34,212 nt of DNA from a virus, in the IMG/VR virus record IMGVR_UViG_3300044627_003119, positions 1 to 34,212 of that record; one strand, given 5' to 3'. Positions 1 through 34,212 of the stretch are shown piece by piece. The stretch's first letter is position 1; each line of letters begins with the position of its first letter. Both the position numbers and the translations under genes were made by a program. The notes under the pieces are model-generated. The model did not search any database and had not been told where the DNA came from. It was given only the letters and a program-made list of their open reading frames with translations.

Positions 1-1853
1 TTTGGAGTGATGACCCCCTGACGGGTCGTTGACTCGTAGTACGCATCTGCACCGAACGGGAATACATACAGCCAATTCGATCCCGATGTCGTGGTTGCGG
101 GTATGGCGAACATCCATCCATCTTCAGTCCATATGGTCATTGTTGCTTGAGGGAACAGACCATCGATTGCGCCCGAAGCGGTTGTGGTCAACTTCAATCT
201 GTTCAAGTTAGCACCGACCAACTTTTCAAACTGCGATCCATCCGTGACATACGGGGTCACATAGGTTCCAAATCGTCCACTTGTGGTTGTCACGAACAAT
301 CGGTCGAGTAATGTCGAATATTCAACCTGTGACATGGTTGTTGTAGCGGTATATGTGACACTACCGCCTGGTGGGACTTCAAGCATTGCGTCTTCCAACC
401 AGGTTATAGATCCACTGGTAAGATTGGCATATGGACAACGGTAAATTCTTGTGTTTGTTGTAAAGTAAAGACTTTTTATTCCAGATGCGGAACCATGATT
501 TACTGTAAATATTCTTCCAGAATTTACCTGTGATGGTGTTCCCGTGACCGCTTGTGTCGTTGTGGATAGCACATAGGCACTTGGACTCGTTCCTGCGGTA
601 ATGAACGAACCCATCGCACCAACAGTCAATGCCGCTCTGAGGTTGTACTTGGTTATTGAACAAGCGGTTGTATATGTTGACACCAAGTAGATGCTGTGGT
701 CTGTCTTGCTAACCTCATTGTCAAGAGCAAGAGTTGCCGACACATTCTTTGCATGAGAGTGTATGGTATGAGTTCCGCTCTGAGAACCAGAGGTATTGAT
801 CGCAGTTCCGTTGAGAGTGGTTGACAGGTTGAATGTATTCGCCTCTGCATTGATGACATAATACAGCGTTGCAGCAGTCGTCGGTGATGTCGTAAGTCCC
901 GTTGGCAAAGAACCTGTACTTGTCAAAACAACAACATCTCCATTCCTCAGTCCGTGACTATTGCAGGTAAAGACTCCTGGCGAAGCAATGGTGACTGTGA
1001 AGGTTTGGATTGGCGCAGAGTTTATCCTTGCGTCGGTCAACAGGTATGAAGCACGAATGTTATCAACAGTCGTTGCTTCTGTAATTGTGGTTCCGCCTTG
1101 AGAGAATGTGCTGTAGTTCAACCCCTTGATGAGATGAACGCCGCTATTCACAACGATAGCACCAGTACCCGACTGTGTGCAAGCAACCACAATTCGTATC
1201 TCTTCAATAACATATGAAGTGCCAGCAGACAGGGTGACGGGAGCATTGATCGTTAGGGTTGTGTTGTTTGTTATTCCTGTGATTTCATACCATGTGGTGA
1301 CTGCCGTGGGATCGGTTGTTCCAAATCCAATCCTTGCGCCAACAGCAATCCTCTCGTCCGTGAATCCCGTGCCTGATCCACCAATCGTGGCGGAAGATCC
1401 GCTAGTTGATACTGTTCCTGTAGTGTGCTCATAGACAACTGCTCGTAAAGAACGGACATTCTTGACTCCAGAAACGGTTGTTCCCGAAAGTGTAATAAAT
1501 CCTTTATATGTCAAAGTTTGAGTGTTAGAATTAAACTCGGTAAGAGCCAAAGTTCTCGTGGCAGCAGCAGTTGCATTTGATGCGGTAAATACCCAATAAA
1601 TATTATCTGACCACTTATATACAGATGGCATAAACTGCGAACCCGAAGAAAACACTTCAGGAATGTTCACAATGGCTGATGGCTTTGAAGAAATATAGTT
1701 GTCTTCTGTGTTTGCTCCCGTGGCTTGGCGAATGAGCGAGGAAAGCATGGTCTTGGTGGAATCATAACCACCCGCAGTTATACCAACGGCAGGAATTCCT
1801 CCTGTAAATCCAACAGTTTGTCCTACGAAATGGTGATCTACTGCTGCTTTCAC
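1..1853 (-). CDS. Tail fibre-like structural protein, partial at its 3' end
   Basis: The frame is open for 617 codons from a GTG at 1853 to the window edge, so the C-terminus is missing. The start is supported by an AGGAG ribosome site six bases upstream and by a GTGA overlap with the stop of the collagen-like fibre gene, which implies translational coupling. The protein is rich in Thr, Ser, Gly and Ala and has no visible transmembrane segment or signal peptide. Near the middle is a module with '[11 protein letters not shown]', then 'SLPTGLTT', 'LYYVI' and 'NTFNLS', which I recognise as a recurrent beta-rich module in phage structural proteins. The last visible part (Trp, Tyr and Phe spaced in short strands) looks like a beta-propeller or receptor-binding region, but this is a guess. 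GC content is clearly higher than in the rest of the window. It is probably a virion surface or tail fibre protein; the exact role is unknown. Confidence 0.7.
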
Positions 1854-2893
1854 GATGTTCTCCTGATCTTTATAAACAATCCAACACTCTGCACACCCGT
1901 ATTACTATTTATTACAAAATCAATTATATCTCCTGCCGATAAACCACTCCATGCGGTGATTCCAGTATTGGAGTCCTTCATTGCTCCACTGAATCCTGGA
2001 TAATCTGAACCGACTATTGATGTTGTAGATGGGTAGTTAGCAAATGATGATTTCTTGATATCAAACTCAATACTGCCAGTTTGTCCTGAAATTACATACC
2101 ATTCAATTGCCTCGCAGTTATATGCAATCTGCTTATAACCTTTGTTCCCTGTTGTGATGTCATCTGGAGTTGCATCAATGAATAGAGTTATGTTGTCTTC
2201 GGTTGGACCTGTAGCACCCGTAGCACCTGTGACACCTTGAATGCCTTGAGATCCTGTAGCACCCGTGACACCTTGAATGCCTTGAGATCCTGTAGCACCC
2301 GTAGCACCTGTGACACCCTGAATACCCTGAGATCCTGTTGGACCTGTTGGACCCTGAGATCCTGTTGGACCTGGTGGACCATGAATACCCTGAGATCCTG
2401 TTGGACCCTGAATACCCTGAGATCCTGTTGGACCTGTTGGACCCTGAATACCCTGAGATCCTGTTGGACCCTGAATACCCTGAGATCCTGTTGGACCTGT
2501 TGGACCCTGAATACCCTGAGATCCTGTTGGACCCTGAATACCCTGAGATCCTGTTGGACCCTGAATACCTTGAGATCCTGTTGGACCTGTTGGACCAGTA
2601 GCACCATTATTTGCAGGAAGAAAGAAATTTGTGTTATCTTCTACTTTCCATTTATTTTCAGATGTTCTATAGATTAATATCCTACCATCAAGATAATCTG
2701 TTTCTGGATCAATAGAAACATCTAATAATTCATATAAATTAGAAGCACCAGTTGGACCAGTAGCACCTCTTGAACCTTGTTCACCAGTTGGACCTTGTAT
2801 TCCTTGTGGTCCAGATAATGCTACTCCAGGTGCTATTGCTGTAATAGTTCTTGCTTGACCTTGTTGTGTTATGGTTATAGATGTATCCGACAT
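1850..2893 (-). CDS. Collagen-like tail fibre protein
   Basis: This 347-residue protein starts at the ATG at 2893; a TTG three bases upstream is less likely. Residues 1-50 form a short head containing '[13 protein letters not shown]'. A small globular part follows ('[19 protein letters not shown]', a motif common in phage fibre proteins). Residues of about 97-230 are an uninterrupted run of G-X-Y triplets, mainly GPTGSQGIQ, that should form a collagen-like triple helix. The C-terminal 115 residues ('TTGNKGY', '[10 protein letters not shown]', '[12 protein letters not shown]') match a common globular tip domain of phage tail proteins with a buried strand pattern. The architecture (anchor, trimeric shaft, tip) fits a trimeric tail fibre. 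The gene overlaps the next one by four bases. No late promoter box is obvious directly upstream, so it is probably transcribed from the 3811 box with the small genes before it. Confidence 0.8.
2203..2604. repeat. Tandem repeats coding for G-X-Y collagen-like triplets
   Basis: The plus strand shows repeated 18 and 27 base units such as 'CCTGAGATCCTGTTGGACC' and 'CCTGAATACCCTGAGATCC', near identical at the DNA level and in register with the GPTGSQGIQ coding unit of the minus-strand fibre gene. Copies toward the 3' end of the gene (2203-2320) have diverged to GVTGATG units. Such arrays change length by slippage or recombination. Nearly the same units occur at 6661-6843. Confidence 0.85.
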
Positions 2894-2912
2894 CAATAAA
2901 GTCCGCCGTCAA

Positions 2913-3160
2913 TTATCTCGTAATTTCTCTTGATATTTCAAAACTACCTTCAATGAGTCTTTGAACCTCTCCAAGACTATTTGTCAATTCCAGATCATAA
3001 AAATGCTTTCCATATGGTGTATTTTTCATAGTTGTCGCATCAGCACGAATAAAAATACCACCAGTATATCCAGTTCCACCAGAATATTTGTAGTGTAAAT
3101 GCAGTTTAAAAGTAGATCCTTGTTCTGTGTATATGTCATATCTTGATGCTGGTATAGCAT
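2913..3160 (-). pseudogene. Small phage tail-associated protein, probable one-base deletion after the start codon
   Basis: The minus strand is open in one frame from about 3206 down to a TAA at 2913-2915, but the frame has no ATG, GTG or TTG near its beginning. A good start (AAAGGA, two bases, ATG at 3160) lies one base out of frame. Adding one base after that ATG would give Met-X-'IPASRYDIYTEQGSTFK', then 'GGIFIRADATTM', ending in 'LIEGSFEISREITR'. This matches a small phage protein family I recognise by its pattern: PA.kYdi..eqGstF at the front, a beta strand with t.R in the middle, and RL..G...is.e.TR at the end. It is probably about 82 residues and complete apart from the shift. Either the base is missing from the assembly, or the phage gene is truly broken. 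An ATT codon at 3191 is a less likely start. Confidence 0.6.
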
Positions 3161-3166
3161 TTTCCT

Positions 3167-3475
3167 TTAAATATCTGTTGCTGTCGAAAATTCTCCACCA
3201 CTGATACCTTTAATATACAAGTAAGAATTTTTAACTTGATTGATATCTTGTGGATCGATTGCAGAAGGAATAAAATAAGTATTGAAATCTTCTGTCGTCA
3301 CTGAAAATGTACGAGAATCTAGTTTGGTCTTTCCAGACTCACGCGCTTGTTGTGAGACATATCCATAGAGAACTATTTCTCCTCGTAAAATATCATAGTT
3401 TAAACTTGTACGAACAACTCGCCAATATTGCGAGTATGAACCTGTCTCATGTTGAATTATCTGCTGTAATGCCAT
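3167..3475 (-). CDS. Small tail-associated hypothetical protein
   Basis: This 102-residue protein starts at an ATG that overlaps the TAA of the preceding gene by one base (TAATG), with GGAG eight bases upstream. Features visible are an N-terminal stretch 'ETGSYSQYWRVVRTSLNY', a beta-rich centre with 'LYGYVSQQARESGKTKL', and the end 'GGEFSTATDI'. The overall pattern (short, soluble, beta-rich, lying between fibre genes) matches small proteins often found beside phage fibre genes, whose function I do not know. It belongs to the run of closely spaced genes 3795 to 1, so it is probably a virion or baseplate-associated component. Confidence 0.65.
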   Translation of the reverse strand: MALQQIIQHETGSYSQYWRVVRTSLNYDILRGEIVLYGYVSQQARESGKTKLDSRTFSVTTEDFNTYFIPSAIDPQDINQVKNSYLYIKGISGGEFSTATDI

Positions 3476-3795
3476 TAGGTTGACTCCAATACTGATACAA
3501 TTATATCAAGACCAGCAGTTGCTCCTGCTGTTGCCTTGAGTGTATCTCCTGTTATTAACGGAATAGGTGTGTCTAGTGCTTGATATGTTGACTGAATCGG
3601 AACTGCTGCTGCACGAACAATGTAGTATCCTGTTGCTCCCTTGAACAACTGAATGGAAACAGAGTTTGCTGTGCTAGTGCTTGTGTTTGCAACATGGATG
3701 CCATTGATAATGGCAGTACCTGTGATGCCAGCATAGATTGTGCTTGCACCAGTGGTTCCGATTGATGTTGCGTAGTTGAGGTATATGTCGGGCAT
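3475..3795 (-). CDS. Small structural hypothetical protein
   Basis: This protein has 106 residues and starts at the ATG at 3795. A purine-rich GAGATAA lies just upstream and a TATAAATA late promoter box at 3811-3818. It is rich in Thr, Ala, Gly and Ile without charged clusters. The pattern 'IYLNYATSIGTTGASTIYAG', then 'VANTSTSTANSVSIQLF' and 'PLITGDTLKATAGATAGLDI' is typical of small beta-sandwich virion proteins of phages, in which a central 'NTS....vsv.l' strand is followed by a 'D.i.a.a....' strand. No enzymatic motif is present. It is the first gene of a late unit that continues through the two fibre-type genes to the left edge. The role is unknown; a tail or head decoration protein is most likely. 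Confidence 0.65.
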   Translation of the reverse strand: MPDIYLNYATSIGTTGASTIYAGITGTAIINGIHVANTSTSTANSVSIQLFKGATGYYIVRAAAVPIQSTYQALDTPIPLITGDTLKATAGATAGLDIIVSVLEST

Positions 3796-3810
3796 GAATT
3801 TATCTCTTTA

Positions 3811-3818
3811 TATTTATA
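3811..3818 (-). promoter_or_regulatory. T4-type late promoter box
   Basis: TATAAATA reads on the minus strand 15 bases before the ATG at 3795. It overlaps the TAA stop of the upstream lectin gene (GTA-TAA-ATA). The spacing leaves room for the ribosome site GAGATAA in the leader. gp55, the late sigma factor that recognises such boxes in T4, is encoded in this window. Confidence 0.6.
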
Positions 3819-4878
3819 CTGTTGGTGCGGAGGATTTGTACGGGTGATCTACTGGAAGATTTGCTTGCAGTCCCCATTTGTGTGCAAGGTATCCTTCGAT
3901 TTTTTGTCTTGTAGTGGTATCTGTGGTTTCCACCATAATTAATTCCCCCATTACACCATGCATTCGTCTTGAGGTGTTGTACTGCCCACCAATAGAATAT
4001 CCAATATTAGTAGCATCGGGTGTTACAATATTGTTTGTTGTGCCTTCCAAAGTTCCATTTCTCCATACGCCCCATCCCGTGGTATTGCTTTGAAATGACA
4101 TTACATTTCCTGTACTATTTGAATATGCTATTCCTGCTGACAGATCATAACTGACGGTTGTAGGTCCTTGGAAGAAAGGATAAGATGCACCAAAATCATT
4201 AGCAATTTTTATATAGTGCAATGCACCTCGGTCAGTTCCAGTTCCCGCAGATGCTCTTCCACCAATAATTGTTCTATAACCATCAGCACCACTTCCTGCA
4301 CCACTTCTTGAAAAAACCCAATACACGCCGTGTGTTTGGTTTCTCATGGCTATAGTAGAAATATCCATTATGTCATCTACACCATCAAATAAAACTCCTG
4401 GCAACGAACCAGGAAAAGCGGTTGCAGAGTATGATGGTTGAAGTGTTGTAGTTGCTTGGGTTGCGTTTACTGAATTTCCACTTTTATCTGCCCATGTTGC
4501 AACACCTGTTGCAATAGTGATTGTACTAGAGTCTGCTGCATCTAACCAAAAGACAGTAGAAATGTTTGCGGGTGTCCATTCAGTACCAGGAATAACAACA
4601 GTATTAATAAACTCATTTAAATCTCTCTCCATGTAATGCTTCAGACTAGGAATGGTTCCTGCCTTTGTACGGCGTTGATCTGTTGTTCCATTGTAACCAG
4701 AGTTTAATCCGAATCCTCGTTTAGGAATTAGAAGATTCTGCTTTGCCCAGATATTACTTTTTTGTACTCCTGTTTCTTGACGCACACCAACCCATGAAGA
4801 ACCATCCCATGCCCACACCTTTCCTTCGTAGGTGTATTCTTGGTTTACTGATGGAGATGGTGGAAATTGTATTGGCAT
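3814..4878 (-). CDS. LamG-like lectin-domain tail fibre protein
   Basis: This protein has 354 residues. Residues 1-35 ('MPIQFPPSPSVNQEYTYEG', then W-W-D-G-S-S-W) are the short anchor seen at the N-terminus of many phage fibre proteins; the fibre gene at 5776 begins the same way. A linker with '[14 protein letters not shown]' and 'LKHYMERD' is shared almost unchanged with the neighbouring 4895 gene. From about residue 105 comes a concanavalin/LamG-like jelly-roll: 'VFWLDAADSSTIT', 'WADKSGNSVNATQ', 'LFDGVDDIMD', a central part unlike that of its neighbour, and the closing '[16 protein letters not shown]' and 'HPYKSSAP'. Such domains bind carbohydrate, which fits a receptor-binding role. A CGTAAATA box lies seven bases before the ATG and no ribosome site is visible. 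It is a partial duplicate of 4895-5791. Confidence 0.75.
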   Translation of the reverse strand: MPIQFPPSPSVNQEYTYEGKVWAWDGSSWVGVRQETGVQKSNIWAKQNLLIPKRGFGLNSGYNGTTDQRRTKAGTIPSLKHYMERDLNEFINTVVIPGTEWTPANISTVFWLDAADSSTITIATGVATWADKSGNSVNATQATTTLQPSYSATAFPGSLPGVLFDGVDDIMDISTIAMRNQTHGVYWVFSRSGAGSGADGYRTIIGGRASAGTGTDRGALHYIKIANDFGASYPFFQGPTTVSYDLSAGIAYSNSTGNVMSFQSNTTGWGVWRNGTLEGTTNNIVTPDATNIGYSIGGQYNTSRRMHGVMGELIMVETTDTTTRQKIEGYLAHKWGLQANLPVDHPYKSSAPTV

Positions 4879-4885
4879 TTGTTAG

Positions 4886-4893
4886 TATTTACG
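4886..4893 (-). promoter_or_regulatory. Candidate late promoter box, imperfect
   Basis: CGTAAATA on the minus strand lies seven bases before the ATG at 4878, in the 16-base gap after the TAA of the upstream gene. Six of the eight positions match TATAAATA. The spacing equals that of the exact box at 22756, which is the main reason to list it. Confidence 0.3.
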
Positions 4894-4894
4894 C

Positions 4895-5791
4895 TTATGG
4901 TGCGGAGGATTTGTACGGGTGATCATTGGGAAGATTTGCTTGTAATCCCCATTTGTGTGCAAGATATCCTTCGACTCGTTGTCTTTCAGGTGTATCCCAA
5001 GAATAATTTGATATAATGATTTCTGCCATCTTACCATTGTAGAATAGACCAGGATATTGACCCAAAATAAATGCTGCGCCTAATGAAGGAGTATCACCCA
5101 GACCACCATTATTTGTAAAACTAGTGTTGAGGGTTCCTCCTACATGGGCAGTTCCAGCACCCAATCCTGTCTTGATTAGCGTAAAGAAAGTTCCAGTATT
5201 AATTACGAAGAATGATCCTCCATTATATGTTCTGTAGTTGGATGTAGTATCTCCCCAATACAATCCTCCATCACTTTTGATTTCAACTAAGAATTTCCAA
5301 CTACCTTCTGGCACATAAAGCAAAACTTCTTGACCGCTGATTGTATCTGGCTTTACTGCCCATGCCATGCTATAAGTATTGTCTCCCGATAATTCTGAAT
5401 GTAATGGTGTTATTCCTCCACTTATCGTCATTGAATCGTTTAAACCATCCCAATCAATGAGTCCTAATGAGTTCATTCCATTAGAAATATATGTTGGTTG
5501 ATTTGCTGCATTCGCTTGTGTTGCGTGTCTTTCGTTTCCACTCTTGTCGTTCCATTGAGAAACAGTAGTTTCATTAAGGGTGATTGTGTTTATGTCTGCT
5601 GCGTCTAACCAACAAGCAATAGAAGTAAGATTGGCAGGCGTCCACCCAACAGCAACAGTATTAAAAAACAATCCCACATCTCTCTCCATGTAATGCTTCA
5701 ACATAGGAATGGTTCCCGCCTGAGTTCGGCGTTGATCTGTTGTTCCATTGTAACCAGAGTTTAATCGCCATCTTCTCATAGGAAGAACCAT
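4895..5791 (-). CDS. LamG-like lectin-domain protein, probably the distal half of a fibre
   Basis: This protein has 298 residues from the ATG at 5791. An alternative ATG at 5779 overlaps the stop of the upstream fibre gene as ATGA and would give 294 residues; an AGAGAGG sits directly before the first ATG. From '[15 protein letters not shown]' onward it parallels the 3814 gene: 'LKHYMERD', '[13 protein letters not shown]', '[14 protein letters not shown]', a 'WDGLNDSM' strand, a divergent middle, and the end '[16 protein letters not shown]' and 'HPYKSSAP'. It lacks the N-terminal anchor of its paralogue. That anchor is present on the gene immediately upstream, whose reading frame ends exactly here, so the two could be one split fibre. 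The jelly-roll fold and position suggest glycan binding at the tail tip. Confidence 0.75.
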
Positions 5792-6942
5792 CCTCTCTTG
5801 AAGTCTACGATATATTGAACTGCACCTGTTTGACCGTTGACGGAATTTACAATATTTGTTGGAGTTGCACCTGTTGCTCCCGTTGCTCCGCGTTCGGATG
5901 TCAAGGGAACTGCTATAAACTTCATAAACTCAACAGTAATATTCTTTGCGGCACTTTTGTTCTGCACAATAAAGAAGATACGATCATCCGTCTCAAGATC
6001 AACTATTGTCTGAATAGCACCCGCAACTGGTTTAGACGATGATGAACAGTCAACATAAATTTCTGATTCCGAGATTCTGTCAGCATCCGCACTCAGACCA
6101 CTAGCAGGATCTGTGTTCTTTCCGATGTAGAATCCACATGTGTTGTTGCTAACTTCGCTAAAAAAGTCGAAGGTTGCTATAGCATGGAATCTTCCACCAC
6201 TACCTGTATATTTTAACGAGTTAGTCGAGGGATCTTTGATAAAATTGTATAAGGCTCCCGTTTGCATAGTTCCCGAAACAACCTGACGCTGGTTGATTAC
6301 GGAAATTACTGTCTCGACAGCATTATTTTTCAAATACATCACACCGACATCGTTGTTACCAGCAACACCTGAACCTGCGGTACCTGTTGCACCTTGGGGA
6401 CCAGTGGCACCTGTAACACCTTGAGAACCTGTTGCACCAGTATTACCTTGAAAACCTGTTGCTCCTGTAGCACCAGTAGCACCACTTACTCCATTTGTTC
6501 CATTAGCACCTGTTGCTCCTTGAGGACCAAATGGTTCAACCCAATAGGAAGATGTTCCGTCTGTAATATAAACAAATATATTTCCGCTTGTGGTGTTGAA
6601 CCACATATCGCCGTATGTGGCTCCTGCGGGTGCTGTAGTTGATGAAGTAAAACTTATTGCACCTGATACACCTTGAGATCCTGTTGGACCCTGAATACCC
6701 TGAGATCCTGTTGGACCTGTTGGCCCCTGAATACCCTGAGATCCTGTTGGACCTGTTGGACCCTGAGATCCTGTTGGACCTGTTGGACCCTGAATACCTT
6801 GAGATCCAGTTGGACCAATTGGACCTATTGCTCCAGTTGGACCAACTAATCTCTGCCAAGCATATCCATTATATGTCCATGACACATTTTCAAATGAAAA
6901 TGTAGCACCAGTCATAGGATTTGCTGGAAAATTTAAAGGCAT
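5776..6942 (-). CDS. Collagen-like tail fibre protein with a C1q/TNF-like domain
   Basis: This protein has 388 residues. Residues 1-30 ('[18 protein letters not shown]', then W-Y-N-G-Y-W) are the common fibre anchor. Residues 34-94 are G-X-Y triplets (GPTGSQGIQ units). Residues of about 97-140 form a small module with '[14 protein letters not shown]' and '[10 protein letters not shown]', often placed between shaft segments. A second G-X-Y run (about 144-195, GATGATG) follows. Residues of about 225-355 contain '[19 protein letters not shown]', '[10 protein letters not shown]' and '[15 protein letters not shown]', the strand pattern of trimeric C1q/TNF-like phage domains. The C-terminus '[20 protein letters not shown]' stops abruptly at the junction with 4895-5791. 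An exact late box sits six bases upstream of the ATG and no ribosome site is visible. Confidence 0.78.
6661..6843. repeat. G-X-Y repeat block, DNA-level copy of the block at 2203-2604
   Basis: The plus strand carries the same units (for example 'CCTGAGATCCTGTTGGACC') as the fibre gene at 1850-2893, about 4 kb away and in the same orientation. They encode residues 34-94 of the 5776-6942 fibre. The identity extends to wobble positions over several units, which points to recent copying or exchange rather than only protein-level selection. Confidence 0.8.
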
Positions 6943-6948
6943 TATGAA

Positions 6949-6956
6949 TATTTATA
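6949..6956 (-). promoter_or_regulatory. T4-type late promoter box
   Basis: An exact TATAAATA on the minus strand is separated from the ATG at 6942 by only six bases (TTCATA). A box centred at -10 would put the transcript start at or next to the ATG. It directly follows the terminator hairpin at 6961-6990. Confidence 0.6.
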
Positions 6957-6960
6957 AAAG

Positions 6961-6990
6961 AAAACACGGAGAATTTCTTCTCCGTGTTTT
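6961..6990 (-). terminator. Rho-independent terminator
   Basis: A 13 base-pair inverted repeat (AAAACACGGAGAA, four-base loop, TTCTCCGTGTTTT) is followed on the minus strand by CTTTTA. It lies 14 bases after the stop of the 7005 gene and ends the unit that contains the 1278-residue protein. The stem is symmetrical, so it could act on either strand. Confidence 0.8.
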
Positions 6991-7004
6991 CATGAATTTG
7001 CTAA

Positions 7005-7322
7005 TTAATTAACAAAAATACTTACTGATCTTGGTGTAGTCGAATCACCCTTTAATTGAAGATTCGATATAGTATCAAGTTCAATAAAAATATTATCATC
7101 ATTAATTAATTCAATTGTATTTGCTACGTTTGTAACATTGGCAATTTTTACAGAAACATTTTGACCAGAAACAGTTGAATTATTTTTGATGAAAACACCA
7201 TTATTTATTGAACTAAAATCAACAGAAACTAAATCTGTCAAATATTGAAAATCATCATTCGATAAAGACAATGTTATCATTAATTTCGGTGGATTTATGA
7301 CTTGTGTTATATTTTTTGACAT
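7005..7322 (-). CDS. Small virion-like protein, paralogue of the 11180 and 11521 products
   Basis: This protein has 105 residues. The ATG at 7322 is chosen over an upstream in-frame start at 7358 because AGAGGA lies five bases before it; the gene then begins 12 bases after the stop of the 1278-residue gene. Its pattern 'INNGVFIKNNSTVSG', then V-V-K-I-A, 'DDNIFIELDTISNLQLKG' and an end in 'SVSIFVN' matches the two small proteins upstream of the large gene ('NDGVLVKNVG', 'EQIFVETASLSSVIVKN', 'FSVYAN'). All three appear to be single beta-sandwich domains, and no catalytic motif is seen. Genes of this type lie beside head or tail decoration genes in phages, but the exact function is not known to me. 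The terminator at 6961-6990 closes the unit. Confidence 0.7.
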   Translation of the reverse strand: MSKNITQVINPPKLMITLSLSNDDFQYLTDLVSVDFSSINNGVFIKNNSTVSGQNVSVKIANVTNVANTIELINDDNIFIELDTISNLQLKGDSTTPRSVSIFVN

Positions 7323-7333
7323 ATTATCCTCTG

Positions 7334-10300
7334 TTAAATTGTAGCCCCTGAACACCATAACAATGTATGTGGAGTCTGTGGAAGTAATAAATTGAATGTA
7401 AGTCCATGAATATATGTGTTATAGAATCCATTATGTTCATAATCACTACCTATAACACCAGAATTTAAAATATTTCTACCCTTTGGATTATAGAATTCAT
7501 TACTCAATATGGTTTCATTCAATGTTAACTTCTCGACCGACATATCCATCTGTTCAAAGACATTAGTATCAACTTCTTGTCTTATACTGAATGTTGGAAT
7601 ACCACGGATGGTTTCCATGTCAATAAAGTTATTATACCACAATCTAAATGTATTATATGCATATCTTCTATAATCATTTGCTGTTGAATTAATGAAGTTG
7701 TATCTAAAATAACCAGCATTTCCTGGGGTATTGTTTGTTATTATTGAATCTATCTTATGAATCTTATAGGCATCTGAGAATGTCCAACCAGCATAATTTA
7801 TTGAATTAATATTACTCCATTGTGATTGTGTAATACCAGTTGGAGCTGGTACAACAGAAATCATATTTTGAGTATCTGCAATATTTAATTTTGTTAAATA
7901 TTTGAAGAATATTAATTTATCATCGGTTGCACTTGGATTATAGTTTGGTATCAATGATCCAGATGCAGGAAGATCATTTGTGTAGAAGCCAATATTAGTG
8001 CCAGCAAAATAACCAAATACATTCTCTGCCTTCTTCCAATTTGAAATGATATATTCATCTGCCATTGCAGTGGCTCCAACAGCAATTGTTGGATTTGCAA
8101 CACAGTACCAAATATCATTTAAATCTATAGTTCCACGCACTGTCTCTGTATCCATCACTATTATGAGCAAATTGCCATTTCTAGTAATCGCTCTCATACC
8201 ATAGGAGGTAGTTAATAGATTAGTTTCACCATTATTTGGTAATATGCCAGCTGCACCAGCAACTCCATATTGATTACTAATAAAGGTAAGATTTAATTTA
8301 GTATTTGTCTGATTTAAAGTTTGCAGTGATGGAATATTTCTTAAATATTCAGCACTACTTACTACATTGTTGACATTAGTAAAATCTCTCTTACTTAAAA
8401 AGTTATAAATTGCATATCTGTCTTTATATTGATTGTCTGTTTCTTGTGTTTCGGTGATCAAATCATCACTCAAGAAAGGACCATTCTTTGCCTTGAATCT
8501 GCTAATTAAAGTGTACAATGATGAGAATGATGGATTAATGAAAATCTTATCATCGATAATTGCATCAATCTTAAACGGTGTCTGTGGAGTATTGAATATC
8601 TTACCGTAGCCAGAATAACTTATTCCACTTCCATTTACTACTGTATAATTTGTAATTGGTTCAGGAATAAATTCAAGTGTAATTCCATTTAAATCTAAAG
8701 CAGGCACTGTGTCGTTGATTCCAGCCAAATCATTCAAATTTATTGATCTTGGTAAGAATGTTGCGCCAGTAATTCCTAACATTTGAACAATTACGTTGCC
8801 ACCAACTATATTTGAAGAATCATATAATGAACCTAGATATGGTCCACCTAAAATTTTTCTACGTCTTATATATGATGGAATGGCTGTATTCCAATATAGA
8901 TCCTTGATATAATCAACCATATATTGTTCGTGAGTGATACCTAACCAATTATACATTGCTGCAAACTTCATGATATTTTCATCTGCAATATCATTGTAGT
9001 TATGTTGATTGTATATGGTTGTAAGATTCATATTGTATGTGTATCCTTGTAACCATGGATTTGCATAGAATCCCCACCCTGAGTAATTATTTTCAGCTGG
9101 ATAAATCTTAAATGTTGATTCACTTGTAGGAACAACATTATCATCGAAATCACGATCCAATATAAATGAAGCATATTGTAATTTTTGTAGGTTTGTGTTT
9201 GTTACTGTTTGTTCTGTTTCTTCATCACCAGCCTGAAGACTTCCTCTATCTACGAAAGTATTTTTTACATCTAGAATTTCATATGCTGTATTTCCAGCAC
9301 CAGGACCAGAAGTTATTTTTATCTTTGAACCAACTAATGTTTGTGATGTAAAGCCCCAGTAATCAGTAACATCATCTTCTGAATGAAAACCTTTCTTCAT
9401 CAAGTAGCCATTTGAATTCAACTTCAATGGTAATTCTGCTGGACCAGATTTATTTGATTTTGGTCCAAGTCCATTAAGTCTACCAACAAAGTCTCTATGA
9501 GCAACAATAACACCGAAATTACCTGAAACAATTTGACCAGTTAGTTCTAATGATGGAACACTATATGCAAATGCACAGGTTATACCTGTCAGCTTATATC
9601 CCCACCCCTCACCAGTTGCTCCTGATGCTACACTTGGATATGTTAAACCATGATATAGATCAATATCTGAATTAGTTAGTGTAGCATGAGTAAATCCTTG
9701 CTTATTTGTAACGGCTGAACCAAAAAGTTTGACTCTTTGGTTGTAATCTTGGGAAACAAGAGATTTTACATAAAAGTCGGAAGGAACTTGTATTTGTCCT
9801 ATAGCCCATCTTCCACCAGAAATACCAGGTATAGAAGCACCAGTTGTTTGGTGAATTTGTGTTGATTTTAACTTATCTAATAATTGTTTATTATTGTGCC
9901 ATTGTTTGATATCATTTCTATCATACACCCAACCTAAAAATGCTAATGATGGAACAAATATACCTTGATTATGACCACCGTTACCAGCAGCAGCACCACC
10001 AGCATTAATCATCCCCCAGCTATCTATACCATATTGTGTAAATTTATCTAAGGCTTTTTGTCTATTTGTCCTTGATACCCAAGGAACAAATATTGATTGT
10101 GCAGTCTGATCGATAATTTTACAGCTATAGCCGTGATAACCATATTTTGTTTCATTTGGTGTTGAGTTGTAAACATCATAAGCACCAACAGCACCTTGAC
10201 GATGGTGATGGGAATGATATGGCATAACTGAAGATTTCCAATAATTGGTGATCTTGTCATTCCAATTATTGAATTCTTGTTGAATACTTGTGCTATTCAA

Positions 10301-11170
10301 ATTTATATCTTCGCCATAAACATTTTTCTCAGGGATACTCAACAAGTAATCTTCTGTATTCTTCACCATATCTCTACGATAGAATATTGGTCTATCAGAG
10401 AATGAAGATCCATTCCACATTACAGGTGGTCTATAACAATCAGCATAGGTTGGACCTTTACCTTGTGGTATGGATGTTAAAATTCCATATTTTTCTATAC
10501 CTAAACGACTCATCCATGGATCAGTAAAAGCAACAAATCTAGCCACCCCCTGTGGCCTATTGCTTTGTTGCCAATTTGCATTGAAATTTGATTTTGTGGT
10601 AACAAGAACATCACCAGCAGACAAACCAACTGGGAATCGTAAAAATTCACTCATTGGGAATTTTGATTCATCTATATCCTTTATTACTGTCCATCCCTTA
10701 ATTAAATTAATATTATTGCTATATCTTTCATCATATGACCATTTTTGGATGGTAGTACCAATTGTTGCTAATGACCAATTTAATAATTCAATATGATACC
10801 ACGGAACTGGATTCTTCATGGAACCATTTACCCACATGGTAATACCAACATTATTTAATTGACCAGCCTCACTGGTGTAACCAGTTTTTAGAATTGGACA
10901 ATTTTCATAAACACCAGGTGTATTTTCATAAGATACACCAGTTACCATAACACCAGCGGCAGGAAGAATAATATATGGTTCTCCAGAAACAAATCTACCC
11001 CATGTCACAGGAGAACTAAAACTCCATTTAAAACCATTATAAGTCACTGGTACAGTAGCACTATTATATTGTGTTGGTGCTCCAACATTACTTAAATTAT
11101 ATGGATTTGCAGATGGAATATAAGTCTGTGGACTTTTTTGCTCTGAAATACTTCCAGGATTTTTTGACAT
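7334..11170 (-). CDS. Large structural protein, possibly with a glycan-degrading-like toroid
   Basis: At 1278 residues this is the largest protein in the window; it starts at the ATG at 11170 behind AAGGAAAAAC. No signal peptide or membrane segment is apparent. Residues 317-323 form a His-rich patch ('YHSHHHR'). Residues 379-415 read 'QYGIDSWGMINAGGAAAGNG' followed by G-H-N-Q-G and a hydrophobic helix. This resembles a motif (qYGID...G..W..nGGH..Gr...lfaGl) I recall from bacterial proteins of alpha/alpha-toroid type related to polysaccharide lyases and hydrolases. Another similar segment is near residue 710 ('NPWLQGYTYNM'). The flanks are rich in Asn, Tyr, Gly and Thr as in virion proteins. 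A tail-borne depolymerase or host-binding protein is possible, but catalysis is not shown. It lies between three small paralogues. Confidence 0.6.
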   Translation of the reverse strand: MSKNPGSISEQKSPQTYIPSANPYNLSNVGAPTQYNSATVPVTYNGFKWSFSSPVTWGRFVSGEPYIILPAAGVMVTGVSYENTPGVYENCPILKTGYTSEAGQLNNVGITMWVNGSMKNPVPWYHIELLNWSLATIGTTIQKWSYDERYSNNINLIKGWTVIKDIDESKFPMSEFLRFPVGLSAGDVLVTTKSNFNANWQQSNRPQGVARFVAFTDPWMSRLGIEKYGILTSIPQGKGPTYADCYRPPVMWNGSSFSDRPIFYRRDMVKNTEDYLLSIPEKNVYGEDINLNSTSIQQEFNNWNDKITNYWKSSVMPYHSHHHRQGAVGAYDVYNSTPNETKYGYHGYSCKIIDQTAQSIFVPWVSRTNRQKALDKFTQYGIDSWGMINAGGAAAGNGGHNQGIFVPSLAFLGWVYDRNDIKQWHNNKQLLDKLKSTQIHQTTGASIPGISGGRWAIGQIQVPSDFYVKSLVSQDYNQRVKLFGSAVTNKQGFTHATLTNSDIDLYHGLTYPSVASGATGEGWGYKLTGITCAFAYSVPSLELTGQIVSGNFGVIVAHRDFVGRLNGLGPKSNKSGPAELPLKLNSNGYLMKKGFHSEDDVTDYWGFTSQTLVGSKIKITSGPGAGNTAYEILDVKNTFVDRGSLQAGDEETEQTVTNTNLQKLQYASFILDRDFDDNVVPTSESTFKIYPAENNYSGWGFYANPWLQGYTYNMNLTTIYNQHNYNDIADENIMKFAAMYNWLGITHEQYMVDYIKDLYWNTAIPSYIRRRKILGGPYLGSLYDSSNIVGGNVIVQMLGITGATFLPRSINLNDLAGINDTVPALDLNGITLEFIPEPITNYTVVNGSGISYSGYGKIFNTPQTPFKIDAIIDDKIFINPSFSSLYTLISRFKAKNGPFLSDDLITETQETDNQYKDRYAIYNFLSKRDFTNVNNVVSSAEYLRNIPSLQTLNQTNTKLNLTFISNQYGVAGAAGILPNNGETNLLTTSYGMRAITRNGNLLIIVMDTETVRGTIDLNDIWYCVANPTIAVGATAMADEYIISNWKKAENVFGYFAGTNIGFYTNDLPASGSLIPNYNPSATDDKLIFFKYLTKLNIADTQNMISVVPAPTGITQSQWSNINSINYAGWTFSDAYKIHKIDSIITNNTPGNAGYFRYNFINSTANDYRRYAYNTFRLWYNNFIDMETIRGIPTFSIRQEVDTNVFEQMDMSVEKLTLNETILSNEFYNPKGRNILNSGVIGSDYEHNGFYNTYIHGLTFNLLLPQTPHTLLWCSGATI

Positions 11171-11179
11171 GTTTTTCCT

Positions 11180-11512
11180 TTAATTTCCAATTACTTGATA
11201 TGAAATTTCTTGAGCCGTATTTGATTTTATATAAACATCAGATATATTATTACACTCTACAAAAATACTTTCTCCAATATTGACTCTAAATCCAGTATTA
11301 CTACCGTGATTGTTATTAGAGTGTTTGACAAAAAAATAACAATCAGAATCGGTTCCTATATTTTTTATTAGGAAACCGACATTTGCTAGTGATGTATTTA
11401 CATTTAATACATCTGTTGTAATAACAACAAAATCATTTGCATCACCACTACGTATTGTATTTGAGAAAAATACTTTTACAGGATAATTTAAAAAATCGTT
11501 TTTAAATCCCAT
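11180..11512 (-). CDS. Small virion-like protein, paralogue of the 11521 product
   Basis: This protein has 110 residues, and its ATG at 11512 is preceded by AAGGATTCAC. It aligns by eye with the next gene upstream: 'NVGFLIKNIGTDSDCYFF' against 'NDGVLVKNVGPLDIKVAF', then H-G-S-N-T-G-F against H-G-S-D-T-G-F, then 'ESIFVECNNISDVYIK' against 'EQIFVETASLSSVIVK', and the closing Y-Q-V-I-G-N. This makes it a tandem duplicate of 11521-11847. It lies nine bases after that gene and nine bases before the 1278-residue gene, so the three are surely co-transcribed from the late box at 11865. It is likely a beta-sandwich structural or decoration protein; the precise role is unknown. Confidence 0.7.
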   Translation of the reverse strand: MGFKNDFLNYPVKVFFSNTIRSGDANDFVVITTDVLNVNTSLANVGFLIKNIGTDSDCYFFVKHSNNNHGSNTGFRVNIGESIFVECNNISDVYIKSNTAQEISYQVIGN

Positions 11513-11520
11513 GTGAATCC

Positions 11521-11847
11521 TTAGTTTGCGTAGACGCTAAATGTAATACCTTCAGATGCTGTATTATTTTTAACAATGACTGATGATAAACTTGCTGTTT
11601 CGACAAAAATCTGTTCAGCTTGACCAAGAATAAATCCTGTATCTGAACCATGAGTCGCACCGCTAAATGCAACTTTTATATCAAGAGGACCAACATTCTT
11701 TACTAAAACACCATCATTTAAAGCACCAGTACTTGTACCAGTAACATGAGCATTTGCAGAAGTGTAGGTGTCCGCAGTTGCTGCAATATGTCCTACAGTA
11801 TACATTGCCGATGGATTTGTGATTGCGATTCCGAATTTCTTTGGCAT
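11521..11847 (-). CDS. Small virion-like protein, first gene of a late unit
   Basis: This protein has 108 residues. The ATG at 11847 ('MPKKFGIAITNPSAMYTVG') is chosen because GGAG is six bases upstream and the late promoter box lies at 11865-11872. The longer frame to 11883 would start inside the terminator hairpin. The sequence is rich in Ala, Thr, Gly and Val with alternating hydrophobic residues, as in a beta-sandwich, and has the shared pattern 'NDGVLVKNVG', H-G-S-D-T-G-F, 'EQIFVE' and 'FSVYAN'. It heads a unit of four genes (this, 11180, 7334, 7005) that ends at the hairpin at 6961-6990. The role is probably structural, with no known enzymatic motif. Confidence 0.7.
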   Translation of the reverse strand: MPKKFGIAITNPSAMYTVGHIAATADTYTSANAHVTGTSTGALNDGVLVKNVGPLDIKVAFSGATHGSDTGFILGQAEQIFVETASLSSVIVKNNTASEGITFSVYAN

Positions 11848-11864
11848 GGAGTCTCCTATACAGC

Positions 11865-11872
11865 TATTTATA
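11865..11872 (-). promoter_or_regulatory. T4-type late promoter box fused to a terminator
   Basis: TATAAATA on the minus strand begins in the T-tract of the hairpin at 11872-11896 (TTTTTATAAATA). It lies 17 bases before the ATG at 11847, and the GGAG ribosome site falls inside the expected leader. Confidence 0.65.
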
Positions 11873-11896
11873 AAAACCCGCATCTTGCGGGTTTTT
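11872..11896 (-). terminator. Rho-independent terminator
   Basis: Eleven base pairs (AAAAACCCGCA, three-base loop, TGCGGGTTTTT) follow the stop of the TPR glycosyltransferase gene at 11902. The hairpin ends in a T-run on both strands, so it can work in both directions. On the minus strand its T-run is shared with the late box of the next unit. Confidence 0.85.
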
Positions 11897-11901
11897 ATCT
11901 T

Positions 11902-13110
11902 TTATTTACGTTCTTTGTATTTTATTTGTTTCTTTTTTTCTGGTTCTGGATCAGGCTCCATTTGTTTCATCTGTTGTTGAAAAGCAGCCTGTTGTTTCTT
12001 CATCTGTTCCAATATATGTGCATATTGTTCCAAATTACCTTGAATTCGTGGAATCTCTGATTTTGGAATCTTATTTTCAAGTAATAGTCTACGGCAAACA
12101 TCATATCCTAATTGAAATTGTCCTGCTGCATGTGCTGTAGCAGCCAATTCATCTAATATTGCATAATTGTACATCATATCAGGTACGAATAAGATATCTC
12201 CTTCTGGAAATGGAATATCTGATGCTGCCTTTGCGAACATATAGGCGATTGCAGGCATGTTAAACTTTGTACGATAGATTTGAGCAATATGATATAGTGG
12301 CTCTGCTCGAATTGGTCTTGAATTGTAGGCAAGCAAAAATGATTCCATGATTTCACCCCATGGACGATTTAACATGGCCTTGGCTACTGCAATTCGATAT
12401 AAAGAATAATATACTTCTTCACCCCATCCACCCTTTTCGGCTCTTCTCATATAAGCATCAATTGCTTTTTCCCACTGTTGTGAATCAAAATATGATTGAC
12501 CCAGATAAAACATATATCGAATATTATCTGGTTCATCTATAAGAGCCTTCTCTAATGTCTCGGCATCTTTTGTATATTTTTCAACAGGTGTAATGCCAAC
12601 ATTTCTTGCACCAACAGTGCGAGCGACTACCCTATAATTACCTTCAAGCTTTGCTATGATTGGTTGTTCTTTTGCTCTAGAACGAGCGTATTCATGAAGA
12701 ACACCAACGTATTCCCATTCAGCATCTACTTTGAATATTTGATTTCTCCACCAAGAAAATTCTTCTCTTCCTAGACGAAGAGCATATGAATCAACTTTAT
12801 TTCCTGGTGGTAATTTGAATTCACCATGTAGATAATCATCTGCATCGATCATATAAGCATATTCTGCTTTACCCTTACAAAGATCTAATGCTTCTGTTCT
12901 TGATTTACCAAAACCTTTCCATTCCTTTTCATGTAATTCTCCAGGAATGCCTTTCTCTTGAAAGAAGTTTTTGATAATATCTTGGGTTCCATCTGTTGAT
13001 CCTGTATCAACTATTACCCAATAATCTATAAGTTTATATACTGAATTAAGACACTCTAGAATCACATGTGATTCATTTTTTACAATCATTGACAAAGAAA
13101 GTCGATGCAT
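11902..13110 (-). CDS. GT2 glycosyltransferase with TPR repeats
   Basis: This protein has 402 residues and starts at the ATG at 13110, behind AAAGGA and a late box. Residues 1-110 are a GT-A domain of family 2: 'LSLSMIVKNESHVILECLNS', the nucleotide-binding 'IVDTGSTDGT' at 33-42, and the metal-binding D-A-D-D at 89-92. Residues of about 175-340 contain helical TPR-like repeats ('MFYLGQSYFDSQQWEKAIDA'). The tail (365-402) is rich in Gln, Met and Lys and probably forms a coiled coil. GT2-TPR proteins transfer sugars onto glycans or proteins in the host cytoplasm. Its own promoter and terminator separate it from the lower-GC sugar island upstream and from the structural genes downstream. It may act late, on host glycans or on virion proteins. 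The substrate is unknown. Confidence 0.85.
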   Translation of the reverse strand: MHRLSLSMIVKNESHVILECLNSVYKLIDYWVIVDTGSTDGTQDIIKNFFQEKGIPGELHEKEWKGFGKSRTEALDLCKGKAEYAYMIDADDYLHGEFKLPPGNKVDSYALRLGREEFSWWRNQIFKVDAEWEYVGVLHEYARSRAKEQPIIAKLEGNYRVVARTVGARNVGITPVEKYTKDAETLEKALIDEPDNIRYMFYLGQSYFDSQQWEKAIDAYMRRAEKGGWGEEVYYSLYRIAVAKAMLNRPWGEIMESFLLAYNSRPIRAEPLYHIAQIYRTKFNMPAIAYMFAKAASDIPFPEGDILFVPDMMYNYAILDELAATAHAAGQFQLGYDVCRRLLLENKIPKSEIPRIQGNLEQYAHILEQMKKQQAAFQQQMKQMEPDPEPEKKKQIKYKERK

Positions 13111-13128
13111 AATTAAGATCCTTTATCT

Positions 13129-13136
13129 TATTTATA
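13129..13136 (-). promoter_or_regulatory. T4-type late promoter box
   Basis: TATAAATA on the minus strand overlaps the TAA stop of the RfbH-like gene (GTA-TAA-ATA). It is 18 bases before the ATG at 13110, and AAAGGA lies between them. Confidence 0.6.
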
Positions 13137-14478
13137 CGCTATAATTTGTAGAATTATTAAAATAAGTTGTAACTACATCTTCAATATAATCTAGTTGTTC
13201 GTCTGTTATGACTGGACTAGTCCCTAAAAAAAATGTGTCAGTAGTAACTTTTGTTGCGACTGGAAAATCTTTCTTTGCATTACCAGAATAAATTCCTTCA
13301 TATGCTGGTTGAAGAAGAACATTTCCACCAAAATAATTTCTAGTCTGTATCTTATTGTCTTCAAGATACATAGTAAATTCATTTCGTTTAAGATATACTC
13401 CATCTTTAACTGTTAATGGGAAAGCAAACCAAGAAGGATCTGATTTTTCAGTTGCTTTTGGTAGATGAAAAATCTTATCATATTTTGAAAAAATTTGGTA
13501 TAGACGATTAAAATTTTTCTTTCGAAGTTCAATAATCTTATCTAACTTCTTAAGTTGAACTAATCCTATTGCCGCTTGCATTTCAATTGGTTTTAGATTA
13601 TAACCAATCTCTTCATAGACATATTTGTGATCAAATATTACTCCAGGAAAACTTGGCAACCATTCACTGAATCTCTTCTTACACATTCCATTTCGAAGAC
13701 AAGAAGCACCCTTACCAGAACAATAACAACCTCTTCCCCATTCACGAAGACTTTTAATTACTGTATCTTGTTCATCAGTTTTAGATGCAACAAATCCTCC
13801 TTCTCCCATTGTAATATGATGTGCAGGATAAAACGAACATGATGCAAATTGACCGAAAGATCCTAGTAATTTACCATCATATTTACTACCAAGAGCATCA
13901 CAACAATCTTCAAGAAGAATAAGATTATACTTATCAACAATCTCCATTAACTTATCCATATTAGGTGGATTACCAAGTACATGTGCAAATGCAAGAACTT
14001 TAGCACCATTTTTTGCTGCTTGTTCAACTTGATCTAAATTTAGATTTAAAGTATCTACTTCAATATCAACAAAAACTGGTTGAAAACCATTTTGGATAAT
14101 TGGATTAATTGTTGTTGGAAAACCAGCGGCAGGAGTAATTATCTTTGTCCCTGGACCAAAATTATAAAGTCTTTTAGATTTTAATGCAGTAATCATTAAA
14201 AGATTAGCACTTGATCCACTATTTACTAATGCACCGTGTTGTTTTCCAAGTTTTTCTTTGAATTGTCTTTCGAAACGAAGACCATGATCTCCAAGAACCA
14301 ACCAACCATCAAGAAAACAATCTATACCAGCAATAAATTCTTCATCATCAAAGTAATTGCCAGCATATTGAATTGTATCTTTTCCTCGAATCCATTTTTT
14401 TGTTTGTTTTCTTTTTAATTGAACAAGTTCTTTTATTTTACGATCAATTTCATCACCAGATAAATTCACATCAATCAT
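13132..14478 (-). CDS. rfbH: CDP-4-keto-6-deoxy-D-glucose 3-dehydratase-like (E1/RfbH)
   Basis: This 448-residue protein is a member of the DegT/DnrJ aminotransferase fold that removes the C3 hydroxyl of an NDP-4-keto-6-deoxysugar using PMP and a [2Fe-2S] cluster. The Lys that holds PLP in aminotransferases is replaced by His: 'SFYPAHHITMGEGG' places His at 220. Cysteines at 193, 251, 253 and 260 fall at or next to the Fe-S ligand positions I recall for Yersinia E1. The substrate pocket motifs 'NSGSSANLL' (86-94) and 'LLEDCCDALGSKYDGKLLGS' (188-207) are intact, and the length is right for the family (about 437). This separates it from ColD, which has no cluster. The reaction needs an E3-type reductase, which is not in the window. 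The gene lies two bases after the reductase gene at 14480 and ends the sugar island. Confidence 0.88.
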   Translation of the reverse strand: MIDVNLSGDEIDRKIKELVQLKRKQTKKWIRGKDTIQYAGNYFDDEEFIAGIDCFLDGWLVLGDHGLRFERQFKEKLGKQHGALVNSGSSANLLMITALKSKRLYNFGPGTKIITPAAGFPTTINPIIQNGFQPVFVDIEVDTLNLNLDQVEQAAKNGAKVLAFAHVLGNPPNMDKLMEIVDKYNLILLEDCCDALGSKYDGKLLGSFGQFASCSFYPAHHITMGEGGFVASKTDEQDTVIKSLREWGRGCYCSGKGASCLRNGMCKKRFSEWLPSFPGVIFDHKYVYEEIGYNLKPIEMQAAIGLVQLKKLDKIIELRKKNFNRLYQIFSKYDKIFHLPKATEKSDPSWFAFPLTVKDGVYLKRNEFTMYLEDNKIQTRNYFGGNVLLQPAYEGIYSGNAKKDFPVATKVTTDTFFLGTSPVITDEQLDYIEDVVTTYFNNSTNYSV

Positions 14479-14479
14479 A

Positions 14480-15250
14480 TTAACCTCTATTTTTTAGAAT
14501 ATTATAAGTATTAATTATACCCTGTTTTAGTCCTATTTCATTTATATTTAGATCATGTGCAGAATCACAATAAAATTCTAAATGTTTTTGGCTTTGAATT
14601 ATAACAGGAACTTTGTGATTGTCTAGTGAATTTATAAAATTTGCTATTTGCTTTAATGTAAACTTAATCTCGTAACTACAATTTGATTCTTTTGGCAAAT
14701 CACTATTTACTAGATAATATTCCACTAAAGATAATAAATCTTTCATGTAGTAAAAATCCATGATTTTATCGTTAAATATTATCATTGGTTGATTGCGAAT
14801 ATGTCTTATGATATTTGCTTTTACAAATCGAGTTTCTAATTCATTCTCATCAAATACATTAAATATGCGAATATTGTAAAAATTATTAGTATTTTGAATT
14901 GATTCTGCAATTCTTTTTTTACTTTCACCATATGGTGTATTTGATGCAAATATTTCTGCACCTGAACCAAAAGATATAAGTTTACCAAACTGATGTCTTT
15001 CATTATATAAATTGTAATACATTTTTAAATTTGATTCTATAATGCTAGAATCATCAGATTTTAATCTGCTCCCACCAGATATTGCTGTATGTATTACTAC
15101 ATCAAATGTTTTATCACGAAACCACTTATGAACAGCTGTAGTATCTTCAAGGTCAAAATCGTGACGAGTGACTGCGAGTATATTATAATTTAAATTTTGC
15201 TTTAATTTTTTTGCGATGTATCCATTACCGCCTGTTATTAAAATATTCAT
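14480..15250 (-). CDS. NAD(P)-dependent sugar epimerase/reductase of the extended SDR family
   Basis: This protein has 256 residues. The Rossmann motif 'MNILITGGNGYIAKKL' gives GxxGxxA (the family usually has GxxGxxG). Ser94/Ser96 in 'LISFGSGAEIF' and Tyr107-Lys111 in 'TPYGESKKR' form the catalytic group. 'TAISGGSRL' at 55-63 lies where sugar contacts are usual. It is shorter than RmlB-type enzymes (about 320-360) and more like RmlD, abequose synthase or other 4-ketoreductases, so it probably reduces a keto sugar. Next to the RfbH-like gene, a keto-3,6-dideoxysugar or its two-carbon branched derivative is the natural substrate guess. It overlaps the upstream methyltransferase gene by four bases (ATGA), so the two are translationally coupled. 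Confidence 0.75.
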   Translation of the reverse strand: MNILITGGNGYIAKKLKQNLNYNILAVTRHDFDLEDTTAVHKWFRDKTFDVVIHTAISGGSRLKSDDSSIIESNLKMYYNLYNERHQFGKLISFGSGAEIFASNTPYGESKKRIAESIQNTNNFYNIRIFNVFDENELETRFVKANIIRHIRNQPMIIFNDKIMDFYYMKDLLSLVEYYLVNSDLPKESNCSYEIKFTLKQIANFINSLDNHKVPVIIQSQKHLEFYCDSAHDLNINEIGLKQGIINTYNILKNRG

Positions 15251-15924
15251 TTTTTATAAATTATAGCCGTAGCCCATTGATTCTTAATATCGTTATGTAT
15301 TATTATTTTGTCTATGTTATCAGTAAGATAGGAGGTTTCTTCATCTGTTAAATAATTAGATATTATTTGTTTATTTTCAATAAAACCATTCAAAGTATAC
15401 CATGTTGGATTATTATTCATTCCATTACAGTTGGCAACACCAGGTAATGTTATATCTTCTAAGATATAAATGCCCCCAGGTTTAACATATTTAAATAAAC
15501 TAGCAAATGAAATCATTTGATGATTTGCATTATGTGATCCATCCTCAAGAATAAAATCAAAAAATACATTATTAAATGCATTATGCATAGATACAAAATC
15601 GTCTCGGTTGCCCTGATCTCCATTGTAAAAATACACATTAGTGTTATTTACAAAAAATGGATGATTTTTCATATCTCTAATATCAAATGCATATATATTT
15701 GCATTTTTAAAATATTCTTTCCACATATTTAAAGATTCACCACCAATGGATGAAGTTTCTAACCAAACACCAACTTCCAATAAAGAAATATCTTTATCTC
15801 TTAATGGCGTTAATAATTCATCATATATTGGTGCATAACCATGTTTACATGGAGTTTCAAACATAGTACCTTTATCGGTTTTATAAAAATTTGCTAATTC
15901 ATCTAATGTTTTAATTTTTATCAT
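15247..15924 (-). CDS. MycE-like sugar O-methyltransferase
   Basis: This protein has 225 residues. 'LLEVGVW' (48-54) is SAM motif I, and 'YAFDI' (78-82) ends the second strand with an acidic residue for the ribose. 'FILEDGSHNANHQMISF' (124-140) carries the acidic and His residues that in macrocin and mycinamicin O-methyltransferases bind the metal and act as base. 'VKPGGIYILEDI' follows. The front 'YKTDKG' and 'HGYAPIYDELL' is also typical of this family. These enzymes methylate sugar hydroxyls, which fits its position among deoxysugar genes. It is related to the next gene upstream (15926), and it sits one base after that gene, with a four-base overlap to the reductase after it. A different small-molecule acceptor cannot be excluded. 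Confidence 0.75.
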   Translation of the reverse strand: MIKIKTLDELANFYKTDKGTMFETPCKHGYAPIYDELLTPLRDKDISLLEVGVWLETSSIGGESLNMWKEYFKNANIYAFDIRDMKNHPFFVNNTNVYFYNGDQGNRDDFVSMHNAFNNVFFDFILEDGSHNANHQMISFASLFKYVKPGGIYILEDITLPGVANCNGMNNNPTWYTLNGFIENKQIISNYLTDEETSYLTDNIDKIIIHNDIKNQWATAIIYKK

Positions 15925-15925
15925 T

Positions 15926-16684
15926 TTATATCTTTCTAAATATTGCTAAATAATTTATTGATTTTGGATCCAACACTAATTCAACTAATTCAAAAGATTT
16001 ATTAATATCTAAATTCTGTTGATTATTTAAAAAATGGCTTTTAAAAATTCCAGTTTTTTGTGTATTGATTAAATCTTCACACAATAATGCGTTATCATAT
16101 TTAAACATCCCACGACTAGTTTTTGGATTTTGAATATCTTCCATAAAATAATATCCATTTTGTTTTACTAAATCTTTTGCTTGCCACAAACTTACTGCCA
16201 TATGATTTGGCCAATGACTACCATCTTCAATAAAAAAATCAAAATTATTTGGGCATTGTTCTTTTATTTCATTCCAATCGCAAAAATTTCCTTGATCAGC
16301 ATATATAAAATTTACACCCAATTCATTTAAAAAATTTATATCTTTAGTTTTATCTTCTAAATAATTACCCCAAAAATTATCCATCCCATATAATTCTACA
16401 TTTTTAAAAAATGTTAACCACATTTTTTGTGAAGCGTATGGAAATCTTTTATCACAAATTCCTATTTCAAATAATTTAACATGATCTTCTCTATAATTAT
16501 TCATATACTTTTCATAGGTTATAGTATATGACATAGAAAAGTGCTCTGGATAATCTTTACTCCATGATAAAGATTTTGAATCAGCATTACCTTTATCTGT
16601 TTCAAACAAATTTGCAATTTCTGTTAATGATTTAGTATTGTCATACAGTGAACGATTATAATTTGTATTTTTAAAAAGTTTCAT
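15926..16684 (-). CDS. MycE-like sugar O-methyltransferase, paralogue of the 15247 product
   Basis: This protein has 252 residues. It shares with its neighbour the front 'ANLFETDKG' (24-32), the SAM motif 'LFEIGI' (71-76), Y-G-M-D at the second strand (99-102), 'ADQGNF' (129-134), 'FFIEDGSHWPNHMAVSLWQA' (150-169) and 'NGYYFMEDIQNP'. The SAM motif reads E-I-G-I-C-D rather than E-V-G-V-x-x, and the region before it is longer. The two copies have clearly diverged and probably methylate different positions or different sugars. The ATG at 16684 lies one base after the stop of the ThDP enzyme gene, so it belongs to the same transcription unit. GC content is very low, like the rest of the island. 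Confidence 0.72.
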   Translation of the reverse strand: MKLFKNTNYNRSLYDNTKSLTEIANLFETDKGNADSKSLSWSKDYPEHFSMSYTITYEKYMNNYREDHVKLFEIGICDKRFPYASQKMWLTFFKNVELYGMDNFWGNYLEDKTKDINFLNELGVNFIYADQGNFCDWNEIKEQCPNNFDFFIEDGSHWPNHMAVSLWQAKDLVKQNGYYFMEDIQNPKTSRGMFKYDNALLCEDLINTQKTGIFKSHFLNNQQNLDINKSFELVELVLDPKSINYLAIFRKI

Positions 16685-16685
16685 A

Positions 16686-18422
16686 TTAAGTTTTCACATT
16701 CATATCTGTCAATTCGCCTGGAATAATTTTTCCATTTTTATCAATTCCTTTAGAAATAACTTTTGGTTCGTGTTGTTCATTAGGATCACTGAATATTTCA
16801 ATTAAAATACTTTCTTTATTTGAAAATACTTCATTTAATTTAGGATCTAACATATCATTTGTTTTAATAGAAATATACTTCAAACCAAATGCATTAGCTA
16901 TTTTTTCAAATGAAGGAATTGAAACACCAGAAGAAATTTCAGAAGCAACTAAATTTCCTTTAAAAAATGAATTTTGAGTTAATTTGATTGATAAGTAACC
17001 ACAATTATTTAGAATAAATATTTTTATTGGTACTTTATTATGACAAACTGTTTCTAATTCTTGTAGATTCATCATAATACTTCCATCTCCTTCTATGCAT
17101 ATTATCTCTTTTTTACTTCCATAATGTGCTCCAATTGCTGCTGGCAATCCATAACCCATTGGAGCAGTTCCTTCATTACTAAAAAGTCTTTGTTTGCCTT
17201 TTAAGGTTATAGTTTTTAAAGGTACTACATGAGCTGTTCCATCACTAGTTACTATAATTGAATCTTCTGATAAATATTTTTCTAATTTATTAGAAAAAAC
17301 ATAGCTACTAACATAATCTTTTAAAAACTTATGTTTTTCTAAAACTAATATTTCATTATTTCTATATTTTTTAATATTATTTTGCCATTCACTTATATCA
17401 TTTACTTTAACATTTTTAATCATGTTAAAAAACAAACGAAGATCAATACACCAACCTATTTTATTTTTAAATTTTAATTTTTTAATTTCGTTTTTATCAA
17501 CATCGATTATAAATTTAGTTGCCCCAGGAGCAAATTTTGATTGATCATATCCAATCATTTTTGGATTTAATCTAGATCCAAGAGATATTACTAAATCTGA
17601 CTCCTGTATAATTTGATTTGATGTGCGTTGTCCTAAAATTCCAAACCTACCAGCATAATATTCATAATCAGAATTTACAACATCAACCGCTGAATGGGGT
17701 CCAGTTAAGACTGGAATACCTGTTTTATTTAAAAATTCTAGTAAATTATCAACATTATTTGACACACGAACACCATTACCAACAACAACAACTGGTCTTT
17801 TACTTTTTAACAGTAATTTTTGAAGTTTATTTAAATATAACGAATTGATTATTTTATTATTTTTTTGCTTTGGTAAAATAAATTTTTTTAATTTAGAAAT
17901 ATTAACTTCGCTGCTCTGTATGTCAAGTGGTATATCTAACCACACAGGCCCAGGACGCCCAGAAACTGCTAAATGATATGCCTTTTCTAAATGGTACAAT
18001 ATACTGTTTTTATCTGTTATAGTAACAGCATATTTCGTCATAGGTCTTACTGTATCAACAATATTATATTCTTGCTGTCCTATTTGCCTACAACCAGTTC
18101 CATTTGACAATTGATCAGATGGAACTTGTCCAGAAATTACAATCATAGGAATAGAATCCTGAAAAGCACATAAAACTCCTGTAAGAGCATTTGTTCCACC
18201 AGGACCAGTAGTGACCAAAACACAACCAGGTATATTTTTTATTCTTGCATATGCTTCTGCTGCCATAGAACAAGCTTGTTCATGATGATTGCAGATATAT
18301 TTTAATTCTTTATTTTTCCCCAAAGAATCAATTAAATGCATACATCCACCACCAGACACAGTAAAAACTGTGTCTATTCCTTTATCTTTTATAAATTTAA
18401 AAACTAAATCAGAAATTTTCAT
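16686..18422 (-). CDS. ThDP-dependent acetolactate synthase-like enzyme, possibly YerE-like
   Basis: This protein has 578 residues from the ATG at 18422, one base after the NeuB stop; an in-frame ATG at 18434 is possible. The N-terminal ThDP domain has 'VSGGGCMHLIDSLG' and the catalytic Glu48 in H-H-E-Q. The middle domain has 'GRFGILGQRTSN', and the C-terminal domain has the cofactor motif G-D-G (445-447) with N-N at 472-473. The length and order match acetolactate synthases. However, ALS has no obvious use to a phage, and enzymes of this branch are common in surface-sugar clusters. There YerE-type members add a two-carbon unit from pyruvate to the keto group of an NDP-3,6-dideoxy-4-keto-sugar. 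The RfbH-like enzyme in the same island could make such a substrate. The assignment to this reaction is inference; the ThDP fold is sure. Confidence 0.88.
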   Translation of the reverse strand: MKISDLVFKFIKDKGIDTVFTVSGGGCMHLIDSLGKNKELKYICNHHEQACSMAAEAYARIKNIPGCVLVTTGPGGTNALTGVLCAFQDSIPMIVISGQVPSDQLSNGTGCRQIGQQEYNIVDTVRPMTKYAVTITDKNSILYHLEKAYHLAVSGRPGPVWLDIPLDIQSSEVNISKLKKFILPKQKNNKIINSLYLNKLQKLLLKSKRPVVVVGNGVRVSNNVDNLLEFLNKTGIPVLTGPHSAVDVVNSDYEYYAGRFGILGQRTSNQIIQESDLVISLGSRLNPKMIGYDQSKFAPGATKFIIDVDKNEIKKLKFKNKIGWCIDLRLFFNMIKNVKVNDISEWQNNIKKYRNNEILVLEKHKFLKDYVSSYVFSNKLEKYLSEDSIIVTSDGTAHVVPLKTITLKGKQRLFSNEGTAPMGYGLPAAIGAHYGSKKEIICIEGDGSIMMNLQELETVCHNKVPIKIFILNNCGYLSIKLTQNSFFKGNLVASEISSGVSIPSFEKIANAFGLKYISIKTNDMLDPKLNEVFSNKESILIEIFSDPNEQHEPKVISKGIDKNGKIIPGELTDMNVKT

Positions 18423-18423
18423 A

Positions 18424-19497
18424 TTAAATATCATCCACGATTAAAGGAGAATCCTTTTTTAAATTTCTCAAAGCAATCGCATCATTTTCAATAAAATCTC
18501 TTGAGGTTAATTGATTTATTTCTTTCTGATATGGAATAGCAGAATATAAATCATCTAAACTCACACTTTCTCCTTTATTTATATCTCTTTTTAGATACAA
18601 TCCGCGATATAAAGATTCTAAATATTTTTTTTCCTTGTCATCAATAATTCTTCTAATTAATGATGAAGAACCACACATTTCAACTGCTTTATTGTATGAT
18701 TTAAACCAAGTATCAATTTGTTCTGGTGTTGAACAATAACTAGATATTTCAGTTTGTTGGTGATCTTTTGGATATGGAATATCTATGTGTCTCTCCCATG
18801 TTCTAACGCCCTTACCATATGATATCAACACAGAAGAATACCAATCATGATATTCGTGAGTAGATAATCCTATAACTATATTTGGATATTTTAGTTTTAA
18901 ATAATCAATCTGATGTAATTCTAATTCATTATCTTCGCTTGGATATTTTGAAACACAATGATTAACTGATATTAAAATATTTCTATTTGTAAAATACTTA
19001 ACAACATCATCTATCTGTTTATCATTTGCTCCACCCGTTGAAATAATTACAGGTTTTTTTGTTGATGCTATTTTTTTAATTAATATCCAATCATTAATAT
19101 CAGCACTTGCTATTTTTATGATAGGTAAATTCATAGAAACACACCAATCTACAGATTGCTCATCAAATGGAGTTGCCATTGGAATACAATCATGTTTACG
19201 AATATAATTAATGAGTTCTTCAAATTCGTCATATGTTAATTTTGTTTTACATGTTTTTTGAATATATCTACTTCTTTTAGGTAAATTAGTTAACTCTTCA
19301 CCTTTTCCTTCAGTTTTAAAATCTTTATGAATAAATGTATCTACATCTCTAAACTGTAATTTAATTGCTGCTTTAACTTTATTTGTTTTTACAACTTTAG
19401 CAAATTGTTTTACAATTTGCTTTCCTCGTTTTAATGATCCCCAATGATTATTTGCTAACTCAAGAACAAATAAATTTTCAAATATATTATTTACCAT
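18424..19497 (-). CDS. neuB: NeuB-like nonulosonate synthase with a SAF domain
   Basis: This protein has 357 residues. NeuB enzymes condense phosphoenolpyruvate with N-acetylmannosamine or a related six-carbon sugar to give a sialic acid or a relative. Seen here: the start 'LELANNHWGSLKRGKQIVK', then A-A-I-K-L-Q-F, 'PMATPFDEQSVDW', 'KIASADINDW', 'VIISTGGAND', 'NHCVSKYPSEDNELEL' and 'GLSTHEYHDW', which is the usual TIM-barrel order. Residues of about 293-350 ('LYRGLYLKRDINKGESVS') form the antifreeze-like SAF domain that caps the active site. No CMP-transferase (NeuA) or epimerase is in the window, so the sugar supply must come from the host or from elsewhere in the genome. AGGA lies nine to ten bases before the ATG, which is inside the end of the dehydratase gene. 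Confidence 0.88.
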   Translation of the reverse strand: MVNNIFENLFVLELANNHWGSLKRGKQIVKQFAKVVKTNKVKAAIKLQFRDVDTFIHKDFKTEGKGEELTNLPKRSRYIQKTCKTKLTYDEFEELINYIRKHDCIPMATPFDEQSVDWCVSMNLPIIKIASADINDWILIKKIASTKKPVIISTGGANDKQIDDVVKYFTNRNILISVNHCVSKYPSEDNELELHQIDYLKLKYPNIVIGLSTHEYHDWYSSVLISYGKGVRTWERHIDIPYPKDHQQTEISSYCSTPEQIDTWFKSYNKAVEMCGSSSLIRRIIDDKEKKYLESLYRGLYLKRDINKGESVSLDDLYSAIPYQKEINQLTSRDFIENDAIALRNLKKDSPLIVDDI

Positions 19498-20444
19498 ATA
19501 AATTTTTCCTGATAGTGTTTTACTATATCTTTTAATTCTTTTTCAAAAATTTTAATTGGATTCCAACCTAATGATCTTAGTTTAGAATCATTCAATGCAT
19601 ATCTTACATCCTGTCCAGTTCGATTGAAAGACAAATCAATATAATTTTGTAATTTTTCTTCTGGAATATTATGACATTTCAAAATTTGATTTACTGTTTC
19701 AAAATTACTTTGTTCAAATCCACCACAAATATTGTATATTTCATTTTTAACATCTTTATCAATAATATTTAAAACTGCTCTTGCTGTATCTTCAGCATGT
19801 AACCAATTTCTTATAGGTGTTCCATTGTTATGAAGTGGTATTTTTCTCCCCAAAGCAAGATATTTACATGATTTTGGAATTAATTTTTCAACATATTGAC
19901 CTATTCCATAATTATTTGTTGGTCTAACAATAACATATGGGATTCCATACGTTCTAGCCCAGGCTAATATTAGCATATCTGCTGCTGCTTTAGTCGCTGA
20001 ATATGGATTGGATGGCTTAAGTAAATCTGTTTCTGTGTGAGCACCTTCTTCAATATCTCCATAAACTTCATCAGTGCTAAAATGAAACAAGGTTGGTATT
20101 TTTCCAGTTTCTTGCCTATAATTTCTTATCAATTCTAATAAATTATGTACACCGTCTATATTTGATTTAATAAAATCATCACTATTTGCTATAGAATTTC
20201 CAACATGTGTTTCTGCTGCTGTATTAATTACATAATCACAGTCATATAAAAATTTAAGATCATTTATATCACAATGTACAAATGAAAAGTTTTCATATTT
20301 TGTAAATTCATTTAATAAATCTTTATTTGCAGCATATGTTATTTTATCAACACCTTTTACATACCATCCTCGCTGTAAACATAAACGAGTTATATATGAA
20401 CCAATAAAGCCTAAACAACCTGTAACATATACAATTTTTTTCAT
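19491..20444 (-). CDS. NDP-glucose 4,6-dehydratase-like (RmlB family)
   Basis: This protein has 317 residues from the ATG at 20444 ('MKKIVYVTGCLGFIGSYI'); an ATG 18 bases upstream is possible but would put extra residues before the Rossmann strand. The nucleotide-binding motif T-G-C-L-G-F-I-G is at 8-15. The dehydratase triad Thr124-Asp125-Glu126 in 'FSTDEVYGD' and Tyr148/Lys152 in 'NPYSATKAAA' are intact. 'NNGTPIRNWLHAEDTARAVL' and 'YNICGG' are the sugar-nucleotide contacts of RmlB. It should make an NDP-4-keto-6-deoxyhexose from NDP-glucose, the entry to deoxysugars. Whether the nucleotide is dTDP or CDP is not clear from sequence; CDP would connect it to the RfbH-like enzyme. It is slightly shorter than typical RmlB (about 350). 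It follows the longest gap of the island. Confidence 0.82.
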   Translation of the reverse strand: MKKIVYVTGCLGFIGSYITRLCLQRGWYVKGVDKITYAANKDLLNEFTKYENFSFVHCDINDLKFLYDCDYVINTAAETHVGNSIANSDDFIKSNIDGVHNLLELIRNYRQETGKIPTLFHFSTDEVYGDIEEGAHTETDLLKPSNPYSATKAAADMLILAWARTYGIPYVIVRPTNNYGIGQYVEKLIPKSCKYLALGRKIPLHNNGTPIRNWLHAEDTARAVLNIIDKDVKNEIYNICGGFEQSNFETVNQILKCHNIPEEKLQNYIDLSFNRTGQDVRYALNDSKLRSLGWNPIKIFEKELKDIVKHYQEKFIW

Positions 20445-20528
20445 TTTAAAATTCTCTATCATATTTTATTAACAGATGTCAATATATAAAATATTTTTAT
20501 TTAAATATAAGTAATAATTGATAACATA

Positions 20529-20536
20529 TATTTATG
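20529..20536 (-). promoter_or_regulatory. Candidate late promoter box, imperfect
   Basis: CATAAATA on the minus strand lies four bases after the stop of the 20540 gene. It is the only box-like sequence in the 95-base gap before the dehydratase ATG at 20444. The leader would be about 75-80 bases and very AT-rich. In such AT-rich DNA a chance match is likely. Confidence 0.25.
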
Positions 20537-20539
20537 TTC

Positions 20540-21238
20540 TTATAAAAAATTATTAAAGTAAGATTTTAATATTCTTTCTCTATGTCTATTAGAGGCTCCA
20601 GTTAAATGACATAAAAAAGATTTTTCATTCCATGGATAAGGTATATCTCCTCTAGTGGCCCATTGTTCAGCATACATTTCTCTAGTTGGAGCTGCATTTA
20701 AATAATCATGATCAAGAATTTTCATCATATTTTTATAAGGTGTTCTAAAATATAAAAAATTCATAGCTTCTTGTTCATGTTTAGCTTTTCCAACAAGACT
20801 ATAAAATACTTCAAGAAAATGTTCAGTATTTTTATTTTTAACAAACATAAAATTACCGCCACTTATACTATATTTTCCATTCCAATCATATGATGCATAG
20901 AATGTTATGTCTTCTTCTATTGGAAAATTTTCTATTTTAATTTGATCATTTGTTATTATGGAATCGGCATCAATCCACACTACTATATCATAATAGTTTA
21001 ACATATCGGATGTTCTAGCCGCTCTCATAAATCCCATATTACTTTCATCTATATTTTTTTCTTTATCAGAACCAAAATCTTCAATTTTTAATAAATCATA
21101 ACCATGTTTAGAAGCATATCTTTGTTTAGAAGGAAATGTCATTTCTGCTATTTGTTTAATAGGCAAATCACCACCAGCAGAATAAACATCTAGTTGTAAT
21201 TTCCCTATTCCAGTTACTAATAATACTCGCTTATTCAT
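20540..21238 (-). CDS. Glycosyltransferase of GT-A fold
   Basis: This protein has 232 residues. 'MNKRVLLVTGIGKLQLDV' is followed by 'SKQRYASKHGYDLLKIEDF'. The metal-binding D-A-D (90-92) lies in 'YYDIVVWIDADSII'. 'YSISGGNFMFVKN' and 'HEQEAMNFLYFRTP' are the acceptor-side segments, and 'LCHLTGASNRHRERIL' closes the fold. This order resembles the GMA12/MNN10-like (GT34) and GT8-like families, which transfer galactose, mannose or xylose with retention. The same D-x-D environment (W-I/L-D-A/V-D-S-I) appears in the 22065 gene, so the two may be distant relatives. It overlaps the GT10-like gene upstream by four bases (ATGA). It is likely to add one sugar to a host or phage glycan in the host cytoplasm; donor and acceptor are unknown. 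Confidence 0.75.
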   Translation of the reverse strand: MNKRVLLVTGIGKLQLDVYSAGGDLPIKQIAEMTFPSKQRYASKHGYDLLKIEDFGSDKEKNIDESNMGFMRAARTSDMLNYYDIVVWIDADSIITNDQIKIENFPIEEDITFYASYDWNGKYSISGGNFMFVKNKNTEHFLEVFYSLVGKAKHEQEAMNFLYFRTPYKNMMKILDHDYLNAAPTREMYAEQWATRGDIPYPWNEKSFLCHLTGASNRHRERILKSYFNNFL

Positions 21239-22068
21239 AATTTTAATATTCTTTCTATAATGTTATCACAATATTGTTTTGATTTTTCAAAATTAATATT
21301 TATTTTTTCTAAATTACTATAGTAATAATCATCAGTAAATTTAAAATTTATAAGATCATCAATATTTAACCAATATGATGTATCAAAAAAATCTGATATG
21401 TTTGGACATCCCCAATATATAGGGATTGTTTTAGTTATCAGACAATCTACTATTTTTTCAGAAAAATAATTTACTTCTTGTGTGCTTTCAATTGCTACTG
21501 AATACATGCTATTAAATAGATGTATTTTATCATCATTGGGTAATGTTGGAACATTTGGTATCATAAAACGTGTTGAACTATAAAATTTTTTAGATACTAA
21601 AATTTTATCTTGATTTTGAAATATAATATGTCTTAGATTATATCCAGGTTTTCCATATAAAGATCCACATACCATAGAAAGACTTAATTCTTTCTGAAGA
21701 GTTACTAGATCATTAGTAAATTTTCCAAATGAATCTGGATGATGTTTTGACTTATTTAACCATGTTGTTCCGTACACCATGAACTTTGCGTTTGAACATT
21801 TATCTAAAACTTCTGGATTTGATGTTACAATTTTATCATACTTTTTGTGATGCTTTATAATATTTTCTACAGGTTCAACCCATCTAGAAGTTGTTGGTTC
21901 ATTTACATGACAAAATATTTTATATGAATTTTCACCAATAAACGATGGTTCTCCATTTGGAAATTTATTAGTACCAAATCTTGTAAAATATATTTCTGTT
22001 GGATGCATGATATCTGGAATATCTTCAGAAGATATCATATAATCAGCATTCAATATTACAGGTTTCAT
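21235..22068 (-). CDS. GT10-like (alpha-1,3-fucosyltransferase-like) glycosyltransferase
   Basis: This protein has 277 residues. The diagnostic donor-binding segment is 'YFSEKIVDCLITKTIPIYWG' at 201-220, preceded by 'MYSVAIES' (188-195), as in GT10 enzymes that use GDP-fucose. The N-terminal half ('HVNEPTTSRWVEPVENIIKH', 'YDKIVTSNPEVLDKC') resembles the region in these enzymes that places the acceptor. There is no membrane anchor, in contrast to eukaryotic family members. It overlaps both neighbours by four bases (ATGA at 22068 and 21238), so three transferases are translated as a coupled set. The second GT10-like gene lies at 22759; the two have the same motif but different N-terminal halves, so they probably act on different acceptors. 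The donor may not be fucose. Confidence 0.82.
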   Translation of the reverse strand: MKPVILNADYMISSEDIPDIMHPTEIYFTRFGTNKFPNGEPSFIGENSYKIFCHVNEPTTSRWVEPVENIIKHHKKYDKIVTSNPEVLDKCSNAKFMVYGTTWLNKSKHHPDSFGKFTNDLVTLQKELSLSMVCGSLYGKPGYNLRHIIFQNQDKILVSKKFYSSTRFMIPNVPTLPNDDKIHLFNSMYSVAIESTQEVNYFSEKIVDCLITKTIPIYWGCPNISDFFDTSYWLNIDDLINFKFTDDYYYSNLEKININFEKSKQYCDNIIERILKL

Positions 22069-22748
22069 TGATTCACCAAAAACTTATTTCCTGGGCTTTG
22101 AAATTTAATATTGTGTTCATCAAAACCCATATCTCTCAATACCTGTTCTTTTGATTCTCCATCCGCTAATCCCATTGTAATTACTGGTTCTCCACCTTGA
22201 ATCGGTATACCAGGCCAAACACAATAAGCATTTCCTAAAAAAGCCATACGAACACCAGTATTCTCGTTTATCATTTTCATGAATATCTTTAACAAAACTT
22301 CATGATCAAATGCAATATTTGCTTGTCGTTCTAATTCTTCACTTGCCTCAATCCAAGCATATATAAATTCATAAGATTTTGGTGTTTGATTTAAGTATAT
22401 TGGTGATGCTTTTGGCATACCAATAGTTGTATCTTCCTTTGTAGGAACTTTAGGAAATGCCATAGCTAAATCAACTTTATCGTGAAACTCATCAAAAACT
22501 TCAAGAGGTTTATGTACAATTGAATCTACATCTAACCAAACAAGTGGTGTTCTTAATTCGTTCATCATCTCAAGAATAAATCTAGGTTTTGATAAACAAT
22601 TAGAACGATAATTTCCCTTTGATGGTTTATGTCTAATAAAGTTTGGTACGGAATGTTCCTCAAGATTTTTTTTCAATCTTGTGGCATGATCGCTATAATA
22701 AGTGCGACCATCTACGTCAGCATAAAAAGAAATCACAGGTGTCTTCAT
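22065..22748 (-). CDS. Nucleotide-diphospho-sugar transferase, GT-A fold
   Basis: This protein has 227 residues. 'MKTPVISFYADVDGRTYYSD' is followed by 'NCLSKPRFILEMM' and the metal motif D-V-D (73-75) in 'PLVWLDVDSIVHKP'. 'FDHEVLLKIF' and 'YCVWPG' occur later. This pattern (K-P.fi......PlvWlDvD.iv) matches the putative sugar transferases found in phage and bacterial surface clusters related to GT77. The ATG at 22748 has no ribosome site, but an exact TATAAATA box ends seven bases before it, so it may head a separate late transcript of three coupled transferases (22065, 21235, 20540). Substrates are unknown. Confidence 0.72.
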   Translation of the reverse strand: MKTPVISFYADVDGRTYYSDHATRLKKNLEEHSVPNFIRHKPSKGNYRSNCLSKPRFILEMMNELRTPLVWLDVDSIVHKPLEVFDEFHDKVDLAMAFPKVPTKEDTTIGMPKASPIYLNQTPKSYEFIYAWIEASEELERQANIAFDHEVLLKIFMKMINENTGVRMAFLGNAYCVWPGIPIQGGEPVITMGLADGESKEQVLRDMGFDEHNIKFQSPGNKFLVNQ

Positions 22749-22755
22749 GGTCTAG

Positions 22756-22763
22756 TATTTATA
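22756..22763 (-). promoter_or_regulatory. T4-type late promoter box
   Basis: An exact TATAAATA on the minus strand overlaps the TAA stop of the GT10-like gene at 22759. It is separated from the ATG at 22748 by seven bases (CTAGACC). No ribosome site fits in this space. Confidence 0.5.
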
Positions 22764-23601
22764 TTTGTTTTATCATGTGATAAAGAATGTCATCTGCATT
22801 CTCTAATTTTTTCACACGTTCGAAATTATGTTTAATTGCATCCATCTTACTATAATATAATTCTTCTGTTAATTGTGATGGATCAAATGATGAATCAAGT
22901 GTAATAATTCCTTCTGAATTGAAATAATTACCAATATCAGGTGTACCCCAATATACAGGTATTGTTCCAGTTGCAAAACAGTCTGTTAATTTTTCTGTAA
23001 AGTAAGTTGGATACTTATCATTTTCAATAACAATTGAAAACATATATGGATTCAAGGCACGACTTTTATCTCCCCAAGGTCGTTTCTCATATCCAAATCT
23101 TTGTGATCCTAATACACCACCATATAAATCAACTTTATCTTTCCATTTGTCTGCCAAAGCATGACGAACTTGATGACCTATTGTTGCTTGTTTTGGTGAT
23201 GCTATTAGAGATACTAATTTATTCTTTTCAAATATTTGTTGATCTTCTATCCAAGGAAGGTTACTTCCAGCAAACGAGAAATGTAATTTTTTATTTTTAC
23301 TGCAAAATGTCCTATCAGAAAAATAAACAGCATCATAGCTGTCACAAATCCGTTCAAGATGTTTTTCAAATAAATCTTTAGGAAAATTAAATTCATAAAA
23401 TATCGCCCTTGATTCACAAATCCATGCTATCTTTTTTTCGTTAGGCTTCTTTACGTAATTTATTCCATGTGAAATAGCTGCATCTATAAAAACCTTGATA
23501 TTGCTATCTTCTTTCGTCCATGAAAATAATTTAGGTTTCTTGTCAGAACAGGAAGACTGATCTGTATTAAACGGTGCTCCAATTGCTTGCATTATATCCA
23601 T
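22759..23601 (-). CDS. GT10-like (alpha-1,3-fucosyltransferase-like) glycosyltransferase
   Basis: This protein has 280 residues. The donor motif 'YFTEKLTDCFATGTIPVYWG' at 200-219 with 'MFSIVIEND' just before it is close to the GT10 consensus. The N-terminal half contains 'KIAWICESRAIF' (57-68) and 'SYDAVYFSDRTFC' (88-100), the layout of Helicobacter-type alpha-1,3-fucosyltransferases and their many phage and bacterial relatives. 'GGVLGSQRFGYEKRPWGDKS' (161-180) is the segment that usually orders the donor loop. It is the first gene of the sugar island after regA, 12 bases after its stop. The island begins here without a terminator, so read-through from the replication genes is possible. An ATG nine bases further in is an alternative start. 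Confidence 0.85.
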   Translation of the reverse strand: MDIMQAIGAPFNTDQSSCSDKKPKLFSWTKEDSNIKVFIDAAISHGINYVKKPNEKKIAWICESRAIFYEFNFPKDLFEKHLERICDSYDAVYFSDRTFCSKNKKLHFSFAGSNLPWIEDQQIFEKNKLVSLIASPKQATIGHQVRHALADKWKDKVDLYGGVLGSQRFGYEKRPWGDKSRALNPYMFSIVIENDKYPTYFTEKLTDCFATGTIPVYWGTPDIGNYFNSEGIITLDSSFDPSQLTEELYYSKMDAIKHNFERVKKLENADDILYHMIKQI

Positions 23602-23613
23602 ATTAAAAACAAC

Positions 23614-24021
23614 TCACTTTCCTATATGGTATTTAGGAACGAGTTGCCAGTTAACTTTGTCTTTATGTGATACTATTTTAATTCTTGCTAAAGAAAGTTG
23701 TGGTGTGCTATATTCTTCAGGATCAACTGCATCACATAAACCCCACTCAATCAATAATTTTACAATAGTATTTCTTCTACCAATATCATCATCAGAAATA
23801 TCACTCTCTAGATTATCAAGTATAAACATTTCTTTAAAATGCATTATTGCATAACGACCTCGCTTGTGCAGAATATGACAAGATTGAAATAGTTTATTTT
23901 CCTTTTTTGAGGATACGCCAATTCTTGTGAGGGTTTCCTTGATTTTTAAAAAGTCTTCTTTTGATTTTAGGGTCACTTCAACACCCAATCCATCAAAAAT
24001 ATCATCATTATTTTCTTCCAT
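23614..24021 (-). CDS. regA: Translational repressor RegA
   Basis: This protein has 135 residues from the ATG at 24021, chosen because GGAG lies six bases upstream; an in-frame TTG at 24033 overlaps that site and is unlikely. T4 RegA (122 residues) binds the start regions of early mRNAs and blocks their translation. The match is strong over the body: 'EVTLKSKEDFLKIKETLTRI', 'QSCHILHKRGRYAIMHFKEM', 'DDDIGRRNTIVKLLIEWGL' and the end 'WQLVPKYHIGK'. The first 12 residues (acidic, Asn-rich) are extra relative to T4. It keeps its standard place after gp62. In related phages the DNA polymerase gene follows; here the sugar island does. Confidence 0.95.
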   Translation of the reverse strand: MEENNDDIFDGLGVEVTLKSKEDFLKIKETLTRIGVSSKKENKLFQSCHILHKRGRYAIMHFKEMFILDNLESDISDDDIGRRNTIVKLLIEWGLCDAVDPEEYSTPQLSLARIKIVSHKDKVNWQLVPKYHIGK

Positions 24022-24043
24022 TAAATACTCCAAAAATATTAAA

Positions 24044-24051
24044 TATTTATA
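24044..24051 (-). promoter_or_regulatory. Possible late promoter box before regA
   Basis: TATAAATA on the minus strand directly follows the TAA of the gp62 gene and ends 22 bases before the regA ATG, with GGAG in between. T4 regA is early to middle, and the surroundings are extremely AT-rich, so this may be chance, or it may serve late transcription of the sugar island. Confidence 0.35.
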
Positions 24052-24441
24052 TTATTTAATATTTCCACCAGTATTTAATGCCTTCTTTAGATGATTTATT
24101 TGCTCTTTTGTTAGAATTTTGGAGGCTTCTACTGCCTTTTTATCCGAATATCCGTAATATTGCTTGATAATTGATATATCATCAGAATCAGTGGTCTTTT
24201 CTTTATGCCACTTGCTAAATCGTTTCTTTTTTCGAATATTCAGAAGATAATAATCATATTGCATCTTTTTACTAATATTATTATAAAAATTCATCATATT
24301 TGCCTCAAAAAGAGTATCTGGAAAATATGATAAAGATTTATTGATAATATAAGGAACGTAAACCCTCTCGCAACCAGGATCTACGTTCATTAGATTTTTC
24401 TTATTATCATTAATGCTATTGAGAAAATCAAAGATTTCCAT
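24052..24441 (-). CDS. 62: Clamp loader small subunit gp62
   Basis: This protein has 129 residues. gp62 joins four gp44 subunits to form the clamp loader that opens and places the gp45 clamp on DNA. Identification rests on position (gp45-gp44-gp62-RegA is conserved in T4-like phages) and on recognisable segments: 'MEIFDFLNSINDNKKNLM', 'YVPYIINKSLSYFPDT', 'ANMMNFYNNISKKMQYDYYL' and 'KWHKEKTTDSDDISIIKQYY'. It is shorter than T4 gp62 (187 residues), as in marine relatives; the C-terminal part is reduced. It overlaps the stop of gp44 by one base (TAATG), so the two are coupled, as in T4. Confidence 0.9.
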   Translation of the reverse strand: MEIFDFLNSINDNKKNLMNVDPGCERVYVPYIINKSLSYFPDTLFEANMMNFYNNISKKMQYDYYLLNIRKKKRFSKWHKEKTTDSDDISIIKQYYGYSDKKAVEASKILTKEQINHLKKALNTGGNIK

Positions 24442-25385
24442 TAGATAAACTCACATGTCATCATAAGTTCTACCAAGCAAGCCACCATATTGATCTCCTG
24501 ATCGCTCACAAATGCAGCCTTGTACTGATACTCCCCAAGAACAATAATGGCTCCAGGAATGCTCATAGGGGCTAGATATGCATTTAGATTATCATAAATC
24601 TTTCTAAAAATATCAGTTTCTGACAAATGCACATTTGTTGCAACCCACTTTCGAACATTTGCGAAGTCCTTATTTTTCATAAATGAAATTAGATTCTTGA
24701 TTTCATTATCAGCAATATTAATAAGAATACCTTCATCAATCTTACCAGAGACAGAATATCGCTGAAGTTCGTTTAGAATTCTACGAAAATCTGGGTAATG
24801 CTTCATGATAAGCTTGGCCAAAGCCTTTTTATCACAAATAACATTCTCATTTTTAAGAATATATTCACATCGTTCCAAAATTCCAGCACAGATAGAAGGA
24901 CGTTCCTCGTTAGAGATTGTAAAATCGATACAAGTACATCGTGAATGAATTGGTTCAATGATTCGTGACTTGTAGTTACAAGTCAAAATAAAACGACAAT
25001 TACTTGAAAATTCTTCAATAGCTCCACGAAGTGCTGGTTGAATACTCTGTGCGTTTGAATAATCAAACTCATCAAGAATAACAACCTTTTTTGAATTTTC
25101 AGAAAATGAAACTGTGCTTGCAAATTGTCGAATCTTTGTTCGAAGTGTATCGATGTTTCCATCTTCAGAACAATTAATAAGAATCCAATCTGCATTCAAT
25201 TCATTACAAAGTGCCTTGGCAACAGTAGTTTTTCCTGTACCAGCAGTACCAGAAAATAGAAGATTTTGTGGTTCTCCTTTAGCAACCATGTCCTTGAAGG
25301 TCTTCTTCAAGGACGATGGGAGAATACATTGATCAATGGTTTGTGGTCGATATTTTTCGACCCAAAGAAATTCAGTATTATTCAT
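24441..25385 (-). CDS. 44: Clamp loader ATPase large subunit gp44
   Basis: This AAA+ ATPase has 314 residues from the ATG at 25385 ('MNNTEFLWVEKYRPQTIDQC'); the longer frame to 25421 runs into the gp45 gene and is unlikely. The Walker A motif 'SGTAGTGKT' is at 45-53, Walker B 'VVILDEFD' at 101-108, and the arginine finger S-R-C motif at 148-150. The C-terminal part (about 225-314) is the helical collar that holds the ring together. It hydrolyses ATP to load gp45. The ATG is one base after the TAA of gp45, and no strong ribosome site is visible, which suggests coupling with gp45. T4 gp44 has 319 residues. Confidence 0.96.
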   Translation of the reverse strand: MNNTEFLWVEKYRPQTIDQCILPSSLKKTFKDMVAKGEPQNLLFSGTAGTGKTTVAKALCNELNADWILINCSEDGNIDTLRTKIRQFASTVSFSENSKKVVILDEFDYSNAQSIQPALRGAIEEFSSNCRFILTCNYKSRIIEPIHSRCTCIDFTISNEERPSICAGILERCEYILKNENVICDKKALAKLIMKHYPDFRRILNELQRYSVSGKIDEGILINIADNEIKNLISFMKNKDFANVRKWVATNVHLSETDIFRKIYDNLNAYLAPMSIPGAIIVLGEYQYKAAFVSDQEINMVACLVELMMTCEFI

Positions 25386-25386
25386 A

Positions 25387-26073
25387 TTATGCAGTATACC
25401 GTGAGTTAGGTTCCATTGCAAACCAATAAGAGAGATTCAGATTTTCATTATCAAATTGAACTGCTACGTTCTTTGCAAATGAAATCTCATAATCTCCAGC
25501 CAAAAGACGAATATTTTCCATCTTAAAATTAAGTTCAAATTCAGCACCATCAGCATTACCTTCAAGTTCTACCTTGTAGCTATTACTTGTTGGATCCTTA
25601 AGATCACAGATGATCGCGTAGATAATACTACCATCACTCTGGAATGAAAGATCTGGAAGTTGTAGAACTGATGAAATTCGCTGAAGTTCATTGAACATAC
25701 CTTCTTCGATACGAGTCTTTACCGTAACTGGTGGCATATTTACTGACTTCGTTGGATATGTGAGAAGTCGAGGTTCCGAATAATAATAATTTACAACTGA
25801 ATTATTCGGTCCAATGATCTTTACACTCTTTTCACCAAATTCAAACTGAGGGTTGCTGAAAAGACTCACGACTCCAAGGAATTTGTTAAGATCCCAGATA
25901 CCAAATTCGACATCAAAAGTCTCTTCGATAACTGCCTCTCCCATACCACTCTTGGATGGTGTGATTGTCTTGATTACATTCCCAGGCTTTACAAGAATAT
26001 TTGAATTCATATTTGCAAAGTTCTTGAGAATAGAAAGTGTTGTTTTACTGATTGTAATTGCTGTAGATGTCAT
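25387..26073 (-). CDS. 45: Sliding clamp gp45
   Basis: This protein has 228 residues, the same length as T4 gp45. It forms a trimeric ring around DNA that holds the polymerase and, in T4, also activates late transcription together with gp55 and gp33. Visible features: 'TTLSILKNFANMNSNILVKP' at the N-terminus, 'FDVEFGIWDLNKFLGVVSLF' (first inner helix and strand), 'YYYSEPRLL', and the C-terminal 'NLNLSYWFAMEPNSRY'. The ATG at 26073 lacks a good ribosome site. It lies 20 bases after the small gene at 26094. The presence of gp45 and gp55 in one window fits the many TATAAATA boxes. gp33 is not recognised here. Confidence 0.95.
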   Translation of the reverse strand: MTSTAITISKTTLSILKNFANMNSNILVKPGNVIKTITPSKSGMGEAVIEETFDVEFGIWDLNKFLGVVSLFSNPQFEFGEKSVKIIGPNNSVVNYYYSEPRLLTYPTKSVNMPPVTVKTRIEEGMFNELQRISSVLQLPDLSFQSDGSIIYAIICDLKDPTSNSYKVELEGNADGAEFELNFKMENIRLLAGDYEISFAKNVAVQFDNENLNLSYWFAMEPNSRYTA

Positions 26074-26093
26074 ATGTACTCATTATAATTAGT

Positions 26094-26276
26094 TTATTCA
26101 AAGTCGTCAAGGTCATCTTCATCAAGATGTTCTAAATTACCGTCAACATAACTTCGAAGTTTATTCTTAAAATCATTACGTTCTGAAGAACGCTCTTTAT
26201 CTTTGATGCGACGATCAATATTTTTCATTGTTTGCTTGTGAACGCCCTTACCATTACGATCTGTATTTTTCGACAT
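26094..26276 (-). CDS. Small charged hypothetical protein
   Basis: This protein has 60 residues from the ATG at 26276, supported by AGGAG seven bases upstream; the longer frame to 26300 has no ribosome site. It is rich in Lys, Arg, Asp and Glu: a basic front ('MSKNTDRNGKGVHKQTMKN'), a middle with 'RRIKDKERSSERNDF', and an acidic end ('LEHLDEDDLDDFE'). Such a basic body with an acidic tail is typical of small phage proteins that bind nucleic acid or RNA polymerase. In T4 the polymerase-binding RpbA gene lies between 46 and 45, but no similarity to RpbA can be claimed. The function is unknown. Confidence 0.65.
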   Translation of the reverse strand: MSKNTDRNGKGVHKQTMKNIDRRIKDKERSSERNDFKNKLRSYVDGNLEHLDEDDLDDFE

Positions 26277-26284
26277 GTTTTCTC

Positions 26285-26608
26285 CTAAAATTCTACCCAA
26301 TGAAGTCCATTGATATCGCGGACTCTAGTATATACGATACCAGTTGCGAGATCAAGCCATCTATCTCCTTCGTTAGTTTCAGATGGTTCAACTTCAGCTC
26401 TAAAAAATCTAGATGCTACTTCTAATTCTTTCCAATTTGTAGTGTTATTTAATGGTATTATATTTTTAGTTGGTTTTACGGCAACATATTTCTTGCCAAG
26501 ATATTCTACAACATCACCAGTATTATATACACTATAATAACCATCAGGATCATATTTCCTGTATTTTCCTCTAAAATTTAGTTCTTGTGGTGTTTCTTCT
26601 ATAAACAT
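26285..26608 (-). CDS. Two-module protein with a CBM5/12-like and a fibre-type segment
   Basis: This protein has 107 residues. The first part ('YYSVYNTGDVVEYLGKKYVA', then P-x-N-x-x-x-W) has the pattern of CBM5/12-type chitin-binding modules: Y..GdvV.y.Gk.Y.A....i.P.....W. The second part ('FFRAEVEPSETNEGDRWLDL', then T-G-I-V-Y and W-V-E) resembles the module at residues of about 97-140 of the fibre protein encoded at 5776-6942 ('[14 protein letters not shown]', W-V-E). Both are typical of tail proteins, yet the gene lies between gp46 and gp45 in the replication operon, one base after the gp46 stop and eight bases before the next gene. There is no signal peptide. The role is unknown; a small virion protein displaced into the core is one option. 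Confidence 0.68.
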   Translation of the reverse strand: MFIEETPQELNFRGKYRKYDPDGYYSVYNTGDVVEYLGKKYVAVKPTKNIIPLNNTTNWKELEVASRFFRAEVEPSETNEGDRWLDLATGIVYTRVRDINGLHWVEF

Positions 26609-26609
26609 C

Positions 26610-28319
26610 TCAGATCATCTTACTGAAATTATTTTTCTTTTCAAAGTGAATGACATGGTTGAATTTATCCACTATTTGATCGGCTTTATGACTGATTACA
26701 AACACGTTTGAATTTACACCTAATGTATTTAGTAATTTCATTACTTCATCTGTTCCAACTGAATCCAGTGATGAATCAAAAACCTCATCCAAGATAAGCA
26801 AATTGCAATTAACACTATTTTTTAGTTTAGCAATTTCCCTCCATGCCAATAGAAGAGATAGATCAATACGCATCTTTTCTCCCTCACTAAAATTCATGTA
26901 AGAAAACTCATCTCGATTTCGACTTTTAATAACTTCTTGAAAATTTTCATCTAGATAAAATTGAACAAAGAAATCCATAGATTTTAAATACTTATTGATA
27001 TTTTTATTCATTGATGGAAGATAATGCTTGATGATCTTAGCCTTTACTCCACTATCCTTTAGAATATCTGATATTTGTTCAAGTTGAATATATTCTTCCT
27101 TCTTTGATTCCTTTTCTTCTTCAAATATTTTCAATTGAATATTATACTCATTCAATTTATCTTTTTCTTTTACAATGTCGGTTTGATTTGTTTCTGTCTT
27201 CTTCAACTTAGATTTAGCGTGTTCAATTGTCATATTAATTATGGCAATCTGATTCTTTAAATCTTTGATTTTATCATCAATATTATTATTTGCTTTAAGT
27301 TTTTCTTTGATGGAAGAGATGCTTGACGTTATCGTTTCGATTTGACTTTCGAACGTCTTGTTAGCTTCCTCGAACTGCTTAATATTTTTTTCGATCTCTT
27401 CGAGGTTAGTTTTTTTCGTTTCCTCTGTAATTTTGCCTTTACATTTCGAACAATTTTCTTCTTTCTCATAAAATTGTTTTTCCTCTATGGCATTTGCCAT
27501 CTTAAGAGAGATCTGAGCAGTAAACCTCTGAAATTTAACTAAATCTTTTTCTAGAGTAATTAAATCTTGTTCATCAATCTTTATCTTATTATTATGATAT
27601 TCTGATATAGTACTATTTAGAGTATCAATGGTGGATTGGTTACTTTGAATGGTGTTATTCAATTCTTCGATTTCATCCTCTGACAATCCTACTGTTTTAT
27701 TAATAATAATTTTTTGATAATCAATCTTTTGTTTTTGATTTTCAATCTTATTACTTAGTTCTCTAAGATTTTCTTTACTTTGTAATATCTTACCCTTCAA
27801 TAATGTATTCATATTTGTAAATACATTAATATCTAAAATATTTTCAATAACGGATCTACGATCAGCCGCTGTCAATTGCATGAATGGAATGAAGGATGAA
27901 CTACCAAGAATTACTACTTGAGTAAATGTCTTGTAGTTCATTTTAATAATTTGCTGTTCAAGTAAGTCTTGGTAATCTGATGTTTTTGCATCCTGATTAA
28001 TTAATTTACCATTTTTAATTATCTCAAATAATTTTGGACCAAGACCACGACGAATTACATATTCGTCAGATCCAATTGAAAAATACAATTCAACTAAACA
28101 TTCTTTCGTGTTGATTGAATTCTGAAGCTGTGGAATATTAATTTTTCTAAATGGTTTACCAAACAAAGCAAAGGTAATCGAATCCAATAATGCAAATGAT
28201 TTACCACTTCCATTTTTTCCACACACCAAAGTTGTTGGAGATTTTAACAAATCAAGTTCGGTAAACTTATTACCGAATGATCCGAAATTTTTAAACTTTA
28301 TCTTCTTGAAGATGATCAT
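26610..28319 (-). CDS. 46: Recombination nuclease ATPase subunit gp46 (Rad50-like)
   Basis: This protein has 569 residues. With gp47 it forms the Mre11-Rad50-type complex that resects DNA ends for recombination-dependent replication and degrades host DNA. Walker A 'CGKNGSGKS' is at 33-41, and a long coiled coil covers about 175-425. The zinc-hook C-S-K-C is at 290-293, in the middle of the coil. The ABC signature 'NFSEGEKMRIDLSLLLAWRE' starts at 476, and Walker B 'LLILDEVFD' is at 507-515. T4 gp46 has 560 residues. The start overlaps the short gene at 28291-28416. All catalytic motifs are intact. Confidence 0.96.
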   Translation of the reverse strand: MIIFKKIKFKNFGSFGNKFTELDLLKSPTTLVCGKNGSGKSFALLDSITFALFGKPFRKINIPQLQNSINTKECLVELYFSIGSDEYVIRRGLGPKLFEIIKNGKLINQDAKTSDYQDLLEQQIIKMNYKTFTQVVILGSSSFIPFMQLTAADRRSVIENILDINVFTNMNTLLKGKILQSKENLRELSNKIENQKQKIDYQKIIINKTVGLSEDEIEELNNTIQSNQSTIDTLNSTISEYHNNKIKIDEQDLITLEKDLVKFQRFTAQISLKMANAIEEKQFYEKEENCSKCKGKITEETKKTNLEEIEKNIKQFEEANKTFESQIETITSSISSIKEKLKANNNIDDKIKDLKNQIAIINMTIEHAKSKLKKTETNQTDIVKEKDKLNEYNIQLKIFEEEKESKKEEYIQLEQISDILKDSGVKAKIIKHYLPSMNKNINKYLKSMDFFVQFYLDENFQEVIKSRNRDEFSYMNFSEGEKMRIDLSLLLAWREIAKLKNSVNCNLLILDEVFDSSLDSVGTDEVMKLLNTLGVNSNVFVISHKADQIVDKFNHVIHFEKKNNFSKMI

Positions 28320-28416
28320 TATCTAATACCTTCTCTGGAACAATCATTGAACGAAATACAACTTTTTTTTCTTCGTCTTTTTCAAATAGAAATTCATCTG
28401 CTGATTTTTCAATCAT
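28291..28416 (-). CDS. Short protein between gp47 and gp46, 41 residues
   Basis: A 42-codon frame starts at an ATG that overlaps the gp47 stop as ATGA and ends at a TAA 29 bases inside gp46. The product begins 'MIEKSADEFLFEKDEEKKVV', then has 'FRSMIVPEKVLD', and ends in E-D-K-V. It is acidic and Lys-rich with no membrane segment. The exact ATGA overlap, and the fact that it fills the 93-base gap between two otherwise tightly packed genes, support it as real. The function is unknown; its place suggests an accessory of the gp46/gp47 nuclease. Confidence 0.6.
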   Translation of the reverse strand: MIEKSADEFLFEKDEEKKVVFRSMIVPEKVLDNDHLQEDKV

Positions 28417-29453
28417 AATGTCATACTCTCCATGTATAATTCTTTAATTATCATCTTGATCCTGTCTTTATGAATAATATTTTCATTCATATCAATCTCT
28501 GAAGCTATGATACTGATTGTATCTTGAGTAATATCAACTTCAGATTCTTCATTATCATTATTTTCAAAATCTTCTACTACGGTCAATTCTTGTAATTCAC
28601 ATGTAGCCAATGCATCCATTAGCATATCAAAAATTTTAGGTTTTTTCTTATTTAAGACAATAACCTTTACATGTGTATTTTTGATTTTATTTGCATCTGG
28701 TTTTTCGAATCCATTTACATCATCATATTTAATAATGTTGAATATTTTTCTAGTATTCTCAATGAATTCTAATTCTCTGGTATCTGTATCTAAAATAGAA
28801 AAACCCTTTTTAGAATTTACATCACCAAAACTCAATTCATATTGAGTACCCAAATAATGAATATTTTGTTTGGATTGACGTAGATGAAAATGTCCAGATA
28901 ATACTTTGTCGAATTTACTGAACATCTCTGAATCAGATCCAGAGGAATGACGGATATTTGTAACTACTTCGAATCCGTTGATTTCGAAATGCCCAACAAG
29001 TATAGAAGCAGATGTAGTTTGAAGGAAATCCAAGCAATCATTTTCGTTATCATTTGTTATCCATGGCACTATGCCAATTTTGAGTGTATCAAATTGTAAT
29101 TCTGTAGGTTTATCATATAAAATAATATTCTTAGAATCACCAAACAATTCATTTATTGAATTTATAAAATTGGTATTCTTGTAAAATGTATCATGATTAC
29201 CAAGTGTAATGTGTAAATTAATATTATTGTCAGCAAAGAATCGAATAAATCTATCTTTTACTTGATGTAATGTATTAAAATTTACATACTTACGGCGATC
29301 CATCAAATCACCCATATGAATCACATCTTTGATGTTATTTTGATGTAGATATGGGAAAAACTGCTCTTCGAAGAATTTAAGTGATTCTTCCAAAAAGAAC
29401 AGTGAGTCGTTTTTATGACCAAAATGTGTATCTGATATTATTGCAATTTTCAC
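28413..29453 (-). CDS. 47: Recombination nuclease subunit gp47 (Mre11-like)
   Basis: This metallophosphatase-fold nuclease has 346 residues. Metal ligands are visible in order: Asp8 and His10 ('IISDTHFGH'), Asp49 ('IHMGDLMDRR'), Asn86-His87 ('TLGNHDTF'), His155 ('ILVGHFEI') and His188/His190 ('LSGHFHL'). The start is GTG at 29453, overlapping the gp55 stop as GTGA. No better ATG exists before the first catalytic strand, so the GTG is well supported. The C-terminal part is acidic ('VVEDFENNDNEESEVD') and probably contacts gp46. T4 gp47 has 339 residues. It is co-transcribed with gp55 and gp46. Confidence 0.96.
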   Translation of the reverse strand: MKIAIISDTHFGHKNDSLFFLEESLKFFEEQFFPYLHQNNIKDVIHMGDLMDRRKYVNFNTLHQVKDRFIRFFADNNINLHITLGNHDTFYKNTNFINSINELFGDSKNIILYDKPTELQFDTLKIGIVPWITNDNENDCLDFLQTTSASILVGHFEINGFEVVTNIRHSSGSDSEMFSKFDKVLSGHFHLRQSKQNIHYLGTQYELSFGDVNSKKGFSILDTDTRELEFIENTRKIFNIIKYDDVNGFEKPDANKIKNTHVKVIVLNKKKPKIFDMLMDALATCELQELTVVEDFENNDNEESEVDITQDTISIIASEIDMNENIIHKDRIKMIIKELYMESMTL

Positions 29454-30010
29454 GACTTTTTACGTTTTCTTTTCTTTGGTTGAGTTTCTTTTTCCATCTT
29501 TTCTATATCATTCTCTGATAAATAAAAGTTTTTCTGTAGAAATTCAGCAAATGTAGCAGATTCGTTGTGTTCCTTTAACCATTCAGAAAATTTAGCATCT
29601 ATATTATGCATTTCTAGACATTTATATTTAATATATGCTTGTTTCTTTTCTTTTTCGATTCTTCGTAGAAATGCAAAATAAATTATTTGTGTGAAATATG
29701 AGAATGGATTCTTTGATTTGGAATCATCAAAATTATGTGCATATTGCAAACAATTTTCAACGCCATCACTTATCATATCTTCCCTGAATGGGTAGTTGAT
29801 AAAATTAGGTCTTTGGGATAAATGTTCAGCAATCTTCATAAAGCATTCACCAATATAGTTTGTAACTGGTGGTATTGGTTGTTTCTTCTTTAATGCTTTA
29901 TTCACAACCTTTTTCCAAGAATTCATTTCTGTTAGAAATTCTTCGTTATTTATATAATGTTTTAACTTTTTGTCTTTTTTTATTTCTTCCATATCGTCAT
30001 TATACATCAT
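29450..30010 (-). CDS. 55: Late transcription sigma factor gp55
   Basis: This protein has 186 residues (T4 gp55 has 185). It directs host RNA polymerase to TATAAATA promoters. The region-2-like core is visible: 'CFMKIAEHLSQRPNF', 'REDMISDGVENCLQYAHNFD', 'NPFSYFTQIIYFAFLRRIEK', which bind the -10 box, followed by 'EKKQAYIKYKCLEMHNID'. The C-terminus is very basic ('PKKRKRKKS'). A second ATG directly follows the first at 30010. It is preceded by a terminator hairpin at 30037-30063, so it probably has its own promoter in the 26 bases between the two; no clear consensus is seen there. It is the key regulator for the late boxes listed in this window. Confidence 0.93.
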   Translation of the reverse strand: MMYNDDMEEIKKDKKLKHYINNEEFLTEMNSWKKVVNKALKKKQPIPPVTNYIGECFMKIAEHLSQRPNFINYPFREDMISDGVENCLQYAHNFDDSKSKNPFSYFTQIIYFAFLRRIEKEKKQAYIKYKCLEMHNIDAKFSEWLKEHNESATFAEFLQKNFYLSENDIEKMEKETQPKKRKRKKS

Positions 30011-30036
30011 ATTCGATATACTTTCAATATTAATTT

Positions 30037-30063
30037 AAAAAAATGTCAAGATTGCTCTTGACA
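30037..30063 (-). terminator. Rho-independent terminator
   Basis: On the minus strand, TGTCAAGA, loop GCAA, TCTTGACA is followed by seven T. It lies 64 bases after the stop of the 30128 gene and 26 bases before gp55. The loop is a GNRA tetraloop. It separates the uvsY-uvsW unit from the gp55-gp47-gp46 unit. Confidence 0.85.
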
Positions 30064-30127
30064 CGTTTTCAGTAGATAATTATAATTACTTTGTCTGGTA
30101 TAAGGAAGACTAGGTTTCTTCAAGATC

Positions 30128-30844
30128 TTAGAGATAATCATCTGACTTGGGATCTGGATTCCAATCACTAAACTTGTTACCAAAATCTTTACGAGTTTTC
30201 TCATCACCAGTAAATTTTGCTTTCTTCTTTACCTGATCAATCATAGTTTGAATCATTTCTGGATCTAGTATACCAGCAGAAATTAGATTCATAATTGCTT
30301 CAGGTGGAATTACCATATTCAAATAAATCATTGGTCTATCCTGAAATTCTTTAGGAATAATATTATTTTCTATATTCTTCTTACGCTTACGACGCTTTCT
30401 GCGTCGTTTTTCTTCTCTTTCAATTTCTTCATATGGAATTTCATCTTCAAAAGGAATCTCATCTCCAGAGAATGATGGATTGAATATCTGTTCCATAATA
30501 GCATCAACATCTTTCATGTACTGTTCTATTTCTTGTTCAGAAAGATTATTTTTCAATTTTTCTTCATTTTCATTTTTCTCTTTTTCAAGAGTATAATGAC
30601 GTACACATTTCTTACTAGCATCAATTATTGCCACGACTCTATCTTTACTTAATTCAATAGTTTTTATATCACTATTATTTAACCAATCCTTCATAAAAGT
30701 AACATCTACACCAAGTCCATTTTCATCGGACATAGTGGTTGTTAAAAATACCATCGGATTGTTTACTATGTATTTTTCGGAGTCTTCTTGAACGTCGGCA
30801 ATTAATTCTTCGCCATTGCTCAATTTGAGTATTTTACAATTCAT
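30128..30844 (-). CDS. LSm-like domain hypothetical protein
   Basis: This protein has 238 residues, and its ATG at 30844 follows a strong GGAGGAG site. Residues 1-75 ('MNCKILKLSNGEELIADVQE', 'YIVNNPMVFL', 'DRVVAIIDASKKCVRHYT') have the strand pattern of an Sm/LSm-like barrel, as in hypothetical proteins found beside uvsW in T4-like phages of aquatic bacteria. The middle (about 83-145) is acidic. Then comes a run of 10-12 Arg/Lys residues ('EEKRRRKRRKRKKN'), and the end is mixed ('GILDPEMIQTMIDQV'). An Sm-like fold with a basic stretch suggests RNA or DNA binding. The function is not known. It follows uvsW by eight bases and ends before the terminator at 30037-30063. Confidence 0.72.
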   Translation of the reverse strand: MNCKILKLSNGEELIADVQEDSEKYIVNNPMVFLTTTMSDENGLGVDVTFMKDWLNNSDIKTIELSKDRVVAIIDASKKCVRHYTLEKEKNENEEKLKNNLSEQEIEQYMKDVDAIMEQIFNPSFSGDEIPFEDEIPYEEIEREEKRRRKRRKRKKNIENNIIPKEFQDRPMIYLNMVIPPEAIMNLISAGILDPEMIQTMIDQVKKKAKFTGDEKTRKDFGNKFSDWNPDPKSDDYL

Positions 30845-30852
30845 TGCTCCTC

Positions 30853-32322
30853 CTATAATCTTATGTTCTTGATATCGAACGTAAACTTCTCTTTAGTATA
30901 TAGGTCAAGCCTCTCATCCATATGTCTAAGGGTGTGATTTCTGTATGACTTCCATGATAAATTATCACCAATATCGAACACAGTAGCCTTATCTTTTCTG
31001 TCTGATTTACGAAGACCTCTACCAATAGATTGTAATATTCTTACGACGGATTTTGATGGAGATGCAAATATAATTGCATTTATGTTTTTAATATTAATAC
31101 CAGTACTACAAGTACCATAAGATGCAACAAGAATACTATTTGTATGCTTATCAACGATATTTCTAATCAATTCTCGTTGTTCAATATCAGTCTTCCCATA
31201 TATCATAAATGTATCTTTAGTTTTAGACTTATTTAATTGATTGAACAATGGTATACCATGTTTTTCAACAAAATTAAATAGAACCAGAACATTACCAGGA
31301 ATATTATTGGCCAAATTACAGATAAAATTATTTCTTTTCGTATTAGTAATGAGCCATTCCATTTCATGTTGATAGCTGCACTTCTTAATATCTTGATATT
31401 CTTTAGTATCATAATTTAATAATATTGAATGGATAGTTAAATTTGATAAGATTTTATCATCCATTAATATTTTAGTTGTAGTTACAGAAAAACATCTACC
31501 AAATAATCCCTCAATCATTAATTTATGAGCCTGGGTATTATCTAATGTACCAGTTGTTCCAGTTCTGAAAACACAATTCTTACATTTTTTCATCATGGTC
31601 GATAAAGATTTTGCTTTATAAAGATGAACTTCATCCCCAAAGACACCATAAAAGTTCTTGAAAAATGAATCTGGCTCCTTGTATATACTTTGCCATGTAG
31701 ATATCACAATCCTTCGATTTATTTCTTTTGATTTTCCTTGAAATATTGTATGTATTTGTCTCAAGATGTTCTTATCATGATTACAATAATCTGAAAAATC
31801 ACCAGCCATTTGAGTAACAAGACCAGTGGTAGGAACAATAATCAAATATTTACTATTTTCATTATGATCTAAAAGATACTTAAGTGTGAGATATATGATT
31901 AATGACTTACCAGAGCCAGTAGGAGACAGCAGGAGACTTCGATTCTTTGTAAGAGCATGAATGACAGCATCTATTTGGTGGGCGTGTGGAATAATCTCCT
32001 TGCCTCCAGAATAAATCTTTTGTTTATTCAACCATTCCCTTATATCAGTCTCTGTTATTTTTTTAATTTCAATTCCATGTATTTCGTATTTGTACATACG
32101 TTCTTCACAGAATTTTACAATATAATCCAACAATCCAACATATATCGTCTGGGCTGCTAAATTAAATAATTTAATCGTACCATCCCATTTTTTCTTTTTA
32201 TATGCTGGTGTAAACTGATGATTTGGTACTTTAAATGTAAAAAATCCAGAAAGCTCTTTCGCAATCGAAGGCTCACAGTCGATTTTCAAATATACTTCAT
32301 CGACCTTATGAATCTTTAACAT
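30853..32322 (-). CDS. uvsW: RNA-DNA and DNA helicase UvsW
   Basis: This SF2 helicase has 489 residues. UvsW unwinds R-loops and branched DNA and switches replication from origin-dependent to recombination-dependent. The N-terminal domain (1-95) contains 'KVPNHQFTPAYKKKKWDGTI', as in T4 UvsW. Motif I 'LLSPTGSGKS' is at 131-140, motif II D-E-V-H at 230-233, motif III 'GTTGTL' at 255-260, and motif VI 'QSIGRGLRKSD' at 431-441. It overlaps the uvsY stop by one base. T4 UvsW is of about the same length (near 500). All helicase motifs are intact. Confidence 0.95.
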   Translation of the reverse strand: MLKIHKVDEVYLKIDCEPSIAKELSGFFTFKVPNHQFTPAYKKKKWDGTIKLFNLAAQTIYVGLLDYIVKFCEERMYKYEIHGIEIKKITETDIREWLNKQKIYSGGKEIIPHAHQIDAVIHALTKNRSLLLSPTGSGKSLIIYLTLKYLLDHNENSKYLIIVPTTGLVTQMAGDFSDYCNHDKNILRQIHTIFQGKSKEINRRIVISTWQSIYKEPDSFFKNFYGVFGDEVHLYKAKSLSTMMKKCKNCVFRTGTTGTLDNTQAHKLMIEGLFGRCFSVTTTKILMDDKILSNLTIHSILLNYDTKEYQDIKKCSYQHEMEWLITNTKRNNFICNLANNIPGNVLVLFNFVEKHGIPLFNQLNKSKTKDTFMIYGKTDIEQRELIRNIVDKHTNSILVASYGTCSTGINIKNINAIIFASPSKSVVRILQSIGRGLRKSDRKDKATVFDIGDNLSWKSYRNHTLRHMDERLDLYTKEKFTFDIKNIRL

Positions 32323-32756
32323 TATACACCTTGAGTAAATTTAATCCATTCGATTGATGCTCGAATAGACCAAATTTTGTTTGAAATAATTTTAACTACA
32401 CTTTCTAGATAATTGACTTTTTCTTTTTGCATAGTTACCTTTAATTCAAGTTGAATTACATCTTTATCGCTGTCAATAAATTTATCTAAATCTTGACGTA
32501 TTAGTGCTAATTCAAATGGTTCCCAACCTAAATCGTGCAGTTGTTCTTCACTCAATTTTCCAGAGTAATATAGCCATTTATTTCTTTTTAGAACATTTAA
32601 ATCTGTTTCAAACTTAGCCAATACTAGTTTTTCATCAGACAATATACAAAGATATTTGTTATGTTGTTGAGGAACAACCGAGGCTTCGTGATCTAAACTT
32701 GTATTATCAATGAGGACATCATCCTCTACCATTTTTTTAATATCATTTAGTGTCAT
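32322..32756 (-). CDS. uvsY: Recombination mediator UvsY
   Basis: This protein has 144 residues from the ATG at 32756 ('MTLNDIKKMVEDDVLIDNTS'); the frame to 32816 would run into the upstream gene and adds an unrelated hydrophobic stretch. T4 UvsY (137 residues) loads the UvsX recombinase onto gp32-covered single-stranded DNA. Similarity to T4 is clear at the front (D-x-x-I-D-x-T-x-L-x-x-E-A), in the middle 'KWLYYSGKLSEEQL' (T4: DYYSG), and in 'DKDVIQLELKVTMQKEKVNY' with a final amphipathic helix. The ATG is one base after the TAA of the 32758 gene, and translation of the two is probably coupled. uvsX is not in the window. Confidence 0.9.
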   Translation of the reverse strand: MTLNDIKKMVEDDVLIDNTSLDHEASVVPQQHNKYLCILSDEKLVLAKFETDLNVLKRNKWLYYSGKLSEEQLHDLGWEPFELALIRQDLDKFIDSDKDVIQLELKVTMQKEKVNYLESVVKIISNKIWSIRASIEWIKFTQGV

Positions 32757-32757
32757 A

Positions 32758-33324
32758 TTATAAAGTCTTATCTTCAAAAATATCAAAGTGTGTATATGTA
32801 AATACTGCCGAGGCAATCACAACATCAGTATCATTTAAAGTAACATCAAAATCTAATCCAGATAAAAAACTAGGAAATATATTATAAAACTTATATGTGA
32901 TAATTGGATTATATTGACTGTTCAAAATAACCAATGTAGCATCAGATGTTTTATGTATATCCTTTAATTCCTCTACATTATCTGTGTATGGGGCCAAACC
33001 CTTCATCCAATCGAACAATTCTTTATAATTCATCATATATTCATCAACTGGAAAACTAACCTGTAAATCTTCGAATTGAAATCTATTTCCAGCTAGACGT
33101 ATATCTATTGGTGTTGGGTTAGACTGCGGTGATATACCAATACTCAAAGAAGGTAAATTTACTCGTTGAAGAAAATAACTCATTGTTGGGCATCTACTCA
33201 ATGTAAATACAAATCTATTCTGTAGAAGAAAGTTTGTATTTACTGGTATAGATGGATTTGATGAATAAAAATCACCAGGCAAATTTGCCTTCACAGAAGC
33301 TGGTATATTTGCTGGATTAAACAT
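32758..33324 (-). CDS. gp19-like tail tube or tail-completion protein
   Basis: This protein has 188 residues from the ATG at 33324 ('MFNPANIPASVKANLPGDFY'). The in-frame start at 33363 lies inside the gp23 terminator hairpin and is rejected. The order 'NRFVFTLSRCPTMSYFLQRV', 'NLPSLSIGISPQSNP', 'DIRLAGNRFQFEDLQVSFPV', 'DYTDN'-like loops, and 'FDVTLNDTDVVIASAVFTY' follows the T4 gp19 tail-tube family: r.p....f....vnlPgi..g......p...i...gd...f..l.v.f.vd. In T4-like phages of aquatic bacteria this place after gp23 is often given to gp3, the tail completion protein, so the exact role is open. The mRNA probably starts from a CATAAATA box five bases upstream, with no ribosome site. Confidence 0.72.
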   Translation of the reverse strand: MFNPANIPASVKANLPGDFYSSNPSIPVNTNFLLQNRFVFTLSRCPTMSYFLQRVNLPSLSIGISPQSNPTPIDIRLAGNRFQFEDLQVSFPVDEYMMNYKELFDWMKGLAPYTDNVEELKDIHKTSDATLVILNSQYNPIITYKFYNIFPSFLSGLDFDVTLNDTDVVIASAVFTYTHFDIFEDKTL

Positions 33325-33329
33325 ACTAT

Positions 33330-33337
33330 TATTTATG
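33330..33337 (-). promoter_or_regulatory. Candidate late promoter box, one mismatch
   Basis: CATAAATA on the minus strand is separated from the ATG at 33324 by five bases (ATAGT) and follows the gp23 terminator by seven bases. A box centred at -10 would start the mRNA at the ATG itself. Confidence 0.45.
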
Positions 33338-33343
33338 CAATGA

Positions 33344-33369
33344 AAAAGGGTGGCTTTCGCCACCCTTTT
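33344..33369 (-). terminator. Rho-independent terminator of gp23
   Basis: An 11 base-pair stem (AAAAGGGTGGC, loop of four, GCCACCCTTTT) is followed by T residues on the minus strand, 24 bases after the gp23 stop. Both flanks are A/T runs, so it may also work in the opposite direction. A strong hairpin after the capsid gene is expected for a highly expressed unit. Confidence 0.9.
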
Positions 33370-33393
33370 CCTTATAAACCTTACGGGTTATTA

Positions 33394-34212
33394 TCAGGTA
33401 TTGAAGCCTGAATCAAGACCATGGAGATTGACTACGCGAGTAAGTCTGTAATAGACGTTGCTATTAGCATCCAAACCTTCAGCGTTTGCGCTGATTACAT
33501 CACGACCCTTGGCGAATGGATTTGCGACCATGCCGTAACGAGTCTTGAAGCCAATCTTGGGTTGGAAGGTATCTTGACCGACTGCACGTACCATTTGTAG
33601 CGGAACGTATGGGCAGTAGAACATACCAGCGTCATATGGGGATTGACCCTTATAACCAACCATGAAGAAGTCAACACCAGCAGGAACGAATGGATCGATG
33701 AAGACCTTGTACTTGCCGTTGAGAACGCCTGCGAAGACGTTACCAGTATCATCAACATTCATATTGACGTTGAGTGCTGGTGAGAGATTAAGGAATCCAC
33801 CCATTGCGAGAGCAGAAGCAACATCTGCGCTGCAAAGAATGAAGTTACCCTTGCCTCTACGAGTTTCTTTCGCAATGACGTTTGCTTCACGTTCGATTTG
33901 GAACATGAGGCCACGATATCTTTCAGCTGACCAACGACCGTCAGAATCTGTTGAGAGATCGTATGAACCAGAGTATGAAAGATCTCTTTGTTGTGAACCT
34001 GTCTTGGCAATGGTGTAAACTGCACGGAGAATTTCGCGGTTGATTTCGTTCAAGATTTCAGTTGAAAGAATATTTGCGAGTTCCGCCTCAGCATCAAGAC
34101 CGTGAACAGCCTTGAGATCTTGTGCAAGTTCAGTTGTGTATTCTGCCTTGAGTGCGCGTGTACGAGCTTGTACTGCGACACGTTCAATGCTGAATGACAT
34201 TTCCTTGAATGG
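33394..34212 (-). CDS. 23: Major capsid protein gp23, C-terminal part
   Basis: The frame is open to the right edge: before Met at 34200 the codons Pro-Phe-Lys-Glu continue in frame, so this Met is internal and the 5' end (precursor segment and first half) is outside the window. The 272 visible residues include 'TRALKAEYTTELAQDLKAVH', 'LANILSTEILNEINREI', 'LMFQIEREANVIAKETRRGK', 'NFILCSADVASAL', 'VFIDPFVPAG', 'YKGQSPYDAGMFYCPYVPLQ' and 'TFQPKIGFKTRYGMVANPF', all hallmarks of the T4 gp23 family. GC content is much higher than in the genes that follow, as is common for this strongly expressed protein. It forms the hexamers of the head. Confidence 0.97.
   Translation of the reverse strand, partial: PFKEMSFSIERVAVQARTRALKAEYTTELAQDLKAVHGLDAEAELANILSTEILNEINREILRAVYTIAKTGSQQRDLSYSGSYDLSTDSDGRWSAERYRGLMFQIEREANVIAKETRRGKGNFILCSADVASALAMGGFLNLSPALNVNMNVDDTGNVFAGVLNGKYKVFIDPFVPAGVDFFMVGYKGQSPYDAGMFYCPYVPLQMVRAVGQDTFQPKIGFKTRYGMVANPFAKGRDVISANAEGLDANSNVYYRLTRVVNLHGLDSGFNT

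Follow-up and report, generated by a model that had tools for sequence, protein, structure and literature searches.

The locus and its hidden frame

The DNA analysed here, called the window, is the whole of the IMG/VR record IMGVR_UViG_3300044627_003119, a virus fragment of 34,212 bases. The right part of the window carries T4-type core genes, and the left part is a tail-fibre region. In a PHROG scan, the core genes were found to include those for the major head protein, the tail tube, the DNA helicase, the late sigma factor, SbcC/SbcD-like subunits, the sliding clamp, the clamp loader, and the translation repressor. In the fibre region, the minus strand is open without interruption over 98 codons (2913-3209), and the six-frame list has no ORF of at least 50 amino acids for this frame that starts with ATG, GTG, or TTG. 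A preliminary description of the window had proposed that a hidden small gene of a known phage family lies here. It pointed to the peptide pattern that begins with PA.RYDIY.EQGSTF, and to an AAAGGA (3168-3163) followed, after two bases, by an out-of-frame ATG (3160-3158). All of these elements are present as quoted. The features of the locus are listed in Table 1.

Table 1. Features of the window around the hidden PHROG_1084 frame.
Feature	Position	Strand	Basis
Collagen-like tail-fibre gene now downstream	1850-2893	minus	PHROG match, comparison with L156
3′-terminal relic of another gene, seven codons including the stop (IDGGLY-stop)	2893-2913	minus	Comparison with L156
PHROG_1084 gene remnant, 80 codons and TAA	2913-3155	minus	Translation, tblastn, PHROG match, alignment
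GGTGGAACTGG, one copy at the deletion joint	3070-3080	minus	Comparison with L001 (two copies)
ATA at the start-codon position of the family	3153-3155	minus	Alignment and 43 pattern relatives, all ATG
Out-of-frame ATG	3158-3160	minus	Lacking in L058 and L066 (ATATT and ATACT, against ATGCT in the window)
AAAGGA, Shine-Dalgarno-like	3163-3168	minus	Same in L058 and L066
Upstream gene, 102 amino acids, PHROG_5084 (unknown function)	3167-3475	minus	PHROG match; protein 100% identical in L073

Read from the ATA at 3155, the frame encodes 80 residues. A tblastn search of the viral collection gave 28 relatives of this protein, the best at E 3e-32, and its residues 30-80 gave a profile match to PHROG_1084 (E 7.1e-11; E 2.8e-18 for a full-length relative). 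Thus, the hidden gene is real, and the family assignment of the preliminary description holds. PHROG_1084 is annotated as phage proteins to which no function is assigned. A protein search of the annotated phage collection gave no match for the hidden-gene product, a single scan across bacterial and archaeal genomes gave no relative, Pfam had no family for it, and a sequence search of the PDB gave nothing convincing (best E 0.13). At the DNA level the annotated phage collection had no close relative either: for positions 1850-4900, the matches listed (20 of 38 records) were collagen-type fibre sequences. The TAA of the upstream PHROG_5084 gene (3169-3167) overlaps with the Shine-Dalgarno sequence of the hidden gene.

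Other ORFs of the window were also noted. Two fibre-type ORFs, 4895-5791 and 5776-6942, lie in different frames and share 16 bases (...KRGWFFL and MVLPMRRW...). L073 has the same overlap, which is therefore a natural feature rather than the product of a frameshift error. A 1278-residue protein encoded at 7334-11170 has no PHROG match at E 1e-6.

The start codon and the leader

The N-terminus of the family reads MPA[SG]RYDI, and its M aligns to the ATA at 3155-3153, not to the ATG at 3160, which had been described as lying exactly where the protein should begin. I searched with a degenerate pattern that covered the residues following the M and left the start codon free. It matched 43 stretches representing 31 distinct genes; ATG precedes the pattern in all of them, where the window has ATA. 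In a wider set of 80 loci, ATG is aligned to the first residue in 66. In 13 divergent loci the alignment begins further in or the N-terminus is a different one, and in each of these an in-frame ATG lies upstream; the remaining one, L006, is cut by the contig end, and its start was extrapolated. Neither the pattern, nor the leader comparison described below, nor the 80-locus comparison revealed a relative with ATA at the start position.

The 40-base leaders of L058 and L066 are identical to that of the window at 38 of 40 positions without any gap, and all have the same length and the same AAAGGA. They read AAAGGAAAATATT-ATG and AAAGGAAAATACT-ATG in L058 and L066, and AAAGGAAAATGCT-ATA in the window. 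The exact leader of the window had no match across the viral collection, where a leader pattern permitting ATG or ATA matched only L058 and L066, both with ATG. The AAAGGA lies seven bases from the ATA and two bases from the out-of-frame ATG. The equal lengths of the three leaders indicate that no base is missing from the window. They also show that the start codon of the family was lost through a substitution of ATG to ATA, and that the ATG at 3160 is a by-product of a separate substitution in the spacer.

The missing middle of the gene

The relatives encode some 142-146 residues, and in all 80 loci of the wider search the gene has 138-160 codons, against only 80 in the window. When aligned with a 142-residue relative, the window protein covers residues 1-29 and the part from about residue 92 onwards, and skips all that lies between. 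About 63 middle codons are absent while the reading frame is kept. This second lesion was overlooked in the preliminary description.

Comparison with L001 placed 11-base direct repeats (GGTGGAACTGG) at both ends of the gap; they are separated by 189 bases, and each is at codon phase 0. In the window a single copy remains, which is flanked on its left like the first L001 copy and on its right like the second. Deletions between short direct repeats typically leave one repeat with flanks of this kind. The 63 codons were thus lost via a deletion between the 11-base repeats, which remained in frame because the two copies share the same codon phase. L002 and L003, the nearest relatives, have the first copy but not the second, and the exact parent of the deletion is not among the relatives. 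A pattern for the deletion joint had no other match in the viral collection. The short form of 80 codons occurs in no relative found, and both lesions of the window are without counterpart in the viral collection.

Fold and probable role of the full-length protein

The structure of a full-length relative (P0003) was predicted as a beta sandwich (pLDDT 76, pTM 0.67), although only two of the five models were good. With the same relatives aligned, the 80-residue form of the window was predicted at pLDDT 54 and pTM 0.34. This form lacks five of the predicted strands, those that span residues 36-83 in the full-length model.

By itself, the Foldseek list for the full-length protein consists mostly of antibody and T-cell-receptor domains. 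After realignment, the P0003 model matched 8hqz_T of the DT57C baseplate (Z 10.8, 2.4 Å, 111 residues), 8zdo_a of the Douge baseplate (Z 10.7), and 7qg9_L of the T5 tail tip (Z 10.4, 2.5 Å, 112 residues), and the remaining PDB rows were clearly below these (Z at most 7.5). Since the T5 and DT57C matches stand out only after realignment, the fold should be called Ig-like first and p132-like second. Judging from length and entry title, 7qg9_L and 8hqz_T would be p132. As described in PMC10038345, the Ig-like T5 p132 forms a dodecameric collar that carries three grafted L-shaped fibres, its fold is related to that of BppU, and a fibreless T5 mutant is without p132. The PHROG_1084 relative shares the Ig-like fold with the T5 and DT57C collar proteins (Z 10.4-10.8), although the sequence identity is 16-17% and the phage studied here has T4-like core genes. 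A weak sequence link also exists between PHROG_1084 relatives and PHROG_3304 (L-shaped tail fiber protein assembly).

What lies next to the gene was then compared. In the close relatives L080-L119, the distance from the PHROG_1084 stop codon to the start of the next gene is -1 to +10 bases in 40 of 40 loci, and nearly all of these next genes encode collagen-like fibres with a similar N-terminal motif. From the p132-like fold of the model and the fibre gene directly downstream, the full-length PHROG_1084 protein (about 143 residues) is most probably an adaptor ring that anchors the fibre of the next gene, like T5 p132 or the N-terminal domain of BppU. The ring and its fibre contact have been seen in T5, whereas PHROG_1084 is known here from sequence and a model, and the window copy is broken. 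Also unlike in its relatives, the fibre gene that adjoins it is a different one.

Exchange of the downstream fibre gene

The N-terminus of the window fibre is 70% identical to that of the fibre in L156, which has no PHROG_1084 gene before it. The same is true of L157, whose fibre is of the L156 type. The change can be located at position 2914. The 45 bases up to this joint are identical to L003 at 43 positions and to L156 at only 12, and beyond it the window resembles L156, with 21 of the first 24 bases identical (counted by hand on the alignment). BLAST pieces shared with L156 span from 2577 to exactly 2914. The relic between the PHROG_1084 remnant and the fibre gene has its counterpart in L156, where a 408-amino-acid gene ends in IPIDGGIY and is followed by the fibre gene. 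The letters common to both sides of the joint are AATTGA and two of the next three, and the crossover is placed at these shared letters. The sequence thus shows that recombination at this short stretch, just 3′ of the adaptor stop codon, brought in another fibre gene.

L073 resembles the window on both sides of the gene; its upstream region shares 318 bases at 99.7% identity and its fibre tip is similar, and it has no PHROG_1084 gene in its 22.9 kb. The swapped-in fibre of the window retains a 10-residue motif which is found in several fibres downstream of PHROG_1084 genes. For this reason, I infer, rather than observe, that the pairing of adaptor and fibre was lost.

Further rearrangements were observed in this region. 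The window fibre (1850-2893) and the L073 fibre (3353-4255) have a common C-terminal tip and different N-termini, which suggests that tips are exchanged independently of attachment parts. Positions 1-1307 of the window are 97.9% identical to positions 1-1307 of L058. In L058 the segment precedes the PHROG_1084 gene, but in the window it follows the fibre gene, and the module order has therefore been shuffled. In L079, which is the contig of L058, the upstream PHROG_5084 gene is reduced to its last 17 codons (about 2068-2118) before an intact PHROG_1084 gene. This piece is 100% identical to that of the window and brings the Shine-Dalgarno sequence along. It is another relic of cassette exchange.

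Probable decay of a putative adaptor gene

Taken as a whole, this stretch of the window is likely to be a recently decayed copy of a PHROG_1084 fibre adaptor gene that was orphaned by a fibre swap. The fibre gene was exchanged through recombination just after the adaptor stop codon, and the adaptor may thereby have been deprived of its cognate fibre. Then, or simultaneously, it lost its start codon and 63 codons, in an order that the sequence does not fix. The shortened protein, if made at all, would depend on weak initiation at AUA and would probably be non-functional. Two independent lesions absent from the relatives, the lost core, and the changed downstream fibre speak for decay. Against it stand the 80-codon frame without a stop codon or frameshift, and the intact AAAGGA with its spacing. 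The retained fibre motif speaks against orphaning, since the swapped-in fibre may still pair with the adaptor.

Substitutions were counted for the nearest two relatives only (L040 and L045); end-aligned counts are unreliable for L032, L034, L036, L038, L048, L065, L067, and similar divergent genes, because their C-termini are out of register or cut. L045, the contig of L003 and the nearest relative, differs from the window by 8 synonymous and 2 non-synonymous changes over 79 codons, which are few in total. The synonymous share exceeds that of a neutral model (P 0.0003-0.002 for transition weights of 1-8). The decay must therefore be recent, unless selection on the gene continues. The excess reflects selection for most of the time since the split from L045 and is not proof of present selection.

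If the gene is still selected, it may be a functional trimmed gene, in which AUA initiation seven bases past AAAGGA yields the 80-residue protein at a low level, assisted by the upstream stop codon that overlaps with the Shine-Dalgarno sequence. The AAAGGA and its spacing are kept as in L058 and L066, the frame is intact, the N- and C-terminal parts are conserved, and the 8:2 ratio fits. AUA start codons are used by some bacterial genes; in work on Staphylococcus aureus (PMC13009471), reporter expression from AUA or AUU was about 10% of that from AUG and reached up to 30% at one AUA site, and the AUA start of citZ is lineage-specific. The window shares with infC, ccpN, and citZ of S. aureus an ATA in place of the usual start codon, preceded by a Shine-Dalgarno site. 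Their AUA use was shown via ribosome profiling or reporters (PMC13009471), whereas the ATA of the window is unique to one record. Since neither the ATA nor the short form occurs in any relative found, five predicted sandwich strands are deleted, and the short protein is predicted at low confidence, a functional trimmed gene is rather unlikely.

An artefact of sequencing or assembly is doubtful to the same degree. The start change, or the deletion and the joint, or all of these, would then have arisen when strains were merged during metagenome assembly. The record, a virus fragment of 34 kb, was considered here at the level of the assembled sequence, both lesions are unique to it, and a mosaic region is hard for assemblers. 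However, the 11-base repeat and the fewer letters at the swap joint would be short for merging by an assembler, and the leader differences are substitutions, not the indels typical of homopolymer errors. Of ten other genes of the window, nine match PHROG families, most of them nearly full-length; the tenth has no match.

On a further reading, which is improbable, the adaptor cut to 80 residues is still initiated at AUA at a low level and is matched to the new fibre with its short N-terminus, adaptor and fibre having been jointly remodelled within a single recombination-prone cassette.

The preliminary description was right about a hidden gene that has lost its start, and wrong about the mechanism: although an ATG behind AAAGGA does sit one base out of frame, the loss of one base directly after this ATG is very improbable, as it is contradicted by the ungapped match to leaders of the same length in L058 and L066, which lack an ATG lying just two bases from AAAGGA, as a start there would add residues unseen in close relatives that begin with MPA, and as a single missing base, said to explain everything, leaves the 63-codon in-frame gap and the foreign sequence after the stop codon unaccounted for.

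Two further candidates were rejected. The hidden frame extends to 3209 and so covers the last part of the upstream gene, as a frameshift from that gene might suggest, but in L058 the frame is likewise open over 18 extra codons (161 against 143), and this relative has its own ATG. Decay of a redundant paralogue was considered within the 34 kb record and in related records, where two matches each are two halves of one gene. A single gene is present in 13 of 14 related records and none in the other, indicating that extra PHROG_1084 copies are not usual.

Significance

The find is real but ordinary, probably a PHROG_1084 gene in recent decay within a mosaic fibre cassette, and an attractive reading as an indel error has been corrected. 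The locus provides a case of fibre-cassette exchange in T4-like phages that may strand and erode an adaptor gene. PHROG_1084, so far without an assigned function, gains a testable role as a probable p132/BppU-like fibre anchor.
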